Source: an uncultured Paracoccaceae bacterium (GTDB taxonomy: Bacteria > Pseudomonadota > Alphaproteobacteria > Rhodobacterales > Rhodobacteraceae). From it: DNA of 64,000 nucleotides. The translations under genes and the position numbers were made by a program. A model generated the notes under the pieces. The model worked only from the letters and a program-made list of their open reading frames with translations. It was not told the origin of the DNA and did no database searches. Within the stretch, counting starts at the first letter, position 1. Each line of letters starts with the position of its first letter. The stretch spans positions 1 through 64,000 of the forward strand of contig CAJJBH010000022.1 of NCBI GenBank assembly GCA_905182355.1, given 5' to 3'. Shown here piece after piece: positions 1 through 64,000 of this stretch.

Positions 1-45
1 CACTGAACCGCCCCCAGTTTGCCGGAGGCTCCAAAGTAAGTATGG

Positions 46-387
46 ATGGAGCCTATGGAAAAAAGTAACAGAGCAAACCGGTTTTCGACCGAGGTCCGCG
101 CCCGCGCGGTTCGGATGATTTTTGAACACGAGCATGAGTATGCCAATCAATCGGCGGCGATCATGGCCATCGCGCCAAAAATCGGGTGTGGGAGGGACAC
201 GCTGCGGAGGTGGGTCAAACAGTCAGATATCGATAGCGGGCGCAAAGAGGGCCAAACCTCCGATGAGCGCGCCCAGATCAAGGCGATGGAGCGCGAGATC
301 CGAGAGCTTCGCCAGGCCAATGAGATATTGAGAAAAGCATCAGCGTATTTTGCACAGGCGGAGCTCGCCCGCCCATTCAAGCGATGA
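46..387 (+). CDS. IS3-family transposase OrfA (helix-turn-helix subunit)
   Basis: The 113-residue frame has the usual IS3 OrfA layout. An N-terminal helix-turn-helix (about residues 10-60, including RFSTEVRARAVRMIFEH and GCGRDTLRRWVKQ) should bind the terminal repeats. A short coiled coil follows (about 75-100, EREIRELRQANEILRKAS). Its stop overlaps the orfB start as ATGA, so the two are translationally coupled, or fused by a -1 shift on the AAAAG run near 334. A second ATG at 55 is an equally good start. OrfA looks intact, but its partner is broken, so at most it could act as a repressor of related copies. Confidence 0.75.
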   Translation: MEPMEKSNRANRFSTEVRARAVRMIFEHEHEYANQSAAIMAIAPKIGCGRDTLRRWVKQSDIDSGRKEGQTSDERAQIKAMEREIRELRQANEILRKASAYFAQAELARPFKR

Positions 388-1145
388 TCGCCTTCATCGA
401 AGATCATAGAGATGACTTGGGTGTCGAGCCGATTTGCAAGGTTTTGCCAATCGCCCAGTCCACATTCTATGCGCATGCTGCGATCCTCAAAAACCCAGAC
501 TTGGCGTCCGATCGTGCCAAACGGGACGCGGATCTGAGCCCCGAGATCAAACGTGTTTGGGAAGAGAACAATGAAGTCTACGGCACCCGAACGGTCTGGC
601 ATCAAATGCAGCATGAGACGTTCACTATTGTGCGCGGCACTGCGGATCGATTGATGAAACGCCAATCTATTCATGGTGTTATTCGAGGAAATGTAAAGAA
701 AACACCCGTGCCAGATAAAAGCCCGCCATGCCCAAAAGACAAGGTAAGCCGCAAGTTTCGAGCCCCCGCACCAAACATGCTTTGGGGGAATGATTTCACT
801 TACGTCGCGACGTGGCAGGGCGTCGTGTATGTGACTTTTATCGTCGATACCTTCGCGGACAAGATCGTTGGGTCGCGTATTTCGAGTTCACCCAAAACAG
901 ATTTTGTGTTAGATTGTTTTGAGCACGCGCGGCATGATCGCCGCCCAGTTCACAAAGGTGGCCTCAGTCATCACTCCGACCGAGGGGGCAATATTTGTCC
1001 ACTCGCTAAACCGAGCGGTTGGCCCTCGCGGGGATCGTGCCCTCGGTTGGCAGCGTCGGTGACTTTTACAATAACACCCCTCTCGGCAGTAAAAGCAGAA
1101 GAGAGGTGCGATGCACAATTCAATGCGTTAGATACGATCGCGTGA
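384..1145 (+). pseudogene. IS3-family transposase OrfB (DDE integrase), frameshifted
   Basis: The frame starts like a normal OrfB (IEDHRDDLGVEPICKVLPIAQSTFYAHAA). It keeps the first catalytic Asp (WGNDFTYVATWQG, near 785-825) and the second (HHSDRG, near 972-987). Just after that the homologous reading moves to another frame: TERLALAGIVPSVGSVGD is readable around 1012-1065 behind a stop codon, and a KAE-like stretch returns near 1090. The Asn/Glu region and the C-terminal third are missing or scrambled. The family joins DNA through a DDE active site; this copy lacks the final Glu context and should be inactive. Confidence 0.8.
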
Positions 1146-1184
1146 GACGACGTAATCAGACTCCGGCAAACAAGGGGCGATTCA

Positions 1185-1458
1185 AACACCCTTAAACCCA
1201 AGGTAAGGTCGAACGCTGGCATCACACTTTTAAGAACCGCATCCTACTGTAAAACTACGTCCTACCCGGTGATCTCTAAGTCCAAATTGAAGCCTTCGTT
1301 GATCATTACAATCATCAACGCTCCCACGAGAGCCTAAAAACGTCCCGCCAACCGACGTCTACTTCGGCCGCGACAAGGCCATTCTGCAACAACGGGAAAG
1401 GATTGGACGTAAGACGCTCGAAACGCGCCGCTTGCAACACAGACAGCACGCCACATAA
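1185..1458 (+). pseudogene. C-terminal fragment of a second IS3-type transposase
   Basis: Immediately right of the first element one frame reads HP*TQGKVERWHHTFKNRILL*, then NYVLPGDL*, then IEAFVDHYNHQRSHESL. After a one-base slip in the A5 run at 1336-1340 it reads PPTDVYFGRDKAIL and RRLQHRQHAT before TAA at 1456-1458. This is the tail of an IS3-family OrfB of a different subgroup from the element at 4-1184. Three stops (the first at 1193-1195) and one frameshift mark it as an old relic. Its upstream part is absent here and may lie left of the window. Confidence 0.75.
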
Positions 1459-1729
1459 TGCAATCAACCAGATGAGACGAACCCTCTCTTAGTTTAAGCC
1501 GCCATGGGTTCCAAAAACCCTGACGACGGACAATCGGAACTAAACCGTGACAAGACCACCCGCAGAATGTCCGCTATTGATGCCGGGGATAGATACTCTC
1601 GCGACTGCAGCGAATGTCTGCATACCGCCAATTGGAACAATTGCCAGATAAAACTGCAGGATATCAAATCAACGTCCAGCCAAATATACTATGATCTTTG
1701 TTTATCGGTCCACTCATATACACGCGCGG
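1459..1729. other. Non-coding remnant between the IS relic and the tniQ-like pseudogene
   Basis: I see no credible gene in this stretch. A TGACGACGGACA motif at 1521-1532 could be the right terminal repeat of the older IS3-type element, since IS ends often read TGTCCGTCGTC in the opposite sense. Without its left partner this cannot be tested here. Confidence 0.3.
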
Positions 1730-3211
1730 TCACGATTTAGCCAGAAGCGCTCCAACTTCAGCTTTATCGACCACAACTGCCGAGAACCCTTCAAGACCAG
1801 ACACACTGTACACTTTTACGCGGCTTCCATCTAAGATTAAATTCAGCACACGATCTGTAGATGATCGATGTTTTCGTGCAGCATCAGCGATACCAATCCG
1901 AGACTCCCATTTCTGAGATGGGGGAAAAGACGTGAAATAGCTAAGCCAGTGTTGTATAGTTGTTTAAATAAATCTCGGACGTGCCTGATCGCCCCCCTCG
2001 CCCGGCTTCAAAATTCCACTTCGGATAAACGTTTCCATTTGCGACCGTGTCATACCCAGTCTCTTTTGCGCCGTTGAAAACGCAACTGACCCGCTCGCTT
2101 GCTCAAGAATGCCCTGCGCTTCGACAGCGTCAAAAATCACCTCGAAATCGGGTAAATCTGTCTCTGTGATGAACCCAGCATCAGTCAGAATGCGCCGTAG
2201 TCGTTTCGGATGGAGATCGTGTGTCTTCGCCGCTGTCCGGATCGAGTGGAGACGCCGCGCTGTAAGAACGTAGTCGAGGGCCTGATCGCCAGCGCCCAAA
2301 GGCCAATTATCGAAAATGTGTTGCCATCAAATAGCTCAGAGCGGTTCCAACTCAAATCCATCCCCTACGCCGCGCTTCAGCCAGTCGTAGATGCGGCCAT
2401 ATCTGGCTTGCGGACGATCTTGCGGCTTTCCCGGGTCGCATCTGAGGCGTTCAAAGTAAGTTGTAATTTCAATCGGACCGGCATCAAGCAGCTGGAAGCC
2501 AGCAGATGTCGCCACGGCCAACTCAGCCTCAGTCAATCCGCCAAGTGTCGCGTTCTTGCCGTAGACTTGTGAAATGCCCAACATTTCACACGCTGCTCCC
2601 AAAGCATCTATCGGAAAGTTGCTGGCCCATCCGTCGGGCAGATCCCCCGTCAGCCAGCGTGCAACATGTTCCTCATACAGGCCCCCCTCAACCACAAGGT
2701 GGTCTAAGTCACCTTCGCCAATCTCGGGCAACCAGAGCGACCACGTGTCGAGGAATTCATGCTGGACTGTATCTTCAGGTGCCGAGACCAGTACCATTTT
2801 ATGGACCGGACATACTCGCGCCGAAGCGAGTGCCCAAAGGATACGACCATAAGCCCGAAGCATCGTATCAGGCGTCAGTTTGGGACCTGCATCCCCACGA
2901 AAGCAAGCGGGGCAAATGCGGCTTCGTCCTCTCAAAAGGTTATACATCCCAAATTGCTGCCCCATGCACCTATATGTCGAAACGCCCGATGGGACGAATG
3001 CCTGTCGCGTCAGATCAGCGAATGTGACACCACCGAGAGCGGCAAGCGTCTTGATCGTTTCTTGATCACCTTTCAGAAATTCTGCCATCGAAAGCTCGGC
3101 ATCCATCAAGAGTTCCGCAATGCTTGGAAGCCCGTTGGCTGCTGCCAGACGTGATGCAAAAGATGCCGTTGCCTCATCAGCATGGAGAGCAACTGTGTTC
3201 TGAAGTCTCAT
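1730..3211 (-). pseudogene. TniQ-family protein, broken by three in-frame stops
   Basis: Reading from ATG at 3211 (AGGGA seven bases upstream), the product starts like TniQ: MRLQNTVALHADEATASFASRLAAANG. A zinc-binding pair follows, CPAC at about residues 100-103 and CPVH at about 134-137. TniQ/TnsD proteins help choose targets for Tn7- and Tn5053-like transposons, and many stand alone in alphaproteobacteria. The frame meets TGA at 2336-2338, TGA at 2327-2329 and TAA at 1964-1966. Homology-like sequence continues in the same frame each time (HIFDNWPLGAGDQALDYVL; IGIADAARKHRSSTDRVLNL) to a final TGA at 1730-1732. The two TGA codons are each one C-to-T change from Arg CGA. No tniA or tniB is nearby. 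An upstream ATG at 3277 is possible but poorly supported. Confidence 0.75.
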
Positions 3212-3277
3212 AGCGGCATCCCTAAAACGGCGAACGATCGCAGAGTTAGAGGTGTGCCAAAGAAAATGGGATGCCAC

Positions 3278-3652
3278 AAGGGCACCCCGAGGTTCGCATA
3301 ACCAGGCTCATTAGTTTACCGCTCGTTATTATTTTATGCCTGCGGCTTGGTCAGCGTCAGGGGGCAAGCTCACCTGCCCCTTGTCTGGTTGTCTGTGTCG
3401 CAAGAACCGGTCTTGCGTAATTGGCAATTCGTCAAATTCAGAAAATCACCATTTATACGTTATTTTCCTTCATTCACTAAATTAAAGGCATCCATAAACT
3501 TCTTTTTTCTTGAGACCAAATTTCGCCAAATTTTGAAATTCTGACGAAATTACGGCTTCTGACACTTGGGAGCAGGTTTGCCCCGATCCGGGACAATTTA
3601 CCCCCGATTTGGGAGGACCGATGGTCCGACCTACACTAGGACGCGCTAACTC
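3278..3652. other. Gene-free gap with IS21-like end repeats
   Basis: No gene is recognisable. Near 3572-3614 two imperfect 21-22 bp direct repeats follow each other (GCAGGTTTGCCCCGATCCGG, then ACAATTTACCCCCGATTTGG), preceded by TGACACTTGGG at 3560. Tandem terminal repeats of this kind are typical of IS21-family ends, so this may be the footprint of a lost element. An inverted repeat GGGGCA/TGCCCC lies near 3361-3379 and a small palindrome GGACC-GAT-GGTCC near 3615-3627; neither has a T-run. Confidence 0.35.
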
Positions 3653-6600
3653 TTAACTACAGCCAGATGTTCCACCGCAGGTGTTGCACTTCATGCAGGT
3701 GCCATTGCGCACCAGCGTATAGTTGCCGCACTCGCCACAGGCTTCACCCTCGTAACCCTGCATCTTTGCTTTGACACGGGAGTCCATCGACATCGCACCA
3801 CCGCTGATCGACGTTGTTGACCCACCAGATGCCGCCATCGCTGTTGTTGCGATTTCAGGAACCAGTGTTTGCAACGCACCTACCGGAACCGATGCAGCCA
3901 TTTGTGCATTTGCACCAGCCATTCCACCCTGCAAGACAACCAAATCTTGTGGCAGACGTTTGCGAAGGTAGCCAGTTGAGCTGATTTGCTTCAACACTTC
4001 CAAAGACCGACTTGCCGCTGTTTTGGAAATTTCGGAAACGTTGCTGACGCCCTCTTCATCACCACGTCCAAGACTGTCGAATGACGCGCCCTCTGGTTGG
4101 ACATGCGCCAGATCGGTGCGGTCCAAATAAGACACCGCCAATTCACGGAAGATGTAATCAAGAATCGAGGTCGCATTTTTGATGCTGTCGTTGCCTTGAA
4201 CCATGCCTGCTGGCTCGAACTTGGTGAAGGTGAAGGCATCAACAAATTCTTCCAAAGGCACGCCGTATTGCAGGCCAACAGACACCGCGATGGCGAAGTT
4301 GTTCATCATCGCACGAAAGCCTGCGCCCTCTTTGTGCATATCGATGAAAATTTCACCAAGGTTGCCATCTTCGTATTCACCCGTGCGCAAGTAAACTTTG
4401 TGCCCGCCAACATTGGCTTTTTGAGTATAGCCCTTACGGCGGTGAGGCATCTTTTCACGGTGAGATTTGACAATCTCTTTGACGATGATCTTTTCAACGA
4501 TCTTTTCCGCCATAATCACAGCTTTTTCATGCTGCGTGCCATTCTCAAAGATCTCTTGCGCTTCCTCATCATCCTCGACCAAGGCAGCGGCCAGTGGTTG
4601 GGACAGTTTGGACCCATCGCGGTATAATGCGTTGGCTTTGACACCCAATGACCATGACAACTCATAGGCCTTTTGGCAGTCTTCAATCGTTGCATCATTC
4701 GGCATATTGATCGTTTTGCTGATCGCTCCCGAGATGAAGGATTGCGCCGCAGCCATCATGTGGATGTGACTGTTGACGGACAGATAGCGTTTCCCAGTTT
4801 TGCCACACGGGTTGGCACAATCAAAGATGCTATAGTGCTCTTCCTTCAAATGTGGCGCACCTTCGATCGTCATAGCCCCACAAACATGCGTGTTCGCGGC
4901 TTCGATGTCGGCCTTTGAAAAGCCCAAAGACTTGAGCAAATCAAACGTAGGATCGTTCAGTTTGTCCGCTGGAATGCCCAACACTTGTGTGCAGAATTCT
5001 TTGCCCAGCGTCCATTGGTTGAACACAAAGCGAATGTCGAACGCGCTTTCCAGAGATGCATCAATTTTCGCCAGTTCATTTGGACCAAACCCGTGGCCTA
5101 CCAATGTGGTGTGATTGATGCCAGGCGCATTGCCGATTGTGCCGTGACCGACTGCATAGGCTACAATTTCTTCGATCTGTGCAGACCCGTAACCCTGCTT
5201 TTCCAATGCCGCTGGAACGGATTGGTTGATGATCTTAAAGTAACCACCACCAGCGAGTTTCTTGAATTTTACCAATGCAAAATCAGGTTCGATCCCAGTT
5301 GTATCGCAATCCATCACCAGACCGATTGTGCCAGTTGGCGCGATCACAGATGTTTGTGCGTTACGGTAGCCGTGCTTTTCACCAAGTTTCAGTGCCTCGT
5401 CCCATGTGGACATCGCCATGTCGATCAGACGTGCGTCTGGGCAGTTGGCGTGATCGAGTGGCACCGGCTTAACCGCCAAAGTTTCGTAACCATCCGTCGC
5501 GCCGTAAGCGGCGTTGCGGTGGTTGCGCATGACGCGCAGCATGTGCTTATCATTCTTCTTGTACCCTGGGAATGGTCCCAACTCGCCCGCCATTTCAGCG
5601 GAGGTTGCATAAGCGACACCAGTCATAACAGCCGTCAAAGCACCGCAAAGAGCGCGGCCTTCGTCGCTGTCGTATGAATAACCCATGTTCATCAGCAAAC
5701 CACCGATGTTTGCATAGCCCAAGCCAAGCGTGCGGAAATCGTAAGACCGCTGCGCAATCGCTTTAGAGGGGAACTGCGCCATCATCACAGAGATTTCCAA
5801 TGTCACAGTCCACAGGCGCGCGGCGTGCATGTAGTCTTCAATCTGGAATTCGCCGTCTTTAAGAAACTTCAAAAGGTTCATAGACGCCAAGTTACAAGCT
5901 GTGTCGTCCAAGAACATATATTCAGAACATGGGTTTGATCCACGGATCGCGCCATCTTCTGGGCATGTGTGCCATTCGTTAACAGTGTCGTGGTACTGGA
6001 TGCCCGGATCGGCACAGGCCCAAGCGGCGTGGCCAACTTGTTCCCACAAATCACGGGCTTTGATCGTTTTGGTGACCTTGCCGTTTGTACGGTTGATCAA
6101 CTCCCAATCAGCATCTTTCTCAACAGCTGTCAGGAATGCGTTTGTGACGCGGATCGAGTTGTTGGAGTTTTGGCCTGAGACGGATGAATACGCCTCGGAA
6201 TCCCAGTCAGTATCATATGTTGGGAACTCAATCGAGGTGTGACCCTGCTTTGCATAATCCAACACCCGTTTGACATATGTCTCAGGGATCGCAACTTTCT
6301 TGGCATCACGCACGGCTTGCTTTAGCTGCGGGTTCACTTTTGGATCGTAGGCGTCTGCCTCTGCCCCATCCCATGATTTGATCGCAGCAAAGATCGCGTT
6401 CAATTTCTGCTCGTGCATCTTGGAACCAGAAACGATGGAAGCAACCTTCTGCTCCTCTATCACCTTCCAGTTGATAAAATCCTGAATGTCAGGGTGATCC
6501 GCATCCACGATAACCATTTTGGCAGCGCGACGTGTTGTGCCTCCGGATTTGATTGCACCAGCAGCACGGTCCCCGATTTTCAGGAACCCCATCAAGCCAG

Positions 6601-7333
6601 AGGATTTACCACCACCGGATAGGTTTTCGCCAGCACCGCGCAGGGATGAAAAGTTGGTGCCTGTGCCAGAGCCATATTTGAACAAACGTGCTTCGCGAAC
6701 CCAAAGGTCCATGATGCCACCGTCGTTAACCAAATCGTCGGTGACGGATTGAATAAAGCATGCATGCGGCTGTGGGTGCTCGTAAGAAGATGTTGAAGCA
6801 GTCAAAACACCTGTTTTATAATCAACATAGTGGTGACCTTGGGCCGGACCATCGATGCCATATGCCCAATGCAAACCAGTGTTAAACCACTGTGGAGAAT
6901 TTGGTGCGCTGCGTTGTGAGGCCAGCATGTAGCGCATTTCGTCGAAATACGACTGTGCGTCTGCTTCGTTTGAGAAGTAGCCACCTTTCCAACCCCAGTA
7001 CGCCCATGCCCCTGCTAGACGGTCGAACACTTGCTTAGAGGATGTTTCGCCACCGAATGTGACATCATCCCCATCGGGAACAGAGCGCCACAAGAATTCA
7101 GGTACGCCCTTCTCTTGGACTTTTTTCATGCGCGACGGAACGCCAGCTTTACGGAAATATTTCTGCGCGATAACGTCGCTTGCCACTTGGCTCCAACTGT
7201 TGGGGACTTCAACGTCGTCCAAGTGGAACACAATAGTGCCATCTGGATTACGGATTTCCGAAACTGTAGTGATAAAATCCAAAGATGCGTATGCGTCTTT
7301 GCCAGCCGTGGTAAATTTACGTTCAATTTTCAT
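3653..7333 (-). CDS. nrdJ: Vitamin B12-dependent (class II) ribonucleoside-diphosphate reductase
   Basis: The 1226-residue enzyme reduces ribonucleotides to deoxyribonucleotides in the cytoplasm, using an adenosylcobalamin radical and no oxygen. It shows the reductase core: [12 protein letters not shown] (about 142-153), the first redox Cys in HACFIQS (about 192), and NPCSE at 467-471, which carries the radical Cys and its Asn/Glu partners. The C-terminal tail is Cys-rich ([19 protein letters not shown]) and reloads the active site. The length is normal for the long alphaproteobacterial NrdJ. A purine-rich GAGGCAG precedes ATG at 7333. The gene stands alone, with a long upstream region containing an NrdR-like box. 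No other reductase is seen in the window. Confidence 0.95.
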
Positions 7334-7517
7334 CGCGCTGCCTCATGTTCAGCTATTTCAAATAAGAAGCCCTAGTTATTGCAAGACTTCCGCACTTCAA
7401 AGTTTGGGGAGCACCAACCATAAGAAACAGGATGAAAATTATCCAAACATTCACAAAATACAATCAATATGAATTGACTTTTGCCCCTGTGCCGCTGTGC
7501 ACGCTTTAGCTCCTTAG

Positions 7518-7533
7518 ACACTAAATCTTGTGG
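7518..7533 (-). promoter_or_regulatory. NrdR-box-like operator upstream of nrdJ
   Basis: ACACTAAATCTTGTGG matches the palindromic NrdR consensus ACACWATATATWGTGT at 13 of 16 positions. It lies about 185 bases before the nrdJ start. NrdR is the conserved dATP/ATP-sensing repressor of ribonucleotide reductase genes. NrdR boxes usually come in pairs about 31 bp apart; I could not find a convincing second copy, so the call is moderate. Confidence 0.5.
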
Positions 7534-7769
7534 TACTTTACGCGACTTGCACAACTTGGCGTATTTGAACCACGTTAGTCAACGAAATTTTTACCATTTT
7601 TTAAACAGATTTGGGCTTGACCCAATTGGCTGGTCCGCCTGTTTCGGCTGTTGAATGATTCATACAAAATCTGTCCACAAATTTGATGAAAAATGTTAAC
7701 AAACTCTAGTAACCATTTTTCTAAGGTGTTCGGCAGATTTAGCCCGTTCTGGTAATGTCATTGATGAAG

Positions 7770-7778
7770 TTATCCACA
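7770..7778 (+). promoter_or_regulatory. Perfect DnaA box (TTATCCACA)
   Basis: TTATCCACA is an exact consensus DnaA site. A partial site (TGTCCACAA) lies about 90 bases away at 7672-7680, and TTATCACA near 7843. DnaA is known to act on the nrdAB promoter in Escherichia coli, so a role at nrdJ is conceivable. The sites are too few and scattered for a replication origin. Confidence 0.4.
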
Positions 7779-7956
7779 GGCCATGTATGCCGATCGCGTT
7801 CTGAACGTCGCGCATTAGCGTCATTGCAAAAAAATCACATCGCTTATCACATTTCAGATGAAGATCACCGAAATCAACCCAATTGATCTGCAAATCTGGG
7901 TTCAGCGGTGAATCACCCAACCGCTAAATCTAGTATTCTTTTGCTCTAGGAACGAC

Positions 7957-7984
7957 AAAGGGCGGCACATTTTGTGTGCCGCCC
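7957..7984 (-). terminator. Rho-independent terminator of tRNA-Pro
   Basis: Read on the minus strand, a perfect 10-bp stem GGGCGGCACA/TGTGCCGCCC with a 5-base CAAAA loop is followed by TTTGT. It lies 26 bases beyond the tRNA 3' end. Confidence 0.75.
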
Positions 7985-8009
7985 TATTGACCAGTCTAAC
8001 TGGTGATGA

Positions 8010-8086
8010 TGGTCGGGGCGAGAAGATTCGAACTTCCGACCCCCTGTACCCAAAACAGGTGCGCTACCAGGCTGCGCCACGCCCCG
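8010..8086 (-). tRNA. tRNA-Pro (anticodon TGG)
   Basis: The minus strand folds into a 77-base cloverleaf. The acceptor stem is CGGGGCG/CGCCCCG with discriminator A and an encoded CCA. The anticodon stem is CCTGT/ACAGG with loop TTTGGGT, giving anticodon TGG, and the T-arm has GTTCGAATC. A terminator follows directly. Confidence 0.95.
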
Positions 8087-8130
8087 AACCATGTGCATTC
8101 TTTAGACAAGGGAAACAGGATTGGAAACCC

Positions 8131-8592
8131 CTAACACGCCCAAGCAGGGTCATCTTTTTGAAAAGAATTGTGTCGCAGCTCAGTTCCGACGGAAATTCCC
8201 ATGGATTTAGCCAATCCGCCGTTGATTTCGAGTACCGCAACACCGGTCCCCCCGACAATTGGGGTTTCGTCATGTGGTTGGGCACGGTGGTGGATGTGGG
8301 TGACTACACCTTTAGAATCAACAAACAACATGTCCAATTCGATCAGGGTGTTTTGCATCCAAAAAGAAAGCGTCTGAGGCATATTGTACAAAAACAACAT
8401 GCCAGAAGCAGATGGCATGCTGGTGCGATTCATTAAACCGACCCGTTTTTCTTCAAGCGTTTCAGCAATTTCAATGCTGAAACGCGCCTGACCCCAATCA
8501 CCACGCAAGAAAACGGTATCATCGCGACAAGCTGCAATCGCGGGGTTGGCAGACACCCAAATAAGGAGCGCGACAAAACTCGCGCGCAACAT
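8131..8592 (-). CDS. DUF192 family exported protein
   Basis: The ATG at 8592 overlaps the stop of the cold-shock gene as TAATG, so this start is preferred to one 30 bases upstream. The product begins with a signal peptide (MLRASFVALLIWVSANPAIAAC, cleavage after ANPAIA). A DUF192 domain follows over most of the remainder: VGLMNRTSMPSASGMLFLY, QTLSFWMQNTLIELDMLFVD, and a GVAVLEINGG end. The function of DUF192 is unknown; members are small periplasmic beta-rich proteins. Overlap with the cold-shock gene implies translational coupling, an arrangement I believe is common in Rhodobacteraceae. Confidence 0.85.
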   Translation of the reverse strand: MLRASFVALLIWVSANPAIAACRDDTVFLRGDWGQARFSIEIAETLEEKRVGLMNRTSMPSASGMLFLYNMPQTLSFWMQNTLIELDMLFVDSKGVVTHIHHRAQPHDETPIVGGTGVAVLEINGGLAKSMGISVGTELRHNSFQKDDPAWAC

Positions 8593-9119
8593 TATGTCGC
8601 TTGCAGCACCGCTGCCTCCCAAGCTTGGATTTCCGCGGCCATTTGCCCGCGTTTGCCATCAATAACACGTATGGCTAATGCCTCGCCTGGTTGCAGATCT
8701 GAAAGACCACACCGGCGCAATACTTCGACATGCAGAAAAACATCGGTGTCGCGGCCAAAGATAGTAGCAAAACCAAACCCTTTACCTTTGTCGAACCATT
8801 TTACGCGACCGGGTTCCAACGGCGTATTTTCCACACTGTCCAATTCGGCAATATCGAACAGGTTCATCCCGTCAACACTGCTAGGGGGATCAATGCTAAG
8901 CACCTCAACAGCCTGAACACCTCGTTCAGTGTTCTGCACAGCAACAAGAATGCGCGCATTATCAGCAACCGAGTTTTGACCGAAATTTCGAAGAACATTC
9001 ACGTGAAGAAGTATGTCAGGCCCACCGTGGTCGGACACAACAAATCCAAACCCTTTGACAGGATCAAACCATTTCACCAAACCAGGGATTTGCTCCGTAG
9101 TATCTGTATCGTTTGTCAC
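8592..9119 (-). CDS. Cold-shock protein with two cold-shock domains
   Basis: Translation most likely starts at GTG 9119, because AGGAAG lies eight bases upstream; an ATG at 9155 would put that ribosome site inside the gene. The 175-residue product has two nucleic-acid-binding cold-shock domains. The first (about 12-80) contains GLVKWFDPVKGFGFV and DILLHV; the second (about 105-172) contains GRVKWFDKGKGFGFA and DVFLHV, matching RNP1 and RNP2. Tandem cold-shock proteins of this length are typical of alphaproteobacteria and act as RNA chaperones or antiterminators. The DUF192 gene follows with a one-base overlap. Confidence 0.9.
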   Translation of the reverse strand: MTNDTDTTEQIPGLVKWFDPVKGFGFVVSDHGGPDILLHVNVLRNFGQNSVADNARILVAVQNTERGVQAVEVLSIDPPSSVDGMNLFDIAELDSVENTPLEPGRVKWFDKGKGFGFATIFGRDTDVFLHVEVLRRCGLSDLQPGEALAIRVIDGKRGQMAAEIQAWEAAVLQAT

Positions 9120-9220
9120 TGAATTTCTTCCTATAAACAACCTACGCTGCCCCACACTCTTGCGCGAAACAACGCACCCATTTCAAGCCCAAAAAATCAT
9201 TTCATAACAAACGTTTGCAT

Positions 9221-9257
9221 TTCACGATGCGTGGAAATTCACTTCATGCATCGTGAA
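9221..9257. repeat. Inverted repeat between pdxH and the cold-shock gene
   Basis: TTCACGATGC at 9221-9230 is perfectly inverted as GCATCGTGAA at 9248-9257, with a 17-base spacer. It starts two bases past the pdxH stop. It could end pdxH transcription, though there is no T-run, or serve as an operator or 5' leader structure for the cold-shock operon. Confidence 0.5.
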
Positions 9258-9259
9258 GC

Positions 9260-9877
9260 TCAGGGATTTAGTCGTTCGACACGCCATGAAGCAGTCTCAT
9301 TTTCGCGCTGCCAAACGAACCGATCATGTAGACGAAAATCGCCATCGGCCCAGAATTCGATCTCAACTGGTGTGACACGATAACCGCCCCAAAACGGCGG
9401 ACGTTTAGGATTTGCACCATGTTTTGCCGTAACCTTTGCAACCTCAGCCAACAAAGTTGCACGGCTTTTAAGGGGGCGACTTTGCTTCGATGCCCATGCG
9501 CCCAGACGACTTTTCAAAGATCGTGATGCGAAATATTCATCGGCCGTTTGACCATCTTCTTTGGCAACCGTTCCACGCACCCGAATTTGCCGGCGCAGCG
9601 ATTTCCAGTGCATGACAAAAGCAACCTTCCCTGCCCCATCCAATTCAACAGCCTTTGCGCTTTCGTAGTTGGTGTAAAAGACAAACGCGTCCGGCTCGAT
9701 CCCTTTCAGCAGAACCATGCGTGCATTTGGCATCCCGGCGGCATCAACTGTCGACAACGCTATTGCATTAGGGTCATTGATTTCTGCGGACTCGGCCTCC
9801 TTCAACCAAGCTTGCGCAATCAAAAACGGATTTTCACCCGCAAATTTTCCGCTGGTTTCTGGATTTGAATGGGTCAT
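9260..9877 (-). CDS. pdxH: Pyridoxamine/pyridoxine 5'-phosphate oxidase
   Basis: This 205-residue FMN enzyme makes pyridoxal 5'-phosphate in the cytoplasm. It shows the family core: [23 protein letters not shown] (about 38-60), [29 protein letters not shown] (FMN and substrate contacts) and the conserved end [18 protein letters not shown]...W.VERLNP. I start it at ATG 9877, with AAGGAAG upstream, rather than at the TTG one codon before. It is divergent from fabI across about 160 bases. Confidence 0.95.
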
Positions 9878-10039
9878 CAATCTTCCTTAAATTCAGGCAG
9901 TTTTTGCTTAATCTGCGTGTCCTTGTACCGCAAGGGTTCCGTCACGCTTGCCTGACCGATGTCACGATACCTTGATGCACCTAGCGCAATCGCCTAAACG
10001 TCAACGCAACACGTATACAACAATTGCTGGGGACTACGC

Positions 10040-10846
10040 ATGTCAAACAACCTAATGGTGGGTAAACGCGGGTTGATTATGGGGCTTGCCAACGACAAAT
10101 CCATCGCATGGGGCATCGCCAAAGCCTGTGCAGATGCTGGGGCCGAATTGGCCTTTTCATATCAAGGGGACGCTTTAAAAAAACGCGTTGATCCCTTGGC
10201 AGCGCAACTGGGCAGCAACATCGTCTTGCCTTGTGACGTAAGTGATACCGCTTCAATGGATGCCTTATTTGAAGGCCTCAAAAAACATTGGGGCCAGCTT
10301 GATTTTGTCGTACATGCTATTGGTTTTTCGGACAAAAACGAATTGCGCGGCCGCTACGTTGACACCAGCCACAAGAACTTTGCAATGACGATGGACATCT
10401 CAGTCTACTCTTTCACAGCAATTATGCAACGTGCTGAAAAGATGATGACTGATGGCGGCAGCGCCCTCACCCTGACCTATTACGGCGCGGAACAAGTGAT
10501 GCCACACTATAACGTTATGGGTGTCGCAAAAGCTGCACTTGAAGCATCCGTCAAATACTTGGCCGAAGACTTGGGCAAAGACGGAATTCGGGTCAATGCA
10601 ATCTCCGCGGGACCAATCAAAACATTGGCCGCATCTGGCATCGGTGATTTTCGTTATATCATGAAATGGAACGAATATAATTCACCGTTACGTCGAAATG
10701 TTACAATCGACGACGTGGGGAAATCAGCACTTTACCTGTTGTCTGACCTTGGATCAGGCACAACGGGAGAGAATCTTCACGTTGACGCTGGTTATCACGT
10801 TGTTGGTATGAAGGCCGTGGACGCTCCAGATATAAGCAAAGCTTAA
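10040..10846 (+). CDS. fabI: Enoyl-[acyl-carrier-protein] reductase (NADH)
   Basis: FabI performs the last reduction in each round of fatty acid elongation and is the target of triclosan-type inhibitors. The 268-residue protein is a short-chain dehydrogenase: [16 protein letters not shown] (about 15-30) forms the NAD pocket, and Tyr157 and Lys164 ([12 protein letters not shown]) form the FabI-type Tyr-x6-Lys pair. [14 protein letters not shown] follows near 198. GGGGA precedes the ATG. No other fatty acid gene is adjacent. Confidence 0.95.
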
Positions 10847-10923
10847 ATTACTGCGGTGTGAGGCCTGCAAACGCGCTTATCACCCAACATTCCATCTTAC
10901 CAAATGTTACTAGGATAAAGACT

Positions 10924-11427
10924 ATGTCAGATCGCTTGCCCCACGAAAAAGGGTTCCACATCAGCTGGGACCAAATGCACCGCGACAGCCGTGCCCTTGC
11001 ATGGCGCCTTGATGGCAAAGGGCCTGATGATGGCGCATGGCGGGCGATCGTTGCAATTACACGCGGTGGCATGGCACCAGCGATGATCATCGCACGCGAA
11101 CTAGACGTACGTACCGTCGATACCATAAGCATCAAAAGTTATGATCACCAAGACCAAGCAGAAGCCAAGGTGCTGAAATTTCCTGACGCCGAAATGATGG
11201 GTGATGGCACAGGCATCCTGATTATAGATGATCTGGTTGATAGTGGCAAAACCCTCGAAGTGGTGCGTGGGCTATATCCCAATGCTCACTTTGCCACGGT
11301 TTATGCAAAGCCAAAGGGTGAACCACAGGTCGACACCTTCATCACGGGCGTTTCTCAAGACACGTGGATTTTCTTCCCTTGGGATATGGCCCTACAATAT
11401 GTCCAACCTTATCGCGGAACCGACTAA
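10924..11427 (+). CDS. gpt: Xanthine phosphoribosyltransferase
   Basis: The start is ATG 10924, which has AGGAT upstream; an in-frame ATG at 10858 lacks support. The 167-residue product has the type I phosphoribosyltransferase fold, with [16 protein letters not shown] (about 45-60) and the PRPP loop [13 protein letters not shown] (about 98-110). It should salvage xanthine and guanine to their nucleotides. Family members also include hypoxanthine enzymes, so the base preference is inferred. A hairpin begins at its stop codon. Confidence 0.85.
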
Positions 11428-11455
11428 CCAGAAGAACATGGTTTCTTCTGGTCTT
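11427..11455 (+). terminator. Terminator-like hairpin after gpt
   Basis: ACCAGAAGAA at 11427-11436 pairs with TTCTTCTGGT at 11443-11452 across a 6-base loop, followed by CTTAAAT. The stem is perfect; the T-run is weak. It ends about 85 bases before the aminotransferase start. Confidence 0.55.
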
Positions 11456-11538
11456 AAATATCTTCGATTATTGCCTGTCAGGTGTTGAAACAACACCGAG
11501 AAGGAAGGCATTCGCGCGTACGACCACAGGAACGATAT

Positions 11539-12714
11539 ATGCCAATGACACGCACCAGCGCCACTTTTTCTCCTCCAGTGATGGAAGCACGGCGCTGGTT
11601 GGACGGAATCATCCATCCAGAAAATCGTCCTTTTATCAACGTGTCCCAAGCCGCCCCAGTTGATCCACCTGTCAAAGAATTACGTCAGGCGATGGCAGAC
11701 GCTGCGCTAAACGATGACAGTGCACATCTATATGGCCCCGTCCTTGGCAACATGGCGCTGCGCCATGCATTAGCCAGAAAAACCAACACTCATTACTGTG
11801 CATCAATCAAAGCCGATAACGTGGCAATCACATCGGGCTGTAATCAAGCCTTTGCTGCCGCCATAGCATCTCTCTGCGCTGAAGGGGATGAAGTCATCCT
11901 TCCAACCCCATGGTACTTCAATCATAAAATGTGGTTGGACATGTCTGGTGTTGCTTCCATTCCGCTGCCGGCCGGGCCGGATTTATTGCCATCCGTGACT
12001 GACGCAGCAAGACTTATCACCCCTCGCACCCGCGCGATCGCCCTTGTATCCCCCAACAACCCTGCGGGGGTTGAATATCCCTCGGACCTTTTGAACAGCT
12101 TCTTTGATCTGGCACAAAACCACGGTATTGCCTTGATTGTTGATGAAACCTACCGCGATTATCACAGTCAAGTTGGCACACCACATGACCTCTTCAATCG
12201 ACCATTAGCCGATGAAACCTTCATCCACCTATATTCGTTCTCCAAAGCATTTCGCCTAACAGGTCACCGTGTCGGCGCATTGATCGCCTCGACCACAAGA
12301 TTGGCGGAGGTCGAAAAGTTTCTAGACACAGTTGCGATTTGCCCCGGCCAAATTGGTCAGGCGGCGGCCCTTTGGGGTTTAGATAACTTAGACAACTGGC
12401 TAGCCGAGGAACGGTGTGAGATTATCCGACGCTGCGATGCGATCAAATCTGGCTTTCCTGTGCTGGCGGTAAAAGGCTGGGAATTGAAGTCCGCTGGCGC
12501 ATATTTTGCCTATATGAAGCATCCGTTTGATATTTCATCTGCTGAATTGGCCCCTCGATTGGTTAAAGACGCAGGCATCCTTTGCCTGCCTGGCACGATG
12601 TTTCACCCAGATGGCGATCCAATTGGAGCGGCCCATCTGCGCATCGCTTTCGCCAATTTGGACGCTGAAGGGATTGCCACGCTTTATCACAGGTTAGATA
12701 CCCTTAACATATAA
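11539..12714 (+). CDS. Pyridoxal-phosphate aminotransferase, class I/II
   Basis: I start it at ATG 11539, with AGGAACG upstream, giving 391 residues; an in-frame start at 11482 would run back towards the gpt hairpin. It is a fold-type I aminotransferase: Tyr in HLYGPVLG (about 65), SPNNPAGVEY (about 171), VDETYRDY (Asp about 202) and the cofactor Lys236 in YSFSKAFRLTGHRVGA. Such enzymes transfer amino groups between amino acids and 2-oxoacids. The substrate cannot be read from sequence; it resembles aspartate/alanine-type enzymes. No pathway partner is adjacent. Confidence 0.85.
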   Translation: MPMTRTSATFSPPVMEARRWLDGIIHPENRPFINVSQAAPVDPPVKELRQAMADAALNDDSAHLYGPVLGNMALRHALARKTNTHYCASIKADNVAITSGCNQAFAAAIASLCAEGDEVILPTPWYFNHKMWLDMSGVASIPLPAGPDLLPSVTDAARLITPRTRAIALVSPNNPAGVEYPSDLLNSFFDLAQNHGIALIVDETYRDYHSQVGTPHDLFNRPLADETFIHLYSFSKAFRLTGHRVGALIASTTRLAEVEKFLDTVAICPGQIGQAAALWGLDNLDNWLAEERCEIIRRCDAIKSGFPVLAVKGWELKSAGAYFAYMKHPFDISSAELAPRLVKDAGILCLPGTMFHPDGDPIGAAHLRIAFANLDAEGIATLYHRLDTLNI

Positions 12715-12787
12715 GGTCAACAGCCCCTTGCTCCCTTCCCCAGTGCGCCTTAAGCATGGCTAACCAAAGGTAAGAGGCTAAAAAATC

Positions 12788-14629
12788 ATGAGTACCGGCA
12801 AAACTATTTCAAAGACATTCGTTTGGGTAATTATCGGTCTTGCGATGCTGGGATTGGGCGGCTTTGGGGCCAGCAATCTGTCTGGCACAATTCGCACAAT
12901 TGGCACCGTTGGTGACAAACATATCGACGTCGGCGAATACGCCCGTCAACTTGGCCAAGAAATTCGCGCCGTTGAGGCGCAAACAGGAGAAAGACTGCCA
13001 TTTGCGCGGGTTAAAGAAATTGGGTTGGATCAAGCAGTTCTAGCGCGACTTGTTTCTGCACGGGCATTAGACCATGAAGCCACACAAATGGGACTAAGCA
13101 TTGGCGATGCAGCCCTACGCGACCAAATTGTTGATATTCCTGCCTTCCAAGGCATCGACGGCTCATTTGACCGCGAGGGTTATACATTTGCCCTTGAACG
13201 CAGTGGTACCTCCGAGGCCGATTTTGAAACACGTTTGCGCGAAGAGACAGCCCGTACATTGCTTCAAGGTGCGATGGTCGGTGGCGTCGTTATGCCAAAC
13301 ACCTACGTTTCGACCCTTCTGAATTACATCGGTGAAACCCGTAATTTCAAATGGGCACGTTTGGCGTCAGCAGATTTGAATGAAGAATTGCCAACTGCGT
13401 CTGATGCCACTTTAAGAAGCTACTTTGATGAAAATATTGATGAATTCATGCTGGCAGAAACGAAGCGCATTACTTACGTGCATCTTTCTCCAGACGCATT
13501 GATCCAAGGGATCGAAGTCCCACAAGAAGAATTAGAGGCGGAATTCAAGGCCCGAGCCGATGAATACAACCGCCCTGAACGCCGTCTGGTCGAACGCCTT
13601 GTCTACCTTGATGAAGAAAGTACAAACCAAGCTGCAGCCGCACTTGAGGTTTCTGGCACGACGTTTGAAGCCTTAGTTGAAAAACGCGGCCTTGCCCTTG
13701 CAGATATCGATCTGGGTGACGTGGATCGCTTGTCACTTGATGGCGCTGGCGAAGCAGTTTTTGCCGCAAATGTCGGTGACGTTGTTGGTCCTTTGGCCAG
13801 CGATCTGGGCCCTGCCCTGTTCCGCATCAATGGTGTTCTTCCTGCCCTAATTACAACTTTTGCAGAAGCAAAGCCGCAATTGCAGGAAATCCTTGCCGCA
13901 GACCGCGCCCGTCGCTTGGTCAGTATTCAAGCACAAGAGTATGACGACCTGCTTGCAGGTGGTGCCACCATCGAAGAATTGGCCGACGAAACTGATTTGG
14001 TGCTTGGCACCCTTGATTGGTCAGACGGCAACGGCGAAGGACTTGGCGCATATGTCGGTTTTGCCAAAGCCGCCCGTGCAATCACATCAGAAGATTTCCC
14101 AAAAATCGAAAACCTTGAAGACGGTGGCGTCTTTGCAATTCGATTGGATGAAGAATTGCCTGTGCGCCCATCCGAATTTGCGGAATCTCGTGAACAGGTT
14201 GTCGCAAGTTGGGAAAACAACCAACTTGAAACCAGCCTGAACGCACAAGCCGCTATTTTGGTGCCACAGCTTCAATCTGGCACAGACTTTGCAGGGCTGG
14301 ATTTGACCCCAACTGAAGAAATCAACCAACCGCGCACGGCATTTATCACAGGCACTCCCCCAAGCTTTATGGAAGATGTGTTCAAGATGGCTGTTGGTGA
14401 TGTAATCGTTGTCGACAGTTTTGGCACCGTTTTGGTTGTGCGTCTTGATGCGATCAATTCAGCAGCCACCAATGAAAACGTAGAAGCGTTGCGCACGCAG
14501 CTACAAGCCCAAGTGAGCCAAACCTTGGCGCGTGATTTGTACAACATCTACTCAAATGATGCTGTTAAACGCGCGGGTCAAAAGATCGATCCACGATCCG
14601 TGGCCGCTGTGCACGTTAACTTTCCCTAA
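12788..14629 (+). CDS. PpiD/SurA-like membrane-anchored peptidylprolyl isomerase
   Basis: The 613-residue protein has one N-terminal membrane helix (about 10-30, TFVWVIIGLAMLGLGGFGASNL). A SurA-N-like chaperone region (about 35-200) contains VGEYARQLGQEIRAVEAQ and GSFDREGYTFALERSGTSEADFETRLREE, and a degenerate PpiC rotamase region follows (about 240-370). It should face the periplasm and help fold secreted or outer-membrane proteins. Its stop is 11 bases before trpE, so the two are probably co-transcribed. Confidence 0.85.
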   Translation: MSTGKTISKTFVWVIIGLAMLGLGGFGASNLSGTIRTIGTVGDKHIDVGEYARQLGQEIRAVEAQTGERLPFARVKEIGLDQAVLARLVSARALDHEATQMGLSIGDAALRDQIVDIPAFQGIDGSFDREGYTFALERSGTSEADFETRLREETARTLLQGAMVGGVVMPNTYVSTLLNYIGETRNFKWARLASADLNEELPTASDATLRSYFDENIDEFMLAETKRITYVHLSPDALIQGIEVPQEELEAEFKARADEYNRPERRLVERLVYLDEESTNQAAAALEVSGTTFEALVEKRGLALADIDLGDVDRLSLDGAGEAVFAANVGDVVGPLASDLGPALFRINGVLPALITTFAEAKPQLQEILAADRARRLVSIQAQEYDDLLAGGATIEELADETDLVLGTLDWSDGNGEGLGAYVGFAKAARAITSEDFPKIENLEDGGVFAIRLDEELPVRPSEFAESREQVVASWENNQLETSLNAQAAILVPQLQSGTDFAGLDLTPTEEINQPRTAFITGTPPSFMEDVFKMAVGDVIVVDSFGTVLVVRLDAINSAATNENVEALRTQLQAQVSQTLARDLYNIYSNDAVKRAGQKIDPRSVAAVHVNFP

Positions 14630-14640
14630 GGTTTGAACAG

Positions 14641-16152
14641 ATGGCACTGACACCAGATTTCGAAACCTTCGCGCGCGCCTACAACGCGGGCGAAAACCAA
14701 ATCGTCTACACACGACTGGCAGCTGACTTAGATACGCCTGTCTCGTTGATGTTAAAGCTGACTGGGGCGCAAAAAGACGCGTTCGTTTTGGAATCTGTGA
14801 CGGGCGGTGAAGTGCGCGGTCGGTATTCGATTATCGGAATGAAGCCTGATCTGGTGTGGCGGTGCGAGGGTGAAACCTCTGCAATCAACCGCACTGCACG
14901 CTTTGATGCAGATGCATTTGAACCCGCACAGGGCAACCCACTTGATGTCCTGCGGGCCCTGATCGGCGAATGCAAAATCGATCTGCCTGATGACATGCCC
15001 CAAGCTGCCGCGGGGCTGTTTGGTTATCTTGGGTACGACATGATCCGTCTGGTCGAACACCTGCCAAACGTAAACCCAGATGCATTGGGCCTGCCAGATG
15101 CCATCATGCTGCGCCCTTCGGTCATTGCAGTCTTGGACGGCGTCAAAGGCGAGGTCACTGTGGTTTCCCCCGCATGGGTCAACGACGGGCAGGCTGCACG
15201 TGCGGCCTATGCCCAAGCTGGCGAACGTGTCATGGACGCCGTCCGCGATCTGGACCGTGCCATGCCCTCAGAAACCCGCGATCTTGGCGAAGCCACGCAG
15301 GCACATGATCCCGTTAGCAATTTTACCCGCGAAGGCTATAAGTCTGCGGTCGAAAAGGCCAAGGACTACATCCGCGCTGGAGACATCTTTCAAGTTGTGC
15401 CTTCCCAACGCTGGACGCAGGATTTCGCGCAAAAGCCATTCTCGCTTTACCGTTCTTTGCGGCGCACAAACCCGTCACCATTTATGTTCTATTTCAACTT
15501 CGGTGGGTTCCAAGTTGTAGGAGCCAGCCCTGAAATTTTAGTCCGCGTTTTTGGGAACGAAATTACAATCCGCCCCATTGCCGGCACACGCAAACGTGGG
15601 GCAACACCAGAAGAGGATCGCGCACTTGAGGCCGATCTTTTGGCTGACCAAAAGGAACTGGCCGAACACCTGATGTTGCTGGACCTTGGGCGCAACGACG
15701 TTGGCCGTGTGGCTAAAATTGGGACTGTGCGCCCTACCGAAGAATTCTTGGTAGAGCGTTATTCCCACGTCATGCACATCGTATCCAACGTGGTGGGTGA
15801 ACTTAAAGAAGGCAAAGACGCGATTGATGCATTCTTTGCTGGCATGCCTGCTGGTACAGTTTCTGGTGCGCCAAAAGTACGTGCAATGGAAATAATAGAC
15901 GAGCTGGAACCCGAAAAGCGCGGCGTTTATGGCGGTGGTGTTGGCTATTTCAGCGCAGGCGGTGACATGGACATGTGCATTGCACTGCGCACAGCAGTTG
16001 TTCAGGATCAAAAATTATATATCCAAGCTGGAGGCGGCGTTGTCTATGACAGCGATCCAGAGGCTGAGTTTATGGAAACGGTCCATAAATCTGGTGCCAT
16101 CCGACGCGCCGCAGAAGATGCAGCCCGTTTTGATGGCGGCGGTAACTTTTAA
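14641..16152 (+). CDS. trpE: Anthranilate synthase component I
   Basis: TrpE converts chorismate to anthranilate with ammonia from TrpG, the first step of tryptophan synthesis. The 503-residue protein has the N-terminal feedback region, including the tryptophan-binding LES near residues 50-52. The C-terminal chorismate-binding domain shows GASPEILVRV, GTRKRGATPEED, DLGRNDVGRVAK, SGAPKVRAMEIIDELE and the final AGGGVVYDSDPEAEF. It lies in tandem with the PpiD-like gene. The other trp genes start 1.7 kb further on, beyond an antisense gene. I see no leader peptide or attenuator in front of it. Confidence 0.97.
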   Translation: MALTPDFETFARAYNAGENQIVYTRLAADLDTPVSLMLKLTGAQKDAFVLESVTGGEVRGRYSIIGMKPDLVWRCEGETSAINRTARFDADAFEPAQGNPLDVLRALIGECKIDLPDDMPQAAAGLFGYLGYDMIRLVEHLPNVNPDALGLPDAIMLRPSVIAVLDGVKGEVTVVSPAWVNDGQAARAAYAQAGERVMDAVRDLDRAMPSETRDLGEATQAHDPVSNFTREGYKSAVEKAKDYIRAGDIFQVVPSQRWTQDFAQKPFSLYRSLRRTNPSPFMFYFNFGGFQVVGASPEILVRVFGNEITIRPIAGTRKRGATPEEDRALEADLLADQKELAEHLMLLDLGRNDVGRVAKIGTVRPTEEFLVERYSHVMHIVSNVVGELKEGKDAIDAFFAGMPAGTVSGAPKVRAMEIIDELEPEKRGVYGGGVGYFSAGGDMDMCIALRTAVVQDQKLYIQAGGGVVYDSDPEAEFMETVHKSGAIRRAAEDAARFDGGGNF

Positions 16153-16197
16153 GTTTTCACTTCGTCTTATCTGATAGATACGAGGCGCTGCCTCGCG

Positions 16198-16225
16198 CTC
16201 CGGGATATTTAGCGCCAAAAGAAGC
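16198..16225 (+). repeat. Rhodobacteraceae-type intergenic repeat, copy 1
   Basis: CTCCGGGATATTTAGCGCC followed by AAAAGAAGC lies just past trpE, behind a small hairpin (GAGGC-GCT-GCCTC near 16182-16194). A second copy with the same ATATTTA..GCCAAAAGAA core is at 51558-51586, also behind a hairpin. From memory, similar hairpin-plus-core units are dispersed between genes across this family. Their role is not known to me. Confidence 0.5.
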
Positions 16226-16283
16226 TAGGGGTGCCCATATTTTTTTGACCCCTCAATACTTTGGCGAACGCAGTGGCCGATCG

Positions 16284-17708
16284 CTATTGGTTTAGAACAG
16301 CCGATACAGGCGCAAGGCTGACCCGTGATGCGCGATCCTGCAAACCCCAAATAAGCAGCGCAGATATCGTGTCAGACCGCAAACGCCCCAGCATAATAAC
16401 GCCTTCTTCTTGCCCTGCTCGAAATGCAGCTTGGTCCAAGAATCGGCGAATAACAGTTGGGGTTTGGTCCGCACTGTCGAAATCACGAAACACTGTCGCT
16501 GTGGGTACACCTTCACGCGCCGCCAATTTTGCAACCGTGTTTAGGCCTTTGGGCTGCGTGACAAAACCATGTCCCGACGCCAATAATATCTGTGTGGCCT
16601 GATCTGAAGCTTCGCGTGCCTCTTGCATGCCGTTGCCCACACCTTCCATAACACCAACAACTTCAGTCATTTGGCTGAGTATCGAGTTTAGGCCAACTTC
16701 GGCATCGACGGCCGTCGCGCCACTTGGCAGATCAATCATGGCCAAGACTTCAAACCCCTCGGCACGATATTTTTTCATCCGCTTAACTGCGTCCGGTAGG
16801 CTTGCATCTACCGCAAATGTGATCGGCGCTGGAAAGCTGCGAAGTGCAGGTAAACCAACCGCGGCACCATCAAGGTCGACGCCCGCATCAATCAGGATGA
16901 TCGCCATCAGCGGCATATCACCTGGATCGTCAAACGGCACAGCAAATGCCTTTAACGGTGGCTGTACATTACCATTTGACTGCGTATCTGCATCATTGGC
17001 TTGAAATGTATCACCGCGATCAACCAACGATCCTGCAGGGCGGCCAATCCGTGGTCGCAAATCTTCTTCTGCATCTTCTACCGATTGCGGAAACGCGGCT
17101 TCTTCTTCATCAACGACTGGTGCTTGTGGTTGTTCTGGCTCAACAAATTGCGCGGTCTCCGTATCTAGAGGAGCGTCTTCAACAGCATCAACTTTGGGCG
17201 CAACTTCTGTCTCAACAGGTGTTTCTTCAAACGCTGTTTCTTCTTGAGGTACTTCAGGGGATGAAGGCTGCGACGGATCCGTCGAAATAGAAAGTTCGGT
17301 ATCCCTTTCAGGGGCCATTGGCACAGCGGCTTGTGGGTTTTGCAAAACAGGGGCTTCGCTTTCAACCGCAACAGAGCCATTTGCGGCGGAAACCGCAGGT
17401 GTTTCAAGGCTTGTCGTACCGCCTGTTTGCGGCTCTTGTGACAAGTCTGATCCTGCCTGCGCAACTGAATTCACATCATCAGGCACTGGTTGGGACACAC
17501 CACTCGCGCCGTCTTGAACAAGATCAGCGTCACCCGCACCGGCATCCACACCAGTTTGGCTTGGGTCAACATCGCTCGAAACGCTTAAGGGTGCTGCGTC
17601 AGAAACATTGGGCGCTCTTGGGCCTTCAGTCATCACGGATGCCACACCTGCCACGCCCACCGACACAACAGTGCCCAACATTGCCCCGCTCAAGAAACCT
17701 CGTGCCAT
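16284..17708 (-). CDS. yibQ: Divergent polysaccharide deacetylase family protein (YibQ-like)
   Basis: The 474-residue product starts with a hydrophobic anchor or signal (MARGFLSGAMLGTVVSVGVAGVASV). A long acidic, Pro/Glu/Gln-rich linker follows (about 30-235), then a C-terminal divergent polysaccharide deacetylase domain (about 245-470): MPLMAIILIDAGVDLDGAAV, PITFAVDASLPDAVKRMKKYRAEGFEVLAMIDLP, then GFVTQPKG. It should be an envelope protein of unknown substrate. It sits antisense between trpE and trpG, an arrangement I recall from Rhodobacter sphaeroides. An inverted repeat AGGGGT/ACCCCT beyond its 3' end (near 16226-16256) may end transcription. Confidence 0.85.
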   Translation of the reverse strand: MARGFLSGAMLGTVVSVGVAGVASVMTEGPRAPNVSDAAPLSVSSDVDPSQTGVDAGAGDADLVQDGASGVSQPVPDDVNSVAQAGSDLSQEPQTGGTTSLETPAVSAANGSVAVESEAPVLQNPQAAVPMAPERDTELSISTDPSQPSSPEVPQEETAFEETPVETEVAPKVDAVEDAPLDTETAQFVEPEQPQAPVVDEEEAAFPQSVEDAEEDLRPRIGRPAGSLVDRGDTFQANDADTQSNGNVQPPLKAFAVPFDDPGDMPLMAIILIDAGVDLDGAAVGLPALRSFPAPITFAVDASLPDAVKRMKKYRAEGFEVLAMIDLPSGATAVDAEVGLNSILSQMTEVVGVMEGVGNGMQEAREASDQATQILLASGHGFVTQPKGLNTVAKLAAREGVPTATVFRDFDSADQTPTVIRRFLDQAAFRAGQEEGVIMLGRLRSDTISALLIWGLQDRASRVSLAPVSAVLNQ

Positions 17709-17872
17709 CCGCGTCTACTCCGCCCTGTGTGAACTTATCTCATTTGCCCAAACGACCACCCAAGCGCCTCTTGACGCTGGCGGCCAAGCCTGAACATGTA
17801 TATTTCTACCATACAGTGCCTACGGGGCAACCCACCAGCGCTGAAAACCTGCCATAACACAAAGATTGCCTG

Positions 17873-18454
17873 ATGCTGCTACTGATCGATAATTACGATA
17901 GCTTTACTTACAACTTAGTCCATTATCTGGGCTCTTTGGGCACGGAAATCAAAATCTGGCGCAATGATGCAATAGATGTGCAAGAAGCAATGGCCATGAA
18001 GCCCGCGGGGATATTGTTGTCCCCCGGCCCCTGTGACCCTGATCAAGCCGGCATTTGCCTTGCGATCACCCAAGCGGCCGCTGAAACGCGCACACCCCTT
18101 TTGGGCGTATGTTTGGGGCATCAAACCATCGGCCAAGCCTTTGGCGGCAACGTTGTGCGCTGTGATGAGATTGTGCATGGCAAGATGGGAACGATGCACC
18201 ACACCGGAAAAGGGCTGTTTGCTGGATTGCCGACACCTTACGAGGCGACGCGCTATCATTCTTTGATTGTTGATCGCGAAACGCTGCCCGACACGCTTGA
18301 GATCACGGCGGAGCTGGAAGACGGCACAATCATGGGCCTACAGCACCGCGATCTGCCAATCCACGGGGTCCAATTCCACCCTGAATCGATCCGATCCCAA
18401 CATGGTCATGCCTTGTTGCAGAATTTTGTGAATGAAATGGCGGTGCCTGCATGA
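17873..18454 (+). CDS. trpG: Anthranilate synthase component II (glutamine amidotransferase)
   Basis: TrpG hydrolyses glutamine and feeds ammonia to TrpE. The 193-residue class I amidotransferase has [15 protein letters not shown] at the N-terminus, the nucleophile Cys80 in [17 protein letters not shown], and His169/Glu171 in [11 protein letters not shown]. It opens the trpGDC-moaC cluster. Its stop overlaps the trpD start as ATGA. Confidence 0.96.
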
Positions 18455-19470
18455 GTGATGCGCTTAAACCCCTGATTGATGCGGCGGCCAATGGTCCCCT
18501 AACCCGCGCCCAGGCGACAGATGCATTTGGCATTTTGTTCAACGGTGAAGCGACCCCCAGCCAGATTGGTGGGTTCTTGATGGCATTGCGCACGCGCGGT
18601 GAAACTGTTGATGAATACGCCGCTGCGGCCGCAGTTATGCGGGCCAAATGCAACGCGGTTGTCGCCCCTGAGGGCGCGATGGACATTGTCGGCACAGGTG
18701 GTGATGGCAAAGGGACGCTTAATATATCGACCGCGACAGCCTTTGTTGTGGCGGGTGCTGGTGTCACTGTGGCGAAACATGGCAACCGCAATCTATCCTC
18801 CAAATCTGGTGCCGCTGACGCTCTGACCCAGATGGGATTGAACGTTATGGTCGGCCCAAAGGTTGTGGAAAAGGCGCTGAAAGAGGCTGGCATTGGCTTT
18901 ATGATGGCCCCGATGCACCACCCTGCGATCGCCCATGTCATGCCAACACGCGCCGAATTGGGCACACGCACGATCTTTAACATCCTTGGTCCCCTGACCA
19001 ATCCTGCTGGTGTCAAACGCCAACTGACGGGTGCCTTTTCGCGTGACATGATCCGTCCGATGGCAGAAACGCTTGGCCAATTGGGATCAGAGAAAGCATG
19101 GCTTGTGCACGGATCAGACGGCACGGACGAATTGACAATCACTGGCGTCAGTTGGGTTTCGAGTCTGGACGGCGGCGTTGTTACAGATTTCGAAGTTCAT
19201 CCAGAAGAGGCTGGTTTGCCCGAACATCCGTTCGAGGATATTATCGGTGGAACGCCAGAGGAAAACGCGCGTGATTTCAATGCTTTGTTGGATGGTTCGC
19301 AAAGTGCATATCGCGATGCTGTTCTACTAAATTCCGCCGCAGCTCTTGTTGTGGCAGACGCGGCATCTGACCTAAAGCAAGGTGTCGAAATGGCCCGCAC
19401 CAGCATCGACAGCGGTGCGGCACGTGACAAAATCACCGCAGTGGCACGGATCACGCAGGAGGCAACATGA
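18451..19470 (+). CDS. trpD: Anthranilate phosphoribosyltransferase
   Basis: TrpD joins anthranilate to PRPP, the second step of the pathway. The 339-residue protein has the glycine-rich PRPP loop [14 protein letters not shown] (about 81-94), the [17 protein letters not shown] segment (about 109-125) that binds anthranilate and PRPP, and [14 protein letters not shown] (about 173-186). It overlaps trpG and trpC by four bases at each end, indicating tight translational coupling. Confidence 0.97.
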
Positions 19471-20282
19471 CCAAAACTATTCTTGATAAGATCAAAGCCT
19501 ACAAACTTGAAGAAATTGCAGCTGAAAAAACCGCCAAGCCAATCGATGAGGTCGAGGCCCAGGCCCGGTCTGCACCCACTGTGCGCCCCTTTGCACAAGC
19601 TTTGCGCGATGCGTCGCGTGCAGGCTATGGGTTGATTGCAGAGATCAAAAAAGCGAGCCCCTCCAAAGGTTTGATCCGCGCCGACTTTGACCCGGCGGCC
19701 CACGCAGCAGCATATGAAGCAGGCGGTGCGGCCTGCTTGTCAGTCTTAACAGACACGCCCAGTTTTCAAGGCTCCCAAGACTTTTTAGTCCAAGCCCGCG
19801 CAGCTTGCGCCCTGCCCGTCTTGCGTAAAGATTTCATGTACGACACCTATCAAGTGGCGCAAGCCCGTGCGCTTGGGGCTGATTGCATCCTCATCATCAT
19901 GGCTTCTGTTTCTGACGCCCAAGCCGCGGAGTTGGAAGCAGCCGCATTTGAATGGGGCATGGACGCCCTTATCGAAGTGCACAACGCAGAAGAACTGGAC
20001 CGCGCCGCCCGCCTAAAAAGCCCATTGATCGGTATCAACAATCGCAACCTAAACACGTTTGAGACATCGCTTGACACCACACGTGTCTTGTCCAAAAAAG
20101 TGCCTGCGGATCGTGTGATCATTTGTGAAAGTGGCCTAAATACAGCTGCCGATCTTTCAGATATGGCGATGTACGGCGTATGCAGTTTCTTGATTGGCGA
20201 AAGCCTGATGCGTCAAGACGATGTCGAAGAAGCGACGCGCACATTGCTTGCTAATCCAGTTGTACCTGGCGGGTTTATGTAA
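19467..20282 (+). CDS. trpC: Indole-3-glycerol phosphate synthase
   Basis: TrpC closes the indole ring of tryptophan precursors. The 271-residue TIM barrel shows [19 protein letters not shown] (about 58-76), [45 protein letters not shown] and VIICESGL, the standard catalytic and phosphate-binding loops. It is a stand-alone TrpC without a fused TrpF. Its final base is shared with the moaC start (TAATG). Confidence 0.97.
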
Positions 20283-20755
20283 TGGCGCTAACCCACTTTG
20301 ACGGCAAGGGCGATGCGCACATGGTTGATGTGTCGGACAAGGCTGTAACAGACCGGATTGCGCAAGCTTCTGCGTGGATTAAGATGAAACCAGAAACTTT
20401 TGATATTATTACACAAGGTCGCGCCAAAAAGGGTGACGTTCTGGGTGTTGCACGGCTTGCTGGTATCATGGCTGCAAAACGAACTGCTGACCTGATCCCC
20501 TTGTGTCATCCGCTTCCAATCACGAAGGTTGCCGTTGAATTGGAACCCGACGCAAATTTGCCCGGAATTCGCATCATGGCAACGGTCAAAACCACAGGCC
20601 AAACTGGGGTCGAGATGGAGGCGCTAACGGCGGCATCCACAGCCGCATTGACCGTATACGACATGTCAAAGGCCGTCGACAAAGGTATGGAAATCGGCGG
20701 GTTACATGTTGTTCTTAAAGACGGTGGAAAATCCGGTCGCTACGAGGCACCTTGA
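20282..20755 (+). CDS. moaC: Cyclic pyranopterin monophosphate synthase
   Basis: MoaC acts with MoaA in the first stage of molybdenum cofactor synthesis. The 157-residue protein shows [47 protein letters not shown] (about 46-76) and [31 protein letters not shown] (about 106-136), which carry the active-site His, Asp and Lys. It overlaps trpC by one base and the following GIY-YIG gene by one base, so the trp and molybdopterin genes form one translational chain. Confidence 0.96.
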
Positions 20756-21660
20756 TGTCATTGGGCCGTTCGCTTGAATTATTCTTCATTGATGGCCGCC
20801 CTGACGGGATGCTCACTGCCGAGGTGTTTAATTGGACAGGGCATGTGCTGCGCATCCCACGCACCCAGATCAAACAGGGTTTAGACCGTCCAGAAAGCAA
20901 ACACACCGGCGTTTATGTGTTACTTGGGCAGATTGACGGTGTTCCTACCGCATACATTGGTGAAGCCGAAAACATGCGTGCTGTGATTGCCCAACATGTC
21001 AGCGCAAAAGATTGGTGGGACGAGGCAATTTTGGTCTCTACCACTGGCGACATGCTGCACAAAGCGCACGTGAAATATCTGGAATCGAGTTTGGTAGAGA
21101 TTGCACGTTCTGTCGGAAAAATGACCCTCGAGAACAGCTCAACCCCACCACGCAGCAGCCTGACAGAAGCTGCATTGGCGAATATGGAGAGTTTTCTTGA
21201 TACTCTGAATATGGTTTTTCCAGCGATCAGGGTTGATATGTTCGACCAAAGAGCACGCCCCCCGCTACCCAGAAGTTTAGAACACTTGCAAGACGATCAA
21301 GAATACCTTTTTGAGCTTCGCGTTTCTAAACACGGTATCCATGCCACTGCTGTTCTGGAAAACGGACAGATCGTAGTTCAAAGTGGCTCTTTGGCCAAAT
21401 CAGTTTGGACAAGCTCTTCAACCGCACAGAATACGCCATATCACCGGTTGCACACTGAATTATTGAACAACGAAACCTTGTTGGCACAAGGCGACACTGC
21501 CCTATTTACCAAGAATTATTCCTTTTCTAGCCCCTCAGCAGCTGCTGACGTGATTAAAGGGCACTCATCCAACGGCCGAACGGCGTGGAAGCACGTGCCA
21601 ACAGGTATGTCGTTTGGCGAATGGGAAGCCCTACAGCTCGACATCAAGGAACTCGTCTAA
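20755..21660 (+). CDS. GIY-YIG nuclease-fold protein with C-terminal DUF4357-like domain
   Basis: The start is ATG 20755, overlapping the moaC stop as TGATG; the end overlaps moeA as TAATG. The 301-residue protein has a GIY-YIG module (about 40-120): TGVYVLLGQIDG, then AYIGEAENMRAVIAQH, which carries the motif Tyr-Ile-Gly and the catalytic Arg, then KAHVKYLESSLVEIA with the metal-binding Glu. The C-terminus (about 265-300, FSSPSAAADVIKGHSSNG.TAWK) resembles DUF4357. This pairing occurs in proteins of unknown function, some near restriction systems. A DNA or RNA nuclease role is plausible but unproven. I regard its place between moaC and moeA as unusual. Confidence 0.75.
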   Translation: MSLGRSLELFFIDGRPDGMLTAEVFNWTGHVLRIPRTQIKQGLDRPESKHTGVYVLLGQIDGVPTAYIGEAENMRAVIAQHVSAKDWWDEAILVSTTGDMLHKAHVKYLESSLVEIARSVGKMTLENSSTPPRSSLTEAALANMESFLDTLNMVFPAIRVDMFDQRARPPLPRSLEHLQDDQEYLFELRVSKHGIHATAVLENGQIVVQSGSLAKSVWTSSSTAQNTPYHRLHTELLNNETLLAQGDTALFTKNYSFSSPSAAADVIKGHSSNGRTAWKHVPTGMSFGEWEALQLDIKELV

Positions 21661-22832
21661 TGATCCCAGTTTCCCAAGCACTCGACGCGTTGTTCGACCT
21701 TGTCTCTCCCCTCGAGATCGAACTAGTCCCCTTGCGCAATGCAAACACCCGCGTTCTTGCCGAAACGCAATTTGCCACCCGCACACAGCCCCCCTTTGCC
21801 GCATCCTCGATGGACGGCTATGCGGTTAAAGCGGCCGAAGTCGAAGACGATTGCATGTTCAAGGTCATCGGTGAATCCGCCGCTGGCCACGCATGGCACG
21901 GCAAAGTTGGCGCGGGCCAAGCGGTACGCATATTTACGGGTGCGCCCGTCCCTGAAGGCGCTGATTTTGTTGTCATTCAAGAGGATGTGACGCGGCGTGG
22001 AGACCTCATCACTTTGAACCGTGATATCAGCCCGAAAACCAACATCCGCCCCGCAGGTGTTGATTTCATGCAAGGCGATCCGCTGTCTGCCCCGCGCATC
22101 TTGCAACCTGCTGACATCGCGCTTTTGGCCTCAATGAACATCGCGCAAATTCCGGTCTTTCGCCGCCCAAAGGTTGCTTTGATTTCAACTGGGGATGAGC
22201 TGGTTATGCCCGGTCAGACGCCAAAACCCGATCAAATCATCGCATCAAACACTTTCGGGCTTGCCGCAATGTTAGAAAACATAGGCGCGCAGGTCCGAAT
22301 TTTGCCAATTGCACGCGACAACGCATCGTCACTGCGTACAGCATTTGGACTGGCCAAAGGGGCTGATCTGGTGATCACCATTGGCGGAGCGTCGGTTGGC
22401 GATCACGATTTGGTCGCGCCTGTCGCTGCAGAATTGGGCATGGAGCAGTCATTTTACAAAGTTGCAATGCGTCCGGGCAAACCGCTGATGGCTGGACGTT
22501 TGGGCAATATGGCGATGGTTGGCCTGCCCGGAAATCCTGTGTCTGCTATGGTGTGTGGGACGGTATTTGTCGCCCCCATGATACGTGTCATGCTTGGCCT
22601 GGCTAAATCGGCTGCCCCGCAACGTAGCATCCCCCTTTCTGCCCCAATTGGTGCAAATGGACCGCGCGAACACTATATGCGCGGCTTCGCCGACGCGACT
22701 GGTGTGCGCAGCGCCGACCAACAAGACAGCTCTCTTTTAAGCGTTCTGTCCCAATCAAATGTTCTGATTTTACGCCCACCAAACGATCCAGCGCGCGCTA
22801 TCGACGAAATTGTCAATGTTATGGACATATAA
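21660..22832 (+). CDS. moeA: Molybdopterin molybdotransferase
   Basis: MoeA inserts molybdate into adenylylated molybdopterin. The preferred start is ATG 21660, overlapping the upstream stop (TAATG) with AAGGA before it; this gives 390 residues. Conserved blocks are [16 protein letters not shown] (about 60-75), [17 protein letters not shown] (about 97-113), [25 protein letters not shown] (about 178-202), [12 protein letters not shown] and [10 protein letters not shown]...[11 protein letters not shown]. It is the last gene of the trp-moa run; lexA follows from its own promoter. Confidence 0.95.
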
Positions 22833-22839
22833 GGAATAG

Positions 22840-22868
22840 TTGACACAAAACGAGAACATGCATAGAAC
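22840..22868 (+). promoter_or_regulatory. lexA promoter with alphaproteobacterial SOS box
   Basis: GAAC at 22854-22857 and GAAC at 22865-22868 are separated by exactly seven bases, the direct-repeat LexA box of alphaproteobacteria. A -35 TTGACA lies at 22840-22845; a -10 at 22863-22868 (TAGAAC, 17-base spacing) would overlap the second half-site. LexA bound here would block its own promoter. Confidence 0.85.
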
Positions 22869-22899
22869 AAAGCCACATCAACAGGGCTGAGGGCTAAGT

Positions 22900-23598
22900 A
22901 TGCTGACCAAAAAACAATTGGATTTGTTGTCGTTCATTCACAAACGCGTACAGCGCGAAGGTGTCCCCCCCAGTTTTGATGAAATGAAGGAAGCATTGGA
23001 CTTACGGTCCAAATCCGGCATTCACCGCCTGATTACAGCGCTTGAGGAGCGTGGATTTATCCGCCGCCTCGCGCACCGCGCACGCGCTATCGAAATTGTG
23101 AAATTGCCTGACAGTTTGGCCGCTAAAATAGGTGGGTTTACCCCACGTGTAATTGATGGGGACCGTCCCGATGGTCCGCCACCTGCCGCTGCTTTGCCCA
23201 TTGAAGCTGTGCATGCCACAAACCTGCCCGTCATGGGCCAGATTGCTGCGGGTGTGCCAATTGAAGCCATCAATCAACTGTCGCATTCTGTTGCTGTCCC
23301 CGGTCAAATGTTGGCAGGCAATGGCAGTCATTATGCCCTTGAAGTTAAGGGTGATTCAATGATCGAGGCAGGCATCAACGACGGCGATGTTGTGGTTATT
23401 CGTGAAACGTCTGTAGCAGAAAATGGCGATATAGTTGTGGCCCTGGTCGAAGACCATGAAGCGACGTTAAAGCGTTACATGAAACGCGGTAATGCAATTT
23501 CGCTTGAAGCTGCAAACCCTGCCTATCCACCGCGCGTTTTCACAGACGATAAGGTGAAGGTTCAGGGTAAATTGGTTGGTCTAATCCGCACCTATTGA
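22900..23598 (+). CDS. lexA: LexA repressor / autopeptidase
   Basis: LexA represses the SOS regulon and cleaves itself when RecA filaments form on damaged DNA. The 232-residue protein has a winged helix at the N-terminus (about 1-65, [32 protein letters not shown]). A linker leads to the Ala117-Gly118 cleavage site ([12 protein letters not shown]). The S24 peptidase domain carries Ser153 ([10 protein letters not shown]) and Lys191 ([10 protein letters not shown]). The canonical SOS box upstream indicates autoregulation. It converges on comEC with 11 bases between stops. Confidence 0.97.
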
Positions 23599-23609
23599 TC
23601 TTTGAGGCA

Positions 23610-25703
23610 TCAATTCAAAATAAGGCGGCTTTTTTGGCCCGCCTTATTTGTGGGCCGTTCCATTGGCCATGCGGACCAGATACGATCTCCACTGACATCT
23701 CTAGCCGAAATTAACTTAACTTCATCCCCCAAGGTATACAGCCCTATTGACCCATGCGCGCGTAAGGTTTCGGGATCAAAAACAATGCAGGGCCCTAGAT
23801 TCCGCTCTACTTTGACACTTGCCACGATAACCTGCCCAACCTGGCAGCTTCCTTGAGCTTCAACCGCTTTTTTTCCAATCAGATGCACCAACTTATAGCT
23901 ATCAATCTGCACAGATTTTACCTGCTTCGCACCTGCCCCCCACAGGCCAGCAGACCTGAGTTGGGTCGAGGGATCGCTATCATTCTCCAGCCAATTTCGC
24001 GCCACAAAGCCTGACCCTTTTTCCTTGCTTGACGCGCGGCCATCCCGCGTCATCACACCAATAAGTGACCCATTGTCGGCAATCAAAACCAGTGGCCTTT
24101 CGCCCCCTGCCCAGATCATGAAACTTGCGATCATTGGTATAATTCCCAGCACCCGCGCGCGCCCTTGCCACAAGATTAACCACATCGTCCCAATTGCAAG
24201 GATCGGCAAAACAATTGGCGACGGCCCCATCACATACCCGCGTGCGCCGTCCAGCTGCGCAACCCAGTGCGCAACACCCAATATCCAACGCAATCCTGCC
24301 CCCATGATGTGCAGGCCAAAAGCCTCGAATCCGAAGGGGGCAAGAACTGCCGCCAAAACAGCAGAAGGAATAATAATCAAACCCATCAACGGTACGCTCA
24401 GCAAATTTGCGATCAAACCATAGTGGGCCACGGTGTTGAAATGCGCGGCACAAATCGGGGCTGTTGCTAACCCTGCAATCCCCGAAGAAATCACGACAAG
24501 AAAAAATGGTTGCGCCCACTTTGGGCCAATCTGGGTTCCACTGTCACGCATCCATCCAAACACCGCTACCAATGCAGTGGTTGCCGCAAAAGACATCTGA
24601 AAACCGGGACCAAACAACGCCTCAGGGCGCAGGCATAAAACAATGATCGCGGCAATTGCCACAGTGCGCAAGCTGATAGCACGGCGGTTCAACATCACAG
24701 TACACAAGGCGACCGCAACCATGATAAACGCCCGTTCTGTCGCGACATTTCCGCCCGACATAGCCAGACAGCCCGTCGAAACCAGCAATGCGCCGCCTGC
24801 CGCAACCTTACGGGCCTGTATACGTGGTCCAATGTAGGGCAAGAAGATCAAGATTAGGCGCAGCACGGTAAACACAAACCCACTTAACAACCCCATGTGT
24901 AAACCCGAAATAGCCAGCAGATGGGCCGTATTGCTGGCCCGCAGATGACCCAACGCCTCTTGCCCGATACCGCTGCGGTCACCAGTTGTGACCGCGGCTG
25001 CAAAACCACCAACATCACCAATCAACACTGTGCGCACACGTTCAGAAATAGCCATTCGAACTTGGAAAACCCAAAGTTGCCAATCCTGCGTCGCAAGTTC
25101 CAGCCCCATCACTGGTGTTCTTGTATACCCAACCGCCCCCAACTGACCGAACCAGGCATGCCGTTGGAAATCGAAACCACCAGGTTCGACCGGGCCGCTG
25201 GGCGGTGACAAATGCCCCGTTGTCATCACCTTCATGCCGGGCTGTGGTTTAACGCCAAGTGCCGCATCTCCATGCAGCGAAATACGCACCTGTTTCGGTG
25301 TACGGTTCAGGCTAACCTTGTCTAACGTCACATTGTCCAAGGTAAGACGCACCACATCCGATGCACTTCGATCCATGCCTACAATTCGTCCTTCGATAGC
25401 CCCGTAATAACGCCACCCCAAGACAGGCGCGTCAAGGGAATGGGTCCGTATGGCTGCAATGGAAAACCCTATGCCAATCAGACACATGCAGACGACAATG
25501 GGGCTCAAAATTTCGTGCATCCACCGCGTCGCGATCAGACCCAATACGCCAAGCAATCCGACACCCAGATAAAGCGGATCGACGGGTTCAAACCTCAGCG
25601 AAAAATACACCCCTATGCCTGCGGCCAAGCAAACAGGGACCCAACCAAACATATGCCCGCGTTGGGATAGCAGATTAGTGACGATATGGTTGATGCCTCT
25701 CAT
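23610..25703 (-). CDS. comEC: ComEC/Rec2-family DNA uptake channel protein
   Basis: ComEC moves single-stranded DNA across the inner membrane during transformation. The product (697 residues from ATG 25703, with GGGGG upstream; a TTG at 25742 would add 13) has many membrane helices. The N-terminal DUF4131-like region is followed by the competence domain: LLAISGLHMGLLSGFVFTVLRL (about 265-286), then MSGGNVATERAFIMVAVALC. A C-terminal region of about 170 residues is short for the usual metallo-beta-lactamase-like domain, and no HxHxDH motif is visible. Many Rhodobacteraceae carry such versions. It is divergent from gltX. Confidence 0.9.
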   Translation of the reverse strand: MRGINHIVTNLLSQRGHMFGWVPVCLAAGIGVYFSLRFEPVDPLYLGVGLLGVLGLIATRWMHEILSPIVVCMCLIGIGFSIAAIRTHSLDAPVLGWRYYGAIEGRIVGMDRSASDVVRLTLDNVTLDKVSLNRTPKQVRISLHGDAALGVKPQPGMKVMTTGHLSPPSGPVEPGGFDFQRHAWFGQLGAVGYTRTPVMGLELATQDWQLWVFQVRMAISERVRTVLIGDVGGFAAAVTTGDRSGIGQEALGHLRASNTAHLLAISGLHMGLLSGFVFTVLRLILIFLPYIGPRIQARKVAAGGALLVSTGCLAMSGGNVATERAFIMVAVALCTVMLNRRAISLRTVAIAAIIVLCLRPEALFGPGFQMSFAATTALVAVFGWMRDSGTQIGPKWAQPFFLVVISSGIAGLATAPICAAHFNTVAHYGLIANLLSVPLMGLIIIPSAVLAAVLAPFGFEAFGLHIMGAGLRWILGVAHWVAQLDGARGYVMGPSPIVLPILAIGTMWLILWQGRARVLGIIPMIASFMIWAGGERPLVLIADNGSLIGVMTRDGRASSKEKGSGFVARNWLENDSDPSTQLRSAGLWGAGAKQVKSVQIDSYKLVHLIGKKAVEAQGSCQVGQVIVASVKVERNLGPCIVFDPETLRAHGSIGLYTLGDEVKLISARDVSGDRIWSAWPMERPTNKAGQKSRLILN
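23618..23649. terminator. Bidirectional terminator shared by lexA and comEC
   Basis: AAATAAGGCGG at 23618-23628 pairs perfectly with CCGCCTTATTT at 23639-23649 across a 10-base T-rich loop. It lies about 20 bases after the lexA stop and inside the last codons of comEC, whose C-terminal residues (KSRLILN) it encodes. T-runs flank both sides. Confidence 0.75.
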
Positions 25704-25781
25704 GCTTGCCCCCGCTTTGCGCACTGGATAGACAGTGATCAACTCTACAACCCTCGTGGTTACTGAAAGGTAAATTCCCTT

Positions 25782-27194
25782 ATGTCCGCAGCTTCATCCC
25801 AGCCCGTCGTCACCCGTTTTGCCCCGTCTCCAACTGGTTATTTGCACATTGGTGGTGCGCGTACGGCTTTGTTCAACTGGCTGTATGCTCGTGGCCGGGG
25901 CGGAAAATTCCTGTTGCGCATTGAAGATACAGATCGCGCCCGTTCCACCCCCGAAGCAACCACTGCTATTTTGCAAGGCATGGCATGGCTTGGCCTTGAT
26001 CACGACGGCGATGTGATCAGCCAGTTTGACGGCGCGGCGCGGCACGCAGAAGTCGCACACGAACTTTTGGCGGCAGGCAAAGCCTACAAATGTTTCTCGT
26101 CCCAGGATGAAATTCAGGCGTTCCGCGACGCGGCCAAGGCTGAAAGTAAAAGCACCCTTTTCCATAGCCCTTGGCGTGACACTGATGCTACGGACCACCC
26201 TGATGTGCACTATGTTGTGCGGATCAAAGCGCCCCAAGACGGAAGCACAATTATCAAAGACGAAGTGCAAGGCGACGTGACGATCCGCAACGATCAATTG
26301 GACGACATGGTTCTTCTGCGCTCTGATGGCACACCCGTCTACATGCTGGCCGTTGTTGTTGACGATCACGACATGGCTGTGACCCACGTGATCCGCGGCG
26401 ATGATCACCTGAACAATGCGGCACGTCAGATGATGATCTACAACGCCATGGGATGGGACGTGCCAGTCTGGGCGCATATTCCGTTGATTTTTGGCGGCGA
26501 CGGCAAAAAACTGTCCAAACGTCACGGGGCCACGGGGGCCGAAGAATATCAGGCAATGGGCTACCCCGCCGCTGGTATGCGCAATTATTTGACCCGTCTA
26601 GGTTGGAGCCACGGAGACGACGAATTCTTCACTGATGCCCAAGCCCGCGACTGGTTCGACCTTAAGGGAATCGGCAAAAGCCCGGCCCGTTTCGATTTCA
26701 AAAAGTTGGAAAGCCTGTGTGGACAGCACATTGCACAAACAGGTGACGCTGCGTTGCAGAAAGAAATTATCGCCTATTTGGCCGTATCAGGCAAAGACGC
26801 ACTAAGCGCGGCCCAAGCCGATGGGCTGCTCAAAGGTATGTATTGTCTCAAGGAACGGGCCAAAACCTTCCCCGAACTACTTGATAAAGCGGTATTTGTG
26901 CTGTCACAGCGCCCCATAACGCCAGATGAAAAGGCCGCAAAAAACCTTGGCGACGTATCCCGTGGTATACTGAAGGAATTGACGCCGCATCTGCATAATG
27001 TTACTTGGGACCGAGATAGCCTTGAGGCTGTTCTGAACGGCTTTGCCGAGGCTCAGGGCACAAAGTTTGGCAAGTTGGCTGGGCCTTTAAGGGCGGCACT
27101 TGCAGGACGCGCGGTAACGCCTTCGGTTTTTGATATGATGTTAGTTCTTGGTCAGGAAGAATCCCTGGCCAGATTGTCCGATGCAGCTGCTTAA
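25782..27194 (+). CDS. gltX: Glutamate--tRNA ligase
   Basis: GltX charges tRNA-Glu. The 470-residue class I synthetase has the HIGH-type motif in [22 protein letters not shown] (His22-Gly25), the KMSKS-type motif in [15 protein letters not shown] (about 244-258), and a C-terminal anticodon-binding region ending near [24 protein letters not shown]. Its length fits the discriminating or non-discriminating bacterial enzyme. Which it is depends on whether the genome has a separate glnS or GatCAB, which this window does not show. Confidence 0.96.
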
Positions 27195-27308
27195 ACGGGT
27201 GCTACCTGAACACGGTTAACCGCTTTGTAAGTTGCGTGACGATAACGATATGCATGATGGGTCATTGGACCCAAAATTTGGGGGCCGACAAACTGGCCCA
27301 AACAATCG

Positions 27309-27324
27309 ACAGGAGAAGCCTGTC
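27309..27324 (+). promoter_or_regulatory. Small hairpin in the gltA leader
   Basis: GACAGG-AGAAG-CCTGTC forms a 6-bp stem about 25 bases before the gltA start. It could be a leader structure or operator; nothing further supports a specific role. Confidence 0.25.
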
Positions 27325-27346
27325 CTGAACATAGATAGGGGATCAC

Positions 27347-28642
27347 ATGGCTGATACGCAAAAATCCGCAACGCTAACAATTGATGGCAAAGAGATTGAT
27401 TTACCAATTTTTTCACCAACAGCTGGTCCTGATGTAATCGATATCCGCAAGCTGTACGCCCAAGCTGGTGTCTTCACGTATGATCCAGGTTTCACCTCGA
27501 CCGCATCATGTGACAGCACGATCACTTTCATCGATGGTGACAAAGGTGAATTACTTCACCGTGGTTATCCAATCGACCAATTGGCCGAAAAATCCCATTA
27601 CCTAGAAGTTTGTTATTTGCTGCTTTACGGTGAATTGCCATCCCCGACCGAACTTGAAGATTTCGAAGGTCGTATCACCAATCACACAATGATTCACGAA
27701 CAGATGATGTATTTGTTCCGTGGCTTCCGTCGTGACGCGCATCCTATGGCGATTATGACAGGAGTTGTTGGGGCGATGTCCGCGTTCTATCACGATTCTA
27801 CTGACATCTCTGACCCGTGGCAGCGCGAGGTGGCTTCGATCCGTATGATCGCCAAGATGCCAACAATCGCAGCAATGGCCTATAAATACACGATTGGTCA
27901 GCCGTTTGTGTATCCACGCAACGATCTGGATTTTGCGTCCAACTTCCTAAGTATGTGTTTCTCTGTTCCTTGCGAGGAATACGAAGTTAACCCGATCCTT
28001 TCACGTGCGATGGACCGCATCTTTACCTTGCACGCGGATCACGAACAAAATGCATCTACATCTACTGTACGTTTGGCATCATCATCTGGCGCGAACCCGT
28101 TTGCATGTATCGCGGCTGGGATCGCCTGCCTTTGGGGCCCTGCCCACGGTGGCGCAAACCAAGCTTGCCTTGAAATGCTTAAGGAAATTGGCACACCAGA
28201 TCGCATTCCTGAATTTATTGCCCGCGCCAAAGACAAGAATGATAGCTATCGTTTAATGGGCTTTGGCCACCGCGTTTACAAAAATTTCGACCCACGTGCG
28301 GTTGTTATGAAGGAATCTGCAGACGAAGTTTTGGAACTTTTGGGTGTCGAAAACAATCCGATCTTGCAAGTTGCCAAAGAACTGGAACGCGCAGCCTTGG
28401 CAGATCCGTACTTTACAGACAAAAAGCTGTTCCCGAATGTCGATTTCTATTCAGGTATCATCCTTGAAGCGATGGGTTTCCCAACATCTATGTTTACTCC
28501 AATCTTTGCACTGTCACGCACTGTTGGTTGGATTTCGCAGTGGAAAGAAATGATTGCTGATCCACAAAACAAGATCGGTCGCCCACGCCAGCTGTACCTT
28601 GGCGAAACAGAACGTGCCTATGTGGATATCGAAAAGCGCTAA
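27347..28642 (+). CDS. gltA: Citrate synthase (type II, hexameric)
   Basis: GltA condenses acetyl-CoA with oxaloacetate at the entry of the TCA cycle. The 431-residue protein shows the catalytic His in [19 protein letters not shown] (about 225-243), [14 protein letters not shown] (second His, about 304-317) and the catalytic Asp in FPNVDFYSG (about 364-372). AGGGGAT precedes the ATG. The length and the N-terminal beta-rich extension fit the NADH-regulated Gram-negative type. A strong terminator follows. Confidence 0.97.
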
Positions 28643-28669
28643 GTCGTTTTCGAACATACCAACAACAAT

Positions 28670-28697
28670 GGCCTCACCTTTTGGTGGGGCCTTTTTT
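28670..28697 (+). terminator. Rho-independent terminator of gltA
   Basis: GGCCTCACC at 28670-28678 pairs with GGTGGGGCC at 28683-28691 (one G-T pair) around TTTT, then six T. It lies 28 bases beyond the gltA stop. Confidence 0.9.
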
Positions 28698-28958
28698 ACG
28701 TTGGCGGTTCTTTAAAACTTACTTGTTTGCGAAATTCAGTACTTGGTGCAGGTGCTTCCACAGGGTGACCGCATTGTGTATTGCTAGGCCCGAAATGTGG
28801 TTCAAACATAAATGGATGACGGCCAAATTGCTGCGATTTCCTTCACAATAATGGTCAAGATATTTCATTGTTTCCAGTCTCGCTACATTGCAGTTCACTC
28901 AATTGACACCAGCGTTAAACCTTTTAAATTATAGCAAAATAGTGGCTGGGCGAAGAAC
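28698..28958. other. Upstream region of the RTX patch
   Basis: No gene is visible. TTGACA at 28903-28908 with AT-rich DNA to 28934 could be the promoter of the RTX gene at 28959, though no -10 at ideal spacing stands out. The DNA is more AT-rich than its neighbours. Confidence 0.35.
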
Positions 28959-29789
28959 ATGTTAGCATTTGCACTTTTGGGATTACTTGGAATCGGATTG
29001 CTTGTTGATCTTGTCGCTGATGATGAAGACGTTCAGGAAACATCTGATGTGAATACGCTAGTTTCGGAATCTGGAACCACACTTGGTGATGAACGAGTAG
29101 ATGATGTCGCAGGTGGCGATGGTGGCGATGGTGGCGATGGTGGCGATGGTGGCGATGGTGAAAACAGCATATTTGGTAAAGGTGGCAATGATTTCCTGAC
29201 TGGCGGTGCTGGCGATGATCGCCTCTTCGGTGGAGATGACGATGATCATTTACTTGGTGAGAGTGGTGATGACTTTATTCGGGGTGGTGCCGATGATGAC
29301 ACTCTCTGGGGAGGCGAAGGTGCCGATACATTAATCGGAGACACCGGAAATGATATTATCTATGGAATGGACCTCCTTGACGAGGATGCATTCATCGAAA
29401 GTTCTCGTTTTGGGCCTGCAAGTTTCATTCCTTTTGATTTCGGTAAAGATACAGCAGAGGCAGACACCTTGTCTGGTGGTGCGGGCAACGACGTCTTATT
29501 TGTGGGTGCCAACGATATAGCCAACACCGGAAACGGCAGCGATATCGTTTCAACCGGCCTTTGGATGAAAGCAGGTGAATCAGCCACCATAACCGACTTC
29601 AAACAAGGCACTGATCTCCTCGCGTACAACTATGATGAATCTGACTCCGAACCAACTATTAGCTTTACCGAAAATCAGGACAACGATGCACAGCTTCGTA
29701 TCAACGATGACGTTGTTCTTGTCCTGAGAGGCGTGGATTTCAGGACCCTTTCTGAGTCTGATGTACGCCTATTTCCCAACAAAGTTTAA
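28959..29789 (+). CDS. Membrane-anchored RTX-type calcium-binding protein
   Basis: The 276-residue product starts with a hydrophobic helix (MLAFALLGLLGIGLLVDLV). An acidic stretch and five in-frame 9-base repeats encoding Gly-Gly-Asp follow (about 52-66). Then come several RTX nonapeptides (about 70-130: FGKGGNDFLTGGAGDDRLFGGDDDD..., ending WGGEGADTLIGDTGNDIIYG) and another at 168-177. The rest is a compact C-terminal domain (ATITDFKQGTDLLAYNYDESDS). RTX turns fold on binding calcium outside the cell. A type I secretion signal is not evident, since the N-terminal helix suggests anchoring. I recognise the architecture from other roseobacters but know no function. It has a paralogue next door. 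Confidence 0.75.
   Translation: MLAFALLGLLGIGLLVDLVADDEDVQETSDVNTLVSESGTTLGDERVDDVAGGDGGDGGDGGDGGDGENSIFGKGGNDFLTGGAGDDRLFGGDDDDHLLGESGDDFIRGGADDDTLWGGEGADTLIGDTGNDIIYGMDLLDEDAFIESSRFGPASFIPFDFGKDTAEADTLSGGAGNDVLFVGANDIANTGNGSDIVSTGLWMKAGESATITDFKQGTDLLAYNYDESDSEPTISFTENQDNDAQLRINDDVVLVLRGVDFRTLSESDVRLFPNKV
29113..29160 (+). repeat. Tandem 9-bp repeat inside an RTX gene
   Basis: GGTGGCGAT is repeated five times head to tail, encoding (Gly-Gly-Asp)5. Unit gain or loss would keep the frame, so this tract can vary linker or calcium-site length without breaking the protein. Confidence 0.85.
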
Positions 29790-29899
29790 GCGACTGTAGC
29801 CTTGATCAAACCCAATCCTGGGCTTTTCAACTCACTGTTGCAAGGGCTGCCACAATTTAGCCACATTGCTTGACGGGCGTATTTAGATGCCAATACATG

Positions 29900-29914
29900 T
29901 TAGAAAATAGTTAA
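29900..29914 (+). promoter_or_regulatory. CtrA-like box upstream of the second RTX gene
   Basis: TTAG-AAAATAG-TTAA differs by one base from the CtrA consensus TTAA-N7-TTAA. It lies 18 bases before the gene start at 29932. CtrA control of surface and motility genes is known in Rhodobacterales; this site is a candidate only. Confidence 0.3.
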
Positions 29915-29931
29915 TTTGAAGGGGCACTGCC

Positions 29932-30955
29932 ATGCTTTACATACTAATTTTTCTTTTACCCTCATTGGTCATTGGTTACGGAATTTATGAACTGGTCAAT
30001 TACGACAACGGTGATGATGGCAATACCGATCAAACACTGGCTGGCACGGATGGAAGCGACCTTTTAAGCGGCGCACAAGGAAATGACATGATCAGCGGAG
30101 CGGCCGGCAATGATAGTATTGCTGGCGGGTCAGGCAACGACACTCTTTCTGGTGATGAAGGGGACGCCTTCATCGAAGGGGAACGTGGCAACGATCTAAT
30201 TGACGGTGGCGCTGACCAGGATTACGTTACCTGCGGCGGCAGCGATGATGTTCTTTTGGGCCAAGGCGGAAATGACACCTTACTGGGTGGCGACGGCAAC
30301 GACATTGTTGTGGGTGGTCAAAACGATGACACACTAACAGGTTTCTGGTGGCAAGGACTGGGTCGAGGGCAGCCAAGGCGACGATTCAGTTTCTGGCTGG
30401 TTTGGCTTTGACACTCTTATTGGCGGCGAAGGCGAGGATACCTTACGCGGCGGAAATGGGGGTGACCTTTTGTTTGGCGGCATTATTGAAGGTACACCGA
30501 CTGACCCAAAGTTGCTTAGTCAACTGCGCGATGGCAGCTCATTGGCCCAGATTATAAACGTAGGAGCTGTTTCCAGTGTAACCTTGGTGGATGATGGTGA
30601 TGCGGACATTTTGTCTGGCGGTGACAGAAACGACACCTTGTTCCTTGGTGCGGGCGACATTGGTGCAGGTGATGAAGGTAACGATACATTTGCCATACTC
30701 GCGGCCCAAGCAACCAACCCTACACAAGATTTCGCACTGATCAGGGATTACTCAAGTACTGATGATGCAATCGCGGTTGTTGTTCAAGACGGCTCTACCC
30801 CGATCATTACAGTAACGGCGGATAGTACCGATTCAATAATATCTATCGGCGAGACTGTGCTTGCCCACGTTACAGGTGCAGGGTCAACCTTGACCGCAGC
30901 CGATGTGACGATCATTTCTTCACCTACCGTTGGAGTGCTTGATCCGAATACATAA
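29932..30955 (+). pseudogene. Membrane-anchored RTX-type protein, split by a one-base frameshift
   Basis: The 5' frame encodes an N-terminal membrane helix (MLYILIFLLPSLVIGYGIYELV) and RTX repeats (LLSGAQGNDMISGAAGNDSIAGG and further units) up to TLTG. At 30342-30344 a TTT run breaks the frame. Dropping one T restores TLTGSGGKDWVEG and continues through more RTX units (FGFDTLIGGEGEDTLRGG) to a C-terminal domain ending at 30955. A one-base correction gives 340 residues, collinear with the neighbour at 28959. As written the product stops at 30411 (159 residues). This is either a real mutation or a sequencing error. GAAGGGGC lies before the ATG. Confidence 0.75.
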
Positions 30956-30978
30956 CAACTTGCCTGCACGATCCAAAA

Positions 30979-31302
30979 ATGGGACAAATTAAAATGCCAC
31001 TTACCAAAGACGCAGAAGGCATCATCCCACAAACACAGTGGGATGCCCTTTTGCGTGCGCCAATCACCGGCACGGAATGTGCGTTTGTGGATGACCCTGA
31101 AACGGAAGAAGAACGTATCGTTGTGATTTACAACGCTCGAAATGCACCACCAGTTGTGACGGTAGATGTGAATAAGGACGGTTCACTGGTCACGCTGAAA
31201 GCCGACGGCGCACCAATCGCGGTAATGTCGTGCCAATCTAAGAAGGCACCATGCGCCGAGGACGTGATGCTTGTCGCCCGGCACACACCTTATTCTATTT
31301 AG
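30979..31302 (+). CDS. Small protein of unknown function next to the RTX genes
   Basis: The 107-residue frame has no signal peptide or membrane helix. It is acidic in the middle (FVDDPETEEERIVVIYN), mostly predicted beta-strand, and has three Cys (residues 34, 84 and 91). A second ATG at 30994 is possible. It begins 24 bases after the RTX pseudogene, so may share its transcript, and its stop overlaps the stop of the opposing enoyl-CoA hydratase. I do not recognise a family. Confidence 0.55.
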   Translation: MGQIKMPLTKDAEGIIPQTQWDALLRAPITGTECAFVDDPETEEERIVVIYNARNAPPVVTVDVNKDGSLVTLKADGAPIAVMSCQSKKAPCAEDVMLVARHTPYSI

Positions 31303-32072
31303 CGGCCTTCAAAATCCGCTGGACGCTTTTCACCAAAAGCTAAAACGCCTTCTTTGAAGTCACGTGTCCGACCACATTTTCCTTGTTCTGCTGCCTCAAG
31401 TGTCAGCTGTTCATCAAGGGTATTGTCCCAAGTTCCACGAATTGCAGTCTTCACAGATGCAAATGCAGCGGTTGGCCCATTCGCCAAATGCGCGGCGCGG
31501 GCTTTCCAGTGATCCGCAAACTTGGCGTCATCCACCGCTTCCCAAATCATACCCCAGTCATCCGCCTGACGGGCTGTAATCTTGTCCGCAAACAATGATG
31601 CCCCCATCGCTTTGGCTGTGCCCATCGTGCGCGGCATCGTGTACGTGCCACCTGCATCTGGCATCAGACCAATACGGGTAAACGCCTGCATGAAATATGC
31701 GCTTTCAGTTGCGATCACGACATCAAACGCGAGCGCAAGATTGGCCCCTGCCCCCGCAGCTGCACCGTTAACGGCGGCGATCGTTGGCACAGGGCAATCA
31801 AAGATCGCGCGCAACATTGGTTCGTATTCATCGCGCAATGTTTGTTCAGGATCTGATCCCTGACCAGAGCTGTCACCAAGATCCTGGCCAGAACAAAATG
31901 CCCGACCTGCGCCAGTCAAGACAACACAACGAGCTTTGCGCCCACCTTGTTTCATAGCATGTTGGATTTCAGCACGCATCTGCGTGGACATCGCGTTCAT
32001 CACATCAGGGCGATCCAGCGTGATCACCGCAATATTGTCGTTCAATTCATATCGTAGCGTTTGATATTCCAT
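31299..32072 (-). CDS. Enoyl-CoA hydratase/isomerase family protein (PaaG-like)
   Basis: The 257-residue crotonase-fold protein shows NIAVITLDRPDVMNAMS (about 13-29), the oxyanion-hole loop GAGRAFCSGQDLGD (about 54-67) and AAVNGAAAGAGANLALAFDVVIA (about 98-120). The later Asp region is RIGLMPDAGGTYTMPR. These features, especially SGQDL and MPDAGGTY, resemble PaaG, which isomerises the ring-epoxide CoA thioester in phenylacetate breakdown. No other paa gene is adjacent, so a general beta-oxidation role remains possible. It lies 73 bases beyond ccmH on the same strand. Confidence 0.8.
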   Translation of the reverse strand: MEYQTLRYELNDNIAVITLDRPDVMNAMSTQMRAEIQHAMKQGGRKARCVVLTGAGRAFCSGQDLGDSSGQGSDPEQTLRDEYEPMLRAIFDCPVPTIAAVNGAAAGAGANLALAFDVVIATESAYFMQAFTRIGLMPDAGGTYTMPRTMGTAKAMGASLFADKITARQADDWGMIWEAVDDAKFADHWKARAAHLANGPTAAFASVKTAIRGTWDNTLDEQLTLEAAEQGKCGRTRDFKEGVLAFGEKRPADFEGR

Positions 32073-32145
32073 AGCATGATGTCCTTTGGCTTAAATTAAG
32101 GATATTTATATCAAACCCATTGGAACACAAAAGTGAAACCACGCG

Positions 32146-32610
32146 TCATTCCTTGGAATTGCTACCTAAAATTTCGCGCAAGCGGGTTTCTTCGGCGTCA
32201 CTTAGGGCATCATTGCCCGGCTCATTGGCCGACGATCTGCCGCGCAAGTAGATGAATCCCATCCCTGCGGCCAACAACAACATCAGCGGACCAGCCCCCC
32301 ACAACAGCAACGTCGACCCACTTGCCCGTGGTTGCAGCAGCACATATTCACCGTACCGTTCCACTATGAAATCTACAGTTTGGTCATCACTGTCACCCGA
32401 AATCAGACGTTCGCGCACCAGAATACGCAAATCACGCGCCAGTGACGCATGGCTTTCATCGATGCTTTCATTCTGACACACCAAGCACCGTAGGCCTTTG
32501 GATATGTCACGTGCGCGGGCCTCAAGCACGGGGTCAGCCAGAATTTCATCTGGCTCAACCGCCCAAAGCGGCGATGCAATTAACATCAGGATAAAAACAA
32601 GGTGTTTCAT
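32146..32610 (-). CDS. ccmH: Cytochrome c maturation protein CcmH (CycL)
   Basis: The 154-residue protein has a signal peptide (MKHLVFILMLIASPLWA), the thiol-redox motif LRCLVCQN with Cys42 and Cys45, and one membrane helix (about 100-122). CcmH keeps the apocytochrome CXXCH cysteines reduced for heme attachment, working with CcmF in the periplasm. It is the short form, without a fused CcmI domain. It overlaps ccmF by four bases (ATGA). Confidence 0.93.
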   Translation of the reverse strand: MKHLVFILMLIASPLWAVEPDEILADPVLEARARDISKGLRCLVCQNESIDESHASLARDLRILVRERLISGDSDDQTVDFIVERYGEYVLLQPRASGSTLLLWGAGPLMLLLAAGMGFIYLRGRSSANEPGNDALSDAEETRLREILGSNSKE

Positions 32611-34592
32611 TCTGCAGGCACCGGTTGTGCGTTCGATTTACGTGCGCCCGCAGCCACGCGGAAACGGCGATCCGACAGGCTGAAACAGCCCCCCAACGCC
32701 ATAAGCAGACAACCGATCCAAATCCAACTGGTCAATGGCTTAACATAAACACGCACTGCCCAGCCGCCGGCATCTTGTTCGTCGCCAATCACCACATAAA
32801 CGTCACGCGCAAGATTGGCGTTAATCGCAGCCTCGGTTGTTGGCATTTGCGCCACTGGATAAATCCGCTTTTCTGGGCGCATTTCAGACAGAACAGTTCC
32901 ATCACGAGACAATGTAATGTCCGCAATTGTCGCCAGGTAATTTGGCCCCTCTTCGTCTGCGACCCCGTTCAATGCAATGGTATAGGCCCCCACATCATAA
33001 GGCTGACCAACTTGTGCAACCCGAATATCCTCATAGGCCCAAGACGTAATCCCAGCGACACCCAGCATCGTGATCCCAAGCCCAGAATGGGCAAGCAATT
33101 TACCCCAATCCGCACGTGGCAGACGCATCATGCGGCCGAAACGGTTTGCGCCACGCCCTGTCCGCGACATCAAATCGATAACAGCACCCATGACAATCCA
33201 AGCCGCCAAAAACACGCCTATTGGACCCAGAACAGAACGGCCCGTTTGCATCGCCCAAACCAGCCCAGCAATTGCCAAAGCCAATACAAAGGCATAGCGC
33301 AGCGGATACATCGCCGTTTTGATCTGCGCACGTTTCCAAGGCAGCATCGCACCAACAGGTAAAACAAGCCCTAAGACCAACATAAACGGCGTGAATGCCA
33401 TGTTAAAAAACGGCGGGCCAACTGACAGTTTGCGATCAAAGAACATCTCGGCCACCAGTGGCCACATTGTGCCTACAAAGACCACAAAACAACTGACGGC
33501 CAATAGAATATTATTGGTCAGCAATGCACCTTCACGGCTGACCAAACCAAAGACACCTTTGGCCTCCATCGTCCCTGCCCGCACCGCGAACAAGATCAAC
33601 GCACCACCGGTAAAGAACCCAAGGATCATCAGGATAAACACGCCACGTTCAGGATCATTTGCGAACGCATGAACCGACGTCAACAGGCCTGAGCGCACGA
33701 TAAACGTGCCGATCAAGGAAAAGCCAAACGCCAAAATCGCCAGTAAGATCGTCCACGATTTCAGACTTTCACGCTTTTCGACCACAATGGCTGAATGCAG
33801 CAATGCAGCGGCCAATAACCACGGCATAAACGACGCGTTTTCAACTGGATCCCAGAACCAAAAACCACCCCAGCCAAGTTCATAATAGGCCCACCACGAT
33901 CCAAGCGCGATGCCGATGGTCAGGAATATCCACGCGGCCAATGTCCACGGACGCACCCAGCGGCCCCACGCAGCATCAACACGCCCCTCAAGCAACGCCG
34001 CCACGGCAAAGCTGAACGTCATGCTTAGGCCCACATATCCCAAATACAAAAACGGCGGATGAAATGCCAAACCGGGGTCTTGCAACAACGGGTTCAGATC
34101 TTGCCCATCAAAGGGTGGCACAGCAAGACGTGTAAACGGATTGGACGTGAATAAAATAAACGCAAAAAACGCGACACCAATTGCCGCTTGAACAGCCAGT
34201 ACACGCGCCCGCAAACTTGGTGGCAGGTTGGTGCCAAACCACGCAGCCATCGCGCCAAACAGGGACACAATCAGCACCCAAAGCAGCATAGACCCTTCGT
34301 GGTTGCCCCATGTTCCGCTAATTTTATACAGCATCGGTTTGGCTGAATGGCTGTTCTGGACAACAAGCAACAGACTGAAATCAGACGATATAAATGCCCA
34401 CATCAATGCACCAAAGGCAAACGCTGTTAGCATGAATTGGGCAGACGCCGCAGGTTCTGCCACAGACATCCACGACCGCCATCCCTTATGCGCCCCAATC
34501 AGCGGTACAAAGGTTTGCACAATCGCGACCAAAAAGGCCAAGATCAGGGCAAAATGTCCAAGTTCAGTGATCATCCGTGACGCATCCATCAA
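32607..34592 (-). CDS. ccmF: Cytochrome c heme lyase subunit CcmF
   Basis: CcmF is the large membrane subunit that ligates heme to apocytochrome c. The 661-residue protein has about 15 helices. The tryptophan-rich heme-handling signature is WWAYYELGWGGFWFWDPVENASFMPWL (about 233-259), and conserved His occur in LYKISGTWGNHEGSMLLW (about 88-105). It lies 66 bases after the holin gene and overlaps ccmH. ccmE lies upstream on the same strand, separated only by the lysis pair. Confidence 0.95.
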   Translation of the reverse strand: MMDASRMITELGHFALILAFLVAIVQTFVPLIGAHKGWRSWMSVAEPAASAQFMLTAFAFGALMWAFISSDFSLLLVVQNSHSAKPMLYKISGTWGNHEGSMLLWVLIVSLFGAMAAWFGTNLPPSLRARVLAVQAAIGVAFFAFILFTSNPFTRLAVPPFDGQDLNPLLQDPGLAFHPPFLYLGYVGLSMTFSFAVAALLEGRVDAAWGRWVRPWTLAAWIFLTIGIALGSWWAYYELGWGGFWFWDPVENASFMPWLLAAALLHSAIVVEKRESLKSWTILLAILAFGFSLIGTFIVRSGLLTSVHAFANDPERGVFILMILGFFTGGALILFAVRAGTMEAKGVFGLVSREGALLTNNILLAVSCFVVFVGTMWPLVAEMFFDRKLSVGPPFFNMAFTPFMLVLGLVLPVGAMLPWKRAQIKTAMYPLRYAFVLALAIAGLVWAMQTGRSVLGPIGVFLAAWIVMGAVIDLMSRTGRGANRFGRMMRLPRADWGKLLAHSGLGITMLGVAGITSWAYEDIRVAQVGQPYDVGAYTIALNGVADEEGPNYLATIADITLSRDGTVLSEMRPEKRIYPVAQMPTTEAAINANLARDVYVVIGDEQDAGGWAVRVYVKPLTSWIWIGCLLMALGGCFSLSDRRFRVAAGARKSNAQPVPAE

Positions 34593-34658
34593 TAAGGCTT
34601 GGACAGACTATAGTGCCTGCCCCAAACCACGCCAATCATATTCGCGCCTCAGCTGGCT

Positions 34659-35243
34659 TCACATTGTCGCGGGGTAGGCTGTTGTTTTGCGCCAAGCCTC
34701 TAAAGCTGCATTCGCGTCAGGCAAAAGCGAGGCACTGGCAAGTCGCACATCAGATCCGGCATCCGCGACACCAACACTTGCCGCGCGTAATGCGCGCAGC
34801 GCCTTAATGTTGCTCATTACTTGGGGAACATGCGCCATTGTACCTACAATTTCACGCTGGAACTGCTGGCTTTTTACTTGATGACGCGCGCCGAAATAGA
34901 ACGATACAATCACCCCCAGCAACCACCACATAGGTTCAGGCACCAGTGCAATGCCTTGCATACGTTGGGAAAACCACAGCGGATCAACCATCGCGGCGAT
35001 AAACATCCCCAACGTGCCAAGGGCCAATGCGGGTCGTGGCACACGGTTCAACCCATCCATAAACCGATCAAACGCGCCCTGACGCGGCGCGGCGAATTCC
35101 GCGCCGTATTGGGTCATCGCCTGCATTTGAACCTGCGCCCCGCGCTTTGATCCCGCTTCCGCATTCTCGCGAAACACTTCGACCGTATCGCGCAGCACGT
35201 TATTGCCGCCGCCAAATATCATTTGAAACATCCGTTCAATCAT
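34659..35243 (-). CDS. Holin family protein (3-TM type)
   Basis: The ATG at 35243 overlaps the endolysin stop as ATGA; an ATG two codons earlier is also possible. The 194-residue protein has an amphipathic N-terminus, two clear hydrophobic helices (about 75-90, ALALGTLGMFIAAMVDPLWF, and 108-120, WWLLGVIVSFYFGARH), and a long cytoplasmic C-terminal segment. It resembles the 3TM holin family found in phages and gene transfer agents. Holins release the endolysin across the inner membrane. Position beside a GH108-type muramidase supports the call. Confidence 0.75.
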   Translation of the reverse strand: MIERMFQMIFGGGNNVLRDTVEVFRENAEAGSKRGAQVQMQAMTQYGAEFAAPRQGAFDRFMDGLNRVPRPALALGTLGMFIAAMVDPLWFSQRMQGIALVPEPMWWLLGVIVSFYFGARHQVKSQQFQREIVGTMAHVPQVMSNIKALRALRAASVGVADAGSDVRLASASLLPDANAALEAWRKTTAYPATM

Positions 35244-35850
35244 GCCCATGATGCGACCCTTTTTTGAAATTCTGATTGGTTCATATGATACTTAGGTGCC
35301 ATAAATTCCTCGGCCCGCCGTATCCATCCGCCCTTTTGGCCCGCACGGGTGCACGCATAATTGCAGCTGGCTGGGCGGCGATCTGCAATGCGCAGATAAT
35401 AGTTGCGCCGCGCAATACCGCAAGCGTCCACCAGATATCCATTGGCCTGCTTACTTGCAGCACCCACAGCATCCAGTGACTGCGGCCCCAATGCACCGTC
35501 AACAGACACCTCAAACCCCATATCCCACAGCAATCGCTGTAAAATCTTGATCGCGTTGCACCCTGCATTCACGTACATGTCGAAGACCGTGGCATGCAAG
35601 GGTTCCGGAAAATGTGCAATCAATGGCGCATCGAAATAGTGTTTGATAAAGATATCGACGGCTTGCGTTTGGGTTAACGCGCGCACCTCAAATGCATCCA
35701 CATCCCCGTCGCAATCCAAATCCAGACCAAGGCGGCGCATGGTGTGAATGGTGACGCCAAAATTGGTGCCCCCCCGGGATCATCAGGATCATTCACATAG
35801 CCACCTTCACGGTGCACAATTTCTTGGGCTATCTTTTCCACTGTTTGCAT
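35240..35850 (-). pseudogene. GH108-type endolysin (N-acetylmuramidase) with a frameshift
   Basis: A well-placed ribosome site (GAGGAG) precedes ATG 35850. The product starts MQTVEKIAQEIVHREGGYVNDPDDPG, with the catalytic Glu15 of the GH108 EGGY motif. A run of seven C on the plus strand (35769-35775, seven G in the gene) then throws the frame. One extra base restores TNFGVTIHTMRRLGLDLD and the rest, including the peptidoglycan-binding domain, giving 203 residues. The distal part alone could begin at ATG 35740, but it would lack the active site. The cause is either homopolymer slippage or sequencing error. It precedes the holin gene and follows ccmE. Confidence 0.75.
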
Positions 35851-35889
35851 CACCTACTCCTCACGCCAATTTAGACGTGGGTCAGATGA

Positions 35890-35904
35890 TCAATAAATGG
35901 TTAA
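35890..35904 (-). promoter_or_regulatory. CtrA-like box upstream of the lysis cassette
   Basis: Read on the minus strand, TTAA-CCATTTA-TTGA differs by one base from TTAA-N7-TTAA and includes the CtrA half-site TTAACCAT. It ends 40 bases before the endolysin start, between ccmE and the endolysin, and suggests the lysis genes have their own promoter. In Rhodobacter capsulatus, gene transfer agent production and release depend on CtrA. Confidence 0.45.
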
Positions 35905-35926
35905 TTTGTGGTAGGTGTAGCGTACG

Positions 35927-36373
35927 CTAGCTGCCCTCAGGCTCCACATAGACACCCTGCGCTTTCAAAGCGTCAATGACCTCAGTTGGCATGTAAGTTT
36001 CATCATGTTTGGCAAGAATTTCAGTCGCTTCAAAGACACCGTTGATGTAACGACCCGTGGCAACTGTGCCTTGACCCTCTTCAAACAAGTCAGGGCGTAT
36101 TCCAGTATAGCTGACCGGAATAGTTGCGCCGCCATCCGTGACAGCAAAGGTGATGCTTTCGCCTTGGCCAATGACCAAACTGCCGTCGGCAACCAGCCCA
36201 CCAATCCGAAACACTTCCTTTGGACCGGGCGGTGTTTCGGCCACTTGGCTGGGTGAACGGAAAAAATTGATGCCATCTTGTAGCGCGTAACCGATCAAAA
36301 CCGTGGACAATGTCAAAGCCACAGCCATAACCGCAATCACTTGTATACGGCGTTGTTTTTTAAGCGATTTCAT
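35927..36373 (-). CDS. ccmE: Cytochrome c maturation heme chaperone CcmE
   Basis: CcmE carries heme covalently in the periplasm before CcmF takes it. The 148-residue protein starts at ATG 36373. It has a membrane anchor (about 9-30), an OB-fold (FRIGGLVADGSLV, about 55-67) and the heme-binding His123 in LAKHDETYMP, with Tyr127. It begins 16 bases after argC, and the lysis pair follows it, splitting it from ccmF. Confidence 0.95.
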   Translation of the reverse strand: MKSLKKQRRIQVIAVMAVALTLSTVLIGYALQDGINFFRSPSQVAETPPGPKEVFRIGGLVADGSLVIGQGESITFAVTDGGATIPVSYTGIRPDLFEEGQGTVATGRYINGVFEATEILAKHDETYMPTEVIDALKAQGVYVEPEGS

Positions 36374-36388
36374 CAATTACTCCAAACG

Positions 36389-37417
36389 TTACGGGAACAG
36401 CGGTGCCATCATCAAACCTGTTGTCTCAAGAATACCTAACATCAGATTGGCATTTTGCAACGCCTGCCCACTGCTGCCTTTGGTCAAATTATCAAGTGCA
36501 GCGATCACAATTGCGCGTCCGTCGATGCGGTCAGCAACCACACCGATGTGACAAAAGTTCGATCCACGAATGTGGCGTGTGCTTGGGACCTCGCCCATTG
36601 ACAGCAGTTCGATGAAGGGTTCATCCGCATAAGCAACTGCAAGCGTGTCATAAATAACCTGCGCATCACCCTTCACATAGGTCGTAGCCAGAATGCCGCG
36701 ATTGGCTGGAACCAAATGCGGCGTAAACTGCACTTTAACGTCACGACCCGCGACTGCGCTGAATTCCTGGTCAAACTCGCCCAAGTGACGATGCGTGCCG
36801 CCAACAGCATAGGCATGATAACCCTCTGACAGTTCAGCATGCAGAAGGTTCTCTTTCAGCGCACGACCCGCGCCAGAAACGGCACATTTCAGGTCCAATA
36901 TGATCTCGTCCAGATCAATCACACCTGCTGCAATCAAAGGGCGCAGCGCAAATTGGCCCGTGGCCGCATTGCAGCCTGTGCCAGCCACCAAACGGGCCAC
37001 TTTGATCTGTTCACGGTAAAATTCGCTTAGGCCATAGACCGCTTCACCTTGCATTTCCAAAGCGGCGTGTGGATTGCCATACCACGCTTCGTATGCTTCA
37101 GGATCGCGCAGACGGAAATCAGCGCTCAGATCAACAATCTTCAACGTTTTGGGTAGCCCGCTAATAACTTCTTGGCTGGTCTTGTGCGGCAGCGCACAAA
37201 AACACAAATCGATGCCAGTCCATTCAATTTCATCGAACTTCACCATGTCAGGCAGGTCCAGATGGCGCAGATGCGGAAACACTGACGCAAGTGATTTTCC
37301 AGCTTTAGAAAACGCCCCCAAGGCTTTTATTTCCATTGTAGGATGTTCAGAAATTAGGCGGATCAGTTCAGCGCCCGTGTAGCCACTGGCACCCAAGATT
37401 GCGATATTATAGGTCAT
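36389..37417 (-). CDS. argC: N-acetyl-gamma-glutamyl-phosphate reductase
   Basis: ArgC makes N-acetylglutamate semialdehyde in arginine synthesis. The start is ATG 37417 ([18 protein letters not shown], the NADP-binding glycine loop); an in-frame ATG at 37516 would run into murI. The 342-residue protein has the catalytic Cys149 in [13 protein letters not shown] and the C-terminal [10 protein letters not shown]. This is the long-type ArgC. It follows murI by 28 bases on the same strand. Confidence 0.95.
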
Positions 37418-37445
37418 GTTGTTTCTCGATTTATGTAGAACGGGA

Positions 37446-38255
37446 TCACGCGGCGGTAAACGTGATCGGTCGACGCAAAAATTGGGTGGCGCGGTCGGAC
37501 ACCCGTTTGGGATCACCTGTCGTTAGATAAGCAGATGATCCACTACCGATCTTGTCCGCATGACGGGTCAGGTAATCGGCAAGGCTTTCGCCCACCAAGG
37601 CCGCTTGTGAATACACTTTCACATCCGCGCCAAGGGCTGCCTGAAATGCGTCCAACAACAATGGATAATGCGTGCAGCCCAAAATTGCAGCCTGCGGTTC
37701 AGGCATTTTACGCTTCAACGCGTCCACGTGGCTGCGCACCATCGCTTCGGCCAAAATCATATCACCGTCTTCAATCGCATCAACCACCCCGCCGCACGCT
37801 TGCGCCTCGATATCAACGCCAATTGCGCGAAACGCCAACTCGCGCTGAAACGCACGGCTGGAAACCGTTGCAGGCGTCGCAAACAACGCCACGTGCTTCA
37901 CATCAACTTCGCGGGGTGGGGAATTGTCCCCCCAATCGCGTTCTGTTAACGCTTCGATCAGCGGAACAAACACACCAAGGACGCGCTTATCTTCGGGGAC
38001 CCAGCCTTCCTGCATCCGGCGCAAGGCCGCGGCAGATGCAGTGTTACAGGCCAAAATCACCAGATCACACCCTGCATCAAAAAGCCGCTGCACAGCCGCG
38101 CAGGTCAGCGCATAAATATCGTCCGCAGTGCGCACGCCGTAAGGGGCATTTGCGCTGTCCGCGAGGTAAATGAAATCAACGTCAGGCAGACGCTTTTGCG
38201 CTGCCTCTAGAACAGTTAACCCGCCCAAACCACTGTCAAAAATACCAACTGCCAT
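37446..38255 (-). CDS. murI: Glutamate racemase
   Basis: MurI supplies D-glutamate for peptidoglycan. The 269-residue protein has [15 protein letters not shown] at the N-terminus and the two catalytic cysteines, Cys70 in [10 protein letters not shown] and Cys193 in [11 protein letters not shown]. It starts six bases after the acyltransferase stop, so the two are probably co-transcribed. Confidence 0.95.
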
Positions 38256-38261
38256 GCTTTT

Positions 38262-39143
38262 TCAGGCGCGATGCCTGTCCTCAAATTCATATCCAAAATT
38301 AAAAGATTTAACTGGATTTGGATTCAGCTCATACGTGGCTTTGCGCAGGAAATCCATCATCTGTTTGGACTGAGTTGCGAAAGGGTCCAAAACGTCACGC
38401 CCAATGGGGTCACCAATGACCACGCGTACGGGGGTATCGACCCGTGTTTTAAATTCTTTTATCAATAATCCAAGGCGCAATGTCGAATGCAAATGGCTGG
38501 CGATTTGGAATAGGCGGCTGGTGTGTCCGTCAAAATAGATTGGCACGACTGTGGCATTCGATTTAGCGATCATGCGGGCGGTAAAGCTGCGCCATTGGGG
38601 GTCCATCGGGAAACCAAATGGGCGTTGCGCCGTGCTAACGGTCCCCCCCGGGAATACGCCAATCGCACCGCCCTGCCCCAAGTAATCCAAAGCCGTTTTA
38701 CGCGTAGCGATGTTGGCATGCATCGCTGTGCGCGTGCCATCGAACGAAATCGGCAAAACAATCCGGTTCAGGTCTTCAGATTTACGGAACACGCTGTTGG
38801 CCAAAATCCGGAAATCGCCGCGCGATTGCGACAAAATATGCCCCATCATCAAACCATCAAGAATGCCGTAAGGGTGGTTTGCAATCAAAATCACAGGACC
38901 ATCACGGGGGATATTTGACAGCGCACCACCAACCACATCCAAACTTAGACCATAGCGGTCCAGCATGACCTCCCAGAAATCACGCCCCTGCGCGACTTCG
39001 TCCTCGTAGCCTTTGGCCCGCTTAATTAGGCGCAAACGACCTGTCGTGTTTTCCAACAATCGCACAACCGTACGCCCGCCCCGCGAATTGGCGGAATGGG
39101 CGTAACTTATTTCACGCGCAATGCCGCGTTTTTTCAAAGACAT
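38262..39143 (-). CDS. Lysophospholipid acyltransferase family protein
   Basis: The 293-residue protein belongs to the PlsC-like acyltransferases. The HX4D motif is NHPYGILDG (His90 to Asp95), and FPGGTVST (about 166-173) is the acyl-acceptor block. It lacks clear membrane helices apart from a hydrophobic stretch near 82-95. Substrates could be lysophosphatidate, lyso-ornithine lipid or another lysolipid; sequence alone does not decide. It lies 22 bases after the indolepyruvate oxidoreductase gene and just before murI. Confidence 0.8.
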   Translation of the reverse strand: MSLKKRGIAREISYAHSANSRGGRTVVRLLENTTGRLRLIKRAKGYEDEVAQGRDFWEVMLDRYGLSLDVVGGALSNIPRDGPVILIANHPYGILDGLMMGHILSQSRGDFRILANSVFRKSEDLNRIVLPISFDGTRTAMHANIATRKTALDYLGQGGAIGVFPGGTVSTAQRPFGFPMDPQWRSFTARMIAKSNATVVPIYFDGHTSRLFQIASHLHSTLRLGLLIKEFKTRVDTPVRVVIGDPIGRDVLDPFATQSKQMMDFLRKATYELNPNPVKSFNFGYEFEDRHRA

Positions 39144-39165
39144 CGTGGACCCCGTCCCGATTAGA

Positions 39166-42100
39166 TCATTCAGCCGCCTTCAACATCGGCGCACCACCGG
39201 ATGCAATGACCGACAGCAGTTCTTCACGACGTTTGGCTGCCTGCGCTTCGTTCTTAATTTTCACAGGTCCAAAGCCACGGATTTGCAACGGCAGTTCAGC
39301 CAACGCAACCACCGCGTCCCGTGTTTGATCGTTCACCACCTTCAACACAGCCTTCATATCGGTTTCGTACTGCGCAATCAGCGCCCGCTCCATTTTGCGT
39401 TCAGCCGTATAGCCGAACACATCAAACGGTGTGCCGCGCAAACGTTTCATCTTCGCCAAAATTCGCAAGGGACGTTCCAGCCACGGACCAAATTCGCGTT
39501 TCAATGGCCGACCATTGGCACCCATCTTGGACAGAAACGGTGGCGCAAGGTTGAAGGTCATTTTAAAATCGCCATCAAATTCGGCTTTTGCCTTAGCACG
39601 CGTATCAAGCAACAGTCGTGCCACCTCGTATTCGTCCTTGTAAGACAATAACTTATGATAGCCCTGCATCGCAGCGTCTCTCACAACTTCGTCCTCAATT
39701 GCGTCAACAAAAGCACGGTATTTCTTTGCCAATCCCTTGCCCTGATATCCAACCAGTTGCGCGGCGCGGTACTCAATTTTTTCAGCCATGCCTTGCGGCA
39801 GTTTCACCACTTTAGGCGACAAAATTGCTGCAGCATCTTCCGGGAACAACACCGCCCAACGCCCAATCTCGAACGCGCGCAGGTTCTGGTCCACAGCGGC
39901 CCCGTTCAGCGTGATCGCAGCAACAATTGCCGCGTGAGACAATGGAATATATCCTCGTTGCCACGCTGCGCCAAAGATCATCATGTTCGAGAATATCGAA
40001 TCCCCCAACACAGCCTTTGCCAAATCAGATGCATCAAACAGATCAACAGCGTCACGCAGCCGCGCCTCAAGCGCGAGGGTCATACGTTCCGTGGGCAGTC
40101 TGAATTCGGTGTCGCGCGTAAAATCACCCGTTATGATTTCATGAGAGTTTACAATCGCACCTGTGCGCCCTGCTTTCGTCAGGCCAAGCGTCTTGGCACC
40201 AGCCGACACAACCAAATCCCCCCCAATCAGCACATCACATTCGCCCGTAGCGACACGGATAGCGGAAATATCATGCGGATCGTTGGCAAGACGACAATGG
40301 ATATGCACAGCGCCCCCTTTTTGGGCAAGGCCAGCCATTTCCATCATTCCAGCGCCTTTGCCATCAATATGGGCGGCTTGGGCGATCACAGCGCCAATGG
40401 TCACAACACCGGTGCCCCCAACGCCAGTGATCACGACGTTCCACGTGCCATCAATCTTCGGCAATTCCGGCATCGCCATGTCGGGCAGCATCAATTCAGT
40501 TGTCGCTTCTTTACGCACAACTGCGCCTTCAAGGGATACAAACGACGGGCAGAACCCGTTCACGCAGGAAAAATCTTTGTTACAACTGGATTGGTCAATC
40601 GCACGTTTGCGACCCAATTCGGTTTCTTTCGGGACCAAGGACACGCAATTGGACTGGACCCCGCAATCACCACAGCCTTCACAAACATCCGTATTGATGA
40701 ACATACGTTTGTCGGGATCAGGGAAGAGACCACGCTTGCGTCGACGGCGTTTTTCAGCGGCACAGGTCTGGATATACACAATGGCGCTGACACCTTGCAG
40801 CTTGGCAAACCGTTCCTGCACTGCTTGCAATTCGGCACGTTCATGAATTTCGATACCCTTAGGAAAAGCGTCGAAATCGACATCTTCCTTTTCGTCGTAA
40901 ACAACAGCCAGATTAATCATGCCCATCGCCTTCAGCTCGTTCACGATCTGATCTGCTGGCAATCCACCTTCATGGCTTTGGCCACCTGTCATGGCAACCG
41001 CATCATTATAAAGGATTTTATAGGTAATATTTGTACCCGCGGCCAAAGCCGCGCGGATCGCCATCACGCCAGAGTGATTGTAGGTTCCGTCACCCAAATT
41101 CTGGAAAACATGGGTGCGGGTGGAAAACGGCGCTTCGCCAATCCAGTTCGCCCCCTCGCCACCCATATGGGTAAAACCAAGCGTTTCGCGGTCCATCCAT
41201 TGCGCCATAAAATGACAGCCAATGCCTGCGTATGCGCGTGATCCTTCGGGGACTTTGGTGGATGAGTTGTGCGGGCACCCTGAACAGAAATACGGCAAAC
41301 GGGCTGCGATTTCTTCAGCGTTGTCAGAACGACGGGCTTCATCCAGTGCGGACAAACCAGCCAAGATACCCGACGTGTTACGCCCCTCTTCAACCAGAAC
41401 CTGCCCTAATTTTTCAGCAATCTCGACAGGATCCAGTGCCCAAGCCGCGCTAAAAAATTCAACGCCTTCCTTCATGCCACCGTAAACGCGGCGGCCACGG
41501 CGATCATCAAACAACGCCTCTTTGATCTGAACTTCGATCAGCTTACGCTTTTCCTCGATAACAACAATCACGTCCAGATCGTCGGCCCACGCATTAAAAC
41601 CGCGCAGATCAAGCGGCCATGTTTGACCCACTTTATACGTGGAAATCCCCAAACGGGTCGCCTCGTCGGCATCGATGTTCAACAGGGACATGGCGTGGAT
41701 CAGATCAAGCCAATTTTTCCCAGCCGCGACGAAACCTATCTTGGCTTTTTCATCGCCCCATACGCGTTTGTCCATCTTGTTGGCATGACTGAACGCTTCC
41801 GCTGCATGGCGCTTGTAGTTGATCAAACGGGATTCTTGAGCAATGCGTTCATCAACAAGGCGAATATTCAAACCGCCCTCAGGCATATCAAAGTCGGGCG
41901 TGACAAAAGACTGGCGGTGCGGATCACCATCAACCACCGATGTCACTTCAACCGTGTCTTTCATGGTTTTCAGGCCAACCCAGACCCCTGCAAAGCGAGA
42001 CAAGGCCCAGCCATACAGCCCGTAATCCATCACCTCTTGCACACCCGCAGGGCTAACAATCGGCATATAGGCATCTACCATCGCAAATTCGGACTGGTGC

Positions 42101-42567
42101 AACACGGTTGAGGATTCGCCAGTGTGGTCATCCCCCATCGCCATCAACACGCCGCCCGCAGGTGAAGTGCCAGCCATATTGGCGTGCCGCATCACATCTC
42201 CGGACCGATCTACCCCCGGACCCTTGCCGTACCAAAGGCCAAAGACACCATCGAATTTGCCTTCGCCGCGCAATTCAGCCTGCTGTGCACCCCAATGAGC
42301 GGTTGCTGCTAAATCTTCGTTAACGCCAGCCTGAAAAGTCACATCATGAGCGGAAAGCGGCTTAAGCGCCCGTTCCATCTGCATATCAACGGCACCCAAA
42401 GGTGATCCGCGATAACCGGTGACAAGCCCTGCAGTGTTCAGCCCAGCGGCCACATCACGGGCTTTCTGCATCATCATCATACGAACCAAAGCCTGCGTTC
42501 CGTTCAACAAAACAGGGCTTTTTTCTAGATCGTAACGGTCGTTTAGTGAAATCTTTTGCGTGCTCAT
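39166..42567 (-). CDS. Indolepyruvate ferredoxin oxidoreductase, fused alpha-beta-type chain
   Basis: This 1133-residue enzyme oxidatively decarboxylates aryl-pyruvates, probably to aryl-acetyl-CoA with ferredoxin reduction. It combines an N-terminal pyrimidine-binding domain (GLVTGYRGSPLGAVD), a TPP-binding part (YFCSGCPHNSSTKVPEG, GEGANWIG, and GDGTYNHSGVMAIRAAL), a ferredoxin-like cluster (VCEGCGDCGVQSNCVS), and a C-terminal gamma-type domain (VVITGVGGTGVVTIGAVIAQAA). Two ATGs are adjacent; the second (42567) is better spaced from GGGGAGG. It is the first gene of the minus-strand run, divergent from a LysR regulator. Confidence 0.9.
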   Translation of the reverse strand: MSTQKISLNDRYDLEKSPVLLNGTQALVRMMMMQKARDVAAGLNTAGLVTGYRGSPLGAVDMQMERALKPLSAHDVTFQAGVNEDLAATAHWGAQQAELRGEGKFDGVFGLWYGKGPGVDRSGDVMRHANMAGTSPAGGVLMAMGDDHTGESSTVLHQSEFAMVDAYMPIVSPAGVQEVMDYGLYGWALSRFAGVWVGLKTMKDTVEVTSVVDGDPHRQSFVTPDFDMPEGGLNIRLVDERIAQESRLINYKRHAAEAFSHANKMDKRVWGDEKAKIGFVAAGKNWLDLIHAMSLLNIDADEATRLGISTYKVGQTWPLDLRGFNAWADDLDVIVVIEEKRKLIEVQIKEALFDDRRGRRVYGGMKEGVEFFSAAWALDPVEIAEKLGQVLVEEGRNTSGILAGLSALDEARRSDNAEEIAARLPYFCSGCPHNSSTKVPEGSRAYAGIGCHFMAQWMDRETLGFTHMGGEGANWIGEAPFSTRTHVFQNLGDGTYNHSGVMAIRAALAAGTNITYKILYNDAVAMTGGQSHEGGLPADQIVNELKAMGMINLAVVYDEKEDVDFDAFPKGIEIHERAELQAVQERFAKLQGVSAIVYIQTCAAEKRRRRKRGLFPDPDKRMFINTDVCEGCGDCGVQSNCVSLVPKETELGRKRAIDQSSCNKDFSCVNGFCPSFVSLEGAVVRKEATTELMLPDMAMPELPKIDGTWNVVITGVGGTGVVTIGAVIAQAAHIDGKGAGMMEMAGLAQKGGAVHIHCRLANDPHDISAIRVATGECDVLIGGDLVVSAGAKTLGLTKAGRTGAIVNSHEIITGDFTRDTEFRLPTERMTLALEARLRDAVDLFDASDLAKAVLGDSIFSNMMIFGAAWQRGYIPLSHAAIVAAITLNGAAVDQNLRAFEIGRWAVLFPEDAAAILSPKVVKLPQGMAEKIEYRAAQLVGYQGKGLAKKYRAFVDAIEDEVVRDAAMQGYHKLLSYKDEYEVARLLLDTRAKAKAEFDGDFKMTFNLAPPFLSKMGANGRPLKREFGPWLERPLRILAKMKRLRGTPFDVFGYTAERKMERALIAQYETDMKAVLKVVNDQTRDAVVALAELPLQIRGFGPVKIKNEAQAAKRREELLSVIASGGAPMLKAAE

Positions 42568-42592
42568 CATGGCCTCCCCAGCGTTGATCAGT

Positions 42593-42611
42593 CTAGCAGT
42601 GCTGTGCCTAG
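42593..42611. promoter_or_regulatory. Possible LysR-type operator
   Basis: CTAG-N11-CTAG lies in the divergent intergenic region, 26 bases from the oxidoreductase start. It fits the T-N11-A rule for LysR sites within an interrupted palindrome, so the adjacent LysR protein may act here. Confidence 0.35.
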
Positions 42612-42746
42612 GTTAGGTCACAAAAGCTGACCTGTATAGTTATTTTTACATTTGATCCAAAAAAGGTGAATAGACTGTATCAGTCAACTCAAAACAAACT
42701 ATAATGGGTCCAAATATAAATTGTGCTGTTAGCTGGAAGTAGACAG

Positions 42747-43652
42747 ATGGATTGGGACAAACTTAGAATATTTCACTCAGTCGCTGATGCTGGCAGCCTA
42801 ACACATGCGGGTGACAAGCTGAACCTGTCGCAATCCGCAGTCAGCCGTCAGGTCCGCGCACTTGAAGAAGCCTTGGACGCAACCCTGTTTCACCGCCACG
42901 CCCGTGGGTTGATTTTGACAGAACAAGGGGAGCTGCTGTTTGACGCGACCACTGCCATGTCCAAACGCCTTGAAGCTGCCGCGGCCCGTATCCGTGACAG
43001 CGAAGAAGAAGTGTTTGGCGATCTGCGTGTGACAACCACAACAGGGTTTGGCACGTTATGGCTGGCCCCGCGCCTGCCCAAACTTTACGAAAAATACCCC
43101 GATTTGAAGGTCGATTTGATGCTCGAAGAGCGCGTGCTTGATTTGCCCATGCGTGAAGCCGACGTTGCCATCCGCATGAAAGAACCATCCCAAGCAGACC
43201 TAATCCGCAAACGCCTAATGAGCGTGCGGATGCGGGCCTATGCGACCAAAAGTTACCTCAAAGACAATCCGGTCCCCCTGCAGCTTGAAGATATGAAGGA
43301 CCACCGCCTGATTTGTCAGAACACAGATTCTGCGCAAGTTGGGGCAAGCGTCAGCCTTGTTAAAGAACTGATGACCTATGACGTGAAATCAACACTGACG
43401 GTCAACAACTACTTTGGGGTGCTTCAGGGCGTGCTGAACAATCTGGGAATCGGTATCCTTCCAGACTACGTAATTCAAGATTTTCCCGACCTTGTGCGCG
43501 TACTACCAGAGGTCGAATCGGCAGAAGTGCCCGTTTTTTTGGCCTATCCAGAGGAATTGCGGCACTCCAAGCGCATTTCTGCCTTCCGCGACTTTGTGCA
43601 AGATGAAATTATTTCATACCGCAAGGCATTGAGAAATAAAGAAATTACCTAG
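42747..43652 (+). CDS. LysR-family transcriptional regulator
   Basis: The start at ATG 42747 has GGAAG upstream and gives 301 residues. The N-terminal winged helix is WDKLRIFHSVADAGSLTHAGDKLNLSQSAVSRQVRALEE (about 3-42). The C-terminal periplasmic-binding-like effector domain (about 90-290) includes LRVTTTTGFGTLWLAPRLPKL. It lies divergent from the oxidoreductase gene, the usual arrangement of a LysR regulator and its target. The effector is unknown. Confidence 0.88.
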   Translation: MDWDKLRIFHSVADAGSLTHAGDKLNLSQSAVSRQVRALEEALDATLFHRHARGLILTEQGELLFDATTAMSKRLEAAAARIRDSEEEVFGDLRVTTTTGFGTLWLAPRLPKLYEKYPDLKVDLMLEERVLDLPMREADVAIRMKEPSQADLIRKRLMSVRMRAYATKSYLKDNPVPLQLEDMKDHRLICQNTDSAQVGASVSLVKELMTYDVKSTLTVNNYFGVLQGVLNNLGIGILPDYVIQDFPDLVRVLPEVESAEVPVFLAYPEELRHSKRISAFRDFVQDEIISYRKALRNKEIT

Positions 43653-43702
43653 CTATGCACAAGACGCATAGCGGGTAATCCGCCCCTGAGGCACATTGCA
43701 CA

Positions 43703-43731
43703 TTGAATGGGCACTCCGTGAACCCTAAATG
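43703..43731 (+). promoter_or_regulatory. Promoter-like hexamers ahead of the candidate small RNA
   Basis: TTGAAT at 43703-43708 is followed after 17 bases by TAAATG at 43726-43731. Transcription would start near 43738, exactly where the predicted RNA stem begins. The -10 match is weak. Confidence 0.35.
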
Positions 43732-43737
43732 AAGTTG

Positions 43738-43818
43738 TGAAGGCGGCGGGTACATTCGTGTGCCCCACCTTCACCTCCCTGTTGGACTTGGCCGAGCTTC
43801 GTGCTCGGCCTTTTTTTT
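43738..43818 (+). ncRNA. Candidate structured small RNA with its own terminator
   Basis: Three elements form a neat transcript of about 80 bases. A two-part stem pairs TGAAGG (43738-43743) with CCTTCA (43768-43773) and GGGTACA (43748-43754) with TGTGCCC (43759-43765), the latter capped by TTCG. An unpaired stretch with CCTCCC follows at 43774-43779. A perfect 8-bp stem GGCCGAGC/GCTCGGCC (43790-43810) then runs into eight T. No gene ends here: the LysR stop is 85 bases upstream and the MscS gene starts 129 bases downstream. A CCUCC stretch could pair with ribosome-binding sites of target mRNAs. I do not recognise a named family. Confidence 0.55.
43790..43818 (+). terminator. Strong Rho-independent terminator
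   Basis: GGCCGAGC and GCTCGGCC form a perfect 8-bp stem around TTCGT, followed by TTTTTTTT. It ends the candidate small RNA and would also stop read-through from the LysR gene. Confidence 0.9.
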
Positions 43819-43946
43819 GCCGGAATGACTTCCCCTATCCCTTCTTTTCGAACGGCGTCTGTGCACTTTGTCCCTTGATCAAACGACGGAAACACGGTCA
43901 GTTTACGTTTAGTTCAAGACACAGATTAATCAGGGACGGTTCGACA

Positions 43947-46220
43947 ATGCATTTCATCAAAATTTTGGTGCTCACCGCACTGCTTGCCTTCGGCCTATCT
44001 GCCCCCGCTAACGCCCAATCATTATTTTCGACCAGTTCGGCCCCTGCCGACACCACGGTCACGCTCCCCGATCCTTTGACAGAAGAGGCCGCAAACGCGC
44101 TGATCTCGCGGCTGTCGGACAACGAAGTACGCGCCCTGCTGCTGGATCAGTTGAACGCCCAGACGGTTGAAGTGGACGAAAGCGCAGGGCTAACCGAATT
44201 CTTTTATCACGCCACAACAGGTGCTGCGAGCCAAGTCGGATTGTCCATTAAAAGCTTACCGATATTCTTCGAAAAGCAACCCCAGGCCTTCGCAACCTTT
44301 TACGGCAAAATCGGCTTTGACGGCCTGTTAAAACTACTGGGCTACATGATCATCATGTTTGGCGGTGCTATCATAGCCGAGCTCATTTTCCGCCGCTTGA
44401 TTATGAAATGGCAAATCCAGCCCCCCGCCGATTTCAACAATATCACCCTGCGCGAAACCATTGTTTTCCTAACACAACGCTTGGCGCGTGAAATTCTTGC
44501 TGTGGTCGTGTTTATCTTAGTGGCGATGAACATCGGCATGGCGATCATGCCCCCCTTCTTGGGCAGCGTTGTTGGGCTGATCGGGCCATATCTGATCGCT
44601 TTCCCACGGTTAATGCTCGCAATTGGACGTTTTCTATTCGCGCCAAACAACCACTATTTCCGGCTCCTCAATGTGGATGATAGAACCGCCAAAGCAGCCG
44701 TCTTCCACAACTTTGGCATTGCGTTTTTAATTGGATTTTCATTCGTTCTTCTTCAATTCAACGGATTTAATGGACTGCCACGCGGGGAAACACGCATTGG
44801 GTTTTGGCTAAATTTAGCGGTTCACGTCTATCTTGCTGTCATCGTCTGGAAATACCGAGGGGAAATGAGCGCGATGATGCGGGGCTTTGATCCTGACGTC
44901 ACACCAGCCGAGGATCGTATGGCGCGGGCCTTTCCATATTTCGCGATCTGCGTCTCTTTGGGGATCTGGTGGATCACCCAAATCATTGTGAGCTACGGCA
45001 ACTTTGCCCTGCTGGATGGAGCACCGCATTACAAAACCATGGCACTGCTGTGGTTTGCACCCGCAATGGACACCTTGATCCGTGGTTTGGTACGTCACCT
45101 GACACCTGGCATGACTGGCGAAGGGCCAGTGGCTGAACGCGCATACCGCTCTGCCAAACGCTCCTACATCCGCATTGGACGTGTTGTGGTCTTTGGCATT
45201 GTCATCATGATGATCGCCAGCTTCTGGGGCATGTCACCAAACAATATCGCTTCAGCAGGCGTCGGACCACAATTGGCCGCCAAATTGATGGAATTCCTCG
45301 TCATTATAGCAATTGGCTACCTGATCTATGAAATGGTGTCGCTTTATATCAACCGTAAACTTGCCGCTGAACTGACCGCTGCAGGCTATATGCCTGATGA
45401 GGAAGCTGTTGGCGGCGACGGTGGCGGTGCGGGCGGTTCCCGTCTGTCCACAGTCCTGCCTTTGATCCTAATGGTGTCACAGGCCACGATCGTCATCGTG
45501 TTCTTGCTGCTTGGACTTGGCAACATCGGTGTCGACACCACGCCCCTACTGGCTGGTGCTGGTATCGCGGGCTTGGCCATTGGTTTTGGCGCACAAAAGC
45601 TGGTCACAGATGTTGTATCCGGCATCTTCTTCCTGATCGACGACGCCTTTCGCGTGGGCGAATACGTCGAGGTCGAAGGGACGATGGGCACGGTCGAGAA
45701 AATCTCGATCCGGTCCATGCAATTGCGCCACCACAAGGGGCCAGTGCACACGCTGCCTTACGGCGAAATCCCGAAAATCACCAACTTTTCACGCGATTGG
45801 GTGATTATGAAACTGCGCTTTACCGTGCCGTTTGATACGGACCCGAACAAAGTTAAAAAGATCTTTAAGAAGATCGGCCAAGACATGTTGGTGATGGATG
45901 AATTCAAGGACGACTTCCTACAGCCCTTCAAATCCCAAGGCATGCTTGAAATCGACGATGTAGGCATGGTGTTCCGCGGCAAGTTCATGGCCAAACCGGG
46001 CACACAGTTCACCATCCGCAAGGAAATCTTTAACCGTGTGAACGCTGCATTTGCCGAAAACGGGTTGGAATTTGCGCGCCGCGAAGTGCGTGTGGCCTTG
46101 CCCTCGATGGGTGACAGGGAACTCACGAACGACGACAAAACCGCAATCGCTGCCGCGGCTACACAAGCAGCCCAAGCACAGCTTGCAGAAGGGGCTGCGG
46201 GTCAGAAAGACGATCGCTAA
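43947..46220 (+). CDS. MscS-family mechanosensitive ion channel, large form
   Basis: The start ATG 43947 begins a signal peptide (MHFIKILVLTALLAFGLSAPANA), giving 757 residues; an in-frame ATG at 43737 would run through the terminator and is rejected. A periplasmic N-terminal region is followed by about ten membrane helices. The MscS core has the pore helix TPLLAGAGIAGLAIGFGAQKLVTDVVSG (about 527-554) and the beta domain (RVGEYVEVEGTMGTVEKISIRSMQLR). It should gate solute release on hypo-osmotic shock. It stands alone on the plus strand. Confidence 0.9.
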   Translation: MHFIKILVLTALLAFGLSAPANAQSLFSTSSAPADTTVTLPDPLTEEAANALISRLSDNEVRALLLDQLNAQTVEVDESAGLTEFFYHATTGAASQVGLSIKSLPIFFEKQPQAFATFYGKIGFDGLLKLLGYMIIMFGGAIIAELIFRRLIMKWQIQPPADFNNITLRETIVFLTQRLAREILAVVVFILVAMNIGMAIMPPFLGSVVGLIGPYLIAFPRLMLAIGRFLFAPNNHYFRLLNVDDRTAKAAVFHNFGIAFLIGFSFVLLQFNGFNGLPRGETRIGFWLNLAVHVYLAVIVWKYRGEMSAMMRGFDPDVTPAEDRMARAFPYFAICVSLGIWWITQIIVSYGNFALLDGAPHYKTMALLWFAPAMDTLIRGLVRHLTPGMTGEGPVAERAYRSAKRSYIRIGRVVVFGIVIMMIASFWGMSPNNIASAGVGPQLAAKLMEFLVIIAIGYLIYEMVSLYINRKLAAELTAAGYMPDEEAVGGDGGGAGGSRLSTVLPLILMVSQATIVIVFLLLGLGNIGVDTTPLLAGAGIAGLAIGFGAQKLVTDVVSGIFFLIDDAFRVGEYVEVEGTMGTVEKISIRSMQLRHHKGPVHTLPYGEIPKITNFSRDWVIMKLRFTVPFDTDPNKVKKIFKKIGQDMLVMDEFKDDFLQPFKSQGMLEIDDVGMVFRGKFMAKPGTQFTIRKEIFNRVNAAFAENGLEFARREVRVALPSMGDRELTNDDKTAIAAAATQAAQAQLAEGAAGQKDDR

Positions 46221-46566
46221 TTACATTTTACTCTGACCTAACCACGCCATCGAAGACCTCATAAATGTAACAACTCGGACTAAACGGGTTTCGTGTCTCA
46301 AAGCACGCGTTTTGGCGTGTCGACAGGTCGTCTAGCTGCGCAGATAGACGGATGGATAACGTCCGCACGCCCCAAAGAATAGCCGCCATATCCCAAAGCA
46401 TACAACAAATATCCCTACTGGTATATTCGCGCCCAAATGCACCACATCTCTATCCCCTTCGACCTAAGACATCCGCCCTCCTGCCCTGCAAAATATCTTC
46501 TAAAAGCTGCGTGAGGACAAAACGCAGCGCTAAGCGGAAACAAATTCGGATAAGGGGACGAGAAAT
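46221..46566. other. Gene-free gap after the MscS gene
   Basis: I see no convincing gene. A hairpin-like CACGC/GCGTG (near 46304-46319) lies about 85 bases past the MscS stop without a T-run. A 78-codon frame at 46352-46588 has composition and start context that look random. Confidence 0.4.
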
Positions 46567-46707
46567 ATGGCGATCTTTGACAATGTAATTTGGCTAACCG
46601 GGACAGGTGGCACAGCCTTAAAAGGTCTAACCAGACTTTCCTTCTTTACTTGGAATGGCCTTTCCCGCGCCACTTTCCAGACACAGTCACCGCATACCAA
46701 TTCCTAA
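46567..46707 (+). CDS. Small ORF, possibly a truncated Hint-type N-terminus
   Basis: The 46-codon frame starts with AAGGGG 10-15 bases upstream and reads MAIFDNVIWLTGTGGTAL..., ending just before the Hint gene. The start resembles N-termini I associate with roseobacter Hint-domain proteins, so it may be a decayed duplicate of such a gene. It is too short for a firm call. Confidence 0.3.
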   Translation: MAIFDNVIWLTGTGGTALKGLTRLSFFTWNGLSRATFQTQSPHTNS

Positions 46708-46766
46708 TAGATTTGTGTGATCCTTACTTGGATTTCACTATGTAATTTTACTAAGTGGTGTGCAAA

Positions 46767-47747
46767 ATGGCTAACGAGACCCTTCAAGTTTATAACTTTG
46801 CCAGTGGTGACAATACCTATCCTCACTCTGGCAACTTTACGATTGGCGTCGCTGGTTCGATCAGCGTCGACGATTCTGACGGGTTCGATGATGCAATATT
46901 TGGGGATCTCACCCACACGGGTGGCGCAGACACCGCCGATCAAAATGTAACGGCATCGTCAGTTGCAGGGATTAATGTCACTGATACCGTGGATTTGCGT
47001 TATAAATACACTTTCACGGGATCTGACGGTTCAAGTGGTACGATCTACTTCGTCGCGACCAATGATACAGCAAACTATGGTCCTTTGTTCATGTCGGACA
47101 CCCCACTTACACCGAGTGTCACATACACTTTTGGGGCCTTCAACACGGATGGGGCTGTCGCGTATTCATCGTTGGTTCCTTGTTTCACAAGTGGCACATC
47201 AATCGTAACCGCCAAAGGACACAAGTTCGTCGAAAGCCTTCAAGAGGGGGACATGATCCTTACACGTGACAACGGGTATCAGCCTGTGCGCTGGATTGGC
47301 CGTTGCACAAAGCCTGCACTAGGCAAATCAACCCCGATTCATATCGCAAAAGATGTTTTAGGGAACACAACTGAACTGTTGGTATCTCCCAATCACCGCA
47401 TGCTGGTGGTGGAAGCTGCAGCAGATTTATATTTTGGTGAACGCGAACTGCTGATCTGCGCAAAACACCTGCTGGGCATGGACGGTATCAACCGTAAAAA
47501 TGGTGGTTTTGTGACCTATGTTCACATCTTATTTGACGAACATCAGATTGTTATTTCCAACGGTGCATTCAGCGAAAGCTTTTTTCCCGGTCCAATGGCA
47601 CTAAACACGCTGGAAGATAAAACCCGTCAAGAAGTGTTGGACCTGTTCCCCGAACTGGCATTCAATATAAATGGCGATGTTCTGCAAACAGCTCGTATGT
47701 GCCTGAACAAGCGCGAAGCTGGTTTTTTGCAGCGCCTCGCAGCTTAA
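46767..47747 (+). CDS. Hint-domain (hedgehog/intein-type) protein
   Basis: The 326-residue product (start ATG 46767; a GTG 12 bases upstream is less likely) has no signal peptide. A beta-rich acidic N-terminal region (about 1-135) contains Asp/Gly-rich turns. A Hint domain starts at Cys139 (PCFTSGTSIVTAKG) and continues with LQEGDMILTRDNGYQPVRWIGR and the conserved SPNHRMLVV block (about 209-217). Hint domains self-cleave at the Cys. In roseobacters they end large surface or secreted proteins, often exported by type I systems. Here the passenger is short. Function unknown. Confidence 0.8.
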   Translation: MANETLQVYNFASGDNTYPHSGNFTIGVAGSISVDDSDGFDDAIFGDLTHTGGADTADQNVTASSVAGINVTDTVDLRYKYTFTGSDGSSGTIYFVATNDTANYGPLFMSDTPLTPSVTYTFGAFNTDGAVAYSSLVPCFTSGTSIVTAKGHKFVESLQEGDMILTRDNGYQPVRWIGRCTKPALGKSTPIHIAKDVLGNTTELLVSPNHRMLVVEAAADLYFGERELLICAKHLLGMDGINRKNGGFVTYVHILFDEHQIVISNGAFSESFFPGPMALNTLEDKTRQEVLDLFPELAFNINGDVLQTARMCLNKREAGFLQRLAA

Positions 47748-47758
47748 CCAACAGTTAA
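47744..47758. promoter_or_regulatory. Exact CtrA-box match (TTAA-N7-TTAA)
   Basis: TTAACCAACAGTTAA matches the full CtrA consensus and contains the TTAACC half-site. It overlaps the Hint stop codon and lies about 300 bases before purL. A further TTAACC occurs near 47774. Confidence 0.4.
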
Positions 47759-48062
47759 CGCACCCCAACATACATTAACCCCGCTCAAATCTTACCAATT
47801 CATAAACGCGGCAAATGAGTTAAAAACGTACAATTCGGCCTACGGTTTGTACAATTTGCCAAATCGGCCAAGTTTCTCGGTCATTTCACCGTGCCAAATT
47901 GTACAAATGCACCCGTTGTTTTGTACAATCGGCAGCAAATTCGCCATCGAACGGCTCATTAACCCGACAGTGCGACCCTGCCCCCTTCCCCCCAAGCACC
48001 CCAGCCTGTAAGAGAACGTCAACTTTACAAATTGCGCTTTTACTTCGGGGGAACTTAGGCAC
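47759..48062. other. purL upstream region with a TTGTACAA motif cluster
   Basis: The gap between the Hint gene and purL contains four copies of a GTACAA motif: GTACAATTCGG at 47828, TTTGTACAATTTGCC at 47846, CCAAATTGTACAAA at 47894 and TTTTGTACAATCGGC at 47919. Copies two and three are inverted to each other over 13 bases. Three cores are the 8-bp palindrome TTGTACAA. No gene is visible in the gap. The pattern suggests a repressor-type operator array or a looped leader for purL. Confidence 0.5.
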
Positions 48063-50222
48063 ATGACAGAGCCTGCAATCACACCAGATCTTATCGCCAA
48101 ACACGGCCTCAGCCCTGATGAATATGAGCGGATCCTAGAGATCGTAGGCCGCGAACCAACCTTCACCGAACTTGGAATTTTTTCGGCGATGTGGAACGAG
48201 CACTGTTCCTACAAGTCCTCCAAAAAATGGCTGCGCACCCTGCCCACAGAAGGCCCACAAGTGATCTGTGGCCCAGGCGAAAACGCAGGCGTTGTGGATA
48301 TCGGCGACGGCCAAGCCGTTGTTTTTAAAATGGAAAGCCACAACCACCCATCCTATATCGAACCCTATCAAGGGGCAGCAACTGGTATGGGCGGCATCCT
48401 ACGCGATGTGTTCACAATGGGCGCACGCCCTATCGCCTCCATGAATTCGTTGTCATTTGGTGCACCTTCCCACCCCAAGACCCGCCAACTGGTCAACGGT
48501 GTGGTTGCAGGCATCGGCGGCTACGGCAACTGTTTCGGTGTGCCTTGTGCAGGCGGCGAAGTCCGCTTTGATCCAGCATACAACGGCAACTGCCTTGTGA
48601 ACGCCTTTGCCGCCGGCCTCGCTGACGCTGACAAAATCTTCTATTCCGCCGCTTCAGGCATCGGAATGCCCGTTGTTTATTTGGGCGCAAAAACTGGCCG
48701 TGACGGCGTTGGTGGCGCGACGATGGCATCAGCGGAATTCGATGATACTATTGAAGAAAAACGCCCTACCGTACAGGTTGGCGATCCCTTTACAGAAAAG
48801 CGTTTGATGGAAGCCACGCTTGAGTTGATGCAAACTGGCGCCGTGATTTCTATCCAAGATATGGGGGCCGCTGGCCTGACCTGTTCCGCGGTTGAAATGG
48901 GCGACAAAGGCAATCTTGGCGTCCGTCTGCATCTTGAAAAAGTTCCTGTGCGTGAAGACCATATGACAGCCTACGAGATGATGCTGTCTGAGTCTCAGGA
49001 ACGTATGTTGATGGTGCTCAAGCCGGAACTTGAAGCCGAGGCAAAAGCCGTCTTTGACAAATGGGACCTAGACTTTGCAATCGTTGGCGAAACGATTGCC
49101 GAAGACCGCTTTCACATTGTGCACAACGGCGAAACCAAGGCTGATCTACCCCTAAAAACTCTTGCAGGGACCGCGCCCGAATATGACCGCCCTTGGGTCC
49201 CAACACCGACTGCTGAACCGCTTGGTGATGTGCCGGGAATTGATCCAATTGATGGTTTGCGTGCGCTGATCTCAAGCCCAAATTATGCAGCAAAACAATG
49301 GGTTTACGAACAATACGACACAATGGTGATGGGCGACACGGCACGGACCCCAAACATTGGATCTGGCATTGTACGCATCCACGGCACTGACAAGGCGCTG
49401 GCCTTCACATCTGACGTGACACCACGCTATGTCAAAGCAAACCCAGTTGAGGGTGGCAAACAGGCCGTGGCAGAAGCCTACCGCAACCTGTGTGCAGTGG
49501 GCGCAACGCCTTTGGCAAGCACGGATAACATGAATTTTGGCAACCCAGAGAAGCCGGAAATCATGGGCCAGTTTGTTGGCGCCATCCAAGGGATTTCAGA
49601 AGCGGTAAAGGCTCTTGATATGCCAATCGTTTCGGGCAACGTATCGCTGTACAACGAAACCGATGGAACAGGCATATTACCCACGCCTACCATCGGCGCT
49701 GTGGGCCTTCTTAAACACACCGACGATATCATCGGATGCGAAGTTCGCGACGGGCACGTCGCCTTGGTTGTAGGCGACACAATCGGGCATTTAGGGCAGT
49801 CTGCCCTACTGGCCGAAGTGTTCAGCCGTATCGAGGGCGACGCGCCCCCTGTGGACCTGATCGCAGAAGCCAAACACGGCCATTTCATCCGCGACAACCG
49901 CGCCATGATCACTGCCTGCACCGACCTAAGCGACGGAGGCCTTGCATTGGCCGCGTTCGAATTGGCGGAAGCCGCAGGTGTTGGCGTATTGCTTGACAGC
50001 GATAAGACACCGGCATTGTTTGGCGAAGATCAAGCGCGGTACCTGATCGCCTGCAATTTCGATCAGGCTGAAGGTTTAATGTTGGCTGCGGCCCAAGCTG
50101 GCGTGCCGATCCATTCGGTGGGTAAGTTTACTGGCGACACGATGTGGATGGGCAACTTTAGCGCGCCAATGTCCGAACTGTCTGAAGTCTATCGTTCAAG
50201 CTTTGCCGCTGCGGTTGCATAA
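48063..50222 (+). CDS. purL: Phosphoribosylformylglycinamidine synthase subunit PurL
   Basis: PurL makes formylglycinamidine ribonucleotide in purine synthesis, using ATP and ammonia from PurQ with PurS. The 719-residue small-type PurL shows [20 protein letters not shown] (about 43-62) and [34 protein letters not shown] (about 95-128). [12 protein letters not shown] follows, then a second AIR-synthase-like half ([25 protein letters not shown]). The separate PurS and PurQ expected with this short form are not in the window. A terminator follows directly. Confidence 0.96.
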
Positions 50223-50266
50223 CCCGCCCCATCACGGATGAAGTGCCTGCGATAGCGGGCGCATCT

Positions 50267-50310
50267 AAATCACGCCTGATCGGTTAAGCCCCTCATCAGG
50301 CGTGATTTTT
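50267..50310. terminator. Terminator of purL overlapping the opposing VWA gene
   Basis: AAATCACGCCTGAT at 50267-50280 pairs perfectly with ATCAGGCGTGATTT at 50295-50308 across 14 bases, ending in five T. It starts 45 bases after the purL stop and covers the stop and last codons of the convergent VWA gene, so it can work for both. Confidence 0.8.
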
Positions 50311-51526
50311 CACCCACATCGTCGGGGCGAGATATGGCTAGTGCCAACTCTTCTAATGATGCGATTGAATGCCCTGCCCGAAAGCTGTCGACATAGGGCA
50401 GCATTGCTTTGATACCCTGCGCCTTTGGGGCAAATTCGTCCCAACGCAGCAGTGGATTCAGCCAGATCAACCGCTTCGCACTTAGGTGTAACCGCTGCAT
50501 TTGTTTGGCCAAAACATCGGTATCTGCACGTTCTAGCCCGTCGGTGATCAGCAAGACAACTGCGCCTTGCCCCATGACCCGTCGCGACCAATCGTGATTG
50601 AAGGTTTGCAGACATTCGCCAATACGTGTGCCCCCTTCCCAATCCTGAGCTTCGGCCCCAGCAGCAGCAAGAGCTACATCAACATCGCGTTGTTTTAGGT
50701 GACGGGTGATATTCGTCAAACGCGTTCCAAACGTAAAGGCATGAACCCGCGCCCACCCAGCGCCTTTTTCGTTGCTAACGGCGTGTAAGAAATGCAAGAC
50801 AGCGCGCGAATACTGGCTCATTGACCCTGAAATGTCGCATAAAACTACCAGATTGGGCCAGCGGGGGCGCTGTGTTTTATGAATGATTTTGTGTATTTCG
50901 CCCCCATTGCGCATAGCGCCGCGTAGGGTCTTGGCAGCGTCAACCCGCCCACGGGTCGACAATTTTGTACGGCGTGAGAGCATTGGTTCAACGGGCAGTT
51001 TAATACGTGCCAGCATCCGCTTTGCTATTGCCATTTCAGCCGTGCTCATCTGTTCGAAATCAAGGGTACGCAACCGTTCGTGGGTGCTGATGGTGAACGA
51101 GGCATCGATATCGATCTCGGTGCCTTCTTCCTCTTCGATACTGCTGCCTTCGATCCCTGCCCCATCCAATAAAGCCTCAGCCGCGCGTTTCTCAGCTGCT
51201 TGAGCTGCGCGCTCTTCCTGGACCCCACTGATCGCTGGCAACATTGCTGCCATCATATGTTCAAGATATTGTGGGTCGCGCCAATACAACCTGAAGATTT
51301 GCGCATAGACTGTTCTGTGTTCAGGTCGATTCACAAAACACGCATGTAGCGTCCAATAAAAGTCTGCTTTGTTACTAAAACCAGCCGCCTCAACAGCACG
51401 TATTGCGTCGATGACGCGACCTGAGCCAATGGGCAAACCAGCGCGGCGTAATGCTCGTGCAAAGTGGGTGATGTTGCCTGCTAATTTTGGGTTTTCAGGC
51501 AATTCTAGTGGTATGTGTTTTATCAT
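50270..51526 (-). CDS. VWA domain-containing CoxE-like protein
   Basis: The 418-residue protein has a CoxE-like VWA domain (about 220-400). Its metal-ion site is DISGSMS (Asp231-Ser235), with the Thr of EGGTRIGE and the Asp of LITDGLERADTD. The N-terminal half is helical with an acidic insert (IEGSSIEEEEGTEIDID). CoxE-type proteins work with MoxR AAA+ ATPases to assemble or activate metalloenzymes. The moxR-like gene lies just upstream on the same strand, which fits. Its client is not apparent, as no CO dehydrogenase genes are present. Confidence 0.88.
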   Translation of the reverse strand: MIKHIPLELPENPKLAGNITHFARALRRAGLPIGSGRVIDAIRAVEAAGFSNKADFYWTLHACFVNRPEHRTVYAQIFRLYWRDPQYLEHMMAAMLPAISGVQEERAAQAAEKRAAEALLDGAGIEGSSIEEEEGTEIDIDASFTISTHERLRTLDFEQMSTAEMAIAKRMLARIKLPVEPMLSRRTKLSTRGRVDAAKTLRGAMRNGGEIHKIIHKTQRPRWPNLVVLCDISGSMSQYSRAVLHFLHAVSNEKGAGWARVHAFTFGTRLTNITRHLKQRDVDVALAAAGAEAQDWEGGTRIGECLQTFNHDWSRRVMGQGAVVLLITDGLERADTDVLAKQMQRLHLSAKRLIWLNPLLRWDEFAPKAQGIKAMLPYVDSFRAGHSIASLEELALAISRPDDVGEKSRLMRGLTDQA

Positions 51527-51557
51527 ATTTTGACAGCCGGGGGTTTCACCCCCCGGA

Positions 51558-51586
51558 CCCCCAGAATATTTATAGCCAAAAGAAAC
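51558..51586 (+). repeat. Rhodobacteraceae-type intergenic repeat, copy 2
   Basis: CCCCCAGAATATTTATAGCC and AAAAGAAAC follow a GC hairpin (CCGGGGG/CCCCCGG, near 51538-51557). The core matches copy 1 at 16198. It fills the gap between the moxR stop and the VWA start. Confidence 0.5.
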
Positions 51587-51587
51587 A

Positions 51588-52496
51588 TTAGAACGTCTCT
51601 AGCGTGGCTTTGGCCTGATCAAGGATGCGTTTGGCCTCTGACCCTTGTAGCTTTGCGATGTCGTCTTGGTATTTCAAGATTGCTCCTAAAGTGTCGGCAA
51701 TGACTTCTGGGCTGAGTGTTATAACATCAAGCGCAAGCAGGCATTTTGCCCAATCGATTGTTTCAGAAACACCTGGCTTTTTAAACAGATCTTGGGTTCT
51801 AAGATATTGAACAAAAGCAACCACTTCACGGCTTAGGCTGTTGGCAGCTTCGGGTGCCCTTGCTGATAAAATTTCCATTTCACGTTCGAAATCAGGATAA
51901 TCTACCCAGTGGTACAGGCAACGCCGCTTGATAGCGTCGTGCACTTCACGGGTCCGGTTAGAAGTTACAATCACTATGGGTGGTTCTGGGGCTTTAACGG
52001 TTCCAAGTTCCGGAATTGTCACTTGAAAATCACTGAGCGCTTCAAGCAAGAATGCCTCAAAAGGTTCGTCTGTGCGATCAAGTTCATCAATCAACAACAC
52101 AGGCGCCCCGTTTTCGTCTGGCCGCATTGCTTGTAACAACGGCCGCTCGATCAAGAATTCGTCGCTGAACAGTTCCGTTTGCAATGCATTTCGGTCAGTT
52201 GCACCCGCAGCTTCTGCAGTGCGAATTGCGATCATTTGCGCTGGAAAGTTCCATTCATACACCGCTGTTGTCGCGTCCAACCCTTCGTAACATTGCAACC
52301 TTATCAATCGCTTGCCCAAACCAGATGCCAGTGCCTTTGCCACTTCTGTTTTACCAACACCTGCTTCCCCTTCCAAGAAAAGAGGCCGGCCAAGTTTTAG
52401 GGAAAGAAAAACAACCGTACCAAGTGCGCGATTGCACACATACCCTTGGTTACCAAGCATGGACTGGACTGCATCAATCGTTGAAATATCTTGCAT
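51588..52496 (-). CDS. MoxR-family AAA+ ATPase
   Basis: Start ATG 52496 is preferred (GGGAG seven bases upstream) over one 30 bases earlier; the product has 302 residues. Walker A is LEGEAGVGKTEVAKAL (about 41-56) and Walker B is VLLIDELDRTDEPFEAFLLEALSDF. The sensor segment is IVIVTSNRTREVHDAIKRRCLYHW. MoxR ATPases pair with VWA proteins as chaperones for metal-enzyme maturation; the VWA gene follows after the intergenic repeat. Confidence 0.92.
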   Translation of the reverse strand: MQDISTIDAVQSMLGNQGYVCNRALGTVVFLSLKLGRPLFLEGEAGVGKTEVAKALASGLGKRLIRLQCYEGLDATTAVYEWNFPAQMIAIRTAEAAGATDRNALQTELFSDEFLIERPLLQAMRPDENGAPVLLIDELDRTDEPFEAFLLEALSDFQVTIPELGTVKAPEPPIVIVTSNRTREVHDAIKRRCLYHWVDYPDFEREMEILSARAPEAANSLSREVVAFVQYLRTQDLFKKPGVSETIDWAKCLLALDVITLSPEVIADTLGAILKYQDDIAKLQGSEAKRILDQAKATLETF

Positions 52497-52704
52497 GTGG
52501 CGCTCCCGTTCACCATCAAAGTGCATTGCCAGTATCTGTGGTCAACCCACGATCGGGATTTAGGCTGTCACTTAAGACCCTCCACAGTTGAATAAACGCC
52601 CTGCCAATGCACCAACAACCGCCAACTTTTGCCATATTCCATAGCTATAACTTTATTAACACCCGCTCGTCTGAGAGCGGATTTGACTATTGAGGAACAG
52701 GCAA

Positions 52705-53637
52705 ATGCAAGACGATCTAAGCGTATTTGACACATCATTGGCCGATCTACCCAAAAGGGAGTGGTGCCAAAAGATATCGGAAATCGCTGAGGAACACGGA
52801 CACTTTCAGGCCCTTGGAAATCACCATTTTGCCGCATTTGTTGAAGACAAACCTATTCTTTTGGTAACTTTCGAGACGGTTCAAGGCCTACGCAGTCTTT
52901 CTGACGCCTCGCATCCTATTGGGTGGGACCTGTTTAAATCACACGGCTGGTCCCATCTAAGCATTATATCTGACGGCCACACTTGGTTTCGTGATCCGCA
53001 AGTTTACGCCTATTTTGATCGACTGGTGGATGACGGATTTTTTGATGAATTTGAACAAGTCATTTTTTATGGATCTGGTTCATGTGGCTATGCAGCGGCT
53101 GCATTTTCGGTGGCAGCGCCTGGTGCAACCGTCATTGCGGTTCAACCCCAAGCAACCTTGGACCCCCGCGTTACTGAATGGGATGATCGTTTCGTAAAAA
53201 TGCGCCGCACCGATTTCACAACACGTTATGGTTATGCCCCCGATATGTTGGATGCGGCAGACCAAGCTTACGTCATCTATGACCCATATGTGGCGATGGA
53301 TGCCGCACATGCCGCGATGTTCACCCGTTCCAACGTTAAAAAGCTGCGGATTCCCAATATGGGCTCCAACCTGCAATCAGAGATGAAAAAAATGGACGTG
53401 TTGATGCCCCTGATCCTGACAGCCGCTGATGATAATCTGACAACGCTAAGGTTCGCCAAGTTGATGCGTGCACGGCGCAACAACCGTGCATATCTGTATC
53501 GTTTAGTGCAGAAGTGTGATTCTGAAGGCCGCGGTGCGTTAACAAAAATGCTTTGCGAACATGTGACCGGACGTTTTAAAGCGCCGCGTTTCGCTAGGAG
53601 GTTGGCAAAATTCGACGCAGACCCCGCGCAGGACTAG
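52705..53637 (+). CDS. Alpha/beta-hydrolase-like protein of unknown function
   Basis: The start ATG 52705 has AGGAACAGG upstream, giving 310 residues. The central FYGSGSCGYAAAAFSVAAPGATVIAVQPQATLDP (about 121-154) looks like the nucleophile elbow of an alpha/beta hydrolase, SGSCG with Ser126. A downstream Asp-rich strand follows (YVIYDPYVAMDAAHAAMF). Relatives in roseobacters are, as far as I recall, sometimes labelled phosphoadenosine phosphosulfate reductase. I see none of that family's Cys or P-loop-like signatures, so I do not use that name. It has no obvious operon partner; pyrC starts 33 bases later. Confidence 0.6.
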   Translation: MQDDLSVFDTSLADLPKREWCQKISEIAEEHGHFQALGNHHFAAFVEDKPILLVTFETVQGLRSLSDASHPIGWDLFKSHGWSHLSIISDGHTWFRDPQVYAYFDRLVDDGFFDEFEQVIFYGSGSCGYAAAAFSVAAPGATVIAVQPQATLDPRVTEWDDRFVKMRRTDFTTRYGYAPDMLDAADQAYVIYDPYVAMDAAHAAMFTRSNVKKLRIPNMGSNLQSEMKKMDVLMPLILTAADDNLTTLRFAKLMRARRNNRAYLYRLVQKCDSEGRGALTKMLCEHVTGRFKAPRFARRLAKFDADPAQD

Positions 53638-53670
53638 CCTAAAACCGTCTGCCATGCTAACGCGCTGGCC

Positions 53671-54708
53671 ATGACATCACAGATCACGCTTCAACGCCCC
53701 GACGATTGGCATCTACACTTGCGCGATGGCGATATGCTGCGCGCTGTTTTGCCGTCCACCGCCACCCACTTTGCCCGCGCAATTATTATGCCGAACCTTG
53801 TTCCGCCTGTGGTGACGGCTGCAGACGCGGTCGCTTACCGTGATCGCATATTAAGTGCGCTGCCTGATGGATCAACTTTTGAGCCATTAATGACGCTTTA
53901 TCTGACGGAACAAACTGATCCTGATGACGTTGCCGCAGCCCATGCTTCTGGTCTGATTAAAGCGGTGAAATTGTATCCTGCTGGCGCAACCACAAATTCG
54001 GCCTCAGGTGTCAGTCATTTTGACAGCGTGCGTCCAACTTTAGAACGGATGGCTGAAATCGGTTTGCCGCTGTGTGTGCACGGGGAAGTGACGGATCCTA
54101 ACGTCGATATCTTTGACCGCGAAGCTGTGTTCATCGACCGTATTCTGGACCCAATGCGCCGCTCGACACCAGGTTTGCGTGTGGTGATGGAACACATCAC
54201 CACGTCAAACGCCGTTGAATATGCCCGCAGCCAAGACGATACGCTGGGTGCTACGATCACGACCCATCATCTGGTGATCAACCGCAATCACATCCTTTCT
54301 GGTGGAATCAAACCACATTACTATTGCTTGCCGGTGGCAAAACGCGAAGAACATCGCCTTGCGCTGCGCTGCGCCGCAACCTCTGGCGAGGCACGTTTCT
54401 TCCTAGGAACAGACAGCGCACCACATACAGATGAGAACAAACTATTGCCTTGTGGCTGTGCAGGTTGCTTTACGGCACCGAACACCATGTCGATCCTTGC
54501 CCAAGTGTTTGAGGATGACTGTGCCTTGGACAAACTTGAAGGGTTCACATCTTTGAACGGCCCCGCGTTCTACCACCTGCCCGTTAACGAAGAAACACTG
54601 ACCCTCACCAAAGGTAATGCAGTGACATACCCCAGCCATGTTGAAACCCCAGACGGCCCAGTCACCGTCTTTGATCCGGGATATGACTTAAACTGGCGCG
54701 TGACTTAA
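53671..54708 (+). CDS. pyrC: Dihydroorotase (class II)
   Basis: PyrC closes carbamoyl-aspartate to dihydroorotate in pyrimidine synthesis. The 345-residue protein has the zinc-binding [10 protein letters not shown] (His14, His16), the carboxylated Lys in [16 protein letters not shown] (about 90-105), later His in LCVHGE and [11 protein letters not shown], and the catalytic Asp in GTDSAPH. It is in tandem with pyrE, 46 bases downstream. Confidence 0.96.
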
Positions 54709-54754
54709 GCCGCCATTTCCCTGAATTACGCCTAAGCGACACAAAGGATAGAAC

Positions 54755-55432
54755 ATGATCCCGACCAGTTACCTTGATCCACAAGAAATGGCCCGCCTGA
54801 CCGCCCGTATGCTGCTAGAAATCAAAGCCGTGCATTTTAACACCGCTGAACCGTTTACGCTGGCCTCTGGCTTGCCAAGCCCGACGTATATCGATTGCCG
54901 CAAGTTAATCAGCTATCCGCGTATCCGCTCTACCTTGATGGATTTCTTGACCGTCACAGTTATGCGCAACGCAGGGTTCGAGGCATTTGACAACATCGCA
55001 GGCGGCGAAACAGCTGGCATCCCGTTTGCTGCCCTAGTAGCCGAACGTATGGCTTTGCCCATGACTTACGTGCGCAAAAAGCCTAAGGGCTATGGCCGCA
55101 ATGCCCGTATTGAAGGCCAGATGAATGAGGGCGAGCGTGTGTTGTTGGTTGAAGACCTAACAACCGACGGTGGCTCCAAACTGTCGTTTGTCGACGCGAT
55201 TCGCGAAACCGGTGCGACCTGCGCCCATACCGCCGTGATTTTCTACTACGGTATTTTTCCAGAAACGGAAAAGACCTTGGGTGATCATGGGGTTGGCTTG
55301 CATTACTTATGCACATGGTGGGATGTATTGGCCGAAGCCAAGCTGTCAGGTGCATTTGACGCCGAAACCATTAAAGGGGTCGAAGCGTTCCTTAACGACC
55401 CACGCGGCTGGCAAGAAGCCAACAAAAAATAA
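54755..55432 (+). CDS. pyrE: Orotate phosphoribosyltransferase
   Basis: PyrE converts orotate and PRPP to orotidine 5'-phosphate. The 225-residue protein shows [21 protein letters not shown] (about 36-56), [15 protein letters not shown] (about 108-122) and the PRPP loop [17 protein letters not shown] (about 128-144). AAAGGAT lies before the ATG. A long inverted repeat follows its stop. Confidence 0.96.
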
Positions 55433-55443
55433 CGACAGAAATA

Positions 55444-55485
55444 ACAGCATCTAGTTTGGAAGTGTAATTTCCATCTAGATGCTGT
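55444..55485 (+). terminator. Long hairpin after pyrE
   Basis: ACAGCATCTAG at 55444-55454 pairs with CTAGATGCTGT at 55475-55485, with an inner TGGAA/TTCCA stem extending it to about 16 bp. There is no T-run, so it may stabilise the pyrE mRNA end or act by another route rather than as a classical terminator. Confidence 0.5.
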
Positions 55486-55592
55486 ATGTACCTCCCACAC
55501 AAAAGATATTCACAGGATATCCAGATTGCGCTGACCAGTCATTGCCGTTTAAGACAAACGTCTAGCAAGGCTGGGGAGTTTACGGGGATCAC

Positions 55593-57095
55593 ATGAACGA
55601 AATTAGCAGTATACCAGCGTCCGGCATTCCTGAGGTTCAGGCCGCCGAGATCATGCCCCACTCCATCGAGGCCGAACAGCAATTGCTTGGCGCGATCCTG
55701 ACAAACAACGATGTATATGACCGCGTTGCATCCGTGATTGGCGAAAACCATTTTTACGAGCCAGTGCATGGGCGCATATTCGACATTGCTGCCGCCCGTA
55801 TTGCAAAGAATAACCTTGCCAGCCCTGTGACCCTCAAAGCGTTTATGGCAGATGATGAAGGCCTGAACGAACTTGGCGGCGCGGCCTACCTAGCCCGTCT
55901 TGCGGGGTCTGCTGTCAGCGCTTTTGCCGTGCGCGATTATGCCCAAATGATCTATGATCTGGCCGTGCGCCGCGACTTGATCCTGCTGGGCCGCGATATC
56001 AGCGCCAAAGCTGCACAGGTGAACGTAGATTCCGAACCACGCGAACAGATCGTGGAAGCCGAACAGCAGCTTTATAAATTGGCTGAACAAGGCCAAACCG
56101 AAAGCGGTTTCCAAAGCTTCCTTAAGGCTGTGACCGAAGCCGTCAATGTGGCCAACACCGCCTATCAGCGTGATGGTGGGATGTCTGGTATCTCGACTGG
56201 TCTGATTGATATGGACAAGAAACTGGGCGGTTTGCACCCTTCCGACCTTTTGATCCTTGCAGGCCGTCCGTCGATGGGGAAGACATCACTGGCCACAAAC
56301 ATCGCCTTTAACGTGGCCAAAGCCTACAAGCGTGGCAAATTGCATGACGGAACCGAAGGTGCTGTCGAGGGTGGCGTTGTGGGCTTCTATTCGTTGGAGA
56401 TGAGCGCCGAACAGTTGGCCGCCCGTATTCTGTCCGAAGCTTCCGAAGTCCCCTCAGAACAAATCCGTCGCGGTGACATGACCGAAACCGAATTTCGCCG
56501 TTTTGTGGATGCGGCCAAATCCCTTGAAGCCTGCCCGCTGTTTATCGACGACACACCTGCCCTGCCGATCAGCCAACTCGCTGCCCGTGCGCGCCGTTTA
56601 AAACGGACACATGGACTAGATGTGTTGATCGTCGACTACCTTCAATTGGTGCGCGGCACTGGGCGCTCCGAAAACCGTGTGAACGAGATTTCCGAAATTA
56701 CGATGGGTCTTAAGGCTATTGCCAAGGAATTGCATATCCCCGTGATTGCCTTGTCCCAACTTTCTCGACAGGTGGAAAACCGCGAAGACAAGCGCCCACA
56801 GCTGTCGGATTTGCGTGAATCTGGTTCGATTGAGCAAGACGCCGATGTTGTTATGTTCGTGTTCCGCGAAGAATATTACAAAGAACGTGAAAAACCGGGT
56901 GATCATGATTTGGAAGCAATGGCCCGCTGGCAAGAAGAGATGGAGCGCCTGCACGCCAAGGCCGAGGTTGTCATTGGCAAGCAGCGTCACGGCCCCATTG
57001 GGACCATTGAGTTGTCGTTTGAAGGGCAATTTACCCGCTTCGGTAATCTTGTGCAGCCGTGGCAAAATGGCGGCGGTAACGACGAACAGTTTTAA
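55593..57095 (+). CDS. dnaB: Replicative DNA helicase
   Basis: DnaB is the hexameric 5'-3' helicase at the replication fork. The 500-residue protein has the N-terminal DnaG-interaction domain (PHSIEAEQQLLGAILTNNDVYDRV, about 22-45), Walker A LAGRPSMGKTSL (about 222-233), Walker B LDVLIVDYLQLVRG, and the conserved ALSQLSRQVENREDKRPQLSDLRESGSIEQDADVV block. No intein is inserted. alr follows after 63 bases. Confidence 0.97.
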   Translation: MNEISSIPASGIPEVQAAEIMPHSIEAEQQLLGAILTNNDVYDRVASVIGENHFYEPVHGRIFDIAAARIAKNNLASPVTLKAFMADDEGLNELGGAAYLARLAGSAVSAFAVRDYAQMIYDLAVRRDLILLGRDISAKAAQVNVDSEPREQIVEAEQQLYKLAEQGQTESGFQSFLKAVTEAVNVANTAYQRDGGMSGISTGLIDMDKKLGGLHPSDLLILAGRPSMGKTSLATNIAFNVAKAYKRGKLHDGTEGAVEGGVVGFYSLEMSAEQLAARILSEASEVPSEQIRRGDMTETEFRRFVDAAKSLEACPLFIDDTPALPISQLAARARRLKRTHGLDVLIVDYLQLVRGTGRSENRVNEISEITMGLKAIAKELHIPVIALSQLSRQVENREDKRPQLSDLRESGSIEQDADVVMFVFREEYYKEREKPGDHDLEAMARWQEEMERLHAKAEVVIGKQRHGPIGTIELSFEGQFTRFGNLVQPWQNGGGNDEQF

Positions 57096-57158
57096 TCTGA
57101 CAGGTGTAATTGGGGATTTACACTTGACCCCACGCGCCGCCCTGTCAAAACCACCTTC

Positions 57159-58193
57159 ATGGGTAGTTCAACACTTACAATCGATCTGAACGCAATTGTC
57201 GCCAACTGGCGCAGCTTGGACGCGATGACGGAATGCGAAACTGCAGCCGTCGTAAAGGCCAACAGCTATGGCTTGGGCACACCTTCGGTTGCCCGCGTAT
57301 TGGCCAAAGCAGGTGTGCGCACCTTCTTTGTTGCCGTTGCCGAAGAAGGGGCGGTTTTACGTGCGGCCTTAGGCACGGGTCCGACGATCAATGTCTTTTC
57401 AGGCCACATGGTAGGTGACACCACGATTATTCGCGACGCAGAGCTGACCCCGATGATCAATTCTGTCGACCAGATGCTGCGCCAAGTTGAGGCAATGCCC
57501 GCAGCACCTTTTGGTTTGCAACTCGACAGCGGTATGAACCGTCTTGGCATGGAACCCTCAGAATGGTCCGCCCTGCGCGATATCGCATTGGCCCAGAACC
57601 CCACACTAATAATGTCCCATTTGGCCTGTGCAGATGAACCGAACCACCAAATGAATGCCCACCAGTTGCGCGTATTTCGCGAGATGACGGATGGCTTGGA
57701 TGTCCCTCGTTCCTTAGCAGCGACAGGTGGTGTACTTTTGGGCCATGAATATCATTTTGACATGACCCGACCAGGCATTGGTCTGTATGGCGGCTTGCCG
57801 TTTGAAGCCGCGCAACCCGTCGCCACGATCGATTTGCCAGTGATCCAACTGCGTGAAGTTGGCGTTGGTGAAAGCGTTGGCTACGGAAATGCGTGGATTG
57901 CAAAACGCCCCTCCATCGTGGCAACAGTTTCAGCTGGGTATGCGGATGGGTTGATCCGCGCGATGGGCGCTGGTGCAACTGTTACTTTTAAGGGTCAAAT
58001 TTTGCCCGTCATTGGCCGCGTCTCTATGGACCTTATCACGGTGGATGTGACGGACGTAAATTCAGATGTAGATACCTTGCAATTGCTTGGCCCCCACCAA
58101 ACCATTGATATGTTGGCACGCCACGCAGGCACCATCGGCTATGAAATCCTGACGTCTTTGGGCAATCGCTATACACGAGCCTATATAGAATGA
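57159..58193 (+). CDS. alr: Alanine racemase
   Basis: Alr supplies D-alanine for peptidoglycan. The 344-residue protein starts [13 protein letters not shown] and holds pyridoxal phosphate through Lys33 in [12 protein letters not shown], with [13 protein letters not shown] and RPGIGLYGG following. The C-terminal domain brings the second catalytic Tyr ([11 protein letters not shown]) and [16 protein letters not shown]. It overlaps the next gene by four bases (ATGA), so is coupled to the MlaE-type permease. Confidence 0.94.
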
Positions 58194-58963
58194 AGTTTTT
58201 GGCCACCATTGGACGTGCGGCGCTTGGGCTAATGGCTGCCATCGGGCGAATTACGATGTTTGCGTTTCAAACCCTTGTTCACATGGTGCGCGGCCCGTTT
58301 TACCTGCGCGAACTGGCGATTGCATTCTTAAACATTGGTTGGCTGTCATTGCCAGTAGTTGGCCTGACATCATTGTTCACAGGTGGCGCACTGGCCTTGC
58401 AAATCTACGCGGGTGGTGCACGTTTCAACGCAGAAGCCGTTGTACCCCAGATCGTCGCCATCGGCATGGTGCGCGAACTTGGCCCTGTTTTGGTTGGCTT
58501 GATGATCGCGGCCCGTGTGACTTCTTCAATCGCGGCTGAAATAGCGACCATGAAGGTCACCGAACAAATCGATGCCTTGGTTACTCTTTCGACCCATCCT
58601 ATGAAATACCTGACTGTTCCCCGCGTGCTGGCCGCTACAATTGTTGTGCCTGCCTTGGTCGCTATCGGTGACATCATTGGCATTTTTGGTGGATATGCAG
58701 TTGCGACAGGCACTTTAGGGTTCAACCCAGCCGCATATATTCGCAACACCGTCGACTTTCTTGAACTTAAAGATGTGGTGTCATCGCTGGCCAAAGGGGC
58801 CATGTTCGGGTTCATCGCCGCCCTTATGGGCTGTTATTATGGTATGAACTCAGGTCGCGGTGCCCAAGGCGTCGGCAGCGCCACCAAAGGATCGGTTGAG
58901 GCCGCAGCCGTTTTGATATTGGCCGCAAACTTCGTTCTTACGGGGGTTATGTTCTCTCTATGA
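58190..58963 (+). CDS. MlaE-type ABC transporter permease
   Basis: The 257-residue membrane protein belongs to the MlaE/YrbE family (five to six helices). It contains [65 protein letters not shown] (about 63-127), the most conserved part of the family. MlaE works with MlaF and a substrate-binding MCE protein to move lipids between the two membranes. It is coupled to alr upstream and to the ATPase gene downstream, overlapping each by four bases. Confidence 0.92.
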
Positions 58964-59706
58964 TTGAACTTAAAGACGTTAAAAAATCGTTTGGTACCAA
59001 CCATGTCCTGCGCGGTGTCAACCTTAAGGTTGAACGAGGGACGTCGATGGTGATCATTGGCGGTTCTGGCACAGGTAAGTCTATTGCCATTAAATCGGTC
59101 TTGGGTCTTGTGACTCCAGATGAAGGCGAAATCACCGTTGATGGTCAGGATGTGACCAAGACTGATCGCGATGCGTTCCTTGCCCGATTTGGTATGTTGT
59201 TCCAAGGCGCTGCCCTATTTGACAGTATCCCTGTTTGGCAAAATGTGGCCTTTCGTCTGCTGCGCGGATCGTTAAAACGTCCCAAAGCAGAAGCCCGTGA
59301 AATCGCCATCGAAAAACTGCGCCGCGTGGGCCTCACCCCTGATGTGGCGGACCGGTTGCCCGCTGAACTGTCTGGTGGCATGCAGAAACGCGTGGGGCTT
59401 GCCCGTGCGATTGCTGCCGATCCCGAGATTATCTTTTTTGACGAACCGACCACTGGCCTTGATCCTATCATGGCGGGTGTCATCAACGATCTGATCCGCG
59501 AAATCGTGGTTGAAATGGGGGCCACGGCCATGACCATCACACACGATATGACGTCTGTCCGCGCAATTGCTGACAATGTGGCAATGTTGCATGACGGGGT
59601 GATCCAATGGACGGGACCGGTTGCGCAGATTGATGATGCAGGTGATCCGTTCCTTGACCAATTCATTCATGGCCGCGCGAAAGGCCCTATTGAAGCTGTG
59701 CGTTAA
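58960..59706 (+). CDS. MlaF-type ABC transporter ATP-binding protein
   Basis: The 248-residue ATPase has Walker A IIGGSGTGKSIAIK (about 32-45), the Q-loop FGMLFQGAALFDSIPVW, signature LSGGMQKRVGLARAIA and Walker B IIFFDEPTTGLDPI. The GAALFDS segment after the Q-loop is typical of the MlaF subfamily. It energises lipid transport with the upstream permease. No MCE-domain (MlaD) gene follows; the next gene is PqiA-like. Confidence 0.93.
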   Translation: MIELKDVKKSFGTNHVLRGVNLKVERGTSMVIIGGSGTGKSIAIKSVLGLVTPDEGEITVDGQDVTKTDRDAFLARFGMLFQGAALFDSIPVWQNVAFRLLRGSLKRPKAEAREIAIEKLRRVGLTPDVADRLPAELSGGMQKRVGLARAIAADPEIIFFDEPTTGLDPIMAGVINDLIREIVVEMGATAMTITHDMTSVRAIADNVAMLHDGVIQWTGPVAQIDDAGDPFLDQFIHGRAKGPIEAVR

Positions 59707-59745
59707 CTTACTCACATGTTTAGCGTTACAACGTATAGGCCGATT

Positions 59746-60189
59746 ATGTTGCGCTACACCAATTTGTCCCTGCTGGTTCTTTACCCGATAGCGTGGTTTG
59801 CGCCTTTAATGAAAGCGGGGTTATTGCCGTTGTTCGGGCTAAAGGAAATCAGCGTTGTCAGTGGCCTACAATCCTTGTGGGGGTCGGACATTTTTCTTGC
59901 TTTGTTGGTCACCGTGTTCGCCCTGGTTGCGCCTTACCTTAAGACCATTGGTTTGGCCTTGCTCCATTGGGATTTGCTAAGTCCCAAGCTGCTTCCAGTC
60001 CTCCACATCATCGGAAAGTTGGCGATGGCAGATGTGTTTTTGATTGCACTTTATATCACCTTAACTAAGGGAATCGGCGTGGGACGGATTGAAACAGCCT
60101 GGGGTCTTTACCTTTTCACCGCATGTATCCTGTTATCCATCTTCATTTCGTGGCGCAGCGAACAATCACATAAGCAGCCGCAGGACTAA
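59746..60189 (+). CDS. Paraquat-inducible protein A-like membrane protein
   Basis: From ATG 59746 the product has 147 residues with four membrane helices (about 5-22, 45-65, 83-103, 112-132); an ATG at 59716 would add ten residues. The layout and the GLKEISVVSGLQSLWGSDIFLALLVT segment match a single PqiA domain. PqiA proteins pair with MCE proteins (PqiB) and often sit beside Mla-type transporters. Its position directly after the MlaEF-type genes suggests a joint role in envelope lipid transport. Confidence 0.8.
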   Translation: MLRYTNLSLLVLYPIAWFAPLMKAGLLPLFGLKEISVVSGLQSLWGSDIFLALLVTVFALVAPYLKTIGLALLHWDLLSPKLLPVLHIIGKLAMADVFLIALYITLTKGIGVGRIETAWGLYLFTACILLSIFISWRSEQSHKQPQD

Positions 60190-60331
60190 CGCCAAAACAG
60201 CGACAATTCCTGTTTAAATTCCGCTTTTTTCATTGAATTGAGCCATCTTTTGGGATTTTCCCCTTCGCGAAAACCGCCTTTCGGCGTATGATTGCCGATA
60301 TAAAACACCACTTCTGGGGGGAAGTTTTACT

Positions 60332-60571
60332 GTGGCGCATGTCCGCACCTTTGCATTTTTAGTGCAATACCTGATGCAACGCTTAGCCTTGTTTGTCTTC
60401 GCAATCGCAGCGTTGGCATTGGTGTGTGCAACGGTTGGTGCCGCTTTCGGCACATTGCCGTGGATACAAATGAACCTGCGCTGGGACGGACTAACTGTTC
60501 CTAATGCTGGCATGTTTGTTCAGATTGGCCTGACCATCTTGGCCGTTGGGATTTGTTTTTTCCTGCCGTAA
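60332..60571 (+). CDS. Small two-helix membrane protein, unknown function
   Basis: The frame starts at GTG 60332 behind GGGGGGAAG and codes for 79 residues with two hydrophobic helices (about 17-42 and 61-79), joined by WIQMNLRWDGLTVPNAG. It has no cysteines beyond two within the helices. It lies 19 bases before the next gene, so probably shares its transcript. I do not recognise the family. Confidence 0.6.
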   Translation: MAHVRTFAFLVQYLMQRLALFVFAIAALALVCATVGAAFGTLPWIQMNLRWDGLTVPNAGMFVQIGLTILAVGICFFLP

Positions 60572-60589
60572 AACCGCCGTATTATTCAA

Positions 60590-61090
60590 TTGGAAAACTC
60601 ACACCGCCAGTTTGCAATTGGTATGAGTGATGTATCGCGTGCCTACGGGGCTGTTCACGCTGCAGATCGTGGCGACACCTTTCGCATTAGCAGTGAATTT
60701 GATGCAGTCCGCGAACGCCTTGCTTACTTGCGCGATCATCCTGATCTATCGACACTTGAGCCAGCCGTTTTAGAAATCGCAGCCCAGATGTCGTATGTGT
60801 CTAAAGAATTGGCACAGGTGTATTCTGATGAACGCATCACCCGCGCCCGTGGCTTTTTAGAACAACGCCAATTCGAGTTGGACCAATTCAATGCGCGTCT
60901 TGATCAGGCAAAAGTGGCCAGCACGGAAATGAAACATTGGTTGCACGAGATTGAGTTAGAAGAATCTGTGGCTGCGGCCCAATTGGACCGCCTGCGTGAT
61001 GAACTGAAGGACGTTTTGCCAAAACTTGGGCTTGAGACAGTTGTGCGCAAAGACGATACCGTTGTTGAAATGCCCAAAGCCGCCGAGTAA
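60590..61090 (+). CDS. Coiled-coil protein of unknown function
   Basis: The 166-residue product starts at TTG 60590, or at ATG 60623 (MSDVSRAYGAVH), with neither start having a strong ribosome site. It is soluble and almost wholly helical, with heptad-like stretches from about 65 to 150 (FELDQFNARLDQAKVAS and LDRLRDELKDVLPKL). It could be a partner of the preceding membrane protein. radA starts 50 bases later. No family is recognised. Confidence 0.6.
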   Translation: MENSHRQFAIGMSDVSRAYGAVHAADRGDTFRISSEFDAVRERLAYLRDHPDLSTLEPAVLEIAAQMSYVSKELAQVYSDERITRARGFLEQRQFELDQFNARLDQAKVASTEMKHWLHEIELEESVAAAQLDRLRDELKDVLPKLGLETVVRKDDTVVEMPKAAE

Positions 61091-61140
61091 TTTGACATTT
61101 AGGTTTTGACGCCGCTTCCCCTCTCAGGCACATAAGCGAC

Positions 61141-62520
61141 ATGGCAAAATCAACCACCACATTCACTTGTTCGGCCTGCGGTGCCAGTTCCAACAAATGG
61201 TCAGGACGCTGCGACGGCTGCGGCGACTGGAACACCATTTTGCAAGACGCTGGGCTTTCAACGTCTGGTCCGACAGGCAAGACAAGCAAATCGCTTGGTG
61301 CCCGCCGTGGCGCATCAGTTGAATTGACCGACCTTGCTACAGAAGAAGCCCCACCACCACGCACAAAATCCGGCCTTGAAGAATTGGACCGCGTTTTGGG
61401 CGGTGGGTTGGTCCCAGCCTCGGCCATTTTGGTGGGCGGTGACCCTGGCATCGGAAAATCGACGCTATTATTGCAAGCTGCCGCGGCCTTTGCCCGATCC
61501 GGCTTGAAAACTATTTATGTCTCGGGTGAAGAAGCCAGCGCACAAGTGCGCATGCGTGCTCAACGTCTGGACCTGGTTGATGCGCCCGTAAAGCTGGCCG
61601 CAGAAACCAATCTACGCGATATTTTGACAATGCTTGAAAAGGAAAAACCCAAGCTCGCGATCATCGATTCAATTCAAACCATGTGGTCAGATACGGTTGA
61701 TAGTGCGCCGGGGTCTGTCAGCCAGGTGCGCAGCGCCGCCCACGAGTTGACCACCTTCGCCAAGCGCAATGATATGTCAGTGGTCCTTGTTGGCCACGTC
61801 ACTAAAGACGGCCAAATCGCTGGTCCCCGTGTAGTTGAACACATGGTGGATACTGTTTTGTATTTTGAGGGTGAGCGTGGACATCAGTTCCGCATCTTGC
61901 GCGCTGTCAAAAACCGCTTTGGTCCGTCAGATGAAATTGGCGTCTTTGAAATGACGGGCCGTGGTTTGGCCCAAGTCACCAATCCATCCGCCTTGTTTCT
62001 GAGTGAACGCGGCACACCCAGCCCGGGATCAGTGGTGTTTGCAGGCGTTGAAGGCACCCGCCCAGTTTTGGTTGAATTGCAGGCCTTGGTCGCACCCAGC
62101 CCACATTCCCAAGCTCGCAGAACTGTTGTGGGTTGGGATGGGGGACGTTTGGCAATGATCCTTGCCGTTTTGGAATCGCGCTGTGGCATTCCGTTTGCAG
62201 GCCTTGATGTGTATTTAAATGTAGCAGGTGGCATGAAAATTAGCGAACCCGCAGCCGATCTGGCTGTGGCCGCCGCATTGCTAAGCGCACGTGAAGATGT
62301 CGCTTTGCCTGAAGGGGCCGTTGTTTTTGGTGAAATTAGCCTGTCTGGAGCCCTAAGACCTGCTCCACAGACCGAAAACAGGTTGAAAGAGGCGCAAAAA
62401 CTTGGTTTTACCTCGGCAATAGCGCCGTCAGGTGGAAAAACGATAGATGTAGTTGGCATGTCCCTCAATCAAATGAGTGATTTGACGGCTTTTGTAGGTG
62501 AAGTATTTGGCGCAGGTTAA
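61141..62520 (+). CDS. radA: DNA repair protein RadA
   Basis: RadA helps branch migration during homologous recombination. The 459-residue protein has the zinc finger FTCSACGASSNKWSGRCDGCGDW (Cys10, 13, 24 and 27) and Walker A LVGGDPGIGKSTLLL (about 97-111). The RadA-specific KNRFG motif lies in RAVKNRFGPSDEIG (about 255-268). A C-terminal Lon-like domain follows (about 330-455) with DLAVAAALLSAREDVALPEGAVVFGEISLSG. cvpA follows after 26 bases. Confidence 0.96.
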   Translation: MAKSTTTFTCSACGASSNKWSGRCDGCGDWNTILQDAGLSTSGPTGKTSKSLGARRGASVELTDLATEEAPPPRTKSGLEELDRVLGGGLVPASAILVGGDPGIGKSTLLLQAAAAFARSGLKTIYVSGEEASAQVRMRAQRLDLVDAPVKLAAETNLRDILTMLEKEKPKLAIIDSIQTMWSDTVDSAPGSVSQVRSAAHELTTFAKRNDMSVVLVGHVTKDGQIAGPRVVEHMVDTVLYFEGERGHQFRILRAVKNRFGPSDEIGVFEMTGRGLAQVTNPSALFLSERGTPSPGSVVFAGVEGTRPVLVELQALVAPSPHSQARRTVVGWDGGRLAMILAVLESRCGIPFAGLDVYLNVAGGMKISEPAADLAVAAALLSAREDVALPEGAVVFGEISLSGALRPAPQTENRLKEAQKLGFTSAIAPSGGKTIDVVGMSLNQMSDLTAFVGEVFGAG

Positions 62521-62546
62521 GCTCCGGATTTGAAAGGTAGATACCG

Positions 62547-63101
62547 ATGGATTTCACAATTATTGACGGCGTTGTCGCCATAGTTATTATCCTATCCGCC
62601 TTACTGGCCTATGGCCGCGGGTTGGTGCGTGAAATCATGGCCATCGTTGGCTGGGTTGCTGCTGCAGTCTTAGGTTTCTTGTTTGCGCCACGTGTCGAAC
62701 CACTGGTCCGCGAAATTCCAGTTGTGGGCGATATTATCGCGGACAGCTGCGAACTTAGCACCATTGGGGCCTTTGCTATCGTCTTTTCCATTGCCCTCAT
62801 CGTGATGTCCCTTTTCACACCGCTGTTTTCTTCGCTTATCCGCCGCTCTGCCTTGGGTGGTTTGGATCAAGGGCTGGGATTTTTGTTCGGCGTTGTGCGT
62901 GGGCTTCTCCTCGTGGCAATTGCATTCTTTGTCTATGACACGGTCATTACAGGCCAAGAATCCACAATGGTCGACGAAAGCCGTTCTGCTGCAGTGTTTG
63001 GTCGCTTTACAGTTTACATCCAAGAACAAGAGCCAGAACAGGCGCTTGGTTGGATCACAGCACGATACGAAAATCTTGTTGGTACATGTGGCGCTGAATA
63101 A
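62547..63101 (+). CDS. cvpA: CvpA family membrane protein
   Basis: The 184-residue protein has four membrane helices (about 8-22, 28-46, 65-88, 104-126) and the family's start (DFTIIDGVVAIVIILSALLAYGRGLVREI). CvpA is linked to colicin V export and envelope homeostasis in enterobacteria and is commonly found beside purF, as here. AAAGGTAG precedes the ATG. Confidence 0.92.
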   Translation: MDFTIIDGVVAIVIILSALLAYGRGLVREIMAIVGWVAAAVLGFLFAPRVEPLVREIPVVGDIIADSCELSTIGAFAIVFSIALIVMSLFTPLFSSLIRRSALGGLDQGLGFLFGVVRGLLLVAIAFFVYDTVITGQESTMVDESRSAAVFGRFTVYIQEQEPEQALGWITARYENLVGTCGAE

Positions 63102-63148
63102 TTGACCGAAGGACCTGCCGGTAAATCTATGGCAACTTTCTAATCCAA

Positions 63149-63185
63149 TCACGAAACTATCACATAAACTATGATAGTTTCGTGA
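63149..63185. promoter_or_regulatory. Perfect 14-bp inverted repeat upstream of purF
   Basis: TCACGAAACTATCA at 63149-63162 is perfectly inverted as TGATAGTTTCGTGA at 63172-63185 across a 9-base spacer. It lies between cvpA and purF without a T-run. It could be a repressor operator for purF or a structured end of the cvpA transcript. Confidence 0.5.
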
Positions 63186-63249
63186 CATGCGCCGCGAACC
63201 TGCGTAACAGAGGGTTAACCCCAAACGTTGACGGATTCGGAGCTGCACT

Positions 63250-64000
63250 TTGTCCCAACACATGCCCCCCGCCCATCCCTTTGATGACGATAAACTAAAG
63301 GAGGAATGTGGCGTCTTTGGTGTCATTGGAACAAAAGACTCGGCCAACTTTGTTGCCCTTGGCCTACACGCCCTCCAACACCGCGGACAAGAAGCTGGTG
63401 GCATTGTCAGCTATGACGCTGAACAAGGGTTCCAATCGGCTCGTCGTTTTGGATATGTGCGCGACAACTTTACATCACAAAAGATTATGGAAACCTTGCC
63501 CGGACCGCTGGCCATCGGGCACGTCCGCTATTCAACGTCTGGTTCCAAAGGCCAAACCGCGATCCGCGATGTTCAGCCTTTCTTTGGTGAATTTGCCATG
63601 GGTGGCGCTGCAATTGCTCACAACGGCAACATCACAAACGCCAATGCGCTGCGCCGTGAACTGATTGAACGCGGTTCAATTTTCCAAAGTTCTTCCGACA
63701 GCGAGTGCATCATTCACCTGATGGCCCGCTCGTTACAACGCAATATTCCTGAGCGGATGGAAGATGCGCTGCGCCGTGTTGAGGGTGCGTTTTCCATCGT
63801 CGCCATGACCCGCACCAAATTGATCGGTGTGCGCGATCCCTTGGGTGTGCGCCCCTTGGTCTTGGGCAAAATTGGTGATGGTTGGGCGCTTAGCTCTGAA
63901 ACCTGCGCATTAGACATCATCGGTGCCGAATTTGTACGCGAGATCGAACCAGGCGAAATGGTCGTCATAAGCGAACAACACGGCATCCAAAGCCATTTCC
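63250..64000 (+). CDS. purF: Amidophosphoribosyltransferase (partial at window edge)
   Basis: PurF starts purine synthesis by making phosphoribosylamine from PRPP and glutamine. The frame is open to the window end and shows the N-terminal Ntn glutaminase domain: EECGVFGVIG with the Cys that becomes the N-terminal nucleophile, LGLHALQHRGQEAGGIV, IGHVRYSTSGSKG, AIAHNGNITNA and SSDSECIIHLMARS. I favour TTG 63250 as start because GGAG lies seven bases upstream; ATG 63262 is the alternative. About 250 residues are present; the phosphoribosyltransferase half lies outside. Confidence 0.94.
   Translation, partial: MSQHMPPAHPFDDDKLKEECGVFGVIGTKDSANFVALGLHALQHRGQEAGGIVSYDAEQGFQSARRFGYVRDNFTSQKIMETLPGPLAIGHVRYSTSGSKGQTAIRDVQPFFGEFAMGGAAIAHNGNITNANALRRELIERGSIFQSSSDSECIIHLMARSLQRNIPERMEDALRRVEGAFSIVAMTRTKLIGVRDPLGVRPLVLGKIGDGWALSSETCALDIIGAEFVREIEPGEMVVISEQHGIQSHF

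Follow-up and report, generated by a model that had tools for sequence, protein, structure and literature searches.

The window analysed here is a stretch of 64,000 nucleotides from an uncultured marine Paracoccaceae bacterium, and four genes on its minus strand follow one another in the order ccmE, endolysin, holin, ccmF. The upstream neighbour of the lysis genes is ccmE (35927-36376; Pfam CcmE, 5.2e-30) and the downstream neighbour is ccmF (32607-34592; Pfam CcmF_C, 2.5e-115). The holin is an intact open reading frame of 196 amino acids (34659-35249) that matches Pfam GTA_holin_3TM (E=2.8e-28). The preliminary description of this DNA had placed a holin/endolysin pair between ccmE and ccmF; the pair and its place are as described, but the endolysin is not one open frame, a break that had gone unnoticed. 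From the start codon at 35850, the N-terminal 26 codons (35773-35850, the start of a GH108 domain) match positions 1-23 of the NCBIfam family NF040573, holin-associated N-acetylmuramidase. The remainder (35240-35773; GH108 and PG_binding_3) matches positions 24-200 in another frame, and the match is full-length once both frames are combined. The frame shifts at a run of seven Gs, 35769-35775 (minus strand). The domain make-up (Pfam PF05838 and PF09374) is that of the family, but the frame is broken in the window's genome, whereas both parts are fused in a single frame among named relatives and the frame is full-length in 16 of 16 genomes examined.

As the preliminary description stated, there are no other phage genes nearby: when 10 neighbouring proteins were compared with PHROGs, nine had no match and the tenth matched a family of unknown function. 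The gap between holin and ccmF holds a weak sigma-70-like promoter candidate (34607-34635, minus strand; consensus match only, 9/12), which would allow ccmF to be expressed without the lysis genes. Elsewhere in the window, translations inspected by eye have GGxGxD-type repeats at 28959-30955, resembling calcium-binding-repeat proteins; one of these is seemingly split over two frames (29932-30411 and 30470-30955).

An endolysin with GH108 and peptidoglycan-binding parts adjoins a 3-TM GTA holin, which identifies the pair as the lysis module, endolysin ahead of holin, of a gene transfer agent (GTA) of the RcGTA type. Like rcc00555/rcc00556 of Rhodobacter capsulatus and Dshi_1756/1757 of Dinoroseobacter shibae, as these are presented in the accessible parts of PMC9638019, PMC6363796 and PMC6473078, it lies apart from the head-tail cluster. 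It differs from the RcGTA lysis genes in that its endolysin is frameshifted and the GTA of its genome is decaying, as described below.

The place of the pair is shared across the family. A contig scan for the holin yielded 45 named Rhodobacteraceae loci; ccmE and ccmF both flank the lysis pair in 36 of these and at least one of them does so in 43, counts in which some contigs end too early to show both flanks. With one locus per genus, 105 of 110 family loci have ccmE or ccmF next to the pair and 109 of 110 have the holin beside the endolysin, although this set (the best-scoring endolysin loci, 16 genomes and further loci with coordinates) is biased to good matches. The loci of seven named members of the genus, including Ascidiaceihabitans sp. 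ANT-1, are identical to those of other genus genomes. Judging from these comparisons, the position between ccmE and ccmF is the ancestral place of the module, a family-wide arrangement and not a stray insertion; to call the pair 'lodged' in the ccm operon, as had been done, is misleading. We did not find this place of GTA lysis genes described in the open-licence literature, and the multilocus paper Hynes 2016 may describe it. A separate point concerns ccmE itself. The accessible part of PMC9765227 names it as one of 14 families with a codon bias tracking that of GTA genes, and accounts for the pattern by stress expression; in Rhodobacteraceae, the position of ccmE beside the GTA lysis genes could be a further reason.

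Upstream of the endolysin, 39 nt before the ATG, lies the CtrA-like box TTAA-N7-TTGA (TTAACCATTTATTGA; 35890-35904, minus strand) that the preliminary description had pointed out. The box is present, but it does not hold up as a whole. It lacks the second half-site of a CtrA promoter, TTAA-N7-TTAA(C), and three occurrences of the pattern TTAA-N7-TTRA were counted in the window where chance predicts 3.4, so that the box alone is no evidence. As TTAA-N7-TTRA recurs in just one of 44 relatives, we rejected the idea that the signal is the full CtrA box. Conservation is limited to its first half, TTAACC (35899-35904). Between -75 and -31 relative to the start, TTAAC is present in 33 of the 44 named loci (1.8 expected), in 19 of the 30 top family loci (0.8 expected) and in 14 of 16 GTA_TIM-negative genomes (0.56 expected). 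This conservation agrees with published statements, as far as the accessible text of the sources goes, that the rcc00555/6 promoter contains putative CtrA half-sites (PMC9638019), that the lysis promoter is bound by GafA and that full endolysin induction needs CtrA (PMC6363796). A putative CtrA half-site is a feature that the window has in common with the RcGTA lysis genes, which are also GafA targets. Because the half-site is conserved far beyond chance, the suggestion that the module has its own promoter is plausible. Against this, the hexamer found 17 nt downstream of TTAACC, CCCACG, makes a poor -10 element. Elsewhere, at 47744-47758, a CtrA-type site that forms a perfect palindrome (TTAACCAACAGTTAA) was seen on both strands.

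Between the box and the ATG, the endolysin leader can form a hairpin (35849-35890, minus strand) that the preliminary description had also missed. Its 5' arm is at 35874-35890, its loop at 35868-35873 and its 3' arm at 35849-35867. The hairpin covers the start codon and the Shine-Dalgarno sequence GAGGAG (35857-35862), which lies in the 3' arm. Over 45 nt, the window leader folds with -19.5 kcal/mol (dinucleotide z -4.42); when it was folded from 35870, with the 5' arm removed, the structure was lost (z +0.75). The calculated accessibility of the Shine-Dalgarno sequence rises moderately on truncation, from 0.27 to 0.49.

The hairpin is conserved among endolysin leaders. Over 155 loci, a set that contains some loci twice under two names, these leaders had a mean dinucleotide z of -2.28 and 53% were below -2. 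The control starts of holin, ccmE and ccmF had means of 0.13, -0.17 and -0.18, with 3, 7 and 9% below -2. When one leader per genus was scored with mononucleotide shuffles, mean z was -2.11 for 83 GTA-bearing and -2.63 for 21 GTA-less leaders, and 44 other gene starts of the window's own genome, scored with the same kind of shuffle, had a mean of -0.10 with 4 of 44 below -2. The Shine-Dalgarno sequence is paired upstream, in silico, in 93 of 111 endolysin leaders versus 47/109, 43/89 and 24/80 at the control starts. Pairing of the AUG was not commoner than at the controls (53/111 versus 50/109).

The two arms of the hairpin also change together. An MAFFT alignment of the 111 leaders contained too many gaps for counting pairs, and we therefore used an alignment-free swap test and a gapless alignment within the genus. 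In the swap test, a leader's own arms paired better (-16.0) than arms exchanged between genera (-12.2; n=109, p=1.6e-11); the same test was not significant at the three control starts (p=0.3, 0.87 and 0.12). In the genus alignment of 8 sequences, 6 of them distinct, 87.5% of cells were paired, compared with 27-56% for slid structures, and 7 cells had changed on both sides versus 2.2 in shuffles.

The hairpin is stronger in the 125 loci with ccmE at most 400 nt upstream (88 below -1.5, mean z -2.62) than in the loci where no ccmE was found (mean z -1.03, 9 of 27 below -1.5), whose start codons are less sure. The p value for this difference, 8e-5, was obtained with two distant-ccmE loci pooled with the 27 and one locus of unclear context omitted. 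Among the ccmE-adjacent loci, 37 of 125 have only a weak hairpin (z >= -1.5). A tree-paired test of the hairpin against ccmE adjacency or GTA loss had no power. Rfam gave no match at E<=1 in 34400-36500, and we found no description in the open-licence literature of a hairpin that buries the ribosome-binding site of GTA lysis genes. For the RcGTA lysis genes, the accessible parts of PMC9638019, PMC6363796 and PMC6473078 mention neither such a hairpin nor the ccmE-ccmF place. The motif CAGnCT recurs in the 5' arm across genera (leader consensus) and may represent the anti-Shine-Dalgarno strand or belong to the promoter. A minus-strand gene start near 51526 has a leader hairpin that is also very strong (z -4.8, -22.5 kcal/mol).

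The hairpin lies 60-170 nt after ccmE, the position expected of a terminator, and it could be mainly a terminator of the ccmE transcript that overlaps the endolysin ribosome site by chance. A T-run does occur between hairpin and ATG in 3 of the 155 loci, but the other 152 have no T-run of at least four, and scanning the window for terminators gives none at the hairpin. Moreover, the half-site is upstream of the hairpin, so the module's own transcript would also be cut unless it started inside the hairpin. An ordinary intrinsic terminator was rejected because the T-run is so rare, and we consider it unlikely that termination is the main role of this structure.

We favour a role of the hairpin in translation, and the geometry of the leader bears on how such a role might work. 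Where ccmE-linked loci have both TTAAC and a clear hairpin (77 loci), the half-site is 32 nt from the loop centre with a median absolute deviation of 1.5, compared with 3.0-3.8 when partners are shuffled (p<0.001). When the set is reduced to one locus for each genus and the window (50 loci), the spacing differs from the median by at most 3 nt in 42. If TTAAC is a -35 element, transcription is predicted to start 36 nt after TTAAC, which in the window would be position 35868 (minus strand). On this assumption, the predicted start is past the 5' arm in 77 of the 77 loci, about 16 nt before the ATG.

Based on these observations, we propose the following model for the control of the lysis module. 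An mRNA that reads through from ccmE would carry the whole hairpin, and the endolysin on it would not be translated. This silence would mean that no lysis occurs while cells make cytochromes. When CtrA and GafA fire the module's own promoter, transcription would start at or beyond the loop. The short mRNA would lack the 5' arm, the ribosome site would be free, and endolysin and holin would be made. The block on read-through and the translation of the own-promoter mRNA are what we infer from the fold and the spacing; the identity of the genes, their place, the TTAAC element, the conserved hairpin over the ribosome site with its co-varying arms and the fixed spacing can be read directly from the loci compared.

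A similar arrangement is known from T4 gene e. According to the accessible part of PMC3014915, long gene e transcripts fold the ribosome site away, and short late-promoter transcripts lack the 5' arm. Both are lysis genes (lysozyme in T4) with the ribosome site buried in a hairpin on long transcripts, by prediction here, and the predicted start would remove the 5' arm. The endolysin leaders have two features of gene e-type control: the arms show compensatory change, in the swap test and in pair counts from six distinct sequences, and the Shine-Dalgarno sequence is paired, in silico, in the long transcript. The systems differ in that the upstream transcript here belongs to a host operon for cytochrome c maturation and not to an early phage transcript. 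In addition, the promoter here would be of the CtrA/GafA type, with a predicted start site.

If the pair is a GTA lysis module, a head-tail cluster may be expected elsewhere in the genome, and the search for one that had been recommended was successful. A head-tail cluster of the RcGTA type is present on contig C41 (18.2-33.5 kb; GTA_TIM/g15 match and open reading frames). The best matches of its capsid and portal among solved structures are Rcc01687 (2.6e-161, from residue 43 on) and Rcc01684 (4.9e-192), respectively. This cluster is damaged. When genes were compared with the open reading frames of two relatives' genomes, G187 and G301, 5 of 12 head-tail genes were broken versus 3 of 60 others, endolysin excluded (p=0.002). 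The large terminase has one shift, a gp11-like gene (named from its place) has one shift, and g15 has two shifts and three stops. The capsid has a stop at reference codon 43, with which the start of its structural match at residue 43 fits as a lost N-terminus, and the protease has a stop at codon 25. The capsid and protease stops depend on the choice of start; when they are excluded, the counts are 3/12 versus 3/60 (p=0.054). A gafA-like DUF6456 gene (contig C18:93963-94369) also has a frameshift and an upstream in-frame stop compared with G187.

Amino-acid changes point in the same direction. With G187 as outgroup, private changes in the window strain and in G301 number 21:10 in the endolysin (p=0.06 alone) and 71:44 in four GTA genes. 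The combined ratio of 92:54 differs from 258:320 in 22 control genes (p=9e-5), and also from the 230:235 that remains without two control genes below 70% identity (p=0.004). We read this excess as a sign of relaxed selection on a dying GTA and not as the product of read errors alone. Of 12 genomes in the genus, many of them incomplete, all 12 carry the holin and five carry the GTA capsid (p=0.005). Together, these comparisons suggest that the GTA of the window's strain is probably dead or dying.

It is possible that the frameshifts are errors of sequencing or assembly and that the GTA is intact. The endolysin break is at a homopolymer and the draft genome has 100 contigs and is 87% complete, so some of the lesions could be of this kind. 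However, there are in-frame stops besides the shifts, GTA genes are broken far more often than controls, and an excess of private amino-acid changes is not expected from indel errors. As an explanation of all the damage, error seems to us unlikely. A more doubtful alternative is that the strain has a working release module, activated through the full CtrA box, as was originally proposed. The head-tail cluster, the box and the holin are there, and the notion of a detached GTA lysis module has stood up. Working release has not: endolysin, large terminase, g15, gp11-like and gafA-like genes are shifted or stopped, the capsid has lost its N-terminus, and one of the 44 relatives shares the second half of the box. 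Given the lesions in the endolysin, in several genes of the head-tail cluster and in the gafA-like activator, a working release module is improbable in this strain. We therefore keep to the reading of a lysis module in a genome whose GTA is decaying.

The endolysin is above the cut-off in 249 of 295 family genomes. It is kept in 222 of 247 GTA-bearing genomes and in 27 of 48 GTA-less genomes (p=1.7e-7), where GTA-less was assigned by hand and means that the portal is absent or has E>1e-40 and GTA_TIM is absent or has E>1e-60; the GTA-bearing count includes 11 genomes that have a strong GTA_TIM match and no portal. These counts suggest that the endolysin belongs with the GTA, yet often outlasts it. 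GTA_TIM alone was dropped as a marker because all genomes with only a weak match (1e-36 to 1e-59) had no portal or a mere trace of one, and portal and GTA_TIM were then both required. In 15 family genomes (for example, G070, G055 and G241) the weak GTA_TIM matches are uniform, 1e-36 to 1e-41, with the portal absent or a trace; they are possibly a shared remnant or another protein.

Direct tests identified ten genomes without portal, capsid and GTA_TIM, and all ten keep the endolysin and a gafA-like gene. One of these is represented by Tateyamaria sp. Alg231-49 (identical locus), in whose genus 17 of 20 genomes have the capsid, so the GTA was lost there recently. Genomes that retain the endolysin without a GTA usually also have the half-site, the hairpin and the gafA-like gene, where checked. 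The endolysin tree requires at least 16 changes of GTA status. A test for relaxed constraint after GTA loss, which had weak power and, after removal of six ambiguous genomes, covered rows with at least two host genes, did not detect it for the endolysin (one-sided p=0.10; 60 versus 19 genomes) or the holin (p=0.65; 60 versus 18 genomes). The persistence of the endolysin without particles may reflect a lag or an independent role.

A prophage remnant unrelated to the GTA, although endolysin and holin are phage-type functions, is very improbable and we rejected it, since no phage genes flank the pair, its place is fixed across the family, the lysis genes track the GTA cluster, and among 50,697 phage records the holin has no match and the endolysin only three (~31% identity). 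The closest homologues of both genes are not in phages, but are chromosomal Rhodobacteraceae genes at the same place.

In sum, we think it fairly probable that the window holds a GTA lysis module at its ancestral ccm place, locked by a hairpin against read-through and translated from the mRNA of its own promoter, in a genome where the GTA is decaying. The module is ordinary in identity; the proposed translational lock and the module's capture during decay are the new aspects. For the family as a whole we suggest, more tentatively and with somewhat less than even confidence, that a promoter-in-hairpin switch guards the lysis module within the essential ccm operon, and that the module outlives the particle genes as a stand-alone, CtrA/GafA-controlled device for programmed lysis.

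Prior work on how the lethal lysis genes of a GTA are kept silent in cells that do not produce particles considers transcription, in the parts accessible to us. A conserved hairpin at a fixed distance from the half-site would offer a second lock, at the level of translation. If this is true, the control of GTA lysis would be convergent with that of T4 lysozyme. The decay seen here, together with lysis genes that persist without particles elsewhere in the family, provides a way to ask which part of the GTA is under selection.

What the first reader, a model, noticed from the sequence alone, without database searches (positions are those of the whole stretch)
43703..43818. Candidate new small RNA between a LysR gene and mscS
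A plausible promoter, a transcript start that coincides with a nested stem capped by TTCG, an unpaired CCTCCC stretch and a textbook terminator together make a self-contained RNA gene of about 80 bases. CCUCC-type stretches are known to target ribosome-binding sites in alphaproteobacterial sRNAs, but I do not recognise this fold.
Basis: partly seen in the sequence, partly recalled or inferred. Interest (0 to 1): 0.65.

Follow-up and report, generated by a model that had tools for sequence, protein, structure and literature searches.

The report
SorY stress RNA beside LsrB-like regulator
The proposed "new" small RNA is real, but it is this marine bacterium's copy of SorY, a stress-response RNA already known from Rhodobacter; what looks new is that the LysR gene beside it is a relative of the rhizobial regulator LsrB/VtlR, and that a conserved DNA site in front of SorY suggests this regulator controls it.

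Summary
At 43737-43817 (+) lies an ~81-nt RNA gene: promoter, 5' stem capped by TTCG, single-stranded CUCCCUGUUGGAC and intrinsic terminator. The fold is better than every shuffle (z -4.3), and 90 related sequences show strong covariation.

It is not new. It passes Rfam's SorX model and matches SorY end to end below that model's very strict cut-off. Synteny decides: the R. sphaeroides SorY gene lies directly after the orthologous LysR gene, as here, while the true SorX sits elsewhere in this genome after an OmpR gene. So this is the SorY orthologue. It probably acts by pairing CCUCCCUGUUGGAC with ribosome-binding sites, as predicted for R. sphaeroides takP.

The unexpected part is upstream. 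The LysR protein is the reciprocal best hit of Agrobacterium LsrB/VtlR. A dyad, ATGC-N7-GCAT, follows the LysR stop codon in 87 of 103 Rhodobacteraceae loci, at fixed distance from an RpoH-type promoter. The only other perfect copy found in this genome precedes a DUF1127 gene followed by CcsR-like RNAs. In Brucella and Agrobacterium, VtlR activates an AbcR sRNA and DUF1127-type genes. I infer that the LsrB/VtlR circuit also operates in Rhodobacteraceae, with SorY as its sRNA. This is untested.

The parts
42723..43652 (+). LysR-type regulator, LsrB/VtlR orthologue (the true start may be later, near 42747)
   Evidence: Pfam HTH_1 and LysR_substrate. Best PDB hit is 9hh1, 236 bits, next 100 bits; PMC11975290 refers to 9HH1 in its work on A. 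tumefaciens LsrB. Reciprocal best hit in own genome, 236 vs 123 bits.
43653..43671 (+). Operator-like dyad CTATGC-N7-GCATAG (extended T-N11-A LysR box) just after the LysR stop codon, centre about -75
   Evidence: Core ATGC-N7-GCAT in 87 of 103 orthologous loci against 0.1% in shuffles. One of only two perfect copies found in the held genome assembly.
43702..43730 (+). RpoH-type promoter ATTGAA-N16-CCTAAAT
   Evidence: Conserved CTTGAtcg...CcTA in the alignment of 103 loci. Closely matches the S. meliloti RpoH1 consensus CTTGAA-N16-CCTATAT (PMC8844928). SorY of R. sphaeroides is under RpoHI/RpoHII (PMC8307010).
43737..43817 (+). SorY sRNA orthologue, about 81 nt (start inferred from the published R. 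sphaeroides SorY 5' end)
   Evidence: Rfam SorY 43740-43818, full length 1-83, 49.2 bits; SorX 54.7 bits. Synteny with R. sphaeroides SorY.
43737..43774 (+). 5' nested stem-loop with TTCG loop (43755-43758)
   Evidence: MFE structure; changes on both sides in all 14 pairs of its two main helices among relatives.
43774..43787 (+). CCUCCCUGUUGGAC single-stranded seed / anti-Shine-Dalgarno stretch
   Evidence: Near-invariant in 76 orthologues. Predicted to pair with the R. sphaeroides takP ribosome-binding site at -22.8 kcal/mol.
43790..43818 (+). Intrinsic terminator (8-pair stem, T8)
   Evidence: one stem pair changes from AU to GC on both sides in 18 sequences.

Best explanation
The element is the SorY orthologue of this Rhodobacteraceae bacterium: an independently transcribed sRNA of about 81 nt made from an RpoH-type stress promoter. 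Its 5' stem presents a constant single-stranded CUCCCUGUUGGAC seed that pairs with ribosome-binding sites of mRNAs, probably with Hfq, and silences them. In R. sphaeroides the target is takP, so less C4-dicarboxylate enters during oxidative stress. Shown here: orthology by synteny and structure, promoter conservation, stem covariation, and a strong predicted seed pairing with the R. sphaeroides takP RBS. From the literature: RpoHI/HII control, own promoter, Hfq binding, takP as target, all in R. sphaeroides. Inferred: the same role in this organism, and added control by the adjacent LsrB/VtlR-type LysR protein through the conserved ATGC-N7-GCAT dyad.
For: Rfam: SorX 54.7 bits over cut-off; SorY full length, E 6e-9. 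The genome whose SorY hit lies at 1,632,645 (115 bits) matches the published SorY 5' end 1,632,642 (PMC6238624), and its flank has the same LysR (76% identity) and the same divergent oxidoreductase gene as the window. The canonical SorX is elsewhere in this genome, after an OmpR gene. 370 of 394 family genomes have a match to the SorY model; some of these may be SorX-type copies. Covariation. RpoH-like promoter conserved. takP RBS pairing -22.8 kcal/mol, stronger than all 33 window start regions used as background.
Against: The Rfam SorY gathering score (111) is not met (49.2), though only one of 394 family genomes meets it. The takP-like gene found here is only 38% identical to R. sphaeroides TakP and its predicted pairing is ordinary (-13.2; 45% of window start regions do as well), so conservation of that target is not supported. 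No expression data exist for this organism.
Confidence: 0.93

Rival explanations
1. [quoted passage not shown]
For: Passes the Rfam SorX cut-off; no intrinsic terminator was reported between the LysR stop and the sRNA in the scanned stretch, so read-through is possible.
Against: The SorX locus after an OmpR gene is present separately at C7 with a higher SorX score of 69.3 bits. The copy here has its own conserved RpoH-type promoter and SorY synteny. R. sphaeroides SorY has its own promoter (PMC6238624).
Confidence: 0.05
2. It is a genuinely new sRNA family that shares only the anti-SD seed and terminator with SorX/SorY.
For: The 5' stem sequence differs strongly from R. sphaeroides SorY; the Rfam SorY cut-off is not met.
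Against: Same neighbours, same promoter layout, same architecture, full-length model match, and intermediate sequences across the family.
Confidence: 0.02
3. The conserved stretch after the LysR gene is only the LysR transcription terminator.
For: A strong intrinsic terminator lies 3' of the LysR gene.
Against: The conserved promoter, covarying 5' stem and near-invariant seed lie between the LysR stop and the terminator, and the R. sphaeroides orthologue is an expressed regulator (PMC8307010).
Confidence: 0.01

Closest known systems
SorY (Rfam RF02651), Rhodobacter sphaeroides
   Same: Position right after the orthologous LysR gene, own promoter, 5' stem, CCUCCCUGUUGGAC seed, terminator, length about 80 nt.
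   Different: 5' stem sequence has diverged (the stem is kept by compensatory change); downstream gene is mscS here, purL-like there; the takP target is not clearly retained.
SorX (Rfam RF02784)
   Same: Same seed and terminator type; passes the Rfam cut-off.
   Different: SorX lies in the 3' UTR of an OmpR gene and is cut out by RNase E; that copy exists separately in this genome.
AbcR1/AbcR2 (alpha-r15, RF02345) with LsrB/VtlR in Rhizobiales
   Same: sRNA gene next to the LsrB/VtlR gene; GCAT-containing LysR box upstream; RpoH-type promoter (as in abcR2); anti-SD regulation of transporter mRNAs; DUF1127 genes as co-regulated targets.
   Different: No sequence homology of the RNA was shown here; anti-SD motifs differ (CUCCUCCC and UUCCCCUC); the box lies about one helical turn further upstream in SorY promoters.
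alpha-R8 family: MmgR, Caulobacter SisA-D (RF00519)
   Same: Anti-SD core of the same kind and a terminator; LysR-linked RNAs outside Rhodobacteraceae resemble this family below its cut-off.
   Different: Window RNA scores 24.1 bits, below the cut-off of 41; single alpha-R8 copies usually sit by an N-formylglutamate amidohydrolase gene (PMC12559287).

Membership tests
SorY | Gene directly downstream, same strand, of the LysR gene that flanks SorY in R. sphaeroides | tested here: met
SorY | Full-length match to the Rfam SorY model | tested here: met
   1-83 of 83, E 6e-9
SorY | Rfam gathering score of 111 bits | tested here: not met
   49.2 bits; 1 of 394 family genomes reaches it, so the cut-off excludes nearly all orthologues
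SorY | Own RpoH-type promoter | tested here: met
   sequence conservation only; activity not measured
SorY | Silences takP mRNA | tested here: inconclusive
   strong predicted pairing in R. sphaeroides, ordinary pairing for the takP-like gene here
SorY | Induced by singlet oxygen / peroxide and bound by Hfq | not testable with these tools
   known for R. sphaeroides (PMC8307010)
SorX | Rfam gathering score of 46.6 bits | tested here: met
   54.7 bits
SorX | Encoded in the 3' UTR of an OmpR-type gene | tested here: not met
   upstream gene is LysR; the OmpR-linked copy is at C7
LsrB/VtlR (the LysR protein) | Reciprocal best hit with A. tumefaciens LsrB | tested here: met
   236 vs 123 bits here, 250 vs 125 in R. 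sphaeroides
LsrB/VtlR (the LysR protein) | Adjacent regulatory sRNA and GCAT-type box | tested here: met
LsrB/VtlR (the LysR protein) | Redox cysteines C144 and C273 | tested here: not met
   V and A at the aligned positions; the only Cys is C198
LsrB/VtlR (the LysR protein) | Gene next to trxB (as in Rhizobiales) | tested here: not met
   upstream neighbour is a divergent oxidoreductase
alpha-R8 / MmgR (RF00519) | Rfam gathering score of 41 bits | tested here: not met
   24.1 bits
AbcR / alpha-r15 (RF02345) | Match to the Rfam ar15 model | tested here: inconclusive
   no hit in own genome, but the model rang nowhere in 96 class genomes or the controls

The most novel reading that the evidence does not exclude
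SorY is the sRNA arm of an LsrB/VtlR circuit that is shared across Alphaproteobacteria. The LysR protein beside SorY binds ATGC-N7-GCAT dyads and controls, together with RpoH sigma factors, both SorY and the DUF1127 (ccaF1)-CcsR operon in Rhodobacteraceae, as VtlR controls AbcR and DUF1127-type genes in Brucella and Agrobacterium. This contradicts the published view that LsrB is unique to Rhizobiales.
Probability: 0.75. Interest if true: 0.65.

Novelty: new member of a known kind. Interest (0 to 1): 0.45.

Why it matters
The sRNA itself is known. What matters is the link. SorY and CcaF1-CcsR are well studied photo-oxidative stress sRNA loci of Rhodobacter, and in the papers searched their transcription is explained by RpoE/RpoHI/RpoHII. 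A conserved dyad in front of both, and the adjacent LsrB/VtlR orthologue, point to a further regulator shared with Brucella, Agrobacterium and Sinorhizobium. That would join two separate literatures and can be tested with one gene deletion and one gel shift in R. sphaeroides. It also shows that Rfam labels SorY orthologues as SorX, because the SorY cut-off admits almost only R. sphaeroides.

Tried and rejected
(1) Accepting the Rfam label SorX: rejected after finding the OmpR-linked copy elsewhere and the R. sphaeroides SorY synteny. (2) Showing sequence homology with AbcR (RF02345): the model rang nowhere in the 96 class genomes, so only synteny and circuit similarity are claimed. (3) takP as a conserved target: not supported for the takP-like gene here. 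(4) A plain multiple alignment misaligned the 5' stem arms, so structure was judged on a gap-free near-relative set and on a model-fitted set (fitted alignments lean towards the structure, but with partners slid the value falls to 28-47% paired). (5) A first motif-selected logo was circular and was replaced by an alignment without motif selection. (7) The original SorY and SorX papers are not held, so details come from later papers.

Full report
OBSERVATION. The fold is 4.3 standard deviations better than dinucleotide shuffles. The terminator alone would not be unusual; the evidence that matters is comparative.

IDENTITY. Rfam finds SorX over its cut-off (54.7 vs 46.6 bits) and SorY full length under its cut-off (49.2 vs 111). 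A second SorX hit in the same genome (C7, 69.3 bits) begins directly after an OmpR-type gene, which is where R. sphaeroides SorX lies (3' UTR of OmpR-type RSP_0847; PMC6238624). So the window copy is not the SorX orthologue. In 394 family genomes only one SorY hit passes 111 bits: G078 C4:1632645, a 7-contig genome, within 3 nt of the published SorY 5' end 1,632,642 of R. sphaeroides. I infer that G078 is R. sphaeroides 2.4.1; the full-length match of one of its TRAP binding proteins to PDB chain 2hzk (365 of 365 residues, 848 bits; TakP from my own knowledge) fits. Its flank carries the same LysR gene (76% identity) directly upstream and the same divergent oxidoreductase gene beyond it. Most LysR-linked loci from the family share this order; the downstream gene varies (mscS here, purL-like there). 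The window RNA is therefore the SorY orthologue.

STRUCTURE. In seven near relatives, aligned without gaps, three stem pairs show changes on both sides. Over 90 distinct sequences aligned to a model built from those seven, 18 of 23 pairs have changes on both sides, 253 double-changed cells against 79 in shuffles, 88% of cells paired; with partners slid the value falls to 28-47%. The alignment is fitted to the structure, so the figures lean that way, but the margin is large. Every one of 125 orthologues folds a stem beside the seed, mean z -3.2. The seed CUCCCUGUUGGAC is near-invariant. The stem changes freely in sequence while the seed does not, which fits a stem that shields or presents a pairing region.

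HOW IT WORKS. From the literature: in R. sphaeroides SorY is transcribed from its own promoter under RpoHI/RpoHII, interacts with Hfq, and acts on takP mRNA, reducing flux into the TCA cycle (PMC6238624, PMC8307010, PMC7074977). Here: the R. sphaeroides takP ribosome-binding site (CGUCCACAAGGGAGGA) pairs with the seed at -22.8 kcal/mol, better than 33 background start regions. In the window organism a takP-like gene (38% identity) shows only ordinary pairing (-13.2), whereas another TRAP binding-protein gene, L218, pairs at -20.5. Anti-Shine-Dalgarno silencing of transporter mRNAs is the likely mode; the particular targets here are open.

THE LYSR GENE. The LysR protein's best solved relative is 9hh1 (236 bits; the next is 100 bits), and the paper on A. 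tumefaciens LsrB refers to 9HH1 (PMC11975290). LsrB letters from that alignment return this LysR as best hit in the own genome (236 vs 123 bits) and the SorY-adjacent LysR in R. sphaeroides (250 vs 125). Over the class, 152 of 289 sampled genomes have one gene of this kind at E below 1e-70. PMC11975290 states that LsrB is unique to Rhizobiales; these reciprocal hits disagree. The redox cysteines C144 and C273 of LsrB are V and A here, so thiol sensing by that pair is not conserved.

THE OPERATOR. I aligned the stretch from LysR stop to sRNA without choosing motifs. It shows two conserved blocks: a dyad AGctATGC-N7-GCATAgCgG just after the stop, and the promoter CTTGAtcg...CcTA. The core ATGC-N7-GCAT is present in 87 of 103 loci against 0.1% of shuffles, and GCAT lies 36-37 nt before the -35 TTG in nearly all. 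Outside the family, LysR orthologues followed by an RNA with the CCUCCCUGU core mostly carry the dyad too: 22 of 47 loci have it and 28 of 47 have the RNA core; by reading the list, about 19 of those 28 have both. The published LsrB/VtlR box is GCAT-N3-TG-N3-T, at -61 to -49 of the S. meliloti abcR1 promoter (PMC8844928). In SorY promoters it reads mostly GCAT-N3-GG-N3-T and starts near -71, about one helical turn further up.

THE SECOND SITE. A perfect CTATGC-N7-GCATAG occurs at only two places in the held assembly (87% complete): before SorY and at C80:16803. The second is upstream of a 74-aa DUF1127 protein followed by CcsR-like CCUCC motifs. Among 28 DUF1127 genes examined in eight Rhodobacteraceae genomes, 15 have the dyad within 650 nt upstream, 13 of them at closely similar distances, and 17 dyads in all were counted in those loci. 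This includes the R. sphaeroides DUF1127 gene followed by many CCUCCUCCC motifs, which I take to be ccaF1-CcsR1-4 (L230). Where a promoter is recognisable in that group, TTG lies 26-27 nt after GCAT, the spacing expected for a box at -61. In Brucella, VtlR activates AbcR2 and three DUF1127 proteins (PMC12595884); in Agrobacterium it activates abcR1 and the homologous atu1667 (PMC7486931). The parallel is close. No paper found mentions SorY together with VtlR or AbcR1. The library holds open papers only, so absence there is weak evidence.

LIMITS. Control of SorY by this LysR is an inference from conserved sequence and from homology; direction (activation or repression) and signal are unknown. 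Sequence homology between SorY and AbcR was not shown. LysR-linked RNAs outside the family resemble SorX, SorY and alpha-R8 models below cut-off, so a common origin is possible but not established. No expression data were available.

VERDICT. A real RNA gene, a member of an already known family (SorY), and an unexpected but testable regulatory link.

Noticed in passing
G000 C80:16803-16821 and about 16950-17400 (L221:1501-2080): A 74-aa DUF1127 gene with a perfect LysR-type dyad upstream, followed by an array of CCUCC motifs resembling CcsR1 (36 bits, below cut-off): a ccaF1-CcsR-like operon.
   Followed up: yes
L087 (G012 C9:60606-60858): Two SorY-like RNAs in tandem after the same LysR gene, the second with weaker similarity: a local duplication like abcR1/abcR2.
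   Followed up: no
class loci L145-L172, downstream of LysR: RNAs with ACGUCUCCCAGACGUGAAGCCUCCCUGUU and terminators after LsrB-type genes in several families; only sub-threshold hits to SorX, SorY and MmgR models, so apparently not covered by Rfam at its cut-offs.
   Followed up: partly
Rfam RF02651 (SorY) and RF02784 (SorX), seen at window 43740-43818: SorY's cut-off (111 bits) admits one of 394 family genomes, so SorY orthologues such as the window one are labelled SorX.
   Followed up: yes
window 342-457 (+): Rfam ALIL pseudoknot (101 bits), a frameshift signal of the kind found in IS3-type insertion sequences.
   Followed up: no
window 43907-43977: The mscS start region downstream pairs with the SorY seed at -17.4 kcal/mol, among the stronger of 33 start regions in the window; possibly chance.
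   Followed up: no
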